The notes under the pieces were generated by a model that saw nothing but the letters and a program-made list of their open reading frames with translations, was not told where the DNA came from and made no database searches. The position numbers and the translations under genes were made by a program. A stretch of DNA of 64,000 bases from an alpha proteobacterium U9-1i (lineage in GTDB: Bacteria > Pseudomonadota > Alphaproteobacteria > Caulobacterales > Aquidulcibacteraceae), in contig BBSY01000002.1 of assembly GCA_000974665.1 (NCBI GenBank), forward strand, positions 1,302,001 through 1,366,000. The letters run 5' to 3'. Each line of letters begins with the position of its first letter. The first letter of the stretch is position 1. Of this stretch, positions 1-64,000 are shown in pieces.

Positions 1-177
1 GTCAAGCCGACCAAGCTCCGTCGATCGGCCGCGCCCGCTCCAAACCTCAATCACAAGCGCGTCCACCCTTTCTTCATGGGCGCAGCGCACAGCCTGCAGG
101 ATCACAGCGCAAACGTTGACCTCGCTGTTTCAGAGCGCGACGCTTCGAGGCGTCCAGAAAGTGCGCGGAGGGCCGAG

Positions 178-1329
178 ATGAAGGCAGGCTGGCGTGCAGG
201 GGCTTTGGTGGCGGGCGTCGCCGCGCTCGCGTTCGCGGCGGTGGCGGCGGCGGTTGAGTTGCGCTCCGGCAACGATGTGCAGCTCAACGGCACATTCTCC
301 GACCTCGCGTTTGCGGCGGGGGACAATGTCAGCCTCAGCCTCACGACCACGGACGATCTGGCCGCTGCCGGCGGCGAAGTGGCCGCGCGAGACGCGATCA
401 TGGACGACGTGTTCCTCTTTGGCGGGGATATCTCCTTCATCTCGTCGACGGCGCGCGATCTGTTCGCGGCGGGTGGCGAGATCGATGTACTGAGTGGAAC
501 AATCGCCGACGATGTCGTTGCGGCCGGCGGGCGCGTTAAACTGGCGCGCGAGGCGCGGGTTGACGGCGCAGTCGTGGTCGCAGGGCGTGAGATCACGATC
601 GAGGCGCCCGTGGGCGCGGGCCTGCGTGCGGCGGGCGGATCGATATCGCTCAACACCAATGTCAACGGTGACGTGTATCTCGACGGCGGAACGATCGTGA
701 TTGGTCCCGACACGCACATCACCGGCACGCTGACGCATCGTGGGCGCCGCGTTGAGCTTGCGCCGGACGCGCAGATTGACGGCCAGATTGTCGCGCTGAC
801 GCCGCGCGCGGAGCCGGACTACAAACGCCTTGCGCAAGTTGCCGGCTGGCTGGCGCTTAGCGTCTCACTTGGATTCTTGCTGTTGGGCGCGGTGGTTGCG
901 CTGGCGATGCCGCGCCTAATGAATGAAACCGCGGCAATCGCGCGGCGGCGGCCGTTGTCGATGCTGGGGCTCGGTTTTTTGATTTTCCTGCTCGCTCCAA
1001 TCATCTTCCTGTTCTTGATCGTATCCGTGCTTGGGCTGGCGCTCGGTTTTCTGTTGGCCGCCATCTACGCGGTGCTGTGGCCGCTCGCGCTTGCTGGGGC
1101 CGCGTATGCGCTTGGCATGCTCATCCGAACACGCGTGCGTCCGCTTGCGGCGCCGACACCAGGCGCAGGCGCGCGTTTGATGTGGAGCGCGATCGGGCTT
1201 GTGTTGCTGGTGCTCGTCGGTCTGATCCCGTTTCTTGGCTCGCTTGTTTGGCTGCTGGCGTTCCTGGTCGGGCTCGGCGCTGTTTCGGTTGAAGCCTCGC
1301 GCGCTTTGGCGCGCACGCCGGCGGCCTGA
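178..1329 (+). CDS. Bactofilin-like (polymer-forming) integral membrane protein
   Basis: A 383-aa protein. After a hydrophobic signal/anchor near residues 5-27, residues about 30-205 are a run of short glycine/aspartate-rich beta repeats (patterns such as AAGGEV, GGDISF, AAGGRV, DGGTIV). This is the right-handed beta-helix look of bactofilin or polymer-forming proteins. The C-terminal third (about residues 220-375) holds three to four strongly hydrophobic segments. The repeat part would lie outside the membrane and the C-terminus would anchor it. I chose the ATG at 178 because it follows GGAGGGCCGAG and directly opens the signal-like segment; an in-frame ATG at 76 would add 34 residues without hydrophobic character. 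A hairpin follows the gene. The envelope or scaffold role is inferred; the fold assignment rests on repeat pattern only. Confidence 0.65.
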   Translation: MKAGWRAGALVAGVAALAFAAVAAAVELRSGNDVQLNGTFSDLAFAAGDNVSLSLTTTDDLAAAGGEVAARDAIMDDVFLFGGDISFISSTARDLFAAGGEIDVLSGTIADDVVAAGGRVKLAREARVDGAVVVAGREITIEAPVGAGLRAAGGSISLNTNVNGDVYLDGGTIVIGPDTHITGTLTHRGRRVELAPDAQIDGQIVALTPRAEPDYKRLAQVAGWLALSVSLGFLLLGAVVALAMPRLMNETAAIARRRPLSMLGLGFLIFLLAPIIFLFLIVSVLGLALGFLLAAIYAVLWPLALAGAAYALGMLIRTRVRPLAAPTPGAGARLMWSAIGLVLLVLVGLIPFLGSLVWLLAFLVGLGAVSVEASRALARTPAA

Positions 1330-1350
1330 AACTCATCATCCGCAAACGAG

Positions 1351-1384
1351 AAAGGCGCGACGCCTGGCGGGGCATCGCGCCTTT
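1351..1384. terminator. Hairpin after the bactofilin-like gene
   Basis: AAAGGCGCGA and TCGCGCCTTT pair across a 14-nt loop. It lies 21 nt past the stop of the upstream gene. The T tract is short, so it may be a weak or bidirectional terminator. Its GGCGCG core resembles the three hairpins that follow the neighbouring micropeptide genes, so it could be a diverged fourth member of that family. Confidence 0.4.
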
Positions 1385-1490
1385 CCGCTTCGTGCTGCGA
1401 GACATGACCAAGCAGCGCAGAAGACGATGCATCAAGGATGCATGCGGCCCGCAACGTGGATGCTGGGTAATGCAATTGTGCAAAGAAAAA

Positions 1491-1514
1491 GGCGCAGACC
1501 CGAAGGTCCGCGCC
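1491..1514 (-). terminator. Terminator hairpin of micropeptide gene 1
   Basis: Read on the minus strand, GGCGCGGACC TTCG GGTCTGCGCC forms a 10-bp stem with one G-U type pair, followed by TTTTTCTTT. It lies about 30 nt beyond the stop of the 1546-1638 peptide gene. The same stem sequence recurs at 1757-1781 and 1976-2002. Confidence 0.75.
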
Positions 1515-1545
1515 TGACACACCGTCGCCTGGGACAGGACAGGGT

Positions 1546-1638
1546 TTAGGCGACGATTTGAGCCGCTTGCGCGGCAAGGGCGAGCGCGACAGGCGCGAAA
1601 AGCGTGAAGGCGATTGTGATGCTGATGAACTTCGTCAT
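1546..1638 (-). CDS. Micropeptide 1 of a tandem family (30 aa)
   Basis: A 30-codon reading frame from ATG (1638-1636) to TAA. It is preceded by AGAGGGGAAT at good ribosome-binding spacing and followed by its own terminator-like hairpin. The peptide starts MTKFISITIAF, has an all-hydrophobic middle with an APVALA segment, and ends AAQIVA. It resembles a bare signal peptide: lysine near the N-terminus, hydrophobic core, AxA-type cleavage possibilities, and only a few residues after them. Two further frames of the same design follow at 1812-1892 and 2036-2128, and all three end in IVA. The function is unknown. A membrane peptide, a leaderless secreted signal, or a translated regulatory leader are the options I can see; calling it expressed is inference from the repeated architecture. 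Confidence 0.6.
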   Translation of the reverse strand: MTKFISITIAFTLFAPVALALAAQAAQIVA

Positions 1639-1693
1639 GTGAAATTCCCCTCTGTTGAACTCTTACAACTGAGATGCCAGACGCGGCCGTAAT

Positions 1694-1702
1694 GGATGCG
1701 GC
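1694..1702 (-). repeat. Shared upstream motif, copy 1
   Basis: GGATGCGGC on the plus strand (GCCGCATCC on the coding strand), 56 nt upstream of micropeptide 1. The same 9-mer lies upstream of peptides 2 and 3 (1916-1924, 2191-2199). It may be a regulatory site or a remnant of unit duplication. Confidence 0.4.
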
Positions 1703-1756
1703 GCAGCAGAAATTCTTCAGTGCGCGCACAGCGCTTCATCGGCGCACAAAAAGTAA

Positions 1757-1781
1757 GGCGCGGACCTTGGGGGTCCGCGCC
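1757..1781 (-). terminator. Terminator hairpin of micropeptide gene 2
   Basis: GGCGCGGACC and GGTCCGCGCC form a perfect 10-bp stem around a 5-nt loop, extended by AAGG/CCTT. On the minus strand it is followed by TTACTTTTTGT. It lies between the stop of peptide 2 and the start of peptide 1, so each peptide has its own transcript end. Confidence 0.7.
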
Positions 1782-1811
1782 TTGTCCAACCGTCGCTTGC
1801 GGTGTGAGGGA

Positions 1812-1892
1812 TCAGGCGACGATCAGATATGCGTGCGTCATCGCGCCGCGACGGAGCGCGGGCGCGAAGGCAAAACGGATACGTTTGCTCAT
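1812..1892 (-). CDS. Micropeptide 2 of a tandem family (26 aa)
   Basis: A 26-codon frame from ATG (1892-1890) to TGA. It begins MSKRIRFAFAPAL, is more basic in the middle (LRRGAM) than its two relatives, and ends THAYLIVA. The match to peptides 1 and 3 is the M-[ST]-K start, the FA.AP.A core and the terminal IVA. The ribosome site (ACAGGGA, 9 nt upstream) is weaker than for peptide 1. It is four residues shorter and has lost part of the hydrophobic run, so it may be a diverging or non-functional copy. Its own hairpin follows. Function unknown. Confidence 0.5.
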   Translation of the reverse strand: MSKRIRFAFAPALRRGAMTHAYLIVA

Positions 1893-1915
1893 GACGAAAA
1901 TCCCTGTCGCACCTT

Positions 1916-1924
1916 GGATGCGGC
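1916..1924 (-). repeat. Shared upstream motif, copy 2
   Basis: GGATGCGGC, 24 nt upstream of micropeptide 2. It is part of a longer match CCTTGGATGCGGC shared with the copy at 2191 (CTTTGGATGCGGC). Confidence 0.4.
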
Positions 1925-1975
1925 AAGGGGCGCGCTTGGATGCGCCGGCGTCGAGAAAATTTTGGTTAAGTGAAA

Positions 1976-2002
1976 GGCGCGGACCCGGGCAAGGTCCGCG
2001 CC
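1976..2002 (-). terminator. Terminator hairpin of micropeptide gene 3
   Basis: GGCGCGGACC pairs perfectly with GGTCCGCGCC around a 7-nt loop. On the minus strand it is followed by TTTCACTTAACC. Same stem as at 1491 and 1757. Confidence 0.65.
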
Positions 2003-2035
2003 TCTTGAATTGATCATCGCGTGCGGGATTGGGGA

Positions 2036-2128
2036 TCAGGCGACGATCAAAGCAGCTTGGGCCAGCGCCGCGTGGGCGGCAGGCGCGAACATCGCGATGG
2101 CGATGGCGATGAAGGTGAGTTTGGACAT
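2036..2128 (-). CDS. Micropeptide 3 of a tandem family (30 aa)
   Basis: A 30-codon frame from ATG (2128-2126) to TGA. It starts MSKLTFIAIAIAMFAPAA and ends LAQAALIVA. It aligns without gaps to peptide 1 over the full length: matching M-x-K, FI.I.IA, FAP.A, A.AA and IVA. This makes coding, rather than chance, the better explanation for both frames. It has the same signal-peptide-like design with almost no mature part. It lies between the terminator hairpins of the EF-hand gene (2210-2242) and its own (1976-2002), so it probably has its own promoter in the roughly 80 nt upstream. Function unknown. Confidence 0.6.
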   Translation of the reverse strand: MSKLTFIAIAIAMFAPAAHAALAQAALIVA

Positions 2129-2190
2129 TTTCGGCTCCGAAAAGGGTGTTTGACGGTTCTTGCATTAAGGATGCTGCCAGTTTGACCTTT

Positions 2191-2199
2191 GGATGCGGC
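2191..2199 (-). repeat. Shared upstream motif, copy 3
   Basis: GGATGCGGC, 63 nt upstream of micropeptide 3 and just past the EF-hand gene terminator. Confidence 0.4.
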
Positions 2200-2209
2200 G
2201 CGCTGGAAA

Positions 2210-2242
2210 ATCCGGCCTGCCCGAAAATCAGGCAGGCCGGAT
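2210..2242 (-). terminator. Terminator of the EF-hand gene
   Basis: ATCCGGCCTGCC and GGCAGGCCGGAT form a perfect 12-bp stem around a 9-nt loop. It lies 5 nt past the EF-hand stop on the minus strand, with a TTTTCC run after it. Confidence 0.85.
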
Positions 2243-2247
2243 CGGGG

Positions 2248-2955
2248 TTAGCGACGGCGCGGCGGTGTTGGCGGCGTCGGCGGTTCGGGCGGCACAGGCG
2301 CCTCTAAACGCTCTGCCGCGCGGATGCGGCCATCGCCGTTGCCATCTTGCGCGTCGAACTGGCGAAGCTGCTGGTTGCGGAATTCCTCGGCTGAGAGGGC
2401 GCCATCGCCGTTGCGGTCGAATTCGTCGCTGTTGGTTGACATAAACATCATCATCGGCGGATGCGGCGGCATTGGCGGCATCGCGCCATGCCCGTGCCAG
2501 CTCGGACCATCATCACCGCCGCGCATGATGATCACCTCATCATCGCCATCAACACGGCGTTCGACGCGACGATCTACGCGGCGCTCCACGCGCCGTTCGC
2601 CGTCGTTTGCGCCGTGATGTTCGTTATGGGCTTCCTCGCCGTTGCGGATGATGCGAACGATGCGTTCGCCGTCGCCGCCTTCGCGCTCGATCCGCACGAC
2701 ATGATCGCCGTGATCGTCCAACGGCGGATGATCGGCATCGTTGAGGCGGCCGTCGTCGTTGCGGTCCAGTTCGCCGAACATGCGGTCGACGGCGGCCGTC
2801 ATCTCGGCGCGCGTGATCCACCCGTCAGTATCGGCATCCATGTTGTGGCCGCCGCCGGCGTGGATAAATACCCGGCGCTCATGTGTGTCAGGTTGGGCCT
2901 CCGCAGTGAGGGTGAGAGCGCCGAACGCGACGCCCAAGGCCAAAGCTAGTCTCAT
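2248..2955 (-). CDS. Secreted EF-hand calcium-binding protein
   Basis: A 235-aa protein with a clear signal peptide (residues 1-20, cleavage after AEA). Two EF-hand loops lie near the N-terminus (residues 40-51, DADTDGWITRAE, and 64-75, DRNDDGRLNDAD) and two near the C-terminus (DRNGDGALSAEE and DGNGDGRIRAAE). Between them is a charged linker with a tandem RRVE/RRVD repeat, a histidine-rich stretch and a proline/methionine-rich segment. The tail is proline-rich. It is likely a periplasmic or exported Ca2+ sensor or buffer. The ATG at 2955 opens the signal peptide; an upstream in-frame ATG at 3003 would mask it. It is divergently transcribed from the two-component system, so a shared regulatory region is possible. 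Confidence 0.8.
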   Translation of the reverse strand: MRLALALGVAFGALTLTAEAQPDTHERRVFIHAGGGHNMDADTDGWITRAEMTAAVDRMFGELDRNDDGRLNDADHPPLDDHGDHVVRIEREGGDGERIVRIIRNGEEAHNEHHGANDGERRVERRVDRRVERRVDGDDEVIIMRGGDDGPSWHGHGAMPPMPPHPPMMMFMSTNSDEFDRNGDGALSAEEFRNQQLRQFDAQDGNGDGRIRAAERLEAPVPPEPPTPPTPPRRR

Positions 2956-3039
2956 GGTAAATGTCCTCGCTGAAGCGGCGCCAATCGGCGCATCGGGGCG
3001 CAATCTCGGCTGCGTTCGTTTCCCGCGTAATTCAGCGTT

Positions 3040-3055
3040 GAAACATTCCCGAAAC
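3040..3055 (+). promoter_or_regulatory. Possible OmpR-type direct repeat
   Basis: Two GAAAC half-sites spaced 11 bp start-to-start, about one helical turn, lie between the divergent EF-hand gene and the response regulator gene; a GTTTC lies at 3018-3022. OmpR-family regulators commonly bind such direct repeats. The repeat is visible; autoregulation is inference. Confidence 0.3.
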
Positions 3056-3116
3056 AGGAACCCGATAGGGCTTTGGCTTGGATTGCGGAGCCGATTGGGC
3101 GAACATGCAGGTTAGA

Positions 3117-3827
3117 ATGTCCGAACCTGCCCAAGCCCCGCGCGTGCTGATCGTCGATGACGATGGCGATATCCGCGACGGCCTCGTCAGCGTGTTCGAG
3201 CGCGCGGGCTTCACCGCCTATTCCGCCCCCGACGTCGCGTCGATGGAGCGGATGCTGGCGGCCAAGGGCGCGGACCTGATCGTGCTCGACCTGATGATGC
3301 CGGGCGAGGATGGGCTCTCCGCCTGCCGCCGTCTCTCGGGCAAGGGCCGTCCGCCGATAATTATGCTCTCGGCCCTGGGCGATGACGCCGATCGCATCGT
3401 TGGCCTCGAAATCGGCGCTGACGACTACCTCGCCAAGCCCTGCAATCCGCGCGAGTTGGTGGCGCGCGCCCGCGCCGTGTTGCGTCGCGGCCGCGACGCC
3501 GAACCGGCGAGCGCGGAGCAATTGCGCTTCTCCGGCTATCGCTTCGACATCGCCCGCCGCGAACTGGTCGATCCGGATGGCGTGGTGATACCGCTTTCGA
3601 CCGGCGAGTTCCGCCTTCTGCGCGCGTTCGTGCAGCGCCCTCAACGCGTGCTTTCGCGCGAGCAATTGCTCGACTACGCCTTCTCCAACGACGGCGAAGT
3701 GTTTGACCGTGCCGTCGATGTGCAGGTGAGCCGATTGCGGCGCAAGCTCGAGCGGCCCGGCCAAGGCGAAATCATCCGCACCGTGCGCGGCGAAGGCTAT
3801 CTCTTCGCCGCTAAGCCTTCCGCCTGA
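3117..3827 (+). CDS. OmpR-family response regulator
   Basis: A 236-aa regulator. The receiver domain has acidic residues D14-D16, phosphoacceptor D58 (LIVLDLMMPG), S85 and K107 (YLAKP). A C-terminal winged-helix Trans_reg_C domain follows (about residues 135-232, ending RTVRGEGYLF). It is phosphorylated by a partner kinase and binds promoter direct repeats. The stop codon overlaps the kinase start by one base (TGATG), so the pair is translationally coupled. I chose the ATG at 3117 (MSEPAQ) because the receiver begins at residue 9; an ATG at 3105 is the alternative. The signal it answers to is not visible. Confidence 0.93.
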   Translation: MSEPAQAPRVLIVDDDGDIRDGLVSVFERAGFTAYSAPDVASMERMLAAKGADLIVLDLMMPGEDGLSACRRLSGKGRPPIIMLSALGDDADRIVGLEIGADDYLAKPCNPRELVARARAVLRRGRDAEPASAEQLRFSGYRFDIARRELVDPDGVVIPLSTGEFRLLRAFVQRPQRVLSREQLLDYAFSNDGEVFDRAVDVQVSRLRRKLERPGQGEIIRTVRGEGYLFAAKPSA

Positions 3828-5368
3828 TGGCGCGCTCCCGCGATCCCGCGCGCGGCCTGCCGATCGCAGCGCACCTTGGTTTACTCGTGGCGCTAGCGTT
3901 TGCCTCGGCTTTCGTCGTCATGATCGCCGTCGTGATCTTTCTGCCGCCGCGTCCACCGCAAGTGACGCGCGGCGATCAACTCGTGGAGCAATTTGCCGCC
4001 GGCTACGACACGGTGCGCGCGGATGGGCGTTTGCCCTCGGGCGACGGCATGCAATGGCGTTTTGTTAGTGCCGCGCCCGATGGTCGGAGCGTTGAGCCGC
4101 TCGCGCCATTGCGCATTGACGTAGCGCGTCGCGTCGCCGTCGCGCCGGAGAAGGTGCACATCGCCGCCGAAATGGCGCGGTCGGACGTGTTCGTGTTTCG
4201 CGTCCGTGACGTCGAGCGTCATGTGCGGGCGTTTGAGCGCCATGTTGCTGAGCACGAAAAGCTCGTCATCGAGGGGCAGGGAGAGGGCGCAGTGATCCAT
4301 CGCCTACCAGGAGAACCTGGTGAAAGGCGCGTGGAGCTACGTTTGGGAACGTGGGAGCGCCGCAGCGCACCACCCGGCGCGCCGACGCCGCCTGAACCCA
4401 TCGCGCCGCCGGAGCCACCCTTGTTCGCGCCTGCGCCGGCGGGCGTGATGTTGTTGTCCGGTTATACCTTCGCGGCGCAATTGCCGGATGGGCGTTGGCT
4501 TTCGATGAGCGAAGGTCGCGACTGGGAGCAATTGAGCTGGATTGGCCGTGCGGCGTTGGTCATCGGCGGCACGCTCGCGATGTTGTCGTTGCTGGCGCTG
4601 TTGTTCGCGCGGCGGCTCGCACGACCGATTCAGCACTTCGCGCTGGCTGTGGAAGCAGTCGGCGTCGATCCGCAACGCGAACCGGTCTCCGAAGAGGGGC
4701 CGCGCGAATTGCGTGGCGCGGCGCGGGCGATCAACACCATGCAAGCACGCCTGCGCGCGCTGATCGCGGATCGCACAAAGACACTTGCCGCCGTCGCCCA
4801 CGATATGCGCACGCCCTTGATGCGCTTACGTCTCACCGCCGAGAACGCACCGCCGGAGCAGCGCGAGCGGATGGCGAAAGAAATCGGCGAGGTCGAGGCG
4901 TTGGTCGCGAGCTTCATCGCCTTTGCGCGTGATGATCCGGCTGAGGAAGCGCGCGTGCGCCTTGACCTGAGCGCGTTGCTGCAAAGCTTGACGGATGATC
5001 AGGCCGAGGCGGGGCGCAATGTGAGTTTCAACGGTGATGAACGCATGGTCATCACCGGCCAATCGCTCGGGTTAAAACGCCTCTTCGCCAATCTGATCGA
5101 CAACGCGCTGAAATATGGCGGCGCCGCGCGAATGAGCCTCACACGCGGGGATGGGGTCGTCATCGTTGAAGTCGCCGATGATGGGCCAGGCATTCCGGCC
5201 GCGCAGCGCGAAACGGTGTTTGAGCCGTTCGTACGCCTCGCACAAAACGCCAGCGGCGCGGGCCTCGGCCTTCCCGCTGCCCGCTCGATCGCACGCGCAC
5301 ACGGGGGCGACATCGTGTTCGCCGACACCCAACGCGGCGCACTCGCGCGGGTGACGCTGCCGGGCTAG
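3827..5368 (+). CDS. Sensor histidine kinase (EnvZ-like)
   Basis: A 513-aa membrane kinase. TM1 is near residues 17-38 and TM2 near 240-260, leaving a periplasmic sensor region of about 200 residues with a proline-rich stretch before TM2. A HAMP-like linker (about 262-315) is followed by a HisKA domain with H325 in VAHDMRTPLMRLR. The ATPase domain has an N-box NLIDNALKYGG, G1 DDGPGIP and G2 GAGLGLPAAR. It autophosphorylates H325 and passes phosphate to the adjacent regulator. Its stop overlaps the stop of the convergent gene by a few bases. The ligand is unknown. Confidence 0.92.
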   Translation: MARSRDPARGLPIAAHLGLLVALAFASAFVVMIAVVIFLPPRPPQVTRGDQLVEQFAAGYDTVRADGRLPSGDGMQWRFVSAAPDGRSVEPLAPLRIDVARRVAVAPEKVHIAAEMARSDVFVFRVRDVERHVRAFERHVAEHEKLVIEGQGEGAVIHRLPGEPGERRVELRLGTWERRSAPPGAPTPPEPIAPPEPPLFAPAPAGVMLLSGYTFAAQLPDGRWLSMSEGRDWEQLSWIGRAALVIGGTLAMLSLLALLFARRLARPIQHFALAVEAVGVDPQREPVSEEGPRELRGAARAINTMQARLRALIADRTKTLAAVAHDMRTPLMRLRLTAENAPPEQRERMAKEIGEVEALVASFIAFARDDPAEEARVRLDLSALLQSLTDDQAEAGRNVSFNGDERMVITGQSLGLKRLFANLIDNALKYGGAARMSLTRGDGVVIVEVADDGPGIPAAQRETVFEPFVRLAQNASGAGLGLPAARSIARAHGGDIVFADTQRGALARVTLPG

Positions 5369-6060
5369 TCGCTCCCTCGAAAGCGCCCATCGCCTTCTTC
5401 GGTCACCAGAACGACGTCCGGATTTTCGGGCGCGATGCGCTCGAACAGGCCGACGTCCAGTTCGGCTTGAGGCGTAGGCCCCTTCAGCGGGGCGGCGACG
5501 CGCTCGGCCAGTTCGGTACGCTCCATCGGCGCGAGCGGGGCGGCGACGCCGGGGGGATGCATCGGGCGCCAGAAGGTGAGCTCCACCGCGAACTTGCCTT
5601 CACGCTCGACGATGTGGGCGAGCCCATTTTTCACGAGCGCGCCGTGACGGCGATTGATCTGTTTGTGATCCGAATAGAGGTTGGGCAGCACTTCGTGCGC
5701 AAGCTCTGCGGGATGGCCCAAAAGCTTGCGTGCTTCCTCGGGCGTGCGGGCGCGGCCGAGCGGCTTTTTGGCGGCGGCCTCGGCGGTGCGGGCGACGGGC
5801 GCGGGCGGCGCTGGCCGCCAATAGCGCATCGCCACGCGCCAAGCATCGTCGCGCCAAATCAGCTCGTATAGTCCGGACCCGTACAATCCGGGCGCGGCGT
5901 CTTCGGCGGCTGCAGGCGTGGCGAAGGTTTCCGCGAATTCCTCCATCGCGAGGAACACTGGGCCGCCGGCGAGGTTTGTCGCTTCGTCCTCGGTGCGCGC
6001 GACAGGGCAATTGCCCGCGCGGGCGGCGCCAAGGTTGGCAGCGAGAGGGAAAGCGGTCAT
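5365..6060 (-). CDS. Hypothetical protein with internal duplication
   Basis: A 231-aa protein I do not recognise. It seems to hold two related blocks: one ends WRVAMRYWRPAPP (about residue 85) and one ends FAVELTFWRPMHPP (about residue 170), each preceded by a loop-rich segment and short helices. No signal peptide or membrane segment is visible. The start at 6060 is preceded by CAGGGGCAG; an ATG at 6114 would add 18 residues. It converges on the histidine kinase (stops overlap by 4 bp) and diverges from the protease gene. No function is assigned. Confidence 0.6.
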   Translation of the reverse strand: MTAFPLAANLGAARAGNCPVARTEDEATNLAGGPVFLAMEEFAETFATPAAAEDAAPGLYGSGLYELIWRDDAWRVAMRYWRPAPPAPVARTAEAAAKKPLGRARTPEEARKLLGHPAELAHEVLPNLYSDHKQINRRHGALVKNGLAHIVEREGKFAVELTFWRPMHPPGVAAPLAPMERTELAERVAAPLKGPTPQAELDVGLFERIAPENPDVVLVTEEGDGRFRGSD

Positions 6061-6168
6061 GGGCTGCCCCTGCGGGCGGTACTCCGAAGCGCCGGGCGGA
6101 CATTTTCTTGTCATCGCGACCGGCCAAGCTATTCCTTTCTATCGGCTAAAAAGTGTGGGGAGCCAAGC

Positions 6169-8214
6169 ATGTCGCAACGCCGTTGGAGCCTGGCGGCTTT
6201 GGTCTTGGCCCCGATCCTGGCGCTCGCGGCCTGCGATCAGGCCAGCGACCTCTGGGATCGCGTGCGAGGGGAAGACACGGCTGAGGGGCCGGGCCCCGCG
6301 CCGCTGGACGATGTGCCGCTCGAAGCGCGCGCGCTCTCCGGTTCGGTACAGCCGCAGGATCAGATCGAGGCGCTGCTCGCGCCAGAGCCAGTCCTGATTG
6401 CGCCCGGGCAGATTTTGGTTGGCGCGCGGGTTGAAGCGCAGCTCGACAACGCGGCGTCCGATCTGGGCCTCGCCAGCAATTTCGTGCGCAGCTTGCAAGC
6501 GCGCGGTATGGATTCGCTCGAGCAGCTGCCGGACAACGTGATCAACCAAGTGCGCCAGCGTGCCGAGCTTGAAGCGTCTGATGACGCGCGCACCGCTGCG
6601 CGCGATGTGCTGAGCCGGCTCGGCGTTCAAGGTGAAGTAGAAGTGCGGCCGGGTGGTGTGGTGATGATCGACCTCGCCGGCGTCGGCGCAAGCCCTACAT
6701 CGCTGCGCTTTGCCCAAGAGGCCGCTGCGCCCACCGCAGCGCCGCCGCAAGCTGTCGAGTGGAACGAGACGGATCGCTGCCCGCGTTTGGTCACGCAAGG
6801 CCAACTGGAGGCAGATCTCGCGTTGGCGACGCGCTGCGCGATTCAGCGTTTGGAAACGTCGCGTCAATTCGAGTTTGTAGAGCCAAATTATATCGCCTCG
6901 AGCGGCTTGAGCTTGCCGCCGCGTCGCGACCAGAAGACGACGCCACCGCCCTCGCGCCCGTCGCAACCTTCGCAGCCAGGAACGCAAACACCGTCGCAAA
7001 CACCGCCGCCCGCCGCACCGCCTGTGGTGCGTGGCGGCACGCCGAACGATCCGCTTTATGCGCTGCAATGGCACTTCCGGCCTCGTGGCGCGGCGGCTGG
7101 GCAGTCTCCGGGTGGAGCGGGTTTCCAAAGTTATTGGAGTGCGCGCCAACTGGGCGCGTCTGCGATCCGAGTTGCAGTGATCGACACCGGCGTTGACGTT
7201 TCCCACCCCGATTTGCGCGCCTCGGCGAACCTCACCAGCGGCATCGATCTGATCACCAATCCCGAACGCGGGGGCGATGGCAACGGCGTTGATAACGACG
7301 CCAACGATGCCGGTGACCGGTGCGGCGCGACGACGGAAAATTCCTATCACGGCACGCACGTCGCCGGCACCATAGGCGCGGCGGCGACGGATGATCGCGT
7401 TGGCGTCGCCGGTGGCGCGTGGGACGTGACGATCGTCCCCGTCCGTGTGCTCGGCCGTTGCGGCGGCGAATTGGCTGATATCGTCTCCGGCATTCGCTGG
7501 GCCGCCGGCATCGCGCCGGCCGTGGGCGAGGGCGGCGTGCAGATCGCCAACACGCAACCGGCCAACATCATCAACATGTCGCTGACGATCCAAGCGCCGT
7601 GCCCGGCATCAATGCAGGCCGCGATTGATGCGGCGGTGGCGCGCGATGTGGTCGTCGTGGTCGCAGCGGGCAACAAAGCCAACCAAGCGCGGCTCTATGC
7701 GCCGGCGAATTGCAACAACGTTGTCGTGGTTGGCGCGGGCGATGCCCGCGGGGAGCTGTCGTTCTATTCGAACTTCGGACCGGAGCTCGACATCCTGGCC
7801 CCCGGCGGTGATGTGTTTTCCGACAGTGACAATGATGGCCGCCCCGATGGCGTGCTCTCGACCCGGGCGACACAATCGGGCTGCTACGACCCGATCAATT
7901 CAAGCTCGGCCGAGCGCTGCTATTATTCGTTCTTGCAAGGCACATCGATGGCGGCGCCGCACGTCTCGGCGGCTTTAGCGCTCATGGCGGCGGAGACAGG
8001 CTTGCGAGGACGTCCGCTTGAGGATGCGCTGTTTACGCGAGCATTGGCGCCTTTGACGCCGAATTTTGGCCAGATCGAGTGCGCGCGCTCGCGCAATGCC
8101 ACGCCGGTGAGCACCGGCTCCGCCACGTGCGCCCGCCCGAGCGGGCGAGGCGCGCTCGATCTCACGCGAGCGGCGCAAACCATTGCGCCGGCCACGCCTG
8201 CCGCGTCACCCTGA
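6169..8214 (+). CDS. Subtilisin-like serine protease (S8), lipoprotein
   Basis: A 681-aa protein with a lipoprotein signal (lipobox ALAAC, Cys near residue 22). A long N-terminal region (to about residue 245) ends in a propeptide-like segment (QFEFVEPNY), followed by a proline/threonine-rich linker. The S8 domain has D339 (VAVIDTGVDVSHPD), H397 (YHGTHVAGT) and S593 (LQGTSMAAPH), with an oxyanion region around AAGNKAN. It should be active in the periplasm or at the outer membrane. It is the first gene of a three-gene operon: the next gene begins within 10 nt and looks like a second propeptide. The cleavage target is unknown. Confidence 0.93.
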   Translation: MSQRRWSLAALVLAPILALAACDQASDLWDRVRGEDTAEGPGPAPLDDVPLEARALSGSVQPQDQIEALLAPEPVLIAPGQILVGARVEAQLDNAASDLGLASNFVRSLQARGMDSLEQLPDNVINQVRQRAELEASDDARTAARDVLSRLGVQGEVEVRPGGVVMIDLAGVGASPTSLRFAQEAAAPTAAPPQAVEWNETDRCPRLVTQGQLEADLALATRCAIQRLETSRQFEFVEPNYIASSGLSLPPRRDQKTTPPPSRPSQPSQPGTQTPSQTPPPAAPPVVRGGTPNDPLYALQWHFRPRGAAAGQSPGGAGFQSYWSARQLGASAIRVAVIDTGVDVSHPDLRASANLTSGIDLITNPERGGDGNGVDNDANDAGDRCGATTENSYHGTHVAGTIGAAATDDRVGVAGGAWDVTIVPVRVLGRCGGELADIVSGIRWAAGIAPAVGEGGVQIANTQPANIINMSLTIQAPCPASMQAAIDAAVARDVVVVVAAGNKANQARLYAPANCNNVVVVGAGDARGELSFYSNFGPELDILAPGGDVFSDSDNDGRPDGVLSTRATQSGCYDPINSSSAERCYYSFLQGTSMAAPHVSAALALMAAETGLRGRPLEDALFTRALAPLTPNFGQIECARSRNATPVSTGSATCARPSGRGALDLTRAAQTIAPATPAASP

Positions 8215-8221
8215 GGGTATG

Positions 8222-8743
8222 ATGGACGCAGGTGCGCTTCGGATGTGGGGGATCATCGCCGGTTCGGCGGTTCTAGCCGGGAGCTTGATCGTCGGCTTTA
8301 GCGATCCCGCGCCGGCGCCGGCGCCGACTGCACCAGCGGTTGTTGAGGCGCCGCAGACCGCGTTTGAACCGGCCGCCGCGCAACAGCCGCCGCCCGCCGC
8401 GCCTGCGCCAGTCGCCGCGCCGGTGTCCGGCGAGCCGGTCAGTTTTCTTGTGCGCTTCCGGGGCTCAGGGCCATTGGGGCAGGCGCAGGCGCTGGCGGAA
8501 CGCGGCCGCGAGACACAAGCACGCGCCGCAGCGCGCCGCGCGCTCTCGCGGCAGGCCGCGTTCAGCGGGTTGTGCTTCGATCGCTTCACCGTAGGTGGTT
8601 CGGAGATGGTGTTGCGTTCGTGCGCGCCTGTCGCGCGTGCGGAGCGTCAGCGTGTCACTGAGCGTTGGTTGACGCGATTGCGGGCGATGCCCGGCGTCGC
8701 TTATGCCGACACCAATGCCGCCGCGTCGACGCAGGGACAATGA
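8222..8743 (+). CDS. Membrane-anchored I9 propeptide-like protein
   Basis: A 173-aa protein. An N-terminal membrane anchor or uncleaved signal (about residues 9-27) is followed by a long Pro/Ala linker and a compact domain of about 90 residues. That domain has the order seen in peptidase-inhibitor I9 (subtilase propeptide) domains: a first strand VSFLVRFRG, a helix rich in Ala/Arg, FDRFTVGGSEMVLR, a second helix RWLTRLRAM and the closing PGVAYADTNA. A stand-alone protein of this kind beside a subtilase could be a foldase or inhibitor acting in trans. Two adjacent ATGs (8219, 8222) follow GAGGG; 8222 has better spacing. The stop overlaps the next gene. The domain call is from pattern only. Confidence 0.6.
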   Translation: MDAGALRMWGIIAGSAVLAGSLIVGFSDPAPAPAPTAPAVVEAPQTAFEPAAAQQPPPAAPAPVAAPVSGEPVSFLVRFRGSGPLGQAQALAERGRETQARAAARRALSRQAAFSGLCFDRFTVGGSEMVLRSCAPVARAERQRVTERWLTRLRAMPGVAYADTNAAASTQGQ

Positions 8744-8745
8744 GA

Positions 8746-9642
8746 ATGGACACAGCTTCGCATCCCTTCCTCGGCGCCTATGATGAACACGCCTTCGCGA
8801 CCGTCGATGGCCTTTCGGTGTATTTCCGCGATTACCCGCCGCTCGCGCCTGTCACCGGCGCGCCGGTGATTTGTCTGCACGGTCTCACGCGCAATTCGAA
8901 GGATTTTGAGACCATCGCGCCGCGGATCGCAGCGCTCGGCCGTCGTGTCATCGTGCCCGATATGCGAGGGCGCGGCCAAAGCGCCAACGACAGCGACCCC
9001 GAACACTACGTGCCGGCAGTTTATGCGCAGGACGTATTGAGGTTGCTCGATCGGCTTGAGATTCCGCAAGCCGTGTTCGTCGGCACATCGATGGGCGGGC
9101 TGATCACGTTGATCATCGCGACTTTGGCGCCAGATCGGATTGCAGCGTCGGTTCTGAACGATATCGGGCCGCGCATCGAAGTGAGTGGTTTGGCGCGCCT
9201 TGGAACCTATGTCGGCCGCGGCCGGCCGCTGGCGACGTGGGAAGAGGCGCGCGACGCCGCGCGTGCGATCAACGCGGACGCGTTTCCCGATCGGGTTGAC
9301 GATGATGCGTTTTGGGATGTGGTCGTACGGCGCACTTATCGCCAGAACGAGGATGGGCAGATCGAAGCGGATTATGACCCAAACATTGCTTTGGTGATGA
9401 CCGATCCAACCGAAACGCCACCGCCCGATCTCACGCCCTTGTTCGAGCATTTGGCCAAGAAGCCGTTGCTCTCGTTGCGCGGCGAGCTGAGCGACATTCT
9501 CTCGCCTGATGGCGTCGCGCTCATGCGCGGCCTAAAGCCCGATCTGCACGCCGCCGAAGTGCCCCGCGTCGGGCACGCGCCAATGCTGGATGAGCCTGAG
9601 GCGTGGGACGCGCTCCTGGATTTTCTGGCGCGGGTGGATTGA
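8746..9642 (+). CDS. Alpha/beta hydrolase
   Basis: A 298-aa alpha/beta-hydrolase-fold enzyme. The oxyanion HG motif is in ICLHGLTRN. The nucleophile S115 is in the elbow GTSMGG. A likely acid residue is in the LSDILSP loop and the catalytic H277 is in RVGHAPMLDEPE. There is no signal peptide, so it is cytoplasmic. It is the last gene of the protease operon. ATG 8740 overlaps the previous stop (ATGA), but ATG 8746 has better spacing from GCAGGGA. The substrate (ester, lactone or similar) cannot be told. It converges on the alcohol dehydrogenase gene with a 6-nt gap. Confidence 0.88.
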   Translation: MDTASHPFLGAYDEHAFATVDGLSVYFRDYPPLAPVTGAPVICLHGLTRNSKDFETIAPRIAALGRRVIVPDMRGRGQSANDSDPEHYVPAVYAQDVLRLLDRLEIPQAVFVGTSMGGLITLIIATLAPDRIAASVLNDIGPRIEVSGLARLGTYVGRGRPLATWEEARDAARAINADAFPDRVDDDAFWDVVVRRTYRQNEDGQIEADYDPNIALVMTDPTETPPPDLTPLFEHLAKKPLLSLRGELSDILSPDGVALMRGLKPDLHAAEVPRVGHAPMLDEPEAWDALLDFLARVD

Positions 9643-9648
9643 GGGCTC

Positions 9649-10779
9649 TCAAAACGCCCGTGCAAACAATTCGTCGTAACTCTCCGCGGTGAAGGGGATG
9701 GCGTTGCTCATCGTGGCGATGTCGCTCTGGGCGTAATCGCGGGCGTCGGGCCAATGATCTTGCGTGACGCCCATGGCGGAGAGCGAGGGCGAAAGACCGA
9801 TGCGGGCGTTGAGTTGCTTGATTTCGTCGGCGAGGTTTGCGCTGTCCGCCACGCCCATGGCGCGCTTGATGCGGGCGAATTTCTCGGCCTGCGTATCGCC
9901 CATCATCGCCAGCGAGTGCGGCAGGATCACAGCATTGAGCGTGCCGTGGTGCAGCTTCAGCGCGCTGATGCGGCCAAGCGCGTGCGAGAGGCCGTGCACC
10001 GCGCCCAGGCCTTTGGTGAACGCGAGCGCGCCTTCATAGGAGGCCATCATCATGTTCCAGCGGGCGTCGCGATCGCCGCCATCAGCCACGGCGCGCTCCA
10101 GTGCGCGATGGCGGAAAATACGCTCGATGCCGTCGAGGCCGATCGCCTCGGCCGGCGGGTTCACGATCGGAGAGAGCACAGCTTCGACGCAATGCGTCAT
10201 CGCATCCATGCCGGTCGCCGCCGTGAGCAACGGTGGCAGCGAGAGCGTGAGTTCGGGATCGCAGATCGCCGCCACCGGCAATAGGTTGGGCGAGATAAAC
10301 GTTTCCTTCCGCCCATTGTCGAGGATTACAACCGCGCCGACCGATACTTCACTACCGGTGCCAGCCGTTGTCGGCACGGCGATCAGCGGTGCAACCTTCT
10401 TGATCAGGCGCGTGCCTTTCTTGGCTGTGCCGTATTGCTCGAACGGTTCGGGGTGCGTCACCATGATCGCCACCGCTTTCGCCAAATCCATCGAGGAGCC
10501 GCCGCCGAGCGCGATGATGCCGTCTGCATTGGCCGCGCGATAAAGTTCAGCCGCGGCGCGCGAAGCGGGTTCGGTAGGGTTGGCGGGTGTTTCGGCATAA
10601 ACGCCAGCGGGTTCTGCGCCCAACGCGGCGATCAGCCGATCGAGCAGGCCGCCGGCCTTGAGGCCCGGGTCAGTGACGACAAACGGGCGCTCGATCCCCG
10701 CGCCCTTCAACACTTTCGGCAATTGCGACAGCGCGCCGAAATCGAAGGTGCAATTGGTCAGGAACGTCATCGTCGCCAT
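9649..10779 (-). CDS. Iron-containing alcohol dehydrogenase
   Basis: A 376-aa group III alcohol dehydrogenase. The nucleotide-binding motif is GGGSSMDLAKA. The metal site is formed by D/H residues in TGMDAMTHCVEA, HGLSHALG and KLHHGTLNAVILP. It oxidises or reduces a small alcohol/aldehyde with NAD(P)H. The family also includes 4-hydroxybutyrate dehydrogenase and maleylacetate reductase, and the sequence alone does not separate these. It is a single gene with no obvious operon partner, divergent from the ABC transporter gene. Confidence 0.9.
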   Translation of the reverse strand: MATMTFLTNCTFDFGALSQLPKVLKGAGIERPFVVTDPGLKAGGLLDRLIAALGAEPAGVYAETPANPTEPASRAAAELYRAANADGIIALGGGSSMDLAKAVAIMVTHPEPFEQYGTAKKGTRLIKKVAPLIAVPTTAGTGSEVSVGAVVILDNGRKETFISPNLLPVAAICDPELTLSLPPLLTAATGMDAMTHCVEAVLSPIVNPPAEAIGLDGIERIFRHRALERAVADGGDRDARWNMMMASYEGALAFTKGLGAVHGLSHALGRISALKLHHGTLNAVILPHSLAMMGDTQAEKFARIKRAMGVADSANLADEIKQLNARIGLSPSLSAMGVTQDHWPDARDYAQSDIATMSNAIPFTAESYDELFARAF

Positions 10780-10882
10780 TGTTTCGGTCTCGCTCTCAAT
10801 TGGTCGCGTTTTCTCATACGCGGGCCGCAGGCGCTACGTCTCGTTGTTGCCTTCACAAGCGCGGCCGTTAGTCTCCGCGCCC

Positions 10883-12700
10883 ATGACTGAATCTGTTCTG
10901 GAAATCACCGACCTCAATGTCAGCTTCGACACGCCTGATGGCCTCGTCGAGGCGGTTAGGGGCGTTTCGCTATCGATCGCCAAGGGCGAGTGCTTGGGCA
11001 TCGTAGGGGAAAGCGGCTCGGGCAAGAGCCAGACATTCCTCTCCGCGTTCGGGCTGACGTCCGAAAATGCGCAGGTGACGGGCTCGGTAAAGTTCCAGGG
11101 GCGCGAGGTGCTGAACCTCAGCCGCAAGGAGCTCGACAGTTTCCGCGGCCGCCACGTGGCGTTCGTGTTTCAAGATCCGCTGACGGCGCTGACGCCGCAT
11201 CTCACCGTTGAAGCGCAGATGGGCGAAGTGCTCGCGCACCATTTCCAGGTGAAGGGCGAGGAGGCCAAAAAGCGAGCCATCGAATGGCTGGAGCGTGTGC
11301 GTATTCCGGAAGCGACGCGGCGGATGAAGGCGTTTCCGCACGAATTGTCCGGCGGTATGCGCCAGCGCGTGATGATCGCCATGTCGATGATGTGCGAACC
11401 AGCCTTGCTGGTCGCCGATGAGCCGACGACGGCGCTTGACGCCACCGTGCAGGCGCAGGTGCTCGACTTGATCGAGGATTTGCGCCGCGACACCAACGCG
11501 GCGGTGGCGTTGATCACCCACGACATGGGTGTGATCGCGCGCATGGCGCAGCGCGTGGCGGTGATGCGGCGCGGCGAAGTGGTGGAAACTGGCGGCGTGG
11601 ACGAAATCTTCTCCGCGCCCAAGGCTGATTATACCCGTATGCTGCTCTCAGCCGTGCCGCGTATCGATGCGGAGCGGCCGCACGATCTGCATGCGCCGCA
11701 GGAAGGGCCGCCGATCCTCGAGGTGGATGACGTGCGCGTGCATTTTCCGATCAAGGTTGCAGGCGGCCTGTTCGGCAAAACCAAGCAACTACGCGCCGTC
11801 GACGGCGTATCGTTTTCGCTGAAGGCGGGCGAGACCTTGGGCATCGTCGGCGAATCCGGGTGCGGCAAATCCACGCTCGCCCGTGCGGTGCTGCAATTGT
11901 TGCCGCGTACGAAAGGCAACGTGACGTTCCTCAGCCGCAATCTGCTGCCGAGCGAGCAGGAGACGATCCGCAAGGCGCGCCAGGATTTGCAGATCGTATT
12001 CCAGGATCCTCTAGCGAGTCTCGACCCCCGTATGACGCTTGGGTCGTCGATCGCCGAGCCGCTGCTGGCGTTCGAACCGCTGCTGACGCCCGATCAACGC
12101 GAAGCGCGCGTGCGGGACATGATGCTGCAGGTCGGCCTCGACCCGGACCTGATCAATCGTTACCCGCATGAGCTTTCCGGCGGCCAGAACCAGCGAGTCG
12201 GCGTCGCGCGGGCGATGATCCTGAAGCCGAAATTGGTGGTGTGCGACGAAGCCGTGTCCGCGCTCGATGTGTCGATCCAAGCGCAGATCCTAAAGCTGCT
12301 GATTGATCTCCAGCGCGAATACAAAATGGGCATGTTGTTCATCAGCCACGATCTCGCCGTCGTACGCGAGATCAGTCACAACGTGCTGGTGCTCTACCTC
12401 GGGCGCGCGGTTGAGTACGGGCCGGCGGATGTGATCCTGCGTGATCCGCGCCATCCTTATACGCGGGCGCTGCTGGCCGCTGCGCCGACGCCCGATCCGG
12501 TTGCTGCGCGCAACAAGCCGAAGGTGCGGCTCGTGGGCGATCTGCCGAGCCCGCTCGATAGTCGCGCAAGCCTGCGGTTCCTGAAGTCTAAAGTGATCGA
12601 CGATCCGGACGCGACGCAATATCGCCCGCAATGGCTGCAAGTCGGCCATGGGCATTACGTGGCCGAGCACGATCCGCCGGAAGCCATCGCCGCCGAATAG
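10883..12700 (+). CDS. Fused double ATP-binding subunit, oligopeptide-type ABC transporter
   Basis: A 605-aa protein with two complete ABC ATPase domains. The first has Walker A GESGSGKS (K48), signature LSGGMRQR and Walker B LLVADEPTTALD. The second (from about residue 275) has Walker A GESGCGKS, signature LSGGQNQR and Walker B LVVCDEAVSALD. Each is followed by an oligopeptide-family C-terminal stretch (ADYTRMLL and HPYTRALLAAAP). It is equivalent to DppD+DppF or YejF energising a peptide/opine importer. No permease or binding-protein gene is adjacent, so the partners are elsewhere. The ATG at 10883 is the true start; upstream in-frame sequence lies in the promoter region. Confidence 0.92.
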   Translation: MTESVLEITDLNVSFDTPDGLVEAVRGVSLSIAKGECLGIVGESGSGKSQTFLSAFGLTSENAQVTGSVKFQGREVLNLSRKELDSFRGRHVAFVFQDPLTALTPHLTVEAQMGEVLAHHFQVKGEEAKKRAIEWLERVRIPEATRRMKAFPHELSGGMRQRVMIAMSMMCEPALLVADEPTTALDATVQAQVLDLIEDLRRDTNAAVALITHDMGVIARMAQRVAVMRRGEVVETGGVDEIFSAPKADYTRMLLSAVPRIDAERPHDLHAPQEGPPILEVDDVRVHFPIKVAGGLFGKTKQLRAVDGVSFSLKAGETLGIVGESGCGKSTLARAVLQLLPRTKGNVTFLSRNLLPSEQETIRKARQDLQIVFQDPLASLDPRMTLGSSIAEPLLAFEPLLTPDQREARVRDMMLQVGLDPDLINRYPHELSGGQNQRVGVARAMILKPKLVVCDEAVSALDVSIQAQILKLLIDLQREYKMGMLFISHDLAVVREISHNVLVLYLGRAVEYGPADVILRDPRHPYTRALLAAAPTPDPVAARNKPKVRLVGDLPSPLDSRASLRFLKSKVIDDPDATQYRPQWLQVGHGHYVAEHDPPEAIAAE

Positions 12701-12749
12701 GGCGCATTCCTTGCTTCGCCTCGCGCGCGAATTGAGCGAGGGCGGGCCG

Positions 12750-13814
12750 TTGCGTATCGAAGTGGCACATCCCAAGGAATTGGGACCGGCGGAAATCGCG
12801 CTCTGGCGCGCGCATCAGGCTGCCGACTCCAATCTTGCGAGCCCTTATCTCACGCCTGAATGGGCGCAGATCATCGGCGCGGAGCGTGAAGATGCGCGCG
12901 TGTGCGTGATCGACGGTGGGCGGGGTTTTCTCGGCGTTCAGCGTCAATCGCGTTACGCCGCCATGGGCTTGGGCGCGCCGATCGCTGATTACCAGGGGGT
13001 CGTCGGCGAAGCGGGGCTGGTGGCTGACGGCAGTGCGATTTGCCGGGCGCTCGGCGTCGGCCGCATTGACCTTACGCATGTGCCGGAAGGCCAGCGCGTG
13101 CTAGGCGCGCGCGCCGCCGGGGGCGAAGGCTCTTGGATCGCAGATGTGTCGAGCGGCTCGGGCGCTTACGCGGCCGCGATCAAGGAACGCCGCCCAGAGT
13201 TTGTGCGCCAGATCGACAAGAAGGTTCGCAAATTGGGCCGCGAGCGCGAGTCGATGAAGTTTACCGCCTTGTCGATCGATCACGGCCATTTCGAAACCAT
13301 GCTGCACTGGAAGAACCAGCAGCTTGCGCGCACCGGGCAGCCGCGCATTTGGGAGCGCGCCTGGGTGCGCCGCGTGCTGGACGAGAGCTTCGCCGCGCGC
13401 AGTCGCTCGTTCTCCGGCGCGTTCTTTACCTTGACGGTGGACGGCCAACTTGTTGCCGCGAACTATTTCCTGCGCTCCGAGACCGTGCTGCACGATTGGA
13501 TCATGGCGCATGATCCGGCCTTCGATGCCTATTCGCCCGGCGTGCAATTGGCGCGATGGGCGGTGACCTGGGCTGGGGACAAGGGCCTGCGCGAAGTCGA
13601 TTTCGGCCCGGGCGAGTACCAGTACAAACGCCAACTCGCGACCGGCCAGCGCCGGCTCGAATGGGGCGCGGTGTCTGGCGCGTCTTGGTCCGGGGCGGTT
13701 CGCCGAGCGCAATATGCGGTGCGCGCTGGCGTTGAAAGGCTGCCTTATCCGCGTATCGCCGCGTTGCCGGGCAAGGCCATGCGCAAGTTCGATCTCATCC
13801 GCGCGCTTGGTTGA
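12750..13814 (+). CDS. GNAT-fold acetyltransferase, CelD/BcsL-like
   Basis: About 354 aa, resembling the FemAB/CelD-like acetyltransferases (Acetyltransf_6) linked to polysaccharide synthesis. The C-terminal half carries the recognisable pattern: MLHWKNQQLARTG, FFTLTVDGQLVAANYFL, AYSPGVQLARWAV and EVDFGPGEYQYKRQL. Start choice is uncertain. TTG at 12750 follows GAGCGAGGGCGGG and gives the family-like N-terminus LRIEVAHPKELGP. TTG 12711 and ATG 12648 (inside the upstream ABC gene) are alternatives. It may modify a cell-surface or exopolysaccharide precursor in the cytoplasm; no polysaccharide cluster is adjacent. Confidence 0.75.
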   Translation: MRIEVAHPKELGPAEIALWRAHQAADSNLASPYLTPEWAQIIGAEREDARVCVIDGGRGFLGVQRQSRYAAMGLGAPIADYQGVVGEAGLVADGSAICRALGVGRIDLTHVPEGQRVLGARAAGGEGSWIADVSSGSGAYAAAIKERRPEFVRQIDKKVRKLGRERESMKFTALSIDHGHFETMLHWKNQQLARTGQPRIWERAWVRRVLDESFAARSRSFSGAFFTLTVDGQLVAANYFLRSETVLHDWIMAHDPAFDAYSPGVQLARWAVTWAGDKGLREVDFGPGEYQYKRQLATGQRRLEWGAVSGASWSGAVRRAQYAVRAGVERLPYPRIAALPGKAMRKFDLIRALG

Positions 13815-13848
13815 TCGTTAAGCCGCGCGCCTCTAGGTTGCGCGCGCC

Positions 13849-15057
13849 ATGTCAACCGCCATCACGTTCGACGCCATCAAAGCCGCCGCCGCTCGTCTCA
13901 AGGGCCGCGTGGAGCGAACGCCCACGCTGCGCTCGCGCACATTGTCGTCGATCACGGGCGCTGAGGTTTGGATCAAGTTCGAGAATTTGCAATTCATCTC
14001 CGCGTTCAAGGAGCGCGGTGCGCTCAACAAGCTGTCGCAGCTCAATGCCGACGAGAAACGCCGCGGCGTGATCGCGGCCTCGGCCGGCAATCACGCGCAG
14101 GCGGTGGCCTATCACGCGCAACAGCTTGGCATTCCGGCGACGATCGTGATGCCCAAGGGTACGCCATTCGTGAAGGTGGAGCAGACGCGCCACTGGGGCG
14201 CCGAGATCGTACTTGAAGGCGACACCTTCGACGACGCTTTCACCCACGCAAAGAAGCTCTGCGCCGAGCGCGATCTGGTGTTCACGCACCCGTTCGACGA
14301 CGCCGAGGTTGTGATCGGTCAGGGGACGACCGCGCTGGAGATGCTCGAGGACGCGCCGGAGCTTGATACGTTGGTTATCCCGATCGGCGGCGGCGGTTTG
14401 ATCGCCGGCATGGCGTTGGCGGCTAAGGCGATCAAGCCGAGCATTCGCATCGTCGGCGTCGAAGCGGCGATGTATCCCTCGTTCACCGAAAAGCTGCGCG
14501 GCTCGAACGTGAAGACGGGCGGGCAGACGATTGCCGAAGGCATCGCCGTGAAGGCTGTCGGCGAAATTCCGTTCGCGGTTTGCAAGGACCTCGTGGAAGA
14601 AGTCGTGCTCGTCGAGGAAGCCGATTTCGAGCGTGCGATCGCGCTCTACGCGACGATCGAGAAAACCGTCGCTGAAGGCGCGGGCGCGGCCACGCTCGCG
14701 GCGTTGCTGGCGCACCCGGACAAATTCAAGGGCCGAAAGTGCGGGCTGGTGCTCTCCGGCGGCAATATCGACACGCGCTTGCTGGCCTCGGTGCTGGAGC
14801 GCTCGCTTGTGCGCGATGGGCGCATCTCTGTGCTGCGCTTCATTGGCGACGATCGCCCCGGCATTCTCGCCACCGTCACGCGCATTATCGGCGACAGAGG
14901 CGGCAACATCCTCCACGTCGCCCATCATCGCATGACCCTCGATGCGCCCGCGAAAGGCGTCGAGTTCGACATTGAGATCGAAACCCGCGACATGGCCCAC
15001 ACCGTTGAAATCATGAACGCGCTGACGGCTGCGGGTTACACGGCAAAGCGCCTCTGA
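13849..15057 (+). CDS. ilvA: Threonine ammonia-lyase with ACT domain
   Basis: A 402-aa PLP enzyme converting threonine to 2-oxobutyrate and ammonia, the first step toward isoleucine. The PLP lysine is K54 in SAFKERGA. The substrate loop is ASAGNHAQAVA and the phosphate-cup glycines are IGGGGLIAGMA. An ACT-like domain occupies about residues 330-402 (LRFIGDDRPGILATVTRII), as in the shorter allosteric form rather than the two-ACT E. coli IlvA. It is a single cistron following the acetyltransferase. Serine dehydratase activity is possible, so the symbol is by family. Confidence 0.9.
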   Translation: MSTAITFDAIKAAAARLKGRVERTPTLRSRTLSSITGAEVWIKFENLQFISAFKERGALNKLSQLNADEKRRGVIAASAGNHAQAVAYHAQQLGIPATIVMPKGTPFVKVEQTRHWGAEIVLEGDTFDDAFTHAKKLCAERDLVFTHPFDDAEVVIGQGTTALEMLEDAPELDTLVIPIGGGGLIAGMALAAKAIKPSIRIVGVEAAMYPSFTEKLRGSNVKTGGQTIAEGIAVKAVGEIPFAVCKDLVEEVVLVEEADFERAIALYATIEKTVAEGAGAATLAALLAHPDKFKGRKCGLVLSGGNIDTRLLASVLERSLVRDGRISVLRFIGDDRPGILATVTRIIGDRGGNILHVAHHRMTLDAPAKGVEFDIEIETRDMAHTVEIMNALTAAGYTAKRL

Positions 15058-15189
15058 AACCGGCAAAGCGCGGCAAAAGCTGCCACAATCTCGCCGCGCG
15101 CCTTGTATTTCGACCCCGGAACGGGCATTTAAGACACAGACGCGCTGATACCCTATCGATCGCGCCCCCCAACGAAGGACAATAATAAC

Positions 15190-15393
15190 ATGGCGCTACC
15201 CCGTTTCAGCGCCGGCGAGCGCGTTTCGATCGTGCGCACCCGGACGTTCACTGCCGCCGAAGGTGCGTATCGCGTTCTGCAAGCGCTACCGGTCGAGCGC
15301 GGCCCGCAGCAATATCGCGTGAGGAACGAGGCGGAGAATTTTGACCGCATCGTCGAAGAAAGCCGTCTCGAAGCGGTTGCGGTGGAAGCTTGA
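15190..15393 (+). CDS. Small hypothetical protein
   Basis: A 67-aa soluble protein beginning MALPRFSAGERVSIVRTR. It looks like a small beta-barrel (SH3-like) domain: alternating hydrophobic strands, GERVSIVR, YRVLQALP and QYRVRNEAENFDRIVEESRL. It lacks cysteines, a signal peptide or membrane segments. GAAGGA precedes the ATG. Its stop overlaps the TTG start of the next small gene, so the two are probably co-translated. Function unknown. Confidence 0.65.
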   Translation: MALPRFSAGERVSIVRTRTFTAAEGAYRVLQALPVERGPQQYRVRNEAENFDRIVEESRLEAVAVEA

Positions 15394-15671
15394 ACTTCAG
15401 GCGCAACCTTCCGCCGCAGCCGCCGCAAGTTCTCGGCAAGACGCTCAAGTACAAAGAAGCGCAAGAGCACCTGTTGCGACGTCTCGGCGTGGCGATGGTG
15501 ATGCAATGGGACGCGCTGCCCGATGAGCTGCAGGACCTGATCATCGATCAAGCCGCCGTGGTCGAAGATCGCGAAGATGCGCCCCACGACGTGGGCGACA
15601 TCGAAAACTTCATCCGCGCCGCCAAGATCGTCGCGCTGGCGAAGACGACGCCTGAGCCGGAAGGCAAGTAG
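15390..15671 (+). CDS. Small hypothetical protein, coupled to upstream gene
   Basis: A 93-aa protein with a TTG start (15390) that overlaps the previous stop (TTGA) and is preceded by GGTGGAAG. The body is mostly helical and acidic (YKEAQEHLLRRLG, DALPDELQDLIIDQAAVVED, IENFIRAAKIVAL). It is cytoplasmic. The pair could form a small complex; no function is recognised. Confidence 0.6.
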   Translation: MNFRRNLPPQPPQVLGKTLKYKEAQEHLLRRLGVAMVMQWDALPDELQDLIIDQAAVVEDREDAPHDVGDIENFIRAAKIVALAKTTPEPEGK

Positions 15672-15752
15672 GCGCGCGCCATCGTCGTCATTCCGCACAA
15701 TGCGAAATGAGTGGGCTTCCCCCGCCGAAGCGCAACGCGCGGAGGCGGGAGT

Positions 15753-15819
15753 GGGGCGCGTAGATCACGCCAAACACATTGCCGCTTCGCAGCGGCGAAA
15801 GACGCAAGCTACGCGCCCC
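15753..15819. repeat. Large hairpin in repeat island
   Basis: GGGGCGCGTAG (15753-15763) pairs with CTACGCGCCCC (15809-15819), enclosing a smaller hairpin CCGCTTCGCAGCGG. It opens the 15.7-17.05 kb repeat island. I see no gene in 15672-16331; a G-rich stretch lies at about 16255-16318. Confidence 0.6.
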
Positions 15820-15967
15820 TCGCGATCGTTTTCGATCGGGCCGACATGGGGAGGTGTTTCACTCTCCTGGCCGGGGCCCCGACCGCGTGCGGGCTTGGCC
15901 GAAGCCCGGTGTCCTCCCGCGGTTCGCGCCTTACGCAGCTTTCCCGCGGGCTTCCGGCTCTTCTTTG

Positions 15968-16122
15968 CTCCCCAGTTTACGGGGGAGCTGTCAGCGAAGC
16001 TGACTGAGGGGGTGACGACGCACCCCCATCGGTTTCGCTTCGCTCAACCACTTCCCCCGAGGGATCGCTTTGCGATCCCGTGTCCGAAACCCGCTCGCGA
16101 GGCGAGCGGGAGGCGGGGGAAG
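15968..16122. repeat. REP-like inverted pair, family 2
   Basis: The left arm is CTCCCC...GGGGAG, then stem-loop GTCAGC-gaa-GCTGAC, then TGAGGGGGTG. The right arm is the mirror image: CACCCCCA at 16021, a TTCGCTTCGC loop region, then an outer stem CTTCCCCC (16051-16058) / GGGGGAAG (16115-16122). That outer stem encloses two further hairpins, GGGATCGC/GCGATCCC and CCCGCTCGC/GCGAGCGGG. The unit can fold into a branched cruciform. It shares the plan, not the sequence, of the units around the DUF559 gene. Confidence 0.65.
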
Positions 16123-16331
16123 AAAAGGCGACCAACATTTGCCGCCATAAGAAGAGCCTTCACGCTCAATCGCACCCCTCACGCTCGCTTGGCTCGGCTA
16201 GCCCTTTGAACCTCCCGTGCGAGGGATACGTGCATGATACGGGCGCGGCGGAGGTGTGGGATAGATTTTGTGGGGGCGCGGGATTTTGTTGGGGTGGAGT
16301 GCGGGTGGGTGGGGGATAGAGCTGCAGATTC

Positions 16332-16483
16332 ACCTCTCCCCCGCGAGGGGGAGAGGTCGCGCAAAGCGCGGGTGAGGGGGCGAGGCACAGAATGGAGCGC
16401 ATCTCGCAAAGCGAGCCTCATCCTGACGCTCCCACCCTCATCCGGCGCTTCGCGCCACCTTCTCCCGCCCGTGCGGGAGAAGG
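16332..16483. repeat. REP-like inverted pair (REPIN-like), copy 1
   Basis: The left unit is a 26-nt palindrome (16332-16357, arms ACCTCTCCCCC/GGGGGAGAGGT), a small stem-loop GCGCAAAGCGC and GGTGAGGGGG. The right unit is inverted: CCACCCTCATCCGGC, stem-loop GGCGCTTCGCGCC, then a palindrome at 16458-16483 (arms CCTTCTCCCGC/GCGGGAGAAGG). A third stem CTCGCAAAGCGAG sits between. It ends directly before the DUF559 gene and provides its likely ribosome site. Confidence 0.8.
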
Positions 16484-16498
16484 GTTAGAGTGAGTCCA

Positions 16499-16846
16499 AT
16501 GCGGAATGAGCGATCCATCGAGCGCGCCCGCGCGATGCGCGCGGAACCGACGAGCGCGGAAGCGAAGCTGTGGAGCATGTTGCGCGGGCGGCGCTATCGC
16601 GACGCCAAGTTTCGCCGGCAGCACGCGATCGGGCCGTACGTCGTGGATTTTGCGTGCGTGAATTTGTTGCTGGTGATCGAGGTGGACGGGCCGTCGCATC
16701 GCGATGCGGAGCAAATCGCGTTCGACGCAAAGCGCACTGCCGATCTCGAACGCTGGGGCTGGCGCGTCGCGCGGATTCCGAACGATCACGTTTTTGACGG
16801 CGCCGATGGCCTCTACGATTTTCTCGATCGCGCGTTGAAGGGTTGA
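16499..16846 (+). CDS. DUF559 nuclease-like protein
   Basis: A 115-aa protein of the DUF559 family, which has a Vsr-like/restriction-endonuclease-like fold. The N-terminus is basic (ERARAMRAEPTSAEAKLWSMLR), followed by GRRYRDAKFRRQ, then the putative active-site strands IGPYVVDFACVN and LLLVIEVDGPSH (acidic D, E and D residues of a PD-(D/E)XK-type core), then the closing WRVARIPN. GTG at 16490 is an alternative start with a better ribosome-site distance, the site being supplied by the flanking palindrome. Near-identical 26-nt palindromes flank the gene, with 14 nt on one side and 10 nt on the other. DNA cleavage is inferred from fold; no activity is established for this family that I know of. 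Confidence 0.85.
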   Translation: MRNERSIERARAMRAEPTSAEAKLWSMLRGRRYRDAKFRRQHAIGPYVVDFACVNLLLVIEVDGPSHRDAEQIAFDAKRTADLERWGWRVARIPNDHVFDGADGLYDFLDRALKG

Positions 16847-16856
16847 TCCGGTTCTT

Positions 16857-16882
16857 CCTTCTCCCGCATGGGCGGGAGAAGG
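16857..16882. repeat. Palindrome flanking DUF559 on the 3' side
   Basis: A 26-nt palindrome with arms CCTTCTCCCGC and GCGGGAGAAGG, matching the palindrome at 16458-16483 except for three central bases. It starts 10 nt past the DUF559 stop and can also act as a terminator stem, though no T run follows. Confidence 0.8.
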
Positions 16883-16892
16883 CTCCGCCTTC

Positions 16893-17051
16893 ACCTCTCC
16901 CCCGTGAGGGGGAGAGGTCGCTCGAACTTGTTCGAGCGGGTGAGGGGGTGAGGTTCAGAATTGAGTGCGTGTCGTCGTGCGCGCCACATCCTGACGCCCA
17001 CCCCCTCAACCGGCCCTCCGGGCCACCTTCTCCCCCTCGCGGGGGAGAAGG
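16893..17051. repeat. REP-like inverted pair (REPIN-like), copy 2
   Basis: It opens with the same 26-nt palindrome as copy 1 (16893-16918, one base different) and continues with a stem-loop GCTCGAAC-tt-GTTCGAGC, GGTGAGGGGG, a conserved GAGG..CAGAAT spacer and CATCCTGACGC. The inverted half is CACCCCCTCAACCGGCC, ending in a CCTTCTCCCCC/GGGGGAGAAGG palindrome (17026-17051). The loop sequences differ from copy 1 but the stems are kept, which suggests selection on structure. Confidence 0.8.
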
Positions 17052-17064
17052 GAGGAAGCGCGCT

Positions 17065-17796
17065 ATGCTGGATTCTCACCAGCCGATTCGAGCAATCAAT
17101 GTGTCAACGGTAAAGCTGTCCGAAGTTCAGCTGACGGAAATGATCCGGCAAGGCCTCAAGTCCTTAGCCGCGTTCTGTAAGCTTTATGACGATGGACATG
17201 TGCATATCTGCTTTTCGATGGCGACTGAGGTCAGTCGCATCCTGATCAGCAATTCCACTGCGGTCAGACTGCGTGGAGATCGGAAGTTCGCAACGCCAAA
17301 ATCTGACGCTCGACCGAGCAACCTATCCGTTGAAATGAAGTTGCTCGCGCTCAACATAGGCGGCCAGCCTCCTGTCGCGAAGTTTGTTCCTTCGCTGGAC
17401 AATCCACTGGGACACGAGGAGCTGGTATTTCGGGATTGGTGGAATCGCGACGTGATATTTCGAGCGAGCGCCGCTGCACCCGGAACGCCGCCTGGAATGG
17501 TTCCGTTAGATCCAGAAAAGCAAATTCCATATGAAAAGCGAAAAAGGCTGGTTCGGCGAGAGTTCGTCGAGCTGATGCGAAACAAGCTGGGAGCACATCT
17601 CGATGAAGAGATTCCCGAACTTCTAGACGCCCTACAGCGATCAGAAAGCTTCGGTGTCGATGTTGAATGGAGGGTTCCCACAGGCGTCGTGAGCATCGGC
17701 GCAGGCACGCTGCCCGTCGTTGTGGGGCCGGCGGCGGCGATGATGCGAAAGATCAGTCAGGAACTGATCGACGCATATACAGATTTGGCGAACTAA
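17065..17796 (+). CDS. Hypothetical protein, probably acquired
   Basis: A 243-aa soluble protein I cannot name. The C-terminal half ([22 protein letters not shown], then [13 protein letters not shown] and [13 protein letters not shown]) resembles a scattered family of uncharacterised proteins with an [NG]-K-x-G-A-H-[LV]-D motif before a helical tail. The start at 17065 follows GGGAGGAA, which is part of the preceding palindrome. Codons are visibly more A/T-rich than in neighbouring genes (for example around 17160-17300 and 17510-17600), which with the adjacent repeats suggests horizontal acquisition. Its stop overlaps the convergent uvrB stop by 4 bp. Confidence 0.7.
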
Positions 17797-20093
17797 GGTC
17801 CCTTCCTCCGCCGTCCGCGATACGCGTTCCTTGGGCGCGGCGTGCTCGGCGCCTTCCCCGCGCTTTCGCGCATGGCGGCGTTCACGCTTGCGTTTAGATC
17901 GCTCTGCCGCGCCAGCGGATCGTCGGCGATCAGCAACTCGGTTTCCTGCAAGCGCTTGATCTCATCGCGCAGTCTTGCGGCGGTTTCGAACTCCAGATCC
18001 GCCGCCGCGTCTTTCATTTGGCGTTCGAGGTCGGCGATGTAGTGTTTGATGTTGTGGCCGATGAAGGCTTCGCCGGTCTCGCCCACGCCTTTACCGCGCT
18101 TGTCGCCGCCGGCGCCGCGCTTGAAGGCCATCGGATCGCGCGGGTCGATGGTGAGGCTGTCTTTCTCGTACACTGAATCCAGGATGTCCTTGATCTGGCT
18201 CTTGATCGATTGCGGCGTGATGCCGTGTTCGAGATTGTAGGCGTGCTGCTTCTCGCGCCGGCGCGCGGTTTCGGCCATGGCGCGCTGGATGGAGCCGGTT
18301 TCCTTGTCGGCGTAGAGGATCACCTTGCCGTCGACGTTGCGCGCGGCGCGGCCGATGGTTTGCACGAGTGAGGTCTCAGAGCGCAGGAAGCCTTCCTTGT
18401 CGGCGTCCAGAATCGCGACCAGGCCGCATTCGGGAATGTCCAAGCCTTCGCGCAGCAGGTTGATGCCGACGAGCACGTCGAAGGCGCCGAGACGGAGGTC
18501 GCGGATGATTTCGATGCGCTCAACGGTGTCGATGTCGGAGTGCATGTAGCGCACGCGCACGCCTTGCTCGTGCATATATTCGGTGAGGTCTTCGGCCATG
18601 CGCTTGGTGAGCACGGTGACGAGGCTGCGCAGATCGCGCTTCGCCGCTTCCTTCACCTCGGCGATGACGTCATCGACTTGGGAATGGCCGTGCGCCTGCA
18701 CCGGGCGAATTTCGACGGGCGGATCGATGAGGCCGGTGGGGCGGATCACTTGCTCGGCGAACACGCCGCCGGTGCGGTCGAGCTCCCAGGGGCCAGGCGT
18801 GGCGGAGACGTGGATCGTCTGCGGCCGCATCACGTCCCATTCCTCGAATTTGAGCGGACGATTGTCCATGCAGGAGGGGAGGCGGAAGCCGTAATCGCTG
18901 AGCGTTTTTTTGCGGCTGAAGTCGCCCTTATACATCCCGCCGATTTGCGGCACCGTCACGTGGCTTTCGTCGGTGAACACGATGGCGTTGTCGGGGATGT
19001 ATTCGAACATGGTCGGCGGCGGTTCGCCCGGCTGGCGGCCGGTGAGGTAGCGGCTGTAGTTTTCGATGCCGGCGCAGGAGCCGGTGGCCAGCATCATCTC
19101 CATGTCGAAATTCACGCGCTGCTCGAGGCGCTGGGCTTCAAGCAATTTGCCTTCGGCGCGGAATTGGTCGAGCCGATGCTTTAGCTCGTCCTTGATGTTG
19201 TCCACGGCCTGCTGAAGCGTCATGCGCGGCGTCACATAGTGCGAGTTGGAATAGACCTTGATCGCATCCATCTGCGCGGTTTTGCGGCCGGTGAGCGGAT
19301 CGAACTCGGTGATGGCTTCGATCTCGTCGCCGAAGAACGAGAAGCGCCAGGCCCGATCTTCCAAGTGCGCGGGCCACAGCTCCACCGTGTCGCCGCGGAC
19401 GCGGAACATGCCGCGCGCGAACGCCGCTTCGTTGCGCTTGTAGTGGAGCGCGACGAGGTTGCGGATCAGCTCCTGTGAATCGTAGCTGTCGCCGACCTTC
19501 ACCGTGAAGGTCATGCTGGTGTAGGTTTCGACCGAGCCGATGCCGTAGATGCAACTGACGGACGCGACGATGATGACGTCGTCGCGCTCCAGGATCGCGC
19601 GCGTGGCCGCGTGGCGCATGCGGTCGATCTGTTCGTTGATGTTGGATTCTTTTTCGATGTAGGTGTCGGTGCGCGGGACGTACGCTTCCGGCTGGTAATA
19701 ATCGTAGTACGAGACGAAATACTCGACCGCGTTCTCCGGGAAGAATTGCTTGAACTCGCCATAGAGCTGGGCGGCGAGGGTCTTGTTTGGCGCGAGGATC
19801 AGAGCCGGGCGCTGCACGCGCTCGATCACTTGCGCCATGGTGAAGGTCTTGCCGGAGCCAGTGACGCCCAGGAGCACTTGATCCTGGTCGCGTTTCTCGA
19901 TGCCCTCCACGAGTTCGGCGATCGCCGTCGGCTGATCGCCGGCGGGCTCATAATCGCTCACCAGCTTGAACCGCTTGCCGCCTTCGAGCTTTTCCCAACC
20001 GCGTTCGGGGCGGTGCGGCATCCACATTGCCGCATTGTTGTCGAACGTCGCGGGTGCTTCCGCGACGCCGGGTGGTTTTTGGGAACGAGCCAT
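17793..20093 (-). CDS. uvrB: Excinuclease ABC subunit B
   Basis: A 766-aa nucleotide-excision-repair helicase-like ATPase that loads with UvrA and positions damage for UvrC. Visible features are Walker A GVTGSGKT, the beta-hairpin region [12 protein letters not shown], helicase motifs ([38 protein letters not shown]) and the C-terminal UVR domain ([24 protein letters not shown] region) that contacts UvrC. The length is about 90 residues above E. coli UvrB because of N- and C-terminal extensions. The ATG at 20093 lies inside a consensus SOS box, so the functional start may be the ATG at 20027 ([11 protein letters not shown]). DNA damage induction through LexA is expected. Confidence 0.97.
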
Positions 20094-20097
20094 GAAC
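20083..20097 (-). promoter_or_regulatory. LexA (SOS) box, GAAC-N7-GAAC
   Basis: GAAC (20083-20086), seven bases, GAAC (20094-20097); on the coding strand GTTC-N7-GTTC. This is the operator sequence known for alphaproteobacterial LexA. It overlaps the first possible uvrB start codon (20091-20093). Confidence 0.75.
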
Positions 20098-20560
20098 GCA
20101 AGATAGGTCCGCGGTCGCGGTGCGGCTAGTGCGGCCCGTCCGCGAGCCGGTCAGCTTTCCTACGTGGATGTAATGTGCTCCGCGTGGGGCACGGCACAGC
20201 GGATCGAGCTGCTGGGATCACAGCCGACGGCGCCAATTCGGCCTTGAAACGAAGGCGCCAGTCGCTCGCGCGCCGAAATGATCCAACGAAATTCGCTCAG
20301 CGCGGCGGCAAAACGGGCTGGGCTGTGACAGCGGCGCCGCAACTCGTCGCAAATATGCCGTCAAACCCACAAGGTTATTTTGCCGGCAACGGCGGCGCAG
20401 CTACCGTCCGCCGTTATATGCGGGAGCGCCGCCGTTCCGGGGGCCGGCTGATGAGCCGGGGGGATCGGTCGACGCGCGAGGTCACCTGCTGGTCGATTGG
20501 CGATCGGCGTGACCCTCCGTCCCTGAGCCGGGATGGACCCTAATTCGTGCAGGGATGGAC
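20094..20560. other. Intergenic region between uvrB and TonB receptor
   Basis: About 470 nt between divergent genes. It should hold the promoters of uvrB and of the receptor gene, but I could not pick a convincing -35/-10 pair. No RNA gene or small gene stands out. Confidence 0.4.
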
Positions 20561-23500
20561 ATGATTCAGCGCTCCAAGCCTCAAGGCATTCGGAAGACGA
20601 TCCTCAATTCGACGGTAGCCCTGGTTGGCGTCGCGGCCGTGCTTACGCCGGGCGTGGCGGCTGCGCAGGATGCGGCGGCAGACGAAGAAGTTATCGTCGT
20701 CACCGGCACGCGCATCCAGCGACCCGACTATCAATTTACGAATCCAGTCGTTTCATCGACGGCAGAGGAAATCGCCAACTCGGGCGAAACCAATCTCCTC
20801 GACTATCTCGAAACGGTTCCGGCTCTGAACAACTCGCTGAACGGCGGCGAAGACTTCACCAACACGACGGGCTTCGCCGGTGTTGATCTGCTCAATCTGC
20901 GCAACCTCGGTGTCCAGCGGACGCTCGTTCTCGTCGATGGCCGCCGTCACGTGGCCGGCAGCATCGGCACCAGCGCCGTTGACGTTAGCACCATTCCGAC
21001 AGACCTCGTGCAACGCGTCGACGTTCTCACCGGCGGCGCTTCGGCGATCTACGGCGCCGACGGCGTGTCGGGCGTCGTGAACTTCATCATGCGCGACGAT
21101 TTCGAAGGCCTGCGCCTTCGCGCGGAATTCGGCGCGCCGACCGAGGAAGGTCAAGACACGCAGTTCGTCGCGGCGACCGCGGGTATGAATTTCGCCAACG
21201 GACGCGGCAATATCACGGGCGCGATCGAGTACTCGAATGAAGATATGCTGTCGTGCCGCCAGCGCGAGTTCTGCGATCAAGAAGTCCGCTTCATGGACAA
21301 TCCCGCCGCCAGCTTCGGCGGCCCGTATTCGTTCATTCCCGCCGGAAATCTTGTTTGGTACTCGTCCGGCATTCGCGGCGCGGTCGATACGGATGGCGAC
21401 TTCTACATCGCCAATTTCGACGGCTTGACTGATGCGGCCTGGGATTTCGGCACCGATTTCGATCCGCCGAATGGCGTGTTCGACTCGGGCTTCGTGTACG
21501 GTCAAGGCGGCTCTGGCACGCCGACGGCCAACTACACGGAATCGCTGCTGCCCGCGGCTGAGCGCTTCAACATCAATTTGATGTCGCACATCGACATCAC
21601 CAACAATCTTCGCCTCTACGGCAACGTGAAGATGGTCCACAGCGAGGCGTCGTTTAACGGCCAGCCGACGTTCGACTATGCCTATGCGCTGAACCTTGCG
21701 GACAACCCGTTCATCCCGACGAACATTCGCAACGACGCGCTTCTGAACGGCCTCACCGATGTCTACGTGTCTCAAGACCATTACGCGCTCGGCGTGGGTG
21801 GCGAGACCGTTGATCGGGATGTCGTCCGCGGCGTCATTGGCATCGACGGCGAGTTCAACGAGCATGTTCGGTTCGACGTCTCGTACGTCGCCGGTCAGTT
21901 GCAAGAAGATATCCTCGTCCGCAATTCGCGCTTCGAGGACCGGTTCGCTGCAGCGATCGACGTCGTCGATCCGGATGGCGCCGGACCGCTTGGTCCGACG
22001 TGCCGTGCGACTGTCGATCCGGCAGGATATCTCGCGAGCTACAACCTGAATGACCGCGAGGCGACTTCCGGCCAGCCCAACTATCCGGCGCCGCTTTCGT
22101 TCACGCCTGGTCCGGGATCGGGTTGCGTTCCGCTCAATACCCTCGGCCCGGCAAGCAACTCGAGTGCTGCCGCGGTCGATTGGATTATGGCCGACCTCAC
22201 CGTCGACAGCACGGTTCGCCAACAAGTCCTCACCGCCGCTTTGAGTGGGGATTTCGGATCGTTCCTGGAGCTTCCGGGCGGTTCGATTGGCTGGGCCGGC
22301 GGTGTCGAATGGCGTCGCGAAACGTTGGACTCCGTTCCAGATGATTGGTTCCAGCTCGGCGTGACCCAATCGGGCCCGGTGCCCATCACCCGCGGCGGTT
22401 ACGAAGTGACGGAAGGTTTCGTTGAAGCCAGCTTGCCGCTGCTTCGCGACGCGGCGTTCGCAGACAGCCTCACGCTCGATTGGGCGCACCGCTACGCTGA
22501 CTATTCGACCTTGGGTGCGGCCAACACATTTAAGTTCGGCCTGAGCTGGGCGCCGATTTCGGACATCACCTTCCGCGCCACCCGCGCCGAAGCCGTGCGT
22601 GCGCCAAACATCAACGAGCTGTTCGCGCCGACGTCGACGGACTTCGCCTTCATCGTCGATCCTTGCGACTCGTCAGAGCTGGGCAACGCGCCGAACGTGG
22701 CGCTGCGTACAGCCAACTGCAACGTGATCCTCGCGGCAGCGGGCGCAGCGCCTGCTGGCACCTACGTCGATCCGTTCGCCGCGTTCCAAAAGACGGGGCG
22801 CTCGGGCGGCAATCCAGATCTCGGACCGGAAACCGCCGAGATTGACACGATCGGCGTGATCTATCGGCCGAGCTGGTTCTCAGGCTTCACGTTCTCGGCG
22901 GACTATTACGACATCGTCCTGCAGAACGCGATCAACCTGACCGATCCGCAAGATCTGGCAAATCAGTGCGTGGACGGCCCCACCACCGTCGGCAATCCGT
23001 TCTGCGCGGGCATCTCCCGCGTGGTTGGGGGCGCCGGCGCGGGCGGGATCAACAACTACCTTTCGGCCCCGTTCAACGTGGCGGAATACACAACGCGCGG
23101 CATCGACTTCACGATCGCCTATTCGTTCGACGCGGCCGACATCGGTCTCGGCGACATGGGCTCGTTTGATCTGCGGGCGGTTGGCAACAACACCCAAGAG
23201 CTCACGTTCGTGCCGCTGATTGGCGTCGATACCGACAACGAACTCGGCGAGAGCAGCTCGCGTTCGCCGGAATGGCAGTTGAACTTCGACGTGACCTGGA
23301 ACCTTGGGCCGTGGACGACCCACTACGGCTACAATTTCAGCACCGACTTGCTGCGCGGCGTTAACGCAAGCGGCCAGGACGAAAACGACGCGTGGTCGAC
23401 CAACCCGCTGTTTGTCGCCGACGAGTACAAGTATGTGGACGGCATCAGCTCCCACAGCCTGCAGGTCCGCTACGAAGTCAACGATCGCTTGGAAGTCTAT

Positions 23501-23608
23501 GGCGGCGCCAACAACATTGGCTACGATCCTAGCCCGACGGACCTCGTGTACTTCCAGAACGGCCAGTTCCTCTATATCGGCGCGGTTGCCCGGTTTGGAG
23601 CCAACTAA
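20561..23608 (+). CDS. TonB-dependent receptor (large)
   Basis: A 1015-aa outer-membrane receptor. The signal peptide ends VAAAQ. A TonB-box-like DEEVIVVTGTRI is followed by a plug domain (ETNLLDYLETVPA, LRNLGVQRTLVLVDGRR, DVLTGGASAIYGADGVSGVVNFI) and a 22-strand barrel region. The barrel ends with the aromatic C-terminal strand FLYIGAVARFGAN. It imports a ligand with TonB-ExbBD energy; the ligand cannot be read from sequence, though this RGxxR/LVDGRR type is common among oligosaccharide or peptide receptors. ATG 20561 sits 6 nt after AGGG; ATG 20555 overlaps that ribosome site. It is monocistronic with a strong terminator. Confidence 0.93.
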   Translation: MIQRSKPQGIRKTILNSTVALVGVAAVLTPGVAAAQDAAADEEVIVVTGTRIQRPDYQFTNPVVSSTAEEIANSGETNLLDYLETVPALNNSLNGGEDFTNTTGFAGVDLLNLRNLGVQRTLVLVDGRRHVAGSIGTSAVDVSTIPTDLVQRVDVLTGGASAIYGADGVSGVVNFIMRDDFEGLRLRAEFGAPTEEGQDTQFVAATAGMNFANGRGNITGAIEYSNEDMLSCRQREFCDQEVRFMDNPAASFGGPYSFIPAGNLVWYSSGIRGAVDTDGDFYIANFDGLTDAAWDFGTDFDPPNGVFDSGFVYGQGGSGTPTANYTESLLPAAERFNINLMSHIDITNNLRLYGNVKMVHSEASFNGQPTFDYAYALNLADNPFIPTNIRNDALLNGLTDVYVSQDHYALGVGGETVDRDVVRGVIGIDGEFNEHVRFDVSYVAGQLQEDILVRNSRFEDRFAAAIDVVDPDGAGPLGPTCRATVDPAGYLASYNLNDREATSGQPNYPAPLSFTPGPGSGCVPLNTLGPASNSSAAAVDWIMADLTVDSTVRQQVLTAALSGDFGSFLELPGGSIGWAGGVEWRRETLDSVPDDWFQLGVTQSGPVPITRGGYEVTEGFVEASLPLLRDAAFADSLTLDWAHRYADYSTLGAANTFKFGLSWAPISDITFRATRAEAVRAPNINELFAPTSTDFAFIVDPCDSSELGNAPNVALRTANCNVILAAAGAAPAGTYVDPFAAFQKTGRSGGNPDLGPETAEIDTIGVIYRPSWFSGFTFSADYYDIVLQNAINLTDPQDLANQCVDGPTTVGNPFCAGISRVVGGAGAGGINNYLSAPFNVAEYTTRGIDFTIAYSFDAADIGLGDMGSFDLRAVGNNTQELTFVPLIGVDTDNELGESSSRSPEWQLNFDVTWNLGPWTTHYGYNFSTDLLRGVNASGQDENDAWSTNPLFVADEYKYVDGISSHSLQVRYEVNDRLEVYGGANNIGYDPSPTDLVYFQNGQFLYIGAVARFGAN

Positions 23609-23633
23609 GCGTCTGACGTTCGGACAAAAAGAG

Positions 23634-23665
23634 GAGGCCGGTCTTCGGACCGGCCTCTTTGCTTT
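23634..23665 (+). terminator. Terminator of the TonB receptor gene
   Basis: GAGGCCGGTC TTCG GACCGGCCTC forms a 10-bp stem with a UUCG tetraloop, followed by TTTGCTTT, 25 nt past the stop codon. Confidence 0.9.
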
Positions 23666-23755
23666 GTGGGGTCTACATGCGGTCTTGCAGCGCTGCCGCC
23701 CCGAACCGCGCTGCCACGATGCGCCAAAATGGCCCGAATCCCGCCTTTGGCTCCC

Positions 23756-23784
23756 TTGACGGGGTAGGGCTCCGCCCGTATTTA
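23756..23784 (+). promoter_or_regulatory. Promoter of the rpsL operon
   Basis: TTGACG (23756-23761), a 17-nt spacer, then TATTTA (23779-23784): close to the housekeeping sigma consensus. It lies about 200 nt upstream of rpsL, leaving a leader that contains the small hairpin CGCCTCC-gatt-GGAGGCG (23883-23900). The rest of 23609-23981 shows no gene. Confidence 0.6.
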
Positions 23785-23981
23785 TCCGCGCTCTTTCGGG
23801 GGGCTGCCTGCGCCAGAACTGGCCCGGACGCCGCCGATCGTGACCACTTAGCTGGCGCGCCCTTGTGCCGTTCAGGTCGAAACGCCTCCGATTGGAGGCG
23901 GCGGCCGGACACAGGCATGGCGCGCTGTTTGACGTTGCGGGGCTTCATGGAGCTTCGCGTTGGAAGGGAAGCACGAGGCGC

Positions 23982-24353
23982 ATGCCGACGATTAATCAGC
24001 TGATCCGCAAGCCGCGGTCGCCAAAACCGGTGCGCAACAAGTCGCCGGCTCTGAAGGCGAGCCCGCAACGTCGCGGCGTCTGCACGCGCGTCTACACCAC
24101 GACCCCGAAGAAGCCGAACTCGGCGCTTCGTAAGGTCGCCAAGGTGCGCCTCACCACCGGCATTGAAGCCGTGTGCTACATCCCCGGCGAAGGCCACAAT
24201 CTGCAAGAACACTCGGTGGTGCTGATCCGCGGCGGCCGCGTGAAGGATTTGCCGGGCGTCCGCTATCACATCCTGCGCGGCGTCTTGGATACCCAAGGCG
24301 TGAAGGACCGCAAGAAGCGCCGTTCGCTCTACGGCGCGAAACGACCGAAGTAA
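23982..24353 (+). CDS. rpsL: 30S ribosomal protein S12
   Basis: 123 aa, full family length and highly conserved: [27 protein letters not shown] and [16 protein letters not shown] are the loops at the decoding centre. It is the first gene of the rpsL-rpsG-fusA-tuf (str) unit. The start at 23982 is fixed by the invariant MPTINQL N-terminus; an in-frame upstream extension is leader sequence. GGGAAGCACGAGG lies upstream. Confidence 0.99.
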
Positions 24354-24836
<483 letters not shown>

Positions 24837-24864
24837 TCGCTGATTGCCGGCATCAGCCGGCCTG

Positions 24865-24891
24865 AGACCGCCGGCCTGAGGTCGGCGGTCT
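24865..24891 (+). other. Hairpin between rpsG and fusA
   Basis: AGACCGCCG and CGGCGGTCT pair over 9 bp around a 9-nt loop. There is no T run, so processing or attenuation is more likely than full termination. Confidence 0.5.
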
Positions 24892-24910
24892 AAACACGGA
24901 CAGAATTGTC

Positions 24911-26992
24911 ATGGCTCGACAGTATAAAATCGAAGACTACCGAAACTTCGGCATCATGGCCCACATCGATGCGGGCAAGACCACGACCACCGAGCGGATT
25001 TTGTTCTACAGCGGCAAGAGCCACAAGATTGGCGAAGTCCACGATGGCGCGGCCACGATGGACTGGATGGAACAAGAGCAAGAGCGCGGCATCACCATTA
25101 CGTCGGCGGCGACGACGACGTTCTGGAACGGCAAGCGCCTCAACATCATCGACACACCCGGCCACGTCGACTTCACCATCGAAGTCGAGCGCTCGCTGCG
25201 CGTGCTCGACGGCGCCGTCGTCGTGCTCGACGGCAACCAAGGCGTTGAGCCGCAGACCGAAACCGTTTGGCGCCAAGGCGACAAGTACAAGGTTCCGCGC
25301 ATCATCTTCGCCAACAAGATGGATAAGACCGGCGCCGACTTTTACATGTGCGTCGAGGACATCAAGAAGCGCCTCGGCGCGCGTCCGGTGCCGCTGCAAT
25401 TGCCGATTGGCATCGAGTCGGGCTTCAAGGGCCTGGTCGATCTCGTCGAGATGAACGCGATCATCTGGAAGGATGAAAGCCTCGGCGCGAAGTTCGACAT
25501 CATCGAAATTCCGGACGACCTGAAAGAGAAGGCGATCGAGTATCGCGCCAATCTGGTGGAAGCCGCCGTCGAGATGGACGACGACGTCATGGCCGCGTAT
25601 CTCGATGGTACGGAGCCGGACGTCCCGACGCTGAAGCGCCTGATCCGCCTCGCGGTGCTGAAGGCCGCCTGGTATCCGATGCTGCTGGGCTCGGCGTTCA
25701 AGAACAAGGGCGTGCAGCCGCTGCTCGACGCCGTCGTCGATTATCTGCCGAACCCGCTCGATCGCCCGGCGATCAAGGGCGTCGACATGGACGATCCAGA
25801 AAAGGAACTGACGCGTCCCTCGAGCGACAGCGAGCCGCTCTCGCTGTTGGCGTTCAAGATCATGGACGATCCGTTCGTCGGCACGATCACGTTCTGCCGC
25901 ATCTATTCGGGCGTGCTGAATGCGGGCGACGCGTTGCTGAACTCGACGCGTGACAAGAAGGAGCGTGCGGGCCGCATGCTGCTCATGCACGCGAACAACC
26001 GCGAAGACATCAAGGAAGCGTTCGCCGGCGATATCGTCGCGCTCGCCGGTTTGAAGGAAGTGCGCACCGGCGACACGCTGTGCGATCCGCAAAAGCCGGT
26101 CATCCTCGAGCGCATGATCTTCCCGGAGCCGGTTATCGAAGTTGCGGTTGAGCCGAAGACAAAGGCCGACCAGGAAAAGCTCGGCGTCGCGCTGCAAAAG
26201 CTCGCGGCGGAAGATCCGTCTTTCCGCGTGTCGACCGATCAAGAGAGCGGCCAGACCATCCTCAAGGGGATGGGCGAACTGCACCTCGACATCAAGATCG
26301 ACATTCTGCGTCGCACCTACAAAGTCGAAGCCACCGTGGGCGCGCCGCAAGTCGCTTATCGCGAGAAGCTCGGCAAGGCGACGACGATCACCTACACGCA
26401 CAAGAAGCAAACCGGCGGTTCAGGCCAGTTCGCTGAAGTGAAGATCGAGTTCGAGCCGGGCGAACCGGGTTCGGGCTTCAAGTTCGAGAACAAGATCGTC
26501 GGCGGCAACGTGCCCCGCGAATACGTTCCGGGCGTCGAGAAGGGCCTGAACATGGCCAAGGAAAATGGCCTGCTGGCCGGCTTCCCGGTGATCGACGTGA
26601 CGGCGCGCTTGATCGACGGCAAATATCATGACGTCGATTCGAACGTCTTGACCTTCCAGATCGCGTCGCAAGCCGCGTTCCGTGAGTTGAAGGAAAAGGG
26701 CGATCCGCGTCTGCTCGAACCGATCATGAAGGTCGAAGTCACGAGCCCTGAAGAATATGTCGGCTCCGTGATCGGCGATCTGAACTCGCGTCGTGGCATG
26801 ATTCAGGGCCAAGACATGCGCGGCAACGCGACGATCATCAACGCGATGGTCCCGCTCGCCAACATGTTCGGCTACGTCAATACGCTGCGCTCGTTCTCTC
26901 AGGGCCGCGCGTCGTACGTGATGGAATTCGACCATTACGAAGAAGTGCCGAAGGCGGTCGCGCAGGACGTGCTCACGAAGCTGCGGGCTTGA
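24911..26992 (+). CDS. fusA: Elongation factor G
   Basis: A 693-aa translocation GTPase. G1 is [12 protein letters not shown], the switch region [12 protein letters not shown]3 DTPGHVD and G4 NKMDKTGAD; domains II-V follow, ending [16 protein letters not shown]. Third gene of the str unit. Confidence 0.99.
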
Positions 26993-26998
26993 TGAATT

Positions 26999-27053
26999 CG
27001 CCGGCGCCCTCGCCGGCTTGAAAATCCGATGGAGGCCGGCGAGGGCGCCGGCG
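26999..27053 (+). other. Long stem-loop between fusA and tuf
   Basis: A perfect 19-bp inverted repeat (26999-27017 with 27035-27053, core CGCCGGCGCCCTCGCCGGC) around a 17-nt loop. It fills the intergenic space, ends 28 nt before the tuf start and has no T run. It could be an RNA-processing or expression-ratio element. Confidence 0.6.
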
Positions 27054-27080
27054 CTCAAAACACACGAAGCTGGACCCACG

Positions 27081-28271
27081 ATGGCCAAGGAAAAGTTTGA
27101 GCGGACGAAGCCGCACTGCAACATCGGCACGATCGGCCACGTTGACCACGGCAAGACGACGCTGACGGCGGCGATCACGATGGTGTTGGCCAAGAAGGGC
27201 GGCGCGAAGGCGATGAGCTACGCCGACATCGACGCGGCCCCGGAAGAAAAGGCGCGCGGCATCACCATCAACACCGCGCACGTCGAGTACGAGACGGCTG
27301 ACCGTCACTATGCGCACGTCGATTGCCCCGGCCACGCCGATTACGTGAAGAACATGATCACGGGCGCCGCGCAGATGGACGGCGCGATCCTGGTTGTGTC
27401 GGCCGCCGACGGCCCGATGCCGCAGACCCGCGAACACATCCTGCTCGCCCGCCAGGTCGGCGTGCCGGCGCTGGTCGTGTTCTTGAACAAGGTCGACATG
27501 GTCGACGACGCCGAATTGCTCGAGCTGGTTGAGATGGAAGTGCGCGAGCTTCTCTCGGCGTACTCGTTCCCCGGCGACGACATTCCGATCGTCAAGGGCT
27601 CGGCGCTCGCCGCCGTTGAAGGCCGCGACGCGCCGATCGGCGAAGACGCGATCATGAACCTCATGACCGCCGTCGACACCTACATCCCGCAACCGGCGCG
27701 TCCGCTGGACATGCCGTTCCTGATGCCGGTCGAAGACGTGTTCTCGATCTCGGGCCGCGGCACGGTCGTCACCGGCCGCGTCGAGAAGGGCATCGTCAAG
27801 GTGGGCGAGGAAATCGAAATCATCGGCATCCGCCCGACCGTGAAGTCGACGGTCACCGGCGTTGAAATGTTCCGCAAGCTGCTCGATCAGGGCCAAGCCG
27901 GCGACAACATCGGCGCGCTGCTGCGCGGCATCGATCGCGAAGGCGTCGAGCGCGGCCAAGTGCTCGCCAAGCCCGGCTCGATCACGCCGCACAAGAAGTT
28001 CGAATCCGAGGTGTACATTCTCACCAAGGAAGAAGGCGGCCGTCACACGCCGTTCTTCACGAATTATCGTCCGCAATTCTATTTCCGCACCACCGACGTG
28101 ACCGGCATCTGCCAGCTGCCGGACGGCGTCGAAATGGTGATGCCGGGCGACAACATCAAAATCACCGTCGAGCTGATCAGCCCGATCGCCATGGACCAGG
28201 GCCTGCGCTTCGCCATCCGCGAAGGCGGACGCACCGTCGGCTCGGGTGTTGTGGCGAAGATCCTCGAGTAA
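27081..28271 (+). CDS. tuf: Elongation factor Tu
   Basis: A 396-aa GTPase delivering aminoacyl-tRNA. G1 is [12 protein letters not shown], the switch [14 protein letters not shown]3 [12 protein letters not shown] and G4 NKVDMVDD; the C-terminus is [11 protein letters not shown]. The start is fixed by [18 protein letters not shown] terminator follows, and rpsJ does not, unlike many alphaproteobacterial str loci. Confidence 0.99.
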
Positions 28272-28312
28272 AACGAAATCGCGTCAGATCATCGGCCCAA
28301 GGCCGGTGAGCG

Positions 28313-28346
28313 AAAGGCCGCGTCGCGAGACGCGGCCTTTTCGTTT
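28313..28346 (+). terminator. Terminator after tuf
   Basis: AAGGCCGCGTC and GACGCGGCCTT form an 11-bp stem with a 4-nt loop, followed by TTCGTTT. It ends the str transcription unit 42 nt past the tuf stop. Confidence 0.88.
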
Positions 28347-28391
28347 GGAAGAAGAGGCGCAGCTTCGCCGCGCCTCGATCCAGATCGGCTA

Positions 28392-28583
28392 CTAGTTCGG
28401 GTTGTTGTCGTTGCAATCGCTGTCGAGCAGGCCGACGTCATTGGGCCCGTCGCAAACGTCGTTGTCATCGACAAAATAGTCGACTGCGGCGGCGCCAGCG
28501 ACGACGGCGCACCCACCCAACGCCATCGGCGCCGTGAGCCCGACGAGGATGATCAAGGCGGTCTTTGCGGAGTTGATGTTCAT
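28392..28583 (-). CDS. Small lipoprotein with acidic tail
   Basis: A 63-aa predicted lipoprotein. The hydrophobic signal TALIILVGLTAPMALGGC contains a lipobox (LGGC) and is followed by AVVAGAAAVDYFVDDND and an Asp/Asn-rich tail with two further cysteines. The start at 28583 directly precedes the signal. Function unknown; it lies alone, convergent with tuf. Confidence 0.7.
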   Translation of the reverse strand: MNINSAKTALIILVGLTAPMALGGCAVVAGAAAVDYFVDDNDVCDGPNDVGLLDSDCNDNNPN

Positions 28584-28673
28584 GTGCGGAGCCCTTCGGT
28601 TACGCAGGTCAACCGAACGCTGGGCGCTTTGTTCCTTCACGCCTAGCGCGGGCCAGGGCCGCCGCTCCGCCCA

Positions 28674-28705
28674 ACAAAAAACGCCCCGGCCGAAGCCGGG
28701 GCGTT
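28674..28705 (-). terminator. Terminator of the outer-membrane barrel gene
   Basis: AACGCCCCGGC/GCCGGGGCGTT stem with a 4-nt loop. On the minus strand it is followed by TTTTT. It lies 33 nt past the stop of the 28738-29523 gene. Confidence 0.88.
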
Positions 28706-28737
28706 GAGTTGAGAAAGCAAAGATAGAAGGGTTCGGC

Positions 28738-29523
28738 TTAGAGGCCGAACAGACGGGACAGGCCGCCGCGCACCGAACGATTGTTCGCGCCCGAGCGATC
28801 GCGATCCATCAGGGTCGTGCCGCCGAAGTTCCAGCGCGCGCCAACCGAGAACGAATCCGTGTCGAGATCGCCGCCGCCAACATCGAGGTTCGAGTTGGTG
28901 TAGGCGCCGAAGAAGCTGACCGGAACGGTGGCGAGTTGGTATTCCGCGCCAACGCCGAGCGACGTCAGATCGCCGTCCGAACCGCCGCCGGCGTCGACCT
29001 GACCGAAGCCGACCGTGCCATCGATGCGGAAATTGTCGGTGACGAAGTAGCGGGCTTCGACGTCGAGGGCGATGGTGTCGAGGTCAGAGCCGAGGCCATC
29101 GGACTGGCCGTAGCTGAGGGCCGCGCCGAGCGTGGTGCGGTCCATGAAGTACAGACCTTCGAGCGCGAGGGCCCATTCGTCCGTATCGCCAGCGCCCGCG
29201 TCGAGGTTCGTGTAGCCGGCGCCAACGCCGAGTTGCCACGCGCCATTGCGGGTGAAGACGTGACCGTCGAGGCCGTAGCCGTCGAGGTCGCCGCCGCCGT
29301 CAGCTTCGAAATTGGCGTAGCGGGCGCCGAGTTGAACGCCGAGCGCGTTGGCGTCGAACGCCACCACGCCGTCAATGCCGACGCCGTCGAAATCCGTGGA
29401 CGGGCCGCCGAGATCGACGCTGCTGTTGTTGTAGGCCGCGCCGACATAACCCGATTGAGCCGAAGCGACGCCAGGCGCCGCGACGGCCAAGAGGGCCGCT
29501 GCGCTGATGAGGAATGAACGCAT
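28738..29523 (-). CDS. Outer-membrane beta-barrel protein
   Basis: 261 aa. The signal peptide (MRSFLISAAALLAVAAPG, cleavage near ASA) is followed by repeated amphipathic strands separated by Gly/Asp-rich turns (GGPSTDFDG, DGGGDLDGYG, GAGDTDE, GGGSDGDLTS, GGGDLDTDS). This is the pattern of small porin-like barrels, although the last residues (LSRLFGL) are not the classic terminal Phe strand. The Gly-Asp turns could bind calcium. Start 29523 follows GGTGGAT; an upstream in-frame start would hide the signal. It is monocistronic with its own terminator and divergent from the DUF2807-like gene. Confidence 0.75.
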   Translation of the reverse strand: MRSFLISAAALLAVAAPGVASAQSGYVGAAYNNSSVDLGGPSTDFDGVGIDGVVAFDANALGVQLGARYANFEADGGGDLDGYGLDGHVFTRNGAWQLGVGAGYTNLDAGAGDTDEWALALEGLYFMDRTTLGAALSYGQSDGLGSDLDTIALDVEARYFVTDNFRIDGTVGFGQVDAGGGSDGDLTSLGVGAEYQLATVPVSFFGAYTNSNLDVGGGDLDTDSFSVGARWNFGGTTLMDRDRSGANNRSVRGGLSRLFGL

Positions 29524-29801
29524 GTAGTAAATCCACCCTGAGTGAGACCCTTCTGGGTCCGGAGCGCGTGACATGGGGGAGGGCCGTGGCGGCTGCAATT
29601 GAGTTTACCTCGCCACTGGCCGCATTGCGGTCGGGCGATGCGCCGGAAACACACATAAAGCCAAGGGTTTACCGCAAATTCGCCGCCCGCGCGAGTAGGC
29701 GAGCCGACGCTGCACGCGGCAGGCGAACATGCATCCATTGGCGCCCGGCGCTGCATCCCCTTACACAGAGGCGGCGTGCGGCCGAAAGGGCGTTTCCGAG
29801 A

Positions 29802-30842
29802 ATGCGTGTTCAAACCATTGGCTGGGCTATTTTCGCCGGCGCGGTCGCGTGCGCGCTGCCCGGCGCAGCTTTGGCTCAGACTGGATCGGGCAGCGCCCAG
29901 CAGGCTCGCCCCGCCCATCCCGCGCCGCCCGCGCACCCGACACGGCCGCCGACGCCGGAGACGCCGCAGACGGCGCCCGCGCCGCGTGTGATGGTGTTGC
30001 CGGCGACGCGTGCAAACCCGCAGCGGACCGTGCGCCTTCAAGGCCAGGAGCTGCGGCTCCGCGATCTGGCCGCGACGTTGATCATTCGCCCCGAGAACCG
30101 CACCGACATTTCCATTTCCGTGGTCAATCGCGGGCCGTTGCCGGCGCCAGAGGTGCGCAGCGCAGGCCGTCGCGTCACCATCGACGGCAAGCTGCGCCGC
30201 CAGATCGAATCTTGCCGCGTCGATGGCGGCGATTTTGACGCCACACTCGCGCGCCACGGGCGCTTGGACAGCGACCGCCTGCCGGTGATCGAAGTGCGCA
30301 TGCCGCAAAACGTCGTTGTCAACGGCAATGGCGCGCTGCGGATGCATGTCGGCCGCGCCGAAAGCGCCACCATTCGCCTAGAAGGTTGCGGTGAAGCCGA
30401 CTTGGAAAGCGTTGAACGCAGCGTCGGCATCGCCGTGCACGGCGATATCGGCGTGCGCGCGTACGACGTTGGTGAGGCCAGCGTGCGCGTCGCCGGCGAT
30501 GGTGATGTGACTTTGGGCGTGGTTCGCGAAGGGCTCGCCGTCTCGATCGCCGGCAATGGCGATCTGACCGCCGCGCGCGTCGATGGCCCCACCAACATCG
30601 CCGTGCAGGGCGAAGGCGACGTCACCATCCGCGGCGGCCGCGCCACGGTGCTGAGCGTGGTGATCGCCGGCGCCGGCGATGTGACCCATAATGGCTCGGC
30701 TGAGACCTTGGACGCGGTGATTGTCGGCGGCGGCGACGTCCGGGTGCGCCGTGTCGATGGCGAGATCAGCCGCCGCGTTTTCGGCAGCGGCGACGTCGTC
30801 GTCGGCCGTGCCCGCCAAACGGACGAAGCGCAGCGGAACTGA
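29802..30842 (+). CDS. Secreted GIN/DUF2807-like beta-helix protein
   Basis: 346 aa. The signal peptide ends GAALAQ, followed by a Pro/Ala/Thr-rich linker (about residues 27-65). The C-terminal 230 residues are built of short beta repeats with recurring G-[DN]-G-D-[VL] (GDGDVTLG, GNGDLTAA, GEGDVTIR, GAGDVTHN, GGGDVRVR, GSGDVVVG). This is the look of the auto-transporter-adhesin/GIN domain (DUF2807). It is probably periplasmic or surface-attached. The role is unknown. Divergent from the porin-like gene and upstream of tRNA-Trp. Confidence 0.7.
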   Translation: MRVQTIGWAIFAGAVACALPGAALAQTGSGSAQQARPAHPAPPAHPTRPPTPETPQTAPAPRVMVLPATRANPQRTVRLQGQELRLRDLAATLIIRPENRTDISISVVNRGPLPAPEVRSAGRRVTIDGKLRRQIESCRVDGGDFDATLARHGRLDSDRLPVIEVRMPQNVVVNGNGALRMHVGRAESATIRLEGCGEADLESVERSVGIAVHGDIGVRAYDVGEASVRVAGDGDVTLGVVREGLAVSIAGNGDLTAARVDGPTNIAVQGEGDVTIRGGRATVLSVVIAGAGDVTHNGSAETLDAVIVGGGDVRVRRVDGEISRRVFGSGDVVVGRARQTDEAQRN

Positions 30843-30993
30843 GCCGCTAGCCCGGTACCGCTGTCAGCCCTCTTGTCGCTGGGGGGCGGTTCGGGCATAA
30901 GGCCGGGCTTCCGGACCCAACCTGCTTTAATGTGGCGCGAATAATCCGGTCGTGGCCGGCGCGCTCCTATATGCTTGGGGCGTAATCGGGCGG

Positions 30994-31069
30994 AGGAGTT
31001 TAGCTCAGCTGGTAGAGCATCGGTCTCCAAAACCGAGGGTCGTGGGTTCGAGTCCCTCAACTCCTGCCA
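30994..31069 (+). tRNA. tRNA-Trp (CCA anticodon)
   Basis: A 76-nt cloverleaf with encoded CCA. The acceptor AGGAGTT pairs with AACTCCT, the D arm is GCTC..GAGC, the anticodon stem TCGGT/ACCGA holds CTCCAAA, and the T arm is GTGGG-TTCGAGT-CCCTC (one U-U mismatch). Its place just ahead of secE-nusG is common in bacteria. Confidence 0.97.
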
Positions 31070-31121
31070 TCCCCGGTCGGCTCTTGGGCGGGTCGGACTC
31101 TAGAAATTTGAAACGGATACA

Positions 31122-31346
31122 ATGACGGCTCACGACGACGAGATTGAACCACCAAAGCGCCGCGGCGGACCGTTCGCCTTTTTTGGCGAAGTGCGCGCCG
31201 AAGGGCGCAAGGTGACGTGGGCCACGCGTCAGGAAGTGACCGTTTCGACCATCATGGTGCTCATCATGGGCATCGCGGCGGCGATCTTCTTCTTTCTCAT
31301 CGACTCGCTGATGCGTTTGATCATCACTTGGATTCTGCAAATCTAA
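31122..31346 (+). CDS. secE: Preprotein translocase subunit SecE
   Basis: A 74-aa single-spanning SecE. The cytoplasmic amphipathic helix has the conserved EVRAEGRKVTWATRQEV motif, followed by one TM segment (about residues 43-70). It clamps SecY in the SecYEG channel. tRNA-Trp lies upstream; the nusG frame begins right at the stop. Confidence 0.96.
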   Translation: MTAHDDEIEPPKRRGGPFAFFGEVRAEGRKVTWATRQEVTVSTIMVLIMGIAAAIFFFLIDSLMRLIITWILQI

Positions 31347-31369
31347 TGACACTCACTGAGGAGAGAGCG

Positions 31370-31909
31370 GTGACGACCACCCGCTGGTACATCGTTCACG
31401 CCTACTCGAACTTCGAGCAGAAGGTCGCCGAGGCGATCCGAGATCAAGCGTCGCGGCAAGGCCTCGAAGCGCAGTTCGAAGATATCCAAGTGCCGACCGA
31501 GGAAGTGACCGAGGTCGTGCGCGGCGTGAAAAAGATTCGGCAGAACCGCCACTTCCCAGGCTACGTGCTGGTGAAGATGGAGATGTCGGACGAAGCCTAT
31601 CACCTCGTGAAAAACACGCCAAAGGTGACAGGCTTTCTCGGCGCGCAGAACAAACCGCAGCCGGTCAGCGACAAGGAAGTGCAGCGCATTCTCGGCCACG
31701 TCGCCGAACAGGGCGCGCAGAAGCCGCGCCAGCTGATCCACTACGAAGTGGGCGAGCGCGTGCGTGTGTCGGATGGGCCGTTCCAGAGCTTCGAAGGCAC
31801 AGTGTCGGAGGTGGACGAAGACTCAGGCCGTCTCAAAGTGGCGGTGATGATCTTCGGCCGTGAAACGCCGGTGGACCTCGAATACGCGCAGGTCGAAAAG
31901 CTGCGCTAG
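31370..31909 (+). CDS. nusG: Transcription termination/antitermination protein NusG
   Basis: 179 aa. The NGN domain has TTRWYIVHAYSNFEQKV, VRRGVKKIRQNRHFPGYVLVKM-like elements and TPKVTGFLG. The C-terminal KOW domain is EVGERVRVSDGPFQSFEGTVSEVD. It couples RNA polymerase to Rho or the ribosome. I prefer GTG 31370, 7 nt after GAGGAG; ATG 31346 overlaps the secE stop and would add eight unconserved residues. The next genes are unrelated, whereas rplK usually follows. Confidence 0.97.
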   Translation: MTTTRWYIVHAYSNFEQKVAEAIRDQASRQGLEAQFEDIQVPTEEVTEVVRGVKKIRQNRHFPGYVLVKMEMSDEAYHLVKNTPKVTGFLGAQNKPQPVSDKEVQRILGHVAEQGAQKPRQLIHYEVGERVRVSDGPFQSFEGTVSEVDEDSGRLKVAVMIFGRETPVDLEYAQVEKLR

Positions 31910-31925
31910 AGCCGAAAGGGTGCGA

Positions 31926-32792
31926 ATGGCGCGTACCCTGTTTGCCTGTTTGGTTTTGACGGTCGGCCTCGCGGCGTGCGCGCCGAGCATGGCCGCGCGC
32001 ACCTACTCATTTGTGATGCAGGACAACATTCGCCGCGCGCCGTTTGAAATGGCGCCGGGCCTGTTTTACGTCGGCGCCTCGGATATCGCCGTGTTCGCGA
32101 TCGAGACCGCGGACGGCTTGGTGCTCATCGACGGCGGATACGCGGAGACGGCCCCGCAGGTCGTCGCCAATTTGCGCACGTTGGGCTTCGAACCGAGCGA
32201 CGTGCGGCTGCTGCTGAACACGCACGCTCACTTTGATCACGCTGCCGGCTTGAGGGCGCTGAAGGATGCAACCGGCGCTGAACTCTACGCGAGCCCGCTT
32301 GACGCGAGATTGCTGGAGGGCGGCGGAAGCGGCGATTTTTTCTTCGGGGGCGCCTTTACCTATGACGCGGTTGACGTGGATCGCCGCTTGCGCGACGGCG
32401 AAGCCATTTCACATGGGGGCGTCAACTTCACTCCGCACTTTACGCCAGGCCATACTCAAGGCTGCACGTCCTGGTCTTTCCCCGTCCAAGTCGATGGCCA
32501 AACGAGGCAGGCGCTGGTTATCTGTTCGCTGTCGCGATTGCTCTATCCTCTCGTGGACAACGAACGATACCCTCACATCGCTTCCGATTTTCGCGGTTCA
32601 TTCGCGACGCTGCGGGGCCTGCGCTGCGACGTTTTCCTCGGTACGCATGGCAATTTCTTTAACCTATCCGGCAAGCGTCGAAGAATGCGCGCTGGCGCGC
32701 CAAACCCGTTCGTCGATCCGGCGGGATGCGCGGCTTTTATCGACCGCGCCGGGCGCCGCTTCGAGCGCGCGCTTGCGCGCCAACTTCGTTAG
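31926..32792 (+). CDS. Metallo-beta-lactamase-fold lipoprotein, subclass B3-like
   Basis: A 288-aa protein with a lipobox signal (VGLAACAP). Zinc ligands follow the subclass B3 plan: H100-x-H102-x-D104-H105 (NTHAHFDHAAG), H176 (PGHTQGCTSW) and H241 (GTHGNFFNL). No cysteine ligand of the B1 type is present. It would act in the periplasm. True beta-lactamase activity is not shown; other B3-like hydrolases exist. It starts 16 nt after nusG and is thus probably read from the secE-nusG transcript, an odd position for this family. Confidence 0.82.
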   Translation: MARTLFACLVLTVGLAACAPSMAARTYSFVMQDNIRRAPFEMAPGLFYVGASDIAVFAIETADGLVLIDGGYAETAPQVVANLRTLGFEPSDVRLLLNTHAHFDHAAGLRALKDATGAELYASPLDARLLEGGGSGDFFFGGAFTYDAVDVDRRLRDGEAISHGGVNFTPHFTPGHTQGCTSWSFPVQVDGQTRQALVICSLSRLLYPLVDNERYPHIASDFRGSFATLRGLRCDVFLGTHGNFFNLSGKRRRMRAGAPNPFVDPAGCAAFIDRAGRRFERALARQLR

Positions 32793-32966
32793 GCGTGCGC
32801 GAAAGCTGCGCTGAACTCACGGTCAAGGCTGGCTGATCGCGGCTTTGTTTTCAACGCGTGCAGCGCGTGCTGACTGCGGCGTCATATTCGGCGCTCGCGG
32901 GAATCGCGTTGCTTGAGGCTTTACGTGGCGTAACTGGACTTCGCGAACGATGCGAGGGGATACGCC

Positions 32967-35162
32967 ATGATGAAACTGAGCACGGTGATCGCGCTCGCCT
33001 TCGCGCTGGCGGCCGGCGAAGCGTATGCGCAAGGCGCCGGTAGCGATGAAATCATCGTCACGGCGACCAAGCGTGGCGAAGCGCGGGCGCAAGATTTGCC
33101 ACTCGCCATGAACGCATTTGGCGAATCTGAATTGGCGCGCCGCAATGTCGAAGATCTGCAAAGCCTCTCTTACACGTTGCCGAACGTGCAGTTCGAGGAC
33201 ATCGGCACAGCGCGCGGGATTGCCAATTTCGCCGTTCGCGGCGTTGGCGTGAATTCATCGATCGCGTCGGTCGATCCTGCAGTCGGGCTCTTTGTTGATG
33301 GCATCTATTACGGCGTGAACGCCGGCGCGATCACCGACGGTTTCGACGTGGAAGCGATTGAAGTGCTGCGCGGTCCGCAGGGTACGCTCTATGGCCGCAA
33401 TGTGACCGGCGGCGCGGTGCTGGTGCGAACGCTGGCGCCGACGGACGTATTTGAAGCGCGCGCGCGGCTCGCGGCTGAAACCGGTTTGAACGTCATCGCC
33501 GAAGCGGCGATCTCGGGGCCGATCGCGCCAAGCCTGTTGAGTGGCCGCCTCGCGGTCCTCCGCAGCGAGGATGATGGCTGGTTCGAGAATGATTTTGACG
33601 GCGCGCAGTTCGGCGCAAGCGAAACCAACGCCTGGCGCGGGTCGTTGCGACTGACGCCGAATCCGGACCTCGAGTTTCTTCTGCGATTGGAGCAAGGCTA
33701 TTCCGATGGCGATGGACCGATCGGCCAGAACCACGCGCTCTTCTCGCGCCACAGTTTCGATTTTTCGATCAACAATCCGGGCTATGCCGGCACGGATTGG
33801 GAGCAGGCGACGCTCGAAACGAATTGGAGCGTCGGCTTCGGCGATGGCGTCATTACAAACATCACGGGTTGGCGCTCGGTTGAAGTGCCCTGGGCGGCAG
33901 ATATCGATTCAACGCCCGCGTTCGTGTTCCACACGCGCGTTCTGAACGAGCAAAGCCAATTCAGCGAAGAATTGCGCTACGCCGGCACGTTCGGCGCGCT
34001 CGGTGTGACGGCAGGTTTGTACTATCTCGAACAAGACCTCCTCTACATCGACGAACGCAATTTCTCGCCGGCGTTTCGCCGTACTGGCGGCGGGCAGGGG
34101 CATTTCAACACGTGGGCCGCCTTCGCCAACACCGATTGGCAGGCGACGGACACGGTGACCTTGAGTGCGGGTTTGCGATACACGCGCGAAGAGAAAGATT
34201 CCAATATCTCGCGCGTGCGCCGGGCAATAGATGATCTCGATGGGCCAGCCGTCAATGTGCCGGGCGAAGGCGTTGCTGGCGGCGACATCGACGCACGCAC
34301 GCTCAACTTTTCCGATGCGCCGTTTCGGCAAGAATGGGACGATCTGTCACCGCGCGTGGGCGTCCAATGGCGCCCAAGCGCGGACACCAATCTTTACGCC
34401 AGCTGGGCGCGTGCGTTTCGTGGCGGTGGCGCGAACTTTCGCACGTCGTCGCTCGGCTTGGCGCCGCGCGCGTACGATCCAGAACAACAATCGACGTTTG
34501 AGATCGGCCTGAAGCAGGATTTCGCATCCGGCCGTGGCCGCGTGAACATGGCGTTGTTCCACAACAGCATCGAAAACATGCAGCGCGAAACAAATCTCGC
34601 CGATCCGATTTCCGGCGTGCAGCAAGTGGTGCTGAACGCTGGCGACGCCATCATTTACGGCGGTGAGATCGAAGCGCGCTTTGCGGTAACGGAGCGTTTC
34701 ACCGCATCGGCGCACGCTGGATACGTTCACGGGGCTTACGACACGGTGTCCGCCGACCTTAACGGCGACGGGCTCGTTAATCCCGCCGACCTTGCGCTCG
34801 AAATTCCGCGGCTAGCCCCGTGGAGCTATGGCGTTGAGTTTGCTTACGACCATCCGGTCGCGGGTGGCGCGGTCTCGGCGCGTCTGGCTTACAATCATCG
34901 CGACCCGGCGTTTTACAACGACACCAATTTCGGCCGCTTGGCGGAGGTTGACGTCATCGACGCAAACCTCAGCTATTCGCCTGAGGGCGCGCGTTGGTCG
35001 TTCGCCGTATATGGCGAGAACCTCACGGACGATCCCACCTGGGGCGGCGACACGACATTGCCTTCGACCGCGGCCTTCGGCTTTTCGGGTGGAGCGCGGC
35101 CGACGTTCTCGCCGCTCAACAAAGGCCGCGTGATCGGCGCTGAGGTGCGCGTTCGCTACTAG
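32967..35162 (+). CDS. TonB-dependent receptor, paralogue A
   Basis: A 731-aa outer-membrane receptor. The signal peptide ends AYAQ, then TonB box DEIIVTATKR. The plug contains DLQSLSYTLPNVQFEDIG, FAVRGVGVNSS, EVLRGPQGTLYGRNVTGGAV. The barrel ends IGAEVRVRY. This sphingomonad/caulobacter-type group takes up hydrophobic or aromatic compounds in some members; the ligand here is unknown. It is closely similar along its length to the receptor at 41993-44275 (for example EDIGTA[RP]G[IV]ANF and GPQGTLYGRNVTGGAVL identical). GAGGGG lies 10 nt before the start. Confidence 0.93.
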   Translation: MMKLSTVIALAFALAAGEAYAQGAGSDEIIVTATKRGEARAQDLPLAMNAFGESELARRNVEDLQSLSYTLPNVQFEDIGTARGIANFAVRGVGVNSSIASVDPAVGLFVDGIYYGVNAGAITDGFDVEAIEVLRGPQGTLYGRNVTGGAVLVRTLAPTDVFEARARLAAETGLNVIAEAAISGPIAPSLLSGRLAVLRSEDDGWFENDFDGAQFGASETNAWRGSLRLTPNPDLEFLLRLEQGYSDGDGPIGQNHALFSRHSFDFSINNPGYAGTDWEQATLETNWSVGFGDGVITNITGWRSVEVPWAADIDSTPAFVFHTRVLNEQSQFSEELRYAGTFGALGVTAGLYYLEQDLLYIDERNFSPAFRRTGGGQGHFNTWAAFANTDWQATDTVTLSAGLRYTREEKDSNISRVRRAIDDLDGPAVNVPGEGVAGGDIDARTLNFSDAPFRQEWDDLSPRVGVQWRPSADTNLYASWARAFRGGGANFRTSSLGLAPRAYDPEQQSTFEIGLKQDFASGRGRVNMALFHNSIENMQRETNLADPISGVQQVVLNAGDAIIYGGEIEARFAVTERFTASAHAGYVHGAYDTVSADLNGDGLVNPADLALEIPRLAPWSYGVEFAYDHPVAGGAVSARLAYNHRDPAFYNDTNFGRLAEVDVIDANLSYSPEGARWSFAVYGENLTDDPTWGGDTTLPSTAAFGFSGGARPTFSPLNKGRVIGAEVRVRY

Positions 35163-35193
35163 CGCGCTGCGCGGGCGGCGCTACAACGCGGCC

Positions 35194-36861
35194 ATGAGCG
35201 GAGCGAAGGTGACGGCGCAAAAGCTGGACTTCGATGAGCTGCGCGCGCGCTTCTTCGAGGCGGCGCCCGGTCTGTTCGCTGGCGCGGCGTTTATTGCCGG
35301 CGCCTTCACGCTCATCGCCGTGGCGACCCCAGCGCTGCCGCATGCAAGCGGCCTCGATGCAGTCGAGCGTTTTGTTGAGGAGCTGCCCGAACTCACCGCG
35401 AGCATCGGCGGCGTCGTGCTGATGGCGCTGGCCACGGGCTTGGCGCGTCGTGTCGATGCGGCGTGGGCGGCCACGACGACGTTGCTGGGCGCGACCTGCC
35501 TCTACGCGCTGTTTCGGCATGGCGACATAGGCGCCGCGTTTGCCGCTGGCGCGTCAGCGGTGTTGCTTGCCCTGTCGCGACGCGCGTTCTACCGGCACTC
35601 GCGGCTCGTAGATTTTGCGCCAGATCCACGTGTGGCTCTCGCCATCGCCGCGGCGCTTGGCGTCGCCATGATGGGCGCGTTTCTGTGGGCGGGCGCGCGG
35701 CCTGGTTTTGCGGACGCGCCGTGGTGGGCGCTGCTGACGAACGGCCATTTTGGCCGACCCGGACGCGCCGTGGCGGTGGGCGTGGCGGTGTTCGTCGGGC
35801 TTGTCGTGCAACGCTATCTGCTCACGCGACGCGTCGGGGCGCCCGCTATCGCCGGCGACAGCGATCTAGCGCGCGCGGAAGCACTAATCGCGGCGACGCC
35901 CGATGCATTGCCGGACGCGCAATTGGCGTTCACCGGCGATAAAAGCTTCTTGTTCGCGCCGGGCGCGTTCCTGATGACGGCGAAGAGCGGCGCAAGCCTG
36001 ATAGCGATGGGCGGGCCGGTCGGCGCGCGCGCGTCTTGGCGCGGCGCGTTGGGCGCACTGCGGGCGGAAGCCGAGCGGCTGTCATTGCGCCCCGTTGTGT
36101 ATGCCGCGACGCCCGATTTGCTTCCTGATCTGTTGGAGCTTGGCTTTCGTGTGGAGAAGGTGGGCGAGAACGCCATCGTTGATGTGCGCGGCTTTTCGCT
36201 CGCCGGGTCGGCTCGGCAAAAATTACGCTCGGCTAGGCGAAAGTTCGTGGAACGCGAAGGCGCGGTGTTTGAAGTGCTTGCGCCGCCGCACGATGCGGCT
36301 CTGTGGGGAGAGCTGCGGCAGATATCGGATGTTTGGCTCGCCAATCACGGCGGCAAGGAAAAGTCCTTTTCGCTTGGTGCGTTCGACCCGGCCTATCTTG
36401 CGCGCCATCACATAGCCGTGGTGCGTCAAGCCGGCCAGATCGTAGCGTTCGCAAACATCTGGACCAACGCCAGCGGCCAACGTGCGACGCTTGATCTGAT
36501 GCGCTTTCATCCCGATCGCGTCGCCAATGGCGTGATGGATTTTCTGTTCACGGAGATTATTTTGTGGGCGCAAGCGAGCGGCTTTGAAAGTTTCGATCTC
36601 GGCATGGCTCCGTTGGCGGGATTGGCGTCGGATCAATACGCTTCGTTGTTTGCACGCGTGGGGCGGCTCGTCCGCCAGTACGGTGAAAGCTTTTACGGCT
36701 TTGAGGGCTTGCGCGCCTTCAAGGACAAGTTCGGCCCGCGCTGGGAGCCGCGCTACATAGCGGCGCCGGGCGCATGGAATTTGCCAATCGTGCTGGCCGA
36801 AGCGGCAATGCTCACGAGCGCGGAGCCAAAGCCCGCGCGGCGGCCGCAAGGCGAACTCTAG
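35194..36861 (+). CDS. MprF-like phosphatidylglycerol aminoacyl-transferase (short form)
   Basis: 555 aa. The N-terminal 210 residues carry about five or six TM segments. The C-terminal half is the DUF2156/LPG-synthase domain: LAFTGDKSFLF, FLMTAKSGASLIAMGGPVG, ARRKFVEREG, FSLGAFDPAYL, DLMRFHPD and the signature LRAFKDKFGPRWEPRYIA. The enzyme transfers an amino acid from aminoacyl-tRNA to phosphatidylglycerol, altering surface charge. Full-length MprF has about 14 TM helices in about 840 aa; this version lacks most of the flippase half, so synthase-only function is likely. It starts 31 nt after the TonB receptor. Confidence 0.85.
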   Translation: MSGAKVTAQKLDFDELRARFFEAAPGLFAGAAFIAGAFTLIAVATPALPHASGLDAVERFVEELPELTASIGGVVLMALATGLARRVDAAWAATTTLLGATCLYALFRHGDIGAAFAAGASAVLLALSRRAFYRHSRLVDFAPDPRVALAIAAALGVAMMGAFLWAGARPGFADAPWWALLTNGHFGRPGRAVAVGVAVFVGLVVQRYLLTRRVGAPAIAGDSDLARAEALIAATPDALPDAQLAFTGDKSFLFAPGAFLMTAKSGASLIAMGGPVGARASWRGALGALRAEAERLSLRPVVYAATPDLLPDLLELGFRVEKVGENAIVDVRGFSLAGSARQKLRSARRKFVEREGAVFEVLAPPHDAALWGELRQISDVWLANHGGKEKSFSLGAFDPAYLARHHIAVVRQAGQIVAFANIWTNASGQRATLDLMRFHPDRVANGVMDFLFTEIILWAQASGFESFDLGMAPLAGLASDQYASLFARVGRLVRQYGESFYGFEGLRAFKDKFGPRWEPRYIAAPGAWNLPIVLAEAAMLTSAEPKPARRPQGEL

Positions 36862-36940
36862 TCCGGCTGCGCCCGCGCTTCGCATCCGTTGCCGGCATAG
36901 CGCGCATCCACACAAGGAAGCGATGGCGCAGGAGGGGCGG

Positions 36941-38386
36941 ATGCTGAAGCGTGCTTTTGGATTGGCGTGCCTGGTTCTATCGGCGTGCGCAACGGCTCCG
37001 GAACCTGGCGCGGCGGCGCACTGGCAGGCGCTTACGCGCATGGATGTCGACGCCGCCTACCAGCAATTGCTTGAAGATCATCCCGCGACGTCCCGCACTC
37101 TGAACGACACCGAATTCCGGGCGCGCCTCGACGCCGGCCACACGCTCGCGCTGAGGCGCGCCGTGCAGGTGACCAATTTCGACGGCTACGCGGCGACCTT
37201 GTCGGGGCTCGCGTGGTCTGTGGGAGACAAGCACGTCTATTCGCGACCGCTGGTGCAGTCGGACGCTGTGCAATGGGCGGGTATCGTCATCGGCCGCCGC
37301 GGGGAGCACTATGTGGTCGTCGAGCACGAGGCCGGTAGCGCGCCCTCGCTGGTTGGCGCGCGTCTGCTGTCCTGCGACGGCGTTCTGGTCGACACGTTCG
37401 CGCGGGACAAGCTTGGCGGTTTCCGCGCCGTCTGGTCGATCGAGGCGCAGCGCATCCAGACCGCGCCGTTTTTGCTGATTGATGACGGCAATCCGTTCGT
37501 GTTGCGTCCGGACGCCTGCGTGTTTGAGCGAAATGGCGAAACGATGGAAACACCGCTCAGTTGGCGACGCATCACGCGCGCCGATCTGCGTCCGCGAGCG
37601 CTGCGCGCGGCCAACCGTGGCGCAGCGGGCTATGGTGTCCGCCCCTTCTCTGGCGGATTGTGGATCGCCCTGCAGGGTCTGCAAAGCGATGCGCCGGCGG
37701 TTGTGGCCGCGGCGCGGGCGCAGACCGAACAGCTCCGCGCGGCGCCCATCGTTGTACTCGACATGCGCGGCAATAGCGGCGGGTCGAGTTCCTATGGTCG
37801 CGAGCTCGCCCGGATTGTTTTCGGCGATGCGCGCGTAGAGGCGATGCTGGAGGCCGATGGCGACGATACGTGCAGTTCGTTATGGCGCGCTTCGCCGCGG
37901 AATCTTGCGCGTGCTCGGCAATACATCGAGATCCTAAATCTCGGCCCACAAGCCATGGCGGATTTGCGCCAACAGGCCGAAGAAACCGCCGCGGCACTCG
38001 CCGCCGGGCAGGACTTTGAAGGCGATCCGTTCTGTGGCGACGCCGGGGAGCCTTCAACCCCCGCGAGCCCGCCGCCGGCTGACGCGCGAGGGCGTGTTGT
38101 GGTGTTGACCGACAATGCCTGCTTCAGTTCTTGCCTGCTCGTCACCGATGATTTCCGTACGCTCGGTGCGCTGCATGTCGGCCAATCGACCGATGCGAAC
38201 ACGCACTATTCGGAGGTGCGCGAGGATCGGCTGCCGTCCGGATTGTCGATGTTCTCGACCTTGCAAGCGATGATGCCGAGTGCGCCGCCGCAGATTGGCC
38301 CGTTTGAACCCGCGCTCCGCTATGACGGGGATATGAGCGATTCCACCGCTCTCGAAGCTTGGGTTGCCGAGGTGGCCGCCCGTTAG
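36941..38386 (+). CDS. S41-family-like peptidase, lipoprotein
   Basis: A 481-aa protein with a lipobox signal (LVLSAC). The S41 (C-terminal-processing/tricorn-like) region has the strand VVLDMRGNSGGSSSYG and a later nucleophile region VVLTDNACFSSCLLVTDDF, where one of the two serines between cysteines would be catalytic. No PDZ domain is evident; a PDZ-like segment could lie around WAGIVIGRRGEHYVV. ATG 36941 follows GGAGGGG. It is periplasmic. The substrate is unknown and catalytic competence is not certain because the Ser/Lys dyad cannot be fully matched. Confidence 0.72.
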   Translation: MLKRAFGLACLVLSACATAPEPGAAAHWQALTRMDVDAAYQQLLEDHPATSRTLNDTEFRARLDAGHTLALRRAVQVTNFDGYAATLSGLAWSVGDKHVYSRPLVQSDAVQWAGIVIGRRGEHYVVVEHEAGSAPSLVGARLLSCDGVLVDTFARDKLGGFRAVWSIEAQRIQTAPFLLIDDGNPFVLRPDACVFERNGETMETPLSWRRITRADLRPRALRAANRGAAGYGVRPFSGGLWIALQGLQSDAPAVVAAARAQTEQLRAAPIVVLDMRGNSGGSSSYGRELARIVFGDARVEAMLEADGDDTCSSLWRASPRNLARARQYIEILNLGPQAMADLRQQAEETAAALAAGQDFEGDPFCGDAGEPSTPASPPPADARGRVVVLTDNACFSSCLLVTDDFRTLGALHVGQSTDANTHYSEVREDRLPSGLSMFSTLQAMMPSAPPQIGPFEPALRYDGDMSDSTALEAWVAEVAAR

Positions 38387-38464
38387 AACGAGGCCTACCC
38401 CTAGGCGAACTGGCGCTGGCGGCGCGGCCGGTGTTAGATCGCCGAAACGGGAGGAGCTTGCGCT

Positions 38465-39658
38465 ATGTCAGACGCCAGCCTTGAAGCATTCCGCGCGGAG
38501 GCGCGCGCTTGGCTTGACGAAAACTGCCCGCAATCCATGCGCACGCCATTCGGGAGTGAGGACGAAATCGTATGGGGCGGACGCAACGGCAAGTTCTTCA
38601 GCGCTGACGCCAAGCTCTGGCTCGCCCGCATGGCGGAACGTGGCTGGACCGCGCCGATTTGGCCCAAGCAATATGGCGGCGGCGGCCTCAGCAACAGCGA
38701 GAACGCGGTGCTGCAAAGCGAGCTGAAGCGCATCAATGCGCGCCCGGCGCTCTATTCGTTCGGCCTGTGGATGCTCGGGCCGGTTTTGCTCGAGTACGCC
38801 AACGAAGAGCAGAAGAAGGAGCATCTGCCGAAAATTGCGCGCGGCGAAATTCGCTGGTGCCAAGGCTATTCCGAGCCGGGCGCGGGTTCCGATCTCGCCG
38901 GTCTGCAGACCAAGTGCGAGGACAAAGGCGATCACTGGCTCATCAACGGCCAGAAGGTGTGGACGTCTTACGCAAACTACGCCGACTGGTGTTTCTGCCT
39001 TGTGCGCACCGACACGAGCGTGAAGCACGAAGGCATTTCGTTTGTGCTGATCGACATGACCACGAAGGGCGTCGAGACGCGGCCGATCAAACTCATCTCC
39101 GGCGCTTCGCCGTTCTGCGAGACGTTTTTCACCGACGTGAAGATCCCCAAGGAGAACATGGTCGGACGATTGAATGGCGGTTGGGAGATCGCCAAGCGCT
39201 TGCTGCAATATGAACGCACTAACATTTCCGGCTTCGGCTCGGGCGCGCGTGTCGACGTGGTGGATATTGCTCGCGACACAATTGGCCTGGGTGATGACGG
39301 CCGCTTGGCGGACGGCGATCTCCGAGCGCGCATCGCCCAGCATAAAATGGCGGAGCGCGCCTACGCTCTGACAACACAGCGTGCGCAAGAGGAAGCCAAA
39401 GCCGGACAAAATGTCAGCCACATGGCGTCGATGTTCAAAGTGGCGGGCGCCAGGCTCAACATTGAACGGTGCGAGTTGATGGTGGAGGCGGCGGGCTCGC
39501 GCGCCTTCGGTTGGAGCGGCGATGGCTTCGACCGAGACGAACTTGCCGTCACGCGCGGCTGGCTGCGCTCCAAGGGCAATTCGATCGAAGGCGGCACGAC
39601 CGAGGTGAACCTCAACGTCGTCGCCAAGCGCGTGCTTGGTTTGAGGGACACGCAATGA
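38465..39658 (+). CDS. Acyl-CoA dehydrogenase, large partner
   Basis: A 397-aa FAD enzyme of the acyl-CoA dehydrogenase fold. Substrate/FAD motifs are WCQGYSEPGAGSDLAGLQT and WLINGQKVWTSYA, and the C-terminal signature is GNSIEGGTTEVNLNVVAKRVLGL. Its stop overlaps the start of a second, shorter acyl-CoA dehydrogenase by 4 nt. Such tandem unequal pairs are known to form alpha2beta2 heterotetramers in steroid or side-chain beta-oxidation, so the two probably work as one enzyme. GGAGGAGC precedes the ATG. Confidence 0.92.
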   Translation: MSDASLEAFRAEARAWLDENCPQSMRTPFGSEDEIVWGGRNGKFFSADAKLWLARMAERGWTAPIWPKQYGGGGLSNSENAVLQSELKRINARPALYSFGLWMLGPVLLEYANEEQKKEHLPKIARGEIRWCQGYSEPGAGSDLAGLQTKCEDKGDHWLINGQKVWTSYANYADWCFCLVRTDTSVKHEGISFVLIDMTTKGVETRPIKLISGASPFCETFFTDVKIPKENMVGRLNGGWEIAKRLLQYERTNISGFGSGARVDVVDIARDTIGLGDDGRLADGDLRARIAQHKMAERAYALTTQRAQEEAKAGQNVSHMASMFKVAGARLNIERCELMVEAAGSRAFGWSGDGFDRDELAVTRGWLRSKGNSIEGGTTEVNLNVVAKRVLGLRDTQ

Positions 39659-40731
39659 CGTTTACGCTCAACGAAGAACAGACTTTGCTGCGCGACGCGG
39701 CGCGTGATTTTTGTCGTGAGCAAGCGCCGGTGGCGCGGCTGCGCAAACTGCGCGACGACAAGAAGAATGGCGTCGATCCGGAGCTGTGGCGCGAGATGGC
39801 CACGATGGGGTGGGCCGGTATTCTTGTGCCCGACGAATATGGCGGGGCGGGGCTCGGGTATGTGGGGCTGGGCCTCGTGCTTGAGGCCGCCGGGCGTACC
39901 TTGGCGGCCTCGCCTTTGCACTCAACGGCGATGGTTGGCGCCAGCGCCTTGTTGCTGGGCGGCAGTGACGCGCAGAAAGCAGAGTGGCTGCCGAAAATCG
40001 CGTCGGGGGAATGCGTGGTTGCGTTCGCTGTCGATGAAGGCGCGCACCACGCGCCGAAACGGAGCCTGCTCAAGATTGCCGGCGGCAAAATAAGCGGTTC
40101 AAAAAAGTACGTTGCGGACGGGCACATCGCCGATCTGTTTATCGTCGCCGGCCCCAAAGACTTGTATCTCGTGAGGGCGAATGCGTCCGGCGTGTCGCGC
40201 CAAGCATTGATCACTGTCGACAGCCGCGGCGCCGCCGACATGACGTTCGACGATGCGCCGGCCGAGGCGTTGGCGGGCGGCGCGGAACTTGTGGAGCGGG
40301 TGCTTGATCGCGCCGCCGCCGGCTTGGCGGCGGAGATGCTTGGGCAGGCCCAAGAGGCGTTTGAGATCACCGGCGAATACTTGAAAACGCGAAAGCAGTT
40401 CGGCCAAGTGATCGGCGGATTCCAGGCGCTGCAGCACCGCGCGGCGAAGATGTTTACCGAGATCGAGCTGACGCGGTCGTGCGTCTTGGCTGCTTTGGAC
40501 GCGTTGGACCGCGGCGCCGGTGACGTCGCCGCGTTGGCGAGCCTGGCCAAGGCGCGCGCCGGCGACACGCTGCATCTTGTGTCGAATGAGTTCGTGCAAA
40601 TGCATGGCGGCATCGGCATGACCGATGAGCACGACGCTGGGCTCTATCTGAAACGCGCGCGCGTCGCCGAGGCGCTCTATGGCAGCGCGAGCTATCATCG
40701 CGATCGCTACGCGCGCTTGCTGGGCTTTTAG
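39655..40731 (+). CDS. Acyl-CoA dehydrogenase, small partner
   Basis: A 358-aa acyl-CoA dehydrogenase homologue. It has FTLNEEQTLLRDAARDF, WAGILVPDEYGGAGLGYVGL, TRKQFGQVIGGFQALQHRAAKM and VQMHGGIGMTDEHDAGLYLKRA. The middle domain is shorter and lacks the usual SEPxxGSD loop (FAVDEGAHHAPK instead), consistent with a non-catalytic or half-site subunit of a heteromeric enzyme. It starts at ATGA overlapping the previous stop, so translation is coupled. Its end overlaps the convergent membrane-protein gene by 4 bp. Confidence 0.9.
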   Translation: MTFTLNEEQTLLRDAARDFCREQAPVARLRKLRDDKKNGVDPELWREMATMGWAGILVPDEYGGAGLGYVGLGLVLEAAGRTLAASPLHSTAMVGASALLLGGSDAQKAEWLPKIASGECVVAFAVDEGAHHAPKRSLLKIAGGKISGSKKYVADGHIADLFIVAGPKDLYLVRANASGVSRQALITVDSRGAADMTFDDAPAEALAGGAELVERVLDRAAAGLAAEMLGQAQEAFEITGEYLKTRKQFGQVIGGFQALQHRAAKMFTEIELTRSCVLAALDALDRGAGDVAALASLAKARAGDTLHLVSNEFVQMHGGIGMTDEHDAGLYLKRARVAEALYGSASYHRDRYARLLGF

Positions 40732-41156
40732 GACGCGATCGAATGCGCGCCGACGGTGGCGCGTGCGCCGAAATAGGCGCCGGCGAGCTTCACCAGGTGC
40801 GACGCGATGATGATGGGCGCCGCGTCCAACCAACCGCGCACGCCATCGACACTTACAGTAAGTCCAGTCGAAAGCGCGACGAAGCCCAGCCAAAACAAAA
40901 AAGCCGACGCCATACGGTGCTCGATCGCTGCGCGGCCAAGCCAGAAGGCGAGTGCGTAGAAGATTGCGGCGCCTGCAACGACGGAGATCACTGGCGCGGC
41001 GAAGCGCACGTGGTTGAGGTAATGATCTTCGCCTTGCCCAGGCGCGATGACATTGCTGTAAGTCAGCATGTAAGCGGCGGTGGCGGCGATCAGCAGAATC
41101 TGCGCCAGGAACGCGGCTGCCAGAATCCGTAAGAAGGGTGGGCGGGGGCTCGTCAT
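40728..41156 (-). CDS. Four-helix membrane protein, hypothetical
   Basis: A 142-aa integral membrane protein with four TM segments (LRILAAAFLAQILLIAATAA, VISVVAGAAIFYALAFWLG, FLFWLGFVALSTGLTVSV, and a weaker one near IIIASHLVKLAGAYFG). ATG 41156 follows AAGGTGG; a GTG at 41165 is possible. No family recognised. It may be co-transcribed from the TetR side (same strand, 54-nt gap) or alone. Confidence 0.6.
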   Translation of the reverse strand: MTSPRPPFLRILAAAFLAQILLIAATAAYMLTYSNVIAPGQGEDHYLNHVRFAAPVISVVAGAAIFYALAFWLGRAAIEHRMASAFLFWLGFVALSTGLTVSVDGVRGWLDAAPIIIASHLVKLAGAYFGARATVGAHSIAS

Positions 41157-41210
41157 GGGCGCCACCTTAGCGCAACCGCGACCGTGCGCAGGTGAGCGTT
41201 GCAGTGAACC

Positions 41211-41810
41211 TTATGGGTCGAGCAAAAGTCGCTCGCACGCGGCGATCATCGCTTCGTCCTTGTTGTCCACAACGATCGTGCCTTCGGCCATGAGGAAGGC
41301 ATAGAACAAGAGCGCGCGCCCCTTGGCGTCCTTTGCGGGTACGCCGCGCTGCTCCATGAGGCCAGCGAAATAGGTCAGCCGGGTGCGATCGATCACGCGC
41401 ACGACGCGTGCGGCGTCCTTATCGCGCCGCGCCCAGAGGCGGATGGCGAGCTCAATCGCGGCGCCGCGCTCGGCGCGGGGCCCCGAATAGGGCAGCGCGA
41501 GCAATTCCTTGAGCCAATCCTTCACGGTGGCGTCGGCTCGCTCGATGCGGGGGCGTAGGCGATAGGTGGCGCGACGGCGCCAATCGCGCAGCACCGCCCG
41601 GAGCAGTGCGTCGTGGTCCTTGAAGTGCCAGTAAAAACTGCCGCGCGTGACGCCGAGTTTTTTCGCCAATCGATCGACCCGAATGGCGTCAACACCGCCT
41701 TCGGCGAGAGCGTCCATGGCCGCCTCGACCCACGCTTCGGCGTCCAGTGTGGTCACATTGGCCGGCGCCGGTTTGGAGCGGGGGCGTCGCGGAGAAGGCT
41801 CTGAAGTCAT
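41211..41810 (-). CDS. TetR/AcrR-family transcriptional regulator
   Basis: A 199-aa repressor-type protein. The N-terminal HTH is AMDALAEGGVDAIRVDRLAKKLGVTRGSFYWHFKDHDALL, here cited in parts: LAKKLGVTRGSFYWHF is the recognition region. The C-terminal ligand/dimer domain is all-helical. It is divergent from a TonB receptor gene, with two related palindromic sites in between, so it most likely represses both. The ligand might be the compound taken up by the receptor or a CoA thioester made by the nearby dehydrogenases; this is inference. Confidence 0.9.
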   Translation of the reverse strand: MTSEPSPRRPRSKPAPANVTTLDAEAWVEAAMDALAEGGVDAIRVDRLAKKLGVTRGSFYWHFKDHDALLRAVLRDWRRRATYRLRPRIERADATVKDWLKELLALPYSGPRAERGAAIELAIRLWARRDKDAARVVRVIDRTRLTYFAGLMEQRGVPAKDAKGRALLFYAFLMAEGTIVVDNKDEAMIAACERLLLDP

Positions 41811-41901
41811 TAGAAACGCACCGTAATTCTCCACCGCGACGACGATGTGACGGCCCAAGGGCGTGGCGCCGGCGCCACCCTTTCGCCGGTCCTGGACGAT
41901 T

Positions 41902-41919
41902 CCATACACAAGTGTATGG
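41902..41919. promoter_or_regulatory. Operator 1 between tetR and TonB receptor
   Basis: CCATACAC-AA-GTGTATGG, a perfect 18-bp palindrome. Size and symmetry fit TetR-family operators. It lies 92 nt from the tetR start and 74 nt from the receptor start. Confidence 0.65.
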
Positions 41920-41924
41920 CGCGA

Positions 41925-41947
41925 GCCAAACACTTATGTATGTTGGC
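41925..41947. promoter_or_regulatory. Operator 2 between tetR and TonB receptor
   Basis: An imperfect palindrome with outer arms GCCAA/TTGGC. On the minus strand its core CATACATAAGTGTTTG matches the core of operator 1 at 14 of 16 positions. The centres are about 24 bp apart, which would place two dimers on nearly the same DNA face. Confidence 0.6.
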
Positions 41948-41992
41948 TCCAACGGCGCCAAAGATGCGTCTAGGGAAGCGGGAGGAGAATTT

Positions 41993-44275
41993 ATGTCTAG
42001 TTCACGAGGCGGCGCCAACGCGCCGGGGCGGCGCAATGGCTTGGGTTTCAAGCTGGCGCTTGGGCTTGGCACGGCGATGTGCCTGGCCGCGCCAACGGCG
42101 GCATTGGCGCAGGCAACCGATGTGCTGGATGACGAGATCATCGTCACCGCCACGAAGCGTGGCGACGCTATCGCGCAAGATATCCCAATCGCGATCACGG
42201 CGTTCAATGACGCGCAATTGCAGGCGTTGAACTTCCAAGATCTGCAGAGCTTGAGCTACACGATCCCGAACGTGCAGATGGAAGACATCGGCACGGCGCC
42301 CGGCGTCGCAAACTTCAGCATTCGCGGTATCGGTATTGCGAGTTCGATTCCATCTATCGATCCCACCGTCGGCGTGTTCGTCGATGGCGTGTATCTCGGC
42401 ATCAACAGCGGGGTCGTCGTCGACAATTTCGACCTCGCAGGCGTTGAAGTGCTCCGTGGCCCGCAAGGCACGCTCTACGGGCGTAACGTCACAGGTGGCG
42501 CGGTACTCATCCGCACCAAAGGCCCGACGGACGAACTCGAAGTCAGCGCGCGCGCCGGCGTCGAAACCGGAACGCGCATGTATCAGGACGCGGCGATTTC
42601 GGGTCCGATCTTCGGCAGCACTCTAACGGGTCGCGTGGCAGGCTATCACAGCGATGACGATGGATGGTTCCACAACGACTTCAACGGTCAGGAGCAAGGC
42701 GCGAACGAACTGACGATCTTGCGGGGATCTTTGCAGTGGAGACCGAGCGACTCGTTCGACATCCTCGTTCGCGGTGAGATGCAGGATGGCGACGGGGATG
42801 GCCCTGCAGGTCAGAACCACGCGCTCTTTGCGCGTGATTCCTTCAACTTCGCTATCGACAATCCAGGCTTTGCGACAAGCGAAATTCGTAGCCTCACAGG
42901 CGAGATGAACTGGGACGTCGGCTTTGGCGACGGCACCATCACATCCATCATCGGCTGGCGCGAAAACACCGGGCTTTCCGGGTCTGACATCGATGCGACG
43001 TCCGGCCACGGTTTCCACGCTCGTGCGGTGAACCTGCAAGAGCAGGTGAGTGGCGAATTGCGTTATGCTGGTACGTTTGGCAGTCTCGATGTCACCACCG
43101 GCCTCTACTATTTCGACCAAAGTCTGCTCTACATCGAAGAACGTTCGCTGGCTGGCGGCGCGGTGCTCCGCGTCGGCGGCGGTGATGGTGACTTTGACTC
43201 GATGGGCGCGTTCGTTAGCACCGATTGGCACCTGAACGACGCACTGACCTTCAATGCCGGCATTCGCTACAGCGAAGAAAACAAGGAAGCGCGTATTTCG
43301 CGTATTCGTTCGGCGACGGATCCGCTCGACGGTGCAAACGTCGTGCCGGGTGAAGGAATTCGCGGCGGCAGTATCGCGACGCGCACTCTTGTCTATTCGG
43401 ACAGCCCTTTCGATCTCTCCTGGAACGACGTATCGCCGCGGGTCGGCGTCCAATATGAGCCTAGCGACAACACGAACCTCTATGCGTTCTGGGCCAAGGG
43501 CTTCCGTTCAGGCGGCGTGAACTTCCGCGTTACCACGTTCGGCAACGCTCTGATCAGCGGCGCACCGACCGCATTCGACGCAGAAGAACAGAGCTCGTTT
43601 GAAATCGGCTTGAAGCAGGATCTGTTTGACGGCGTCGCGCGCTTGAACCTCGCGTGGTTTCACAACACGATCGACGACATGCAGCGCGAAACCAACGTTG
43701 CTGACCCGGTCGCTGGCGTTCAGCAGGTCATCGTCAACGCGGGTGACGCCATTCTTCAAGGCTTCGACGCGGAATTGCGTTTGCGTCCGGCCAGCTATCT
43801 CACGTTCACGGCACAAGTTGGCTACGTCGACGCCTCTTATGACAGCATCAACGCTGATCTGAGTGGCGACGGCCTCGTCAACGGCACCGACTTGGCGTTG
43901 AAAATTCCGCGCGTGGCGCCCTGGACCTACGGTTTCAGCGTGATCCACGATCTCGACGTGTTCGATTGGGCGACGTTGTCGAGCCGCGTGAGCTTCAACC
44001 ACCGTGACTCGAGCTTCTACACCGACAACAATCGCGGCACGCTCGAAGATGCGGATATACTGGATGCGAACTTCACGCTTACGCCTAACGAGGGCCCATG
44101 GCAGTTCGCGATCTACGGCAACAATCTCACGAACGAGGTGACGTACGGTAACGATACACAATTGCCGGACGCCGCTTTGTTCGGCGGTGACGGCGCTGGC
44201 CCGCGGCCACCGCCAACTTTCTCGCCGCTCAATCGCGGCCAAGTCTTGGGCGCGGAGCTTCGCTTCCGCTTCTAA
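41993..44275 (+). CDS. TonB-dependent receptor, paralogue B
   Basis: A 760-aa outer-membrane receptor. The signal region ends AALAQ, then DEIIVTATKR. The plug has NFQDLQSLSYTIPNVQMED, SIRGIGIASS and EVLRGPQGTLYGRNVTGGAV. The barrel ends LGAELRFRF. The start at 41993 follows GGGAGGAGAA, leaving a 51-nt leader after operator 2. Control by the divergent TetR protein is likely. It is a clear paralogue of the receptor at 32967-35162, with about 30 extra residues at the N-terminus and in loops. A terminator follows. Confidence 0.94.
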   Translation: MSSSRGGANAPGRRNGLGFKLALGLGTAMCLAAPTAALAQATDVLDDEIIVTATKRGDAIAQDIPIAITAFNDAQLQALNFQDLQSLSYTIPNVQMEDIGTAPGVANFSIRGIGIASSIPSIDPTVGVFVDGVYLGINSGVVVDNFDLAGVEVLRGPQGTLYGRNVTGGAVLIRTKGPTDELEVSARAGVETGTRMYQDAAISGPIFGSTLTGRVAGYHSDDDGWFHNDFNGQEQGANELTILRGSLQWRPSDSFDILVRGEMQDGDGDGPAGQNHALFARDSFNFAIDNPGFATSEIRSLTGEMNWDVGFGDGTITSIIGWRENTGLSGSDIDATSGHGFHARAVNLQEQVSGELRYAGTFGSLDVTTGLYYFDQSLLYIEERSLAGGAVLRVGGGDGDFDSMGAFVSTDWHLNDALTFNAGIRYSEENKEARISRIRSATDPLDGANVVPGEGIRGGSIATRTLVYSDSPFDLSWNDVSPRVGVQYEPSDNTNLYAFWAKGFRSGGVNFRVTTFGNALISGAPTAFDAEEQSSFEIGLKQDLFDGVARLNLAWFHNTIDDMQRETNVADPVAGVQQVIVNAGDAILQGFDAELRLRPASYLTFTAQVGYVDASYDSINADLSGDGLVNGTDLALKIPRVAPWTYGFSVIHDLDVFDWATLSSRVSFNHRDSSFYTDNNRGTLEDADILDANFTLTPNEGPWQFAIYGNNLTNEVTYGNDTQLPDAALFGGDGAGPRPPPTFSPLNRGQVLGAELRFRF

Positions 44276-44298
44276 TCCCTCCCAGTGCGAATAACTTT

Positions 44299-44331
44299 AA
44301 GGCGGTTGCGTTCGCGCAACCGCCTTTTCTT
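44299..44331 (+). terminator. Terminator of TonB receptor B
   Basis: AAGGCGGTTGCG TTCG CGCAACCGCCTT, a perfect 12-bp stem with UUCG loop, then TTCTT. It overlaps the end of the convergent kinase gene, so it may serve both strands. Confidence 0.9.
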
Positions 44332-46588
44332 ATCGCGCGTTGCTGCCCAAGGCGCTGCGCACGCTCGCGGCGAGTTCGCCGCGGCGATAAGGTTTGCGCA
44401 GCAAATGCAGGCCCGCGTCGACTTGGCCCTCGTGTACGATCACGTCTTCGGCGTAGCCAGACGTGAACAGGACCGGCAAGTTCGGGCGAAGATTGCGCGC
44501 GGCGTCGGCAAGTTGGCGTCCGTTCATTCCGCCGGGCAGCACTACATCGGTGAACAACAAGTCAAAGTCGCTTGCGGCCTGCAGCGCGGCGATTGCCTCG
44601 GGGCCATTGACAACGCTGACGACGGTGTAGCCAAGCGTCTCGAGCTCCGCGCTGACTTGCGCGCGCACGAGGTCATTGTCCTCGACTACGAGCACTTTCT
44701 CGTCGCCGCCGGGTGCGTCGGCAGGCATCGCCGCCACCGCATTCGCGACTTCGCCATGCGCACGCGGCAGATAAAGGCGCACGATGGCGCCTTGCCCGGG
44801 TGCGGAATGTATTTTGACGTGGCCCTTCGATTGGGTAACGAACCCATAGACCATGCTGAGGCCAAGGCCTGAGCCTTTGCCGACCTCCTTGGTCGTGAAG
44901 AATGGCTCGAACGCGCGCGCGAGTGTTTGCGCGTCCATGCCCGCCCCGGTGTCGGCTACGCTGATCGTGACGTATTCGCCCGGCGTAGCGCCGTCGGCAT
45001 CGCCCTTTTGGACGAACGTGTTCGCAAGCGTAATGTCAATGCGCCCGCCCTCTGGCATCGCATCGCGCGCATTGATGCAGAGATTCAGCACTGCATTTTC
45101 CAGCTGTGGTGCATCAATTTGCGCTGGCCACAAAAGGTCTGGCGTCGCGATGTCTATTTCCACGTGATCGCCAAGAACGCGGCGCAGCAATTCCCCCATT
45201 TGCGCGATCAGCGCTCCAACATCCGTAGGTTTGGGGTCGAGGGGCTGGCGGCGTGAGAATGCGAGCAGGCGACTGGTCAGTTCGGCGCCGCGCTCGGCGG
45301 CCATCCTGGTCATCTCGGCGATCGCGCGTAATTGCGGTTCGTGCGCGAGCCTGCCCTCAAGTAGCTCAGCGTTGCCAAGCACCACCGTGAGCAAATTGTT
45401 GAAATCGTGCGCAACGCCGCCCGTCAACTGGCCGATCGCATCAAGCCGCTGAGCTTGGCGCAACTGCGCCTCAAGTTCGCGCTGCTTGGTGACATCGACC
45501 ATGCTGCCAACCATGCGCACCGCTTTGCCGGCTGCGTCGCGAATGATAAATCCGCGGTCGATCACTTGCGCGCACGAGCCGTCAGCGCAGACGAAACGAT
45601 ATTCGTCCTGCCAATCGGCATCGCTGCCGTCGATGGCGGCGTGAATACCGTGCATCACACGCTCGCGATCTTCGGAGTGCAGAGCGTTTGTCCATGACGA
45701 TGAGCCAGACGGCAGTGTGCCGATGTCGTACCCGAACAATGCACGCATGCCCTCGCTCCACCAGATTTCATCGGTGAGGAGGTTCCAGTCCCACACGACG
45801 TCGGCCGTCGCCTGCGTGACAATGCGGAAACGCTCGAGTGCGTCTTTCAGCAATTCGTGCGTGCGATGGCGTTCGCTTGTGTCGTGGAAGTACGCAGCCA
45901 GCCCATCGTCGGTGGCAAAGACGTTCACTTCGAGCCAAACGCCAAGCGGAGAATAATCGAGTTCGAACGATGTCGAGCCGCCGCTAGTCATCACTCTCTC
46001 GTACGCGGCCTGTGCCACCGTGCCGCGACCCTCCGGGAATTCGTCCCACATATTCTTGCCGACGAGATCCAAGGATGTCCGCTGCAATAATTGCTCGGCG
46101 CGGCGGTTCACAAAGGTGAAGCGCCAATCACGGTTCAGCATGATCACCGCGTCCGACATCGAGTTGAGGCTTTCGGTCAGTCGCGTCGCCAGAAGATTGC
46201 GCTCGCTCTCCACCTGCTTGACGGGCGTGACGTCCTGAAAGCCGCCTTGCACCTCGACGATCGCGCCGCTCTCGTCGCGGACGGCTTCGCCGATCGTATG
46301 CACCCAACGGCGGTTGCCTTTCGCGGTGACGATTTCGATGACTTCATCGATAGGCTCGCCGCGCTCGACGCAATCGAGGAAGGCGGCGCGCACGCGCTCG
46401 CGCCATTCGGGCGTGTAAAAGCTGAGGCCGCCTTCGACCGTGGGGTCGTGGCCGTGCTCCACCTCATGGATGTCGCAGACCTCGTCAGACCAGCTCACCT
46501 TGAAGTGGGGGACGGAAACGCTCCAGCTGCCCAGACGGACAAGCCGGCCGAGGCGGCGCAGATGGCGGAGCTGGTCCTCGGCGCTCAC
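44330..46588 (-). CDS. Cytoplasmic hybrid histidine kinase with PAS domains
   Basis: About 752 aa, no membrane segment. Three PAS/PAC sensor modules occupy roughly residues 15-130, 135-245 and 250-375 (ends such as [13 protein letters not shown] and [16 protein letters not shown]). HisKA has [20 protein letters not shown], the ATPase domain has [20 protein letters not shown] and [14 protein letters not shown], and a C-terminal receiver has [15 protein letters not shown] with KPYRRGEL. It senses an internal signal (redox, light or ligand) and can self-phosphotransfer. Start uncertain: GTG 46588 follows GAAAGG; TTG 46678 would add 30 residues. It has no cognate regulator nearby. Confidence 0.9.
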
Positions 46589-46671
46589 GGGGGCAGGCCT
46601 TTCGCTTCTGGAGCGTAGTCCACAGATCAGCCGGTTCGCCGCCAAAGGCAATTCCGCGCGTTCGGGACCAG

Positions 46672-46700
46672 TCGACAAGGCGGAATCGTTCCGCTATAGC
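46672..46700 (+). promoter_or_regulatory. Promoter of rplK-rplA
   Basis: TCGACA (46672-46677), 17-nt spacer, TATAGC (46695-46700), about 100 nt upstream of rplK. It lies just outside the hybrid kinase gene on the other strand. It gives the displaced rplKA pair its own transcription start. Confidence 0.55.
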
Positions 46701-46800
46701 CCCGCGCTTCCGTGTGGGAGGCCCGCTAGCCAGGCCCAACCACGCACCCCCTCAGGCCTGTCGATCGAGAGATCGCCGGGCGGTAAGCGAGAGGCCTAAA

Positions 46801-47247
46801 ATGGCGAAGAAGGTACTGGGGCAGATTAAGCTCCAAGTGCCGGCCGGGGCGGCGAATCCGTCTCCCCCGATCGGCCCCGCGCTCGGTCAGCGCGGCTTGA
46901 ACATCATGGAATTCTGCAAGGGCTTTAACGCCCGGACGCAAGACATGACCAAGGGCGACCCGTGCCCGGTCGTGATCACCTATTACCAGGACAAAAGCTT
47001 CACCTTCGAGATCAAGACGCCGCCGGCGTCGTTCCTGATCAAGAAGGCGGCGAAGATGGCGACGGCTAAGAAGCCAGGCTCTGGCTCCAAGACGCCGGGC
47101 ATCAACATTGTCGGCCGCATCACCATGGCGCAGTGCAAGGACATCGCCAAAGCTAAGGGCAAGGACCTGAACGCTGCCGATCTCGACCAAGCGGCGAAGA
47201 TGATCGCCGGCACCGCCCGCTCGATGGGCGTGGAAGTGGTGGAGTAG
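46801..47247 (+). CDS. rplK: 50S ribosomal protein L11
   Basis: 148 aa, full length. The N-terminal domain has [24 protein letters not shown] and the C-terminal rRNA-binding domain has [19 protein letters not shown]. It forms the GTPase-associated centre with 23S rRNA. It heads the rplK-rplA pair; rplA starts 4 nt after its stop. Confidence 0.99.
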
Positions 47248-47251
47248 GGCC

Positions 47252-47968
47252 ATGACCAAGACCACAAAGCGCATGGCCAAGAGCCACGTCTCGATCGACA
47301 GCCGCAAGCTGCACACGCTCGACGAAGCGGTGAAGCTGATCAAAGAACGCGCCACCACCGGCAAGGGCGGTGCGAAGTTCGACGAGACCATCGAAGTCTC
47401 GATGAACCTTGGCGTTGACCCGAAATATCCGGACCAGCAGGTCCGCGGCGTCGTCTCGTTGCCGAATGGCACCGGCCGCACCGCGCGCGTCGCTGTGTTC
47501 GCGAAGGACAAGAAGGCTGACGAAGCTCGCGCCGCCGGCGCCGACATCGTCGGCGCGGACGATCTGTTCGAAACCATCAATGGCGGCAAGATCGATTTCG
47601 ATCGCTTGATCGCCACGCCGGACCTGATGGCCCTCGTCGGCCGTCTCGGCAAGGTGTTGGGCCCGCGCGGCCTGATGCCGAACCCAAAGGTTGGCACGGT
47701 GACGATGGACGTCACCAAGGCGGTGAAGGACGCCAAAGGCGGCGCGGTTGAATTCCGCGTCGAAAAGGCGGGCATCATCCAAGCCGGCATCGGCAAGGCG
47801 AGCTTCTCCGAAGATCAGATCAAGCAAAATGCCAAGGCGTTCATCGATGCCGTGGTGAAGGCCAAGCCGACGGGCGCGAAAGGCACCTTCGTCAAGAAGG
47901 TCGCCATGAGCTCCACCATGGGCCCGGGCGTTCGCATCGATCCGTCAAACGCCACCGCGCAAGGCTGA
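47252..47968 (+). CDS. rplA: 50S ribosomal protein L1
   Basis: 238 aa. It has [43 protein letters not shown] and [20 protein letters not shown]. It forms the L1 stalk and in many bacteria represses its own operon. Translation is probably coupled to rplK. The strong terminator after it separates it from rplJ, which usually follows. Confidence 0.99.
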
Positions 47969-47992
47969 TCGGTTCGTTAGATCTGAAATACC

Positions 47993-48023
47993 AAACGCCC
48001 CGGCGAGAAGCCGGGGCGTTTTT
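47993..48023 (+). terminator. Terminator after rplA
   Basis: AACGCCCCGGC and GCCGGGGCGTT pair over 11 bp with a 5-nt loop, followed by TTTTCG. The stem is almost the same as the one at 28680-28705. It isolates rplKA from rplJL. Confidence 0.9.
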
Positions 48024-48095
48024 CGTTCGCCGCGATGCACATGACGCGACATTTTCGTTCTGCTACCGCTGTTCAACAAGCGATTGGACCTATCG

Positions 48096-49591
48096 ATGGC
48101 GGACGTCTTCATTTCCTATCCGCAGCGCGAGCGCGACTTGATGTTGCCGCTCAAGGAAAAGCTGCAACGCCTGGATTTGGATCTCTTCGTCGACATTGAC
48201 GGCCGGCTGGACAGTTCGCCAAACTTTCCGGATGCGCTGGACGCAGGCGTGCGAGACGCGAAGGCCGTTCTCGCCTGCTGGTCGCCTTGGGCGCTGACGC
48301 GCGAATGGGTGAAGAACGAGTGCGCGATCGCCCGCGACCTCAACAAGCTGGTGGCCGTTGAACTTGCCCCGCTGTCTGTGAGCGATGTGCCCGCAGAGTT
48401 CTACCGTGTGGAGCGCAAGAGCCTCGTAGGTTTCGATGGCGACGATGCTCACCCTGGGTGGGGCGCAGTTCTCTCGGCGCTCGCGATCAAGTTCAGAATC
48501 TGGGCGAGCATGCATGGCGCCGATCCAGATGTCGAACGCGTGCTTGAAAAGGCCGCGCGTCTCGATCGCATGGCGCTGGCAGCGCGCCCCAGTCCTCCTA
48601 ATGGCGCCGGCGAGGTGCGGATGGGGCCAGTGAGAGAGCGTGGGCGCACATCGCGGCCAGCCTCGATCCGCTGGACTATCACGAGTTCTCGCAGCATTTC
48701 CCAGCGACGCCAGAGGTGTTGCTCGCGGCGCGCCACCGCCGCCAATTGGAATCCTGGGCGGGGATCAACAAGCTCGATGTCGATGCGATCGATGCGTTTC
48801 TGCGAAGCGCTCCCTTCGCTGCGCTTGAAACACAGGCGCGGGCGCACCGCGCAACCGCTGAAGCAGCGCACGCTGTCGAGAAGGCCGCGCGCGATGAGAG
48901 CGAACGGGCAGCGCGTGAGGCGCTGGCGCAGCGTCTAGGTGCGCAGAGCCGCTGGCAGGATCTAATTCCCGGTGCCCTCTACGCGACGCCGGAAATGATT
49001 ACAGTCGGCTCGGGCGAGCTTTCAGCGAACGGGCGCTCGATGCGGCTGAACTACACCCTCGCAATTGGAGTGCGGCCAGTTCTCGCTCGTGAGTTTAAGG
49101 CGTTCGTCGAGGCGAGCGGCTACAACATGAGAGGTGTTGCCTACGCTTGGTCGGATGTTGGCTGGCAGAAACTGGACGATGCTTGGGTGAAGCTTTCACC
49201 ATCGGCCGATGATCCCGTGCGGTGCGTAAGCTGGGACGATGCCCGCGCCTATCTCAAGTGGCTGAATGCGAAGCTCGGGCTCAACGAAGCCGCCGGCTAT
49301 CGGCTGCCAAGCGAAACGGAATGGGAGTTTGCACAAGGCAGCGGCGCAATCCCCGCGCGCGACGGGCTTTGGGAATGGTGTGAAGATCTTTGGCACCCTT
49401 CGCGCGATCTTGCGCCCGTCGATGGATCGGCCTGGACGTTGGGCGGCTTGGCTGGTGTGCATGTGAACAAAGGCGGTGGACATATCTTTGAACCTGGCGC
49501 GGTGCGGCGCGCCGATCGCAACGGCAACGCCGCCAATATGCGATCAAGCGTTATTGGGTTCAGAGTCGCGCGCACGATGGTGACGAACTAA
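48096..49591 (+). pseudogene. TIR domain - formylglycine-generating-enzyme-like fusion, frameshifted
   Basis: Two overlapping frames make one split gene. Frame one (from ATG 48096) is a TIR domain of about 130 residues: DVFISYPQRERDLMLPL, then SPWALTREWVKNE with E75 at the place of the TIR NADase glutamate, then a helix up to about 48600. The same protein continues in another frame from about 48605: ERAWAHIAASLDPLDYHEF, QHFPATPEV, a helical linker, then an FGE-sulfatase/C-lectin-like domain (CVSWDDARAYLKWLN, YRLPSETEWEFA, DGLWEWCEDLW, SVIGFRVART) to 49591. One base appears missing between 48602 and 48640, near GGATGGGGCC. Read without correction the first frame runs to 48938 as low-quality sequence. 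Whether this is decay, sequencing error or programmed shifting is open. Confidence 0.75.
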
Positions 49592-49611
49592 CGCCGACGG
49601 AGGGCGTCTCT

Positions 49612-49845
49612 GTGGACCTCACCAACTTGTCCGATCGCGATCGGCTCATCCTCGGTTTGCGCTTTCGCCTGAAGCATATTCGGTTGGCCGTGGCCGAGGT
49701 CGAAGCCGGGCGGGCGCCGGACGGGTTCGACTTTACGCCAATGGACGCGCCCGAGGACATGCTGGCCGTGCTTCAAAGGCTGGAGGCCGATGTGCAGCGG
49801 ATGTTGCGCAACAACGGCGCCGATGATTCCGGTTCGCTCAACTAG
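49612..49845 (+). CDS. Small hypothetical protein
   Basis: A 77-aa helical protein with a GTG start preceded by GGAGGGCG. Sequence MDLTNLSDRDRLILGLRF, then an acidic stretch and a second helix MLAVLQRLEADVQRMLRNN. It looks like a small coiled-coil or adaptor protein. It follows the TIR-FGE gene by 20 nt and might belong to it. Function unknown. Confidence 0.55.
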   Translation: MDLTNLSDRDRLILGLRFRLKHIRLAVAEVEAGRAPDGFDFTPMDAPEDMLAVLQRLEADVQRMLRNNGADDSGSLN

Positions 49846-49891
49846 TCAAAAGCCACTATCGCCAAACTGTATCCGCGCGCAGAGTGGGCTG

Positions 49892-50074
49892 ATGGGTGCT
49901 CAAAGCAAGCGGCGCGGTTCGATGTTCGTGGCGCTCGCGATAGCCGCCGTGATTGGGCTGGTGCTCGCGACTCAGCAATCGATCGCCGCCGCTATCGGCG
50001 GCTGGCTCGCCGGCGTCTGGATCGGCACGATGGACGTCGTGCTGCGCCTGTTCGGCGCGGTCCTTCCTGGCTAA
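49892..50074 (+). CDS. Small single-span membrane protein
   Basis: 60 aa: a basic N-terminus (GAQSKRRGS), then a TM segment MFVALAIAAVIGLVLATQQ and a second, more amphipathic hydrophobic part (IAAAIGGWLAGVWIG). Start ATG 49892 or 49925 (MFVAL). Its stop overlaps the convergent exonuclease-like gene by 4 bp. Function unknown. Confidence 0.45.
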   Translation: MGAQSKRRGSMFVALAIAAVIGLVLATQQSIAAAIGGWLAGVWIGTMDVVLRLFGAVLPG

Positions 50075-50715
50075 TGCGGGCGACGCGCCAAGAGCGCGCG
50101 GTACACCGAAACATTGAACGCAGCGCCAGTGATGCCGGTGTGTTCGATGGCGACGCGGGTTTCGTCGGTGATGCCGAGGTCGCGCGAAAGTTCGGTGGCG
50201 TTGAGCGCTGTCAGCCCTTGGCCCCACGCCATCGAGGGAATGTCGAGGATGTGATAGAAATAGAGGTCGTTCCAGCTCACGCCATGCTGCGCAAACAAGG
50301 CGCGCGTGAAGCTTAGATCGAAGCCTGCGTTGAACGCCGTGAAGATTACGCGCTTCTCGCCGCGCATGCGGTGGTGAAATTCAACGATCTGCCGCACGGC
50401 TTCGGCTTCGCCCACCGCGCCATGCGCACGCCAATAATCCACGTCGAACCCGTTCACGCGCCGCGCGCCCTCGTCGATGCGTTCGGGATGGTCCGGCATG
50501 ATGCGTACATACAGCCGACCAAGCTCCGCGCCTGCGAGGTCGGTGTAGATCAGGCCGATATCGATCATCTCGTGACGCGCCGGATCGAGGCCGGTTGTCT
50601 CCACATCGACATGCGCCATCACCCATTGATCCGGCGCTGCGTCCGGCCAAGGTGCTTGCGCATGTGCCAAAGGCGCGAAAGCGAGAGCGAGTACGGCGAA
50701 TAGAATCTGGCGCAT
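50071..50715 (-). CDS. Exported DnaQ-fold exonuclease-like protein
   Basis: A 214-aa protein with a signal peptide (MRQILFAVLALAFAPLAHAQ) followed by an RNase H-like DEDD exonuclease fold. Exo I has D37 and E39 (HVDVETTGL). Exo II has D133 (FNAGFDLSF). The third block reads H192-TGIT-G197, where the DEDDh family has H-x4-D, so the last metal-binding aspartate is missing. It is unusual for this family to carry a signal peptide. It may be an inactive or altered extracellular/periplasmic nuclease or nucleotide-binding protein. The start is set by the signal peptide, divergent from the GH16 gene by 57 nt. Confidence 0.75.
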   Translation of the reverse strand: MRQILFAVLALAFAPLAHAQAPWPDAAPDQWVMAHVDVETTGLDPARHEMIDIGLIYTDLAGAELGRLYVRIMPDHPERIDEGARRVNGFDVDYWRAHGAVGEAEAVRQIVEFHHRMRGEKRVIFTAFNAGFDLSFTRALFAQHGVSWNDLYFYHILDIPSMAWGQGLTALNATELSRDLGITDETRVAIEHTGITGAAFNVSVYRALLARRPH

Positions 50716-50772
50716 GGTGGCGAATAGCACACCGTGCACCGCTGGCGTGGGCGTTGCAGCACGTCGCCTGCA

Positions 50773-51636
50773 ATGTACCTGCGCCTTGAACCAAACCGGT
50801 TGAAGCGCTCGGAATTGATCGCCTTCATGGCGATGCTCACCGGGTTCTGTATCGCTTTGGCGATCTATTCGCCCAACACGCGATTGCGCGGGCAGGAAAT
50901 CACCCAACCGGCATGGGACAGCATCGGCGCGCGTCCGGCGTTCGAGCGCATTGGCGAAACCGGGTTCGTTGAGCGTTTCCGGGCTTTGGACGAAGGGGTT
51001 TGGCGTGTCGCCGATGGCTGGTCCAACGGCGCGTGGACCTCGACCGAGTGGCGGCGCAGCCAAGCAATACTCACCGCCGAGGGCCTGACGTTGACGCTCG
51101 CGCCTTCGCCTGAGGGCGCCGACAAACCCTACATGGCCGGCGAGATCGCCACGCATGAGGCTTATGTCGGCGGCTATTTCGAAACGCGCATGCGCGTGCC
51201 GCGCGGGGAAGGGCTGGTCACCGGCTTCTTCACGTTCACGCGCCCAGATGGCCGCGGTACTTGGGAAGAGCTCGACGTCGAAATTCTCGGGCGCGACACC
51301 CGCCGCGCCGAGTTGACCTACCACCTTAACGGCCGCGCACGCCGCGAGATCGTGCAGCTGCCGTTTGACGCCGCCGACGGGTTCCACACCTACGCCATCG
51401 AATGGCGCGAGGATGCGATCCGCTGGTACATTGATAATGAACTGGCGCACGAAGTGATTGGCCGCGTACCCGGCCGCTTCGACAGGCCGCAACAGATGTT
51501 CGTCCACCTATGGACGAGCGACGCGCTCTGGGGCTGGGTCGGCTCGATCCACGATGAGGAAGCGCCTTGGGTGCTTACGGTCGATTGCGTTGCGCGGTCG
51601 GAAACCTACGAGGGCCGGGCGCTCTGCGGGGATTGA
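50773..51636 (+). CDS. Glycoside hydrolase family 16 protein
   Basis: A 287-aa membrane-anchored or exported enzyme. The N-terminal hydrophobic segment is IAFMAMLTGFCIALAIYSP (about residues 15-34). The GH16 jelly-roll catalytic motif ExDxE is E166-L-D-V-E170 (WEELDVEILG), with supporting motifs GGYFETRMRVP, TYHLNGRA, FHTYAIEWREDAIRWYID. It retains both glutamates and the assisting aspartate, so it is likely active. Targets in the family are beta-1,3/1,4-glucans, agar-type or succinoglycan-like polymers; which one is not visible. It lies between rplA and rplJ, apart from other carbohydrate genes. Confidence 0.87.
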   Translation: MYLRLEPNRLKRSELIAFMAMLTGFCIALAIYSPNTRLRGQEITQPAWDSIGARPAFERIGETGFVERFRALDEGVWRVADGWSNGAWTSTEWRRSQAILTAEGLTLTLAPSPEGADKPYMAGEIATHEAYVGGYFETRMRVPRGEGLVTGFFTFTRPDGRGTWEELDVEILGRDTRRAELTYHLNGRARREIVQLPFDAADGFHTYAIEWREDAIRWYIDNELAHEVIGRVPGRFDRPQQMFVHLWTSDALWGWVGSIHDEEAPWVLTVDCVARSETYEGRALCGD

Positions 51637-52043
51637 GCCAGTAACCCACGGCGCCGAACTGCGCGCGGTGTCATTCGCCACAAAAATGCCCAAATCAGCC
51701 ACTTGCGGCAGCGCAACAAAGGGTGCATATCCCCGCGTTCGGCGGGTGTTAACCCGTCCGAACCCTGTCCGAGACTGCAGGCGCCCACGCATAGTCGGCC
51801 GCAAGGCCCCTTTGCGCGGGCTTAATTCATTGGAAATTGGCCGGTTTTCCGGCTCGTTTCAAGTGCCGGCAATAGACAGAAGCGACCGTTTTTCGAGTTC
51901 AGGCTGCCACAGCCTGGGCCGTTTGGCGAGCCTCTGGGACAGGTCCGCGCTTGGGCGCGCCGTTCCGTGGGCTTTTTCCGCGGCCGGTTCGTCCCAGCGC
52001 CTCAGGTGCTGGATGGTCCGGCGCCTGATGAGAGGAGACCGTA
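51637..52043. other. Leader region of rplJL-rpoBC
   Basis: 407 nt without a gene. It should contain the promoter and the L10-binding leader of rplJ. A weak candidate promoter is TTGCGG (51701) - 17 nt - CATATC (51724). Several short GC-rich stems are present (for example GGCCGGTTTTCCGGC at about 51839). I cannot fold the leader by eye well enough to mark the L10 site. Confidence 0.4.
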
Positions 52044-52559
52044 ATGGATCGTGCTCAGAAGGCCGAAGCGGTGGAGGAGCTGAAAGGCGTCTTCGCCGGC
52101 GCCGGGGTGGTGGTTATTGGCCACTATGCTGGTCTTTCCGTTGCGGAGATGACGGTTCTGCGTTCCCGGCTTCGCCAAGCCGGCGCGGGACTAAAGGTGG
52201 TGAAGAACCGCCTCGTGAAGCGCGCCATTGATGGCACGCAGAACGAAGGTGGCGCTCACTTGTTCACTGGCCCCACGGCCATTGCCTATTCCCAAGATCC
52301 GATCGCGGCCACCAAGGTCGCCGTCGCGTTTTCAAAGGAAAAGGAGCGGTTCGTCGTTCTCGGCGCGCTGTTTAACGGCCAGGTGCTCGACACGAATGCA
52401 GTCAACGCTTTGGCGACGCTGCCCTCGCTTGACGAGCTCCGTGGCAAGATCGTGGGTTTGATCCAGGCGCCGGCGACGAAGATCGCAGGCGTGCTCGCCG
52501 CCCCAGGTGGCCAGCTCGCGCGCGTCATCAACGCGTACGCGACCAAGGACGCCGCCTAA
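52044..52559 (+). CDS. rplJ: 50S ribosomal protein L10
   Basis: 171 aa. MDRAQKAEAVEELKGVFAGA and the rRNA-binding region RSRLRQAGAGLKVVKNRLVKRA are conserved, and the C-terminal helix GQLARVINAYATKD binds L7/L12 dimers. It forms the ribosomal stalk base and normally represses the operon through its leader. GAGAGGAGACC precedes the ATG. Confidence 0.98.
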   Translation: MDRAQKAEAVEELKGVFAGAGVVVIGHYAGLSVAEMTVLRSRLRQAGAGLKVVKNRLVKRAIDGTQNEGGAHLFTGPTAIAYSQDPIAATKVAVAFSKEKERFVVLGALFNGQVLDTNAVNALATLPSLDELRGKIVGLIQAPATKIAGVLAAPGGQLARVINAYATKDAA

Positions 52560-52608
52560 CCCGTCATTTTCGTAATAAAATCAAAATCAAATCCAAGGAA
52601 GCCAAACA

Positions 52609-52980
52609 ATGTCGAAGCTCGATAAAATCGTCGAAGACCTTTCGTCCTTGACCGTCCTCGAAGCCGCTGAGCTGTCGAAGATGCTTGAAGAGAAGTGGGG
52701 CGTTTCCGCTGCCGCGCCGGTCGCTGTCGCCGCCGCTGCCGCTGCCCCCGCCGCCGCTGCTGAAGAGAAGACCGAGTTCACGGTTCAGCTCACCAGCGCC
52801 GGCGACAAGAAGATCGAAGTGATCAAGGAAGTGCGCGCGATCACGGGCCTGGGCCTCAAGGAAGCCAAGGACCTCGTCGAAGGCGCGCCGAAGCCTGTGA
52901 AGGAGGGCGTGAACAAGGCCGATGCCGAGAAGTTCAAGGCTCAACTTGAAAAGGCCGGCGCGAAGGTCGATCTGAAGTAA
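52609..52980 (+). CDS. rplL: 50S ribosomal protein L7/L12
   Basis: 123 aa. The N-terminal dimerisation helix is [21 protein letters not shown], cited in part as [13 protein letters not shown], then an Ala-rich hinge and the factor-binding domain [22 protein letters not shown]. Present in several copies per ribosome. It is followed by a stem-loop before rpoB. Confidence 0.99.
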
Positions 52981-53000
52981 TTCACGCACAAACGCGAGTC

Positions 53001-53029
53001 GGCGGGAGCGTCTTGAGGACGTTCCCGCC
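53001..53029 (+). other. Stem-loop between rplL and rpoB
   Basis: GGCGGGAGCGTC pairs with GACGTTCCCGCC over 12 bp (one G-U) around a 5-nt loop, without a T run. In the same place E. coli has an attenuator and RNase III site that sets the ratio of ribosomal to polymerase subunits. An equivalent role here is inference. Confidence 0.55.
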
Positions 53030-53230
53030 CATTCGCCACTAGAGCGCGCCCTCGCGACGTCAAGTCTGGAGGGGGCGCCGGGTCCGCGCCCGCCCGCGCG
53101 GTTCCGAAGGGGTCGGGTTGCGGCGCGAACCGCAAGTCGAGGGCGGAAAGAGATGGCGGCTCATGTGCCGCGCTGGCGGGTCTTATGGCCGGAGATCCGC
53201 TTTCAGCGCAGCGCGCATCGGGAAGAACAG

Positions 53231-57325
<4,095 letters not shown>

Positions 57326-57428
57326 AGCGAACCCGGGCGCGCCGTCGGCGCGTCCGGGCCGCTAGTGAAAGTTTGCCCCTGGGTGTTGAGCGCGCAGCCC
57401 GCGCCCGCACCGACGGAAGGTGAGAAGC

Positions 57429-61619
<4,191 letters not shown>

Positions 61620-61650
61620 GAAGACGAAGTTTAGGGGAAACGCCTATGCG

Positions 61651-61685
61651 AACGGCCCGGGAGCGATCCCGGGCCGTTTTGCGTT
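61651..61685. terminator. Bidirectional terminator after rpoC
   Basis: AACGGCCCGGGA and TCCCGGGCCGTT form a perfect 12-bp stem with a 4-nt loop, followed by TTTGCG. It sits 31 nt past rpoC and 1 nt from the stop of the convergent receptor gene. Confidence 0.88.
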
Positions 61686-63850
61686 CACCCGCCCGGGACG
61701 GGACCGATCGGCGGCGCTTGCTGATCTGGCGGCGGTCGATCCGCGTTGGCGCCGAATTGATACGTGAGCGCAAGACGTAGCCGCGCGCCGGCGCTGCTGG
61801 TCTCACTGCTTTCGAAATAGTCGGCGGTGGCGATTTCTTGGCTCTGATCCTGTGTGCTGAAAACATCCTGCACCGTCATCACCCCGAAAAACCGTGGCGA
61901 TAGCCGGCGTCGCCAAGTGATGTTGGCGACCACAAATTCATCTAAGTCGCTTTGCAGCGTGTAGCGCGGCCCTTGGAAGCGCAGCTCAAACTGGAGTTGG
62001 TCGGCGCCAACAGCATTTTGGTCGCGATCACGATAGTCGAGCTGAGCTACGCCGTCGTATTCCGTTTCGCTGCGGCGTGACAACACTCCCGCGTTTAGGG
62101 CGTCGAACTCCCGTACGAGTGCGTTTGCAGTGAGCGAATAGCGCCAACCTTCGACCAACGGCCCACGCAGCATTGCCTGAAGTCCGCGCTGCTCGCTGGT
62201 TCCAGCATTGACGGGGGTTGTAAGGATCACACCGGCTGGCGTGACCGTCGTGAATGGAGAGACGACATCTTCGCTGATGCGGTCGTAGAACGTCAGGCTG
62301 ACGCTGGCGCCGGCGTGCTGATAGCTGAAATTAGCTTCATAGGCGTCTGTTGTCGTCGGTTGGAGATTGGCGTTTCCCGACAGCGCACGGTTGACATCAG
62401 TGAACCGCAGAGACGGGTCGAGCTGATTGAACATCGGCCGCTGAACGCGGCCGGTGTAGCTTAGGTCGAGGTTGATGCGGTCGGTTAGTGCGCGTCTTAT
62501 GTGCACCGAGGGAAAGGTTCGAGGATCATCGGTGTCACTCTCCAACCCAGCGGATTCAACTTCTCGCCGATAGTTTTCAATCCGTACGCCAGGCTGCAAT
62601 GTCCAATCGCCGAGGCCGAACTGGAGTGTGCCGTAACCGGCCAGCGTCTGTTGCCGTCCGTCTAGCGAAGAGATGAAGTCCGGCAGTGTCGGCGCGCCTG
62701 CAAGCGTGGTCCGCGCGTTCTCGAGTTCTTGCACCGACCAATCGAGCGACGCGCCGAGCGTCAGGAGCGAGTCGCCTGGCAGGCGGCGCTCGTAATCGAG
62801 TTTGGAATTGGTGATGATGAGATCGACAGTATTGAGCGCTTGGAATGCGCTGAGCGCGCCGCCAGCCGGGGTTTGGGCGAAGCGCTGGTCGAACTCCACG
62901 CCGTGACTTTGCACCATGCCGGAGGCCTTCAGCGTTTCACCTGCTTCGCCGTTCTGCTGATACTCGAAATTCACCTGGCGATTGTAGAAATGGGTGCTGT
63001 TATCGGTGGTCTGCGTCGATGTTGGCGCGCCGTTGCTCGTGGTGTCGGTTGTCCTGAGAAGATCGTTGTTCACGTCCACCAAATCGAGGGACACGCTCAT
63101 CCGTCGATCTTCGCTTGGCCGATATCCCAGCTGCAGACGCCCAAGCGAAAAGCCTCGAAATCCCAGCGTTTGATCGCCTTGCTCGACGGTGGTGACGGGG
63201 CCAGCGAAGATGTTGCGTGTTCGTCGGAAGTCTTGCTCTTGCTCTCCCTCAAAAATTCCGAGTTGACCGCCAACCGACCACGGCCCACCGGACCAACTCG
63301 GCGAAAAGCCGAGGAAGTATCCGCCGGCGGAGTCGCCAGCCACCTGCGTGGACCCGCTGAAGCCGCCATTGAAACGCTGGCGCGTGATGATGTTGATGAT
63401 GCCGCCCGAAGCTTGTGCGGAGTACTGCGCGGACGGGTTGGTGATCACCTCGATTCGTTCAACATCGCCGCCCGTGAAGCCGCGCAAAACCTGCTCGATA
63501 TTTGTGTTCGGAACGGGCTGGCCGTTGATCTGAATGGTGACGTTCGCTGCGCCGAGTAGCGTGATGTTACCAGATGGAGCAACGCTGACCGAAGGTACCC
63601 GCCCCAGCACATCGAACATATTGGTGGTTTGCGCGGCCGGGTCTTCTCGCAACGTGTAGGTACGCCGATCGATGCGCACTTGGTCAGTTTGCGGCGCTAG
63701 CACGACGATCGAATCATCCGCATCGTCCCCGTTGGCCTGCGCGCGTGTTTGTGGGGGCGGCGTCTGCGATGGAGGCGGACCATGATGTTGTGCGTTCGCA
63801 ACGCCCGTTGCGGCGACAAACGCGGACGCGGAGAGAAAAAGGCGTTTCAC
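61685..63850 (-). CDS. TonB-dependent outer-membrane receptor
   Basis: About 721 aa. The signal peptide begins KRLFLSASAFVAATGVANA. A Pro/Gln-rich stretch and DDSIVVLAPQTDQVRIDRRTY precede a plug domain (MFDVLGRVPSVSVAPSGNITLLG, VTIQINGQPV, GGDVERIEVITNPSAQY, GGIINIITR), then a barrel of the OMP_b-brl_3/TonB type (LDLSYTGRVQRPMFNQLDP). The last residues are proline-rich beyond the terminal strand LRLALTYQFGAN. GTG 63850 has AAGGA 7 nt upstream and directly opens the signal; ATG 63910 would add 20 residues. The ligand is unknown. I see nothing in 63851-64000 beyond possible promoter sequence. Confidence 0.88.
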   Translation of the reverse strand: MKRLFLSASAFVAATGVANAQHHGPPPSQTPPPQTRAQANGDDADDSIVVLAPQTDQVRIDRRTYTLREDPAAQTTNMFDVLGRVPSVSVAPSGNITLLGAANVTIQINGQPVPNTNIEQVLRGFTGGDVERIEVITNPSAQYSAQASGGIINIITRQRFNGGFSGSTQVAGDSAGGYFLGFSPSWSGGPWSVGGQLGIFEGEQEQDFRRTRNIFAGPVTTVEQGDQTLGFRGFSLGRLQLGYRPSEDRRMSVSLDLVDVNNDLLRTTDTTSNGAPTSTQTTDNSTHFYNRQVNFEYQQNGEAGETLKASGMVQSHGVEFDQRFAQTPAGGALSAFQALNTVDLIITNSKLDYERRLPGDSLLTLGASLDWSVQELENARTTLAGAPTLPDFISSLDGRQQTLAGYGTLQFGLGDWTLQPGVRIENYRREVESAGLESDTDDPRTFPSVHIRRALTDRINLDLSYTGRVQRPMFNQLDPSLRFTDVNRALSGNANLQPTTTDAYEANFSYQHAGASVSLTFYDRISEDVVSPFTTVTPAGVILTTPVNAGTSEQRGLQAMLRGPLVEGWRYSLTANALVREFDALNAGVLSRRSETEYDGVAQLDYRDRDQNAVGADQLQFELRFQGPRYTLQSDLDEFVVANITWRRRLSPRFFGVMTVQDVFSTQDQSQEIATADYFESSETSSAGARLRLALTYQFGANADRPPPDQQAPPIGPVPGG

Positions 63851-64000
63851 TGGTTGATCCTTGCAAAGCAACGCGCGGATTTCCGCGGTGTTCATGCAGG
63901 AGATCAACACTGTTGCGACCGGAGACTGAAAGCCGCGACGGTCAGCCGAATGTGTGCCGCTTCATTTCAGTGCGTGTCACTTGTTTGCAAACACATATCG

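Follow-up and report, generated by a model that had tools for sequence, protein, structure and literature searches.

A dispersed family of signal-peptide-like micropeptides in an alphaproteobacterial genus

Introduction

Several kinds of very small hydrophobic peptide have been described in bacteria. CydX, KdpF and MgtS are about 30 amino acids long, with one hydrophobic span and a basic N-terminus; they are usually encoded in single copy and have a known partner. In enterococcal pheromones of the cAD1 type, the active part is a short C-terminal peptide derived from a secretion signal. The toxins of type I systems (Ldr/Fst, Ibs, Hok, TisB, and DinQ) are tiny hydrophobic peptides that often occur in multiple copies and in tandem. 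DinQ is described in PMC3567139.

The locus examined here lies in the window, by which we mean the whole 64,000-nucleotide stretch of alphaproteobacterial DNA that was analysed. Its peptides belong to a family that shares with CydX, KdpF, and MgtS a length of about 30 amino acids, one hydrophobic span, and a basic N-terminus. However, this family has up to 23 dispersed copies per genome (median 10.5) and two promoter classes, with no partner gene seen. As in the cAD1 type, activity would reside in a short C-terminal peptide freed from a secretion signal. Here, in contrast, the precursor would be the whole open reading frame rather than a lipoprotein, the host is Gram-negative, and each genome carries many similar copies. 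No receptor or plasmid partner was seen by eye in nine stretches of the own genome, and the array in the window is syntenic with a two-component system. Like the type I toxins, the family is tiny, hydrophobic, multicopy, and tandem, but it differs in having no known antisense partner, a ribosome site that is not hidden in the aligned leaders, the lack of a charged tail, a class II pattern of the CRP type, and a conserved free C-terminus (QAAxIVA). Leader peptides and attenuators also combine a short reading frame with a following hairpin, whereas the units described here are autonomous and mostly face convergent genes.

Results

A sequence-only reading of the window had described three minus-strand ATG frames as a tandem family of signal-peptide-like micropeptides of one design, ending in IVA. 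All three frames are present, at 1546-1638, 1812-1892, and 2036-2128. The 30-residue peptides encoded at 1546-1638 (MTKFISITIAFTLFAPVALALAAQAAQIVA) and 2036-2128 (MSKLTFIAIAIAMFAPAAHAALAQAALIVA) are homologues that align without gaps, as had been claimed, at 57% identity. Both scored far above chance against the own genome (E 2.4e-13 and 1.5e-11) with a family profile that included these two peptides; 28 further genomes of the genus carry copies that do not depend on either. Each has a counterpart in a related genome (stretch L042, positions 1799-1891 and 1256-1348, the latter encoding MTKLIAIAVAVALFAPAAFAAMHQAALIVA). By these comparisons, the two frames are members of a real multicopy family.

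The middle frame (1812-1892, minus strand) does not share the design. Its 26-residue peptide (MSKRIRFAFAPALRRGAMTHAYLIVA) has FAPAL rather than FAP.A, contains four arginines, and lacks both the hydrophobic core and QAA, such that only the start, FAPA, and IVA are common with the family. Its best 19-residue hydropathy is 0.87, compared with at least 1.54 in 131 distinct 30-residue members, and neither family profile listed it. An intact peptide occupies the same position in the related genome (L042, 1534-1626), and the middle unit of the window keeps its promoter-like element and terminator. This frame is a decayed family member.

The array consists of four minus-strand elements of the form GCATCC-N16-GCATC[CT], each followed by a hairpin. 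For the unit at 2036-2128, the promoter-like element (GCATCC-N16-GCATCC) was matched at 2169-2196, and an inverted repeat with a weak T-run, absent from the terminator scan, follows at 1975-2003 (arms 1975-1985 and 1993-2003). The decayed middle unit has GCATCC-N16-GCATCC at 1916-1943 and an intrinsic-terminator-like hairpin of 12 pairs at 1755-1783. The unit at 1546-1638, which faces a convergent gene, has GCATCC-N16-GCATCT at 1672-1699 and a hairpin of 11 pairs at 1490-1515; both of these hairpins came from the terminator scan. A fourth unit, absent from the earlier reading, has GCATCC-N16-GCATCC at 1436-1463 and an inverted repeat at about 1350-1385, of which a shorter stem (1353-1365) appeared in the terminator scan. 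Neither family profile matched between this element and its hairpin; the fourth unit has lost its frame. Intact peptides are encoded only in the units with elements at 1672 and 2169, and in place of the proposed family of three the array holds two intact units and two decayed ones, which belong to a family that is scattered genome-wide. The sole Rfam match in the window at the gathering threshold was a tRNA away from the array. A further intact copy (MTKFFSLFAAAALFVPVALSTLNQAALIVA) lies 106 bases left of the window start (genome C2:1301806-1301895), with a CRP-type dyad upstream.

The array is bordered by genes for an EF-hand protein (2248-2955, minus strand; PF13202, E 3.6e-9), an OmpR-type response regulator (3111-3827, plus strand; PF00072 and PF00486), and a sensor histidine kinase (3827-5368, plus strand; PF02518, PF00672, and PF00512). 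With gene names in the relatives assigned by eye, the order of response regulator or two-component system, EF-hand-like protein, and at least three peptide units recurs in L042, L073 (G023), L079 (G020), and L089 (G018), the regulatory end falling at the stretch edge in L042 and L089. PBP1C-like or alpha-2-macroglobulin-like genes were seen by eye near the array in some relatives, and PBP domains were confirmed in the own genome. In L089 (1781-4830; G018), inserted genes, one of them transposase-like by eye, separate the EF-hand-like gene from the peptide array.

Searching the own 4.05-Mb genome with a single peptide gave nine matches, all weak except the query (next best E 0.086). With a profile built from nine peptides (A1), the number rose to 16 at E ≤ 10 and was 13 at E ≤ 0.001. 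At the rank of family, 35 of 60 genomes were positive (E ≤ 0.001). These included 29 of 30 genomes of the genus, with 1-23 copies (median 10.5 over all 30), the single negative genome being 57% complete. In other genera of the family, 6 of 30 genomes were positive at the same threshold: all four genomes of one genus, with 4-6 copies each, and two more that matched weakly (E 8e-4 and 4e-4). When the order was sampled evenly (299 genomes), there were 35 positives, all within the family. A draw of 385 genomes from the class, using a broader profile (A2, E ≤ 0.01), returned the own genome and four partial matches outside the lineage; these end at model position 19-25, lie inside open frames of 64-388 amino acids, and were read as chance. 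A strict DNA pattern retrieved 63 stretches from a named genome collection, with titles of Hyphomonadaceae, Caulobacterales, Caulobacteraceae, or Alphaproteobacteria MAGs. The same pattern had no match in viral contigs and one member peptide (tblastn) had none in phages or plasmids, and a phage or plasmid origin was rejected. The complete relative CP096134.1 is described as a freshwater Hyphomonadaceae sp. that has not been cultivated and whose 16S identity to Aquidulcibacter paucihalophilus TH1-2 is 91.54% (PMC9584324). A taxonomic study proposes the family Aquidulcibacteraceae to hold a clade of Aquidulcibacter, Pseudaquidulcibacter, Terricaulis, and Vitreimonas (PMC12700997). The window probably belongs to this family.

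From these genomes we extracted 177 distinct intact copies encoding 151 distinct peptides; being drawn from related genomes, they cannot be treated as phylogenetically independent. Five matching rows without a nearby ATG were excluded (two represented the same copy, one was apparently clipped at the stretch start, and the others were N-terminally extended). The sequence-only reading had held that missing homologues or disrupted frames in relatives would count against it. Homologous frames are abundant, and copies across the genus rule out chance frames. Frame decay affects two of the four window units. Across 71 nearest pairs (mean identity 0.88, no ORF used twice) dN/dS was 0.22 (bootstrap 0.18-0.26), while controls in shifted frames gave pN/pS of 1.29 and 2.04. 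Over all 3647 pairs at 75-97% identity, pN/pS was 0.345. We read these values as purifying selection acting on the peptide.

Per-position counts were taken from the 154 copies that are 30 amino acids long, leaving out 23 of other lengths. Near-invariant positions include A10 (153), P16 (151), A18 (153), Q24 (152), A25 (153), and A26 (151), and the IVA ending (I28 145, V29 147, A30 142) proved to be a family trait, as is the signal-peptide-like design. T2-K3 is also conserved. Among the 131 distinct 30-residue peptides, 130 have a net charge of +1 or +2 over residues 1-5, 126 have no charge after residue 5, and none contains Asp or Glu. The best 19-residue hydropathy (KD19) is at least 1.6 in 130 of 131. 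The -3/-1 rule is satisfied at positions 18/20 in 118 peptides; the other 13 are not permissive, mostly with Val, Thr, Met, or Leu at position 20. A possible resemblance of IVA to an ssrA degron was considered; IVA does not copy the genome's own tmRNA tag, whose ending is ALAA. N-terminal length varies around a fixed core and tail, with members of about 40 amino acids in L145 and L147 (e.g. MTKISVFNSATAKAAAFAIAFVLFAPLAIATLTQAAQIVG). A tandem pair of divergent relatives lies behind a CRP-type dyad at about 4960-5213 of L064 (G000 C3); one ends in HAAQFTA, and the other is N-terminally extended and ends in QAANIVA.

Two further observations bear on conformation. Conservation alternates with period 2, most strongly over positions 10-24 (p 0.0014; 0.007-0.021 in four other windows of residues), in a post hoc test made once the peak had been seen. 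This is expected of an extended c-region. A helical period was tested and was absent (p 0.44-0.64). AlphaFold2 predicted one helix over residues 2-29 (pLDDT 93.8). Short hydrophobic helices often receive high pLDDT.

The sequence-only reading knew of no described family that matched, and our searches agree. Comparison of 43 members with curated models gave no match to Pfam or PADLOC at E ≤ 0.1. Matches to NCBIfam (two, of a single member each; E 0.016 to a lipoprotein model and 0.096 to RclB) and PHROGs (one; E 0.074) were at chance level, though the lipoprotein and periplasmic nature of the two NCBIfam models is in line with the signal-peptide look. Three single queries gave no match above chance to curated families. 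No PDB sequence matched, BFVD yielded no viral fold, and full-text literature searches, at the level of result listings, revealed nothing recognisable as describing the family. The family thus appears new, while its kind, tiny exported or membrane peptides, is already known.

Comparison of the copies shows autonomous cassettes made up of a promoter-like element, a short leader, one or two 30-codon ORFs, and usually a terminator-like hairpin. Of 177 copies, 47 come first in a close tandem pair and 47 come second; 83 are single or unresolved. First and second peptides form distinct subtypes (0.577 for first-first, 0.735 for second-second, and 0.60-0.64 for first-second; 0 of 1000 role shuffles). 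A leader hairpin lies just past the expected start. In an alignment of 50 of 75 distinct leaders, 92.9% of its cells are paired (31-40% when slid), a percentage biased upward because the leaders were picked by eye, with 25 excluded for having no comparable hairpin near the start. Covariation is seen as 27 double-change cells versus 6.8 ± 2.2 in shuffles; two of the five measures, pairs changed on both sides and further pair types, were no higher than in the shuffles (165 and 144 of 500). In these 50 aligned leaders, which are of the CRP type, the hairpin lies upstream of the GGAG ribosome site and does not visibly cover it. Downstream, a terminator-like hairpin follows 99 of 127 non-first copies within 130 nt, compared with 2.1 in mononucleotide shuffles; by the criteria used, 28 of 127 have none. 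The gap from stop codon to hairpin is short (median 29 nt). In stretches of at least 7 kb, with genes called by our own simple gene finder, 63 of 97 units are followed by a convergent gene and 34 by a co-directional one, which lies within 150 nt in only 14. By eye, the neighbours of scattered copies in nine own-genome stretches look unrelated, with no shared partner gene.

Two promoter patterns account for most first or single copies. Of the 130 such copies, 97 have an upstream CRP-type dyad, either GTGAC-N4-GTCAC or a sequence close to it, and 31 a GCATCC repeat; both patterns occur in 9 and neither in 11. Second copies of pairs lack either pattern in 46 of 47 cases. In 89 leaders a TANNTT-like hexamer follows the dyad at 18-45 nt, and in 85 of them it is exactly 22 nt from the dyad end. 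If this hexamer is the -10 element, the dyad centre would fall at about -41; CRP-family activators in the class II position are centred near -41.5. GTGACN4GTCACR occurs at 15 places in the own genome (27 strand matches versus 5 for the reversed control); 7 of these precede a family copy or a divergent relative, and the other 8 do not. The own genome also has six HTH_Crp_2 matches above the curated cut-off. Among the best five of the six, one gene (L065 1945-2637, G000 C3) combines cNMP_binding with HTH_Crp_2, and its helix SREKVNR resembles SRETVGR of CRP; it is the best candidate for the activator gene. This candidate is about 2.4 kb upstream of a family copy at 5032-5139, from which it is separated by an M1 peptidase gene and a small gene.

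The GCATCC elements extend beyond the array, with 21 matches to GCATCCN15-17GCATCY in the own genome compared with 3 for the control. We inspected 18: 13 lie upstream of a unit or gene on the same strand, including the four array units, and 5 lie inside genes. The nine non-array targets were judged by eye to have signal-peptide- or lipoprotein-like N-termini (seven) or to be membrane-like (two); two carry DUF2807 and one DUF5700. Within the window, GCATCC-N16-GCATCC also occurs at 29731-29758 and 36882-36909, upstream of a DUF2807-type gene and a lipoprotein-like gene, respectively. Element-to-ATG distances of 26 nt (L198) and 22 nt (L205) imply short leaders, on which basis we suggest that the two GCATCC halves serve as -35- and -10-like parts of an alternative promoter, although they may instead form a direct-repeat operator.

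Discussion

Our favoured interpretation, with a probability of about 0.5, is that the family comprises translated, Sec-exported micropeptides with a conserved outward tail, QAAxIVA, from which a cut after residue 20 probably frees a decapeptide. The basic N-terminus (K3) would stay inside, and the remainder, which lacks charge, would lie in the inner membrane or span it. Cleavage by signal peptidase I would probably occur after position 20, where P16, A18, and A/S20 form the classic -5/-3/-1 pattern. A decapeptide of the form xLxQAAxIVA would then pass to the periplasm or medium, with the free C-terminus as its conserved working part. Judging from sequence patterns, most copies may be switched on by a CRP-family activator at the class II position, and the array in the window may belong to a separate, envelope-type regulon through its GCATCC-N16-GCATC elements. 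The target of the tail can only be guessed at; an envelope receptor or a protease that reads a free hydrophobic C-terminus would suit. A short released product, as the sequence-only reading had envisaged, is plausible.

Some features sit poorly with cleavage. A near-invariant A10 in the core (153 of 154) and the conserved T2-K3 are unusual for a cleaved signal peptide, and the 13 non-permissive peptides and the helix predicted over residues 2-29 also count against a cut. A10, the non-permissive peptides, and the predicted helix favour the nearest competitor, which we consider a tentative second choice: a single-span micropeptide (N-in, C-out) that escapes cleavage and works within the inner membrane like CydX, KdpF, and MgtS, possibly as a heteromer of the co-transcribed subtypes. 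The hydropathy of nearly all members would suit such a span, as would the 47 tandem pairs, in which the first and second peptides differ in subtype. However, a membrane helix finds no echo in the conservation, which has no helical periodicity, and does not account for the strong P-x-A-x-A pattern at 16-20. Up to 23 copies per genome would also be odd for a stoichiometric subunit, and no common partner gene was seen in the nine own-genome stretches inspected. We favour export with probable cleavage over an uncleaved membrane peptide; both would place the C-terminus outside.

A type I toxin family, in which a small hydrophobic toxin is paired with an antisense RNA and multiplied like Ldr, Ibs, and Hok, is unlikely. 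The size, hydrophobicity, multicopy and tandem organisation, and decayed copies would all be in keeping with toxins. Against these stand a GGAG site that is not visibly covered by a hairpin in the 50 aligned CRP-type leaders, a C-terminus without charge, the short stop-to-hairpin gap, and the lack of an Rfam match at the array at the gathering threshold. More doubtful still are small regulatory RNAs with incidental ORFs. Their promoter-like elements, terminators, and structured 5' end would fit, but dN/dS of 0.22 with shifted-frame controls above 1 and the two-ORF arrangement of 47 units do not; codon-level selection rules out an RNA-only role, and a dual-function RNA is possible. Least credible of all are the translated regulatory leaders raised by the sequence-only reading, which would control a downstream gene by attenuation: a short ORF precedes a terminator-like hairpin and about a third of next genes are co-directional, but the units end in their own terminators, selection acts at the peptide level, few co-directional genes are close, the window unit at 1546-1638 faces a convergent gene, and the excess of convergent next genes excludes attenuation as a general role.

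If export and cleavage are granted, a more specific and rather speculative proposal can be made, which we would put well below the general reading. In this Gram-negative lineage, some 10 minigenes per genome (23 at most), dispersed and controlled partly in CRP-type and partly in envelope-type fashion, may use the secretion signal itself as the precursor of the decapeptide xLxQAAxIVA, a putative messenger or free-C-terminus ligand. The sequence-only reading had drawn an analogy with Gram-positive peptide pheromones. The host lineage is alphaproteobacterial and Gram-negative, so any likeness could be one of function only.

What emerges is an unnamed multigene family found in 29 of 30 genomes of one genus and nearly absent from the other genomes searched. 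Some 10 such tiny genes in each genome, many of them built on the same rigid promoter layout, point to a product that is regulated and probably abundant. Should the peptide stay in the membrane, the family would be a small membrane protein that has expanded to an unusual degree and whose two subtypes are co-transcribed. A released tail would mean that a Gram-negative lineage makes a peptide output from a signal peptide and little else.
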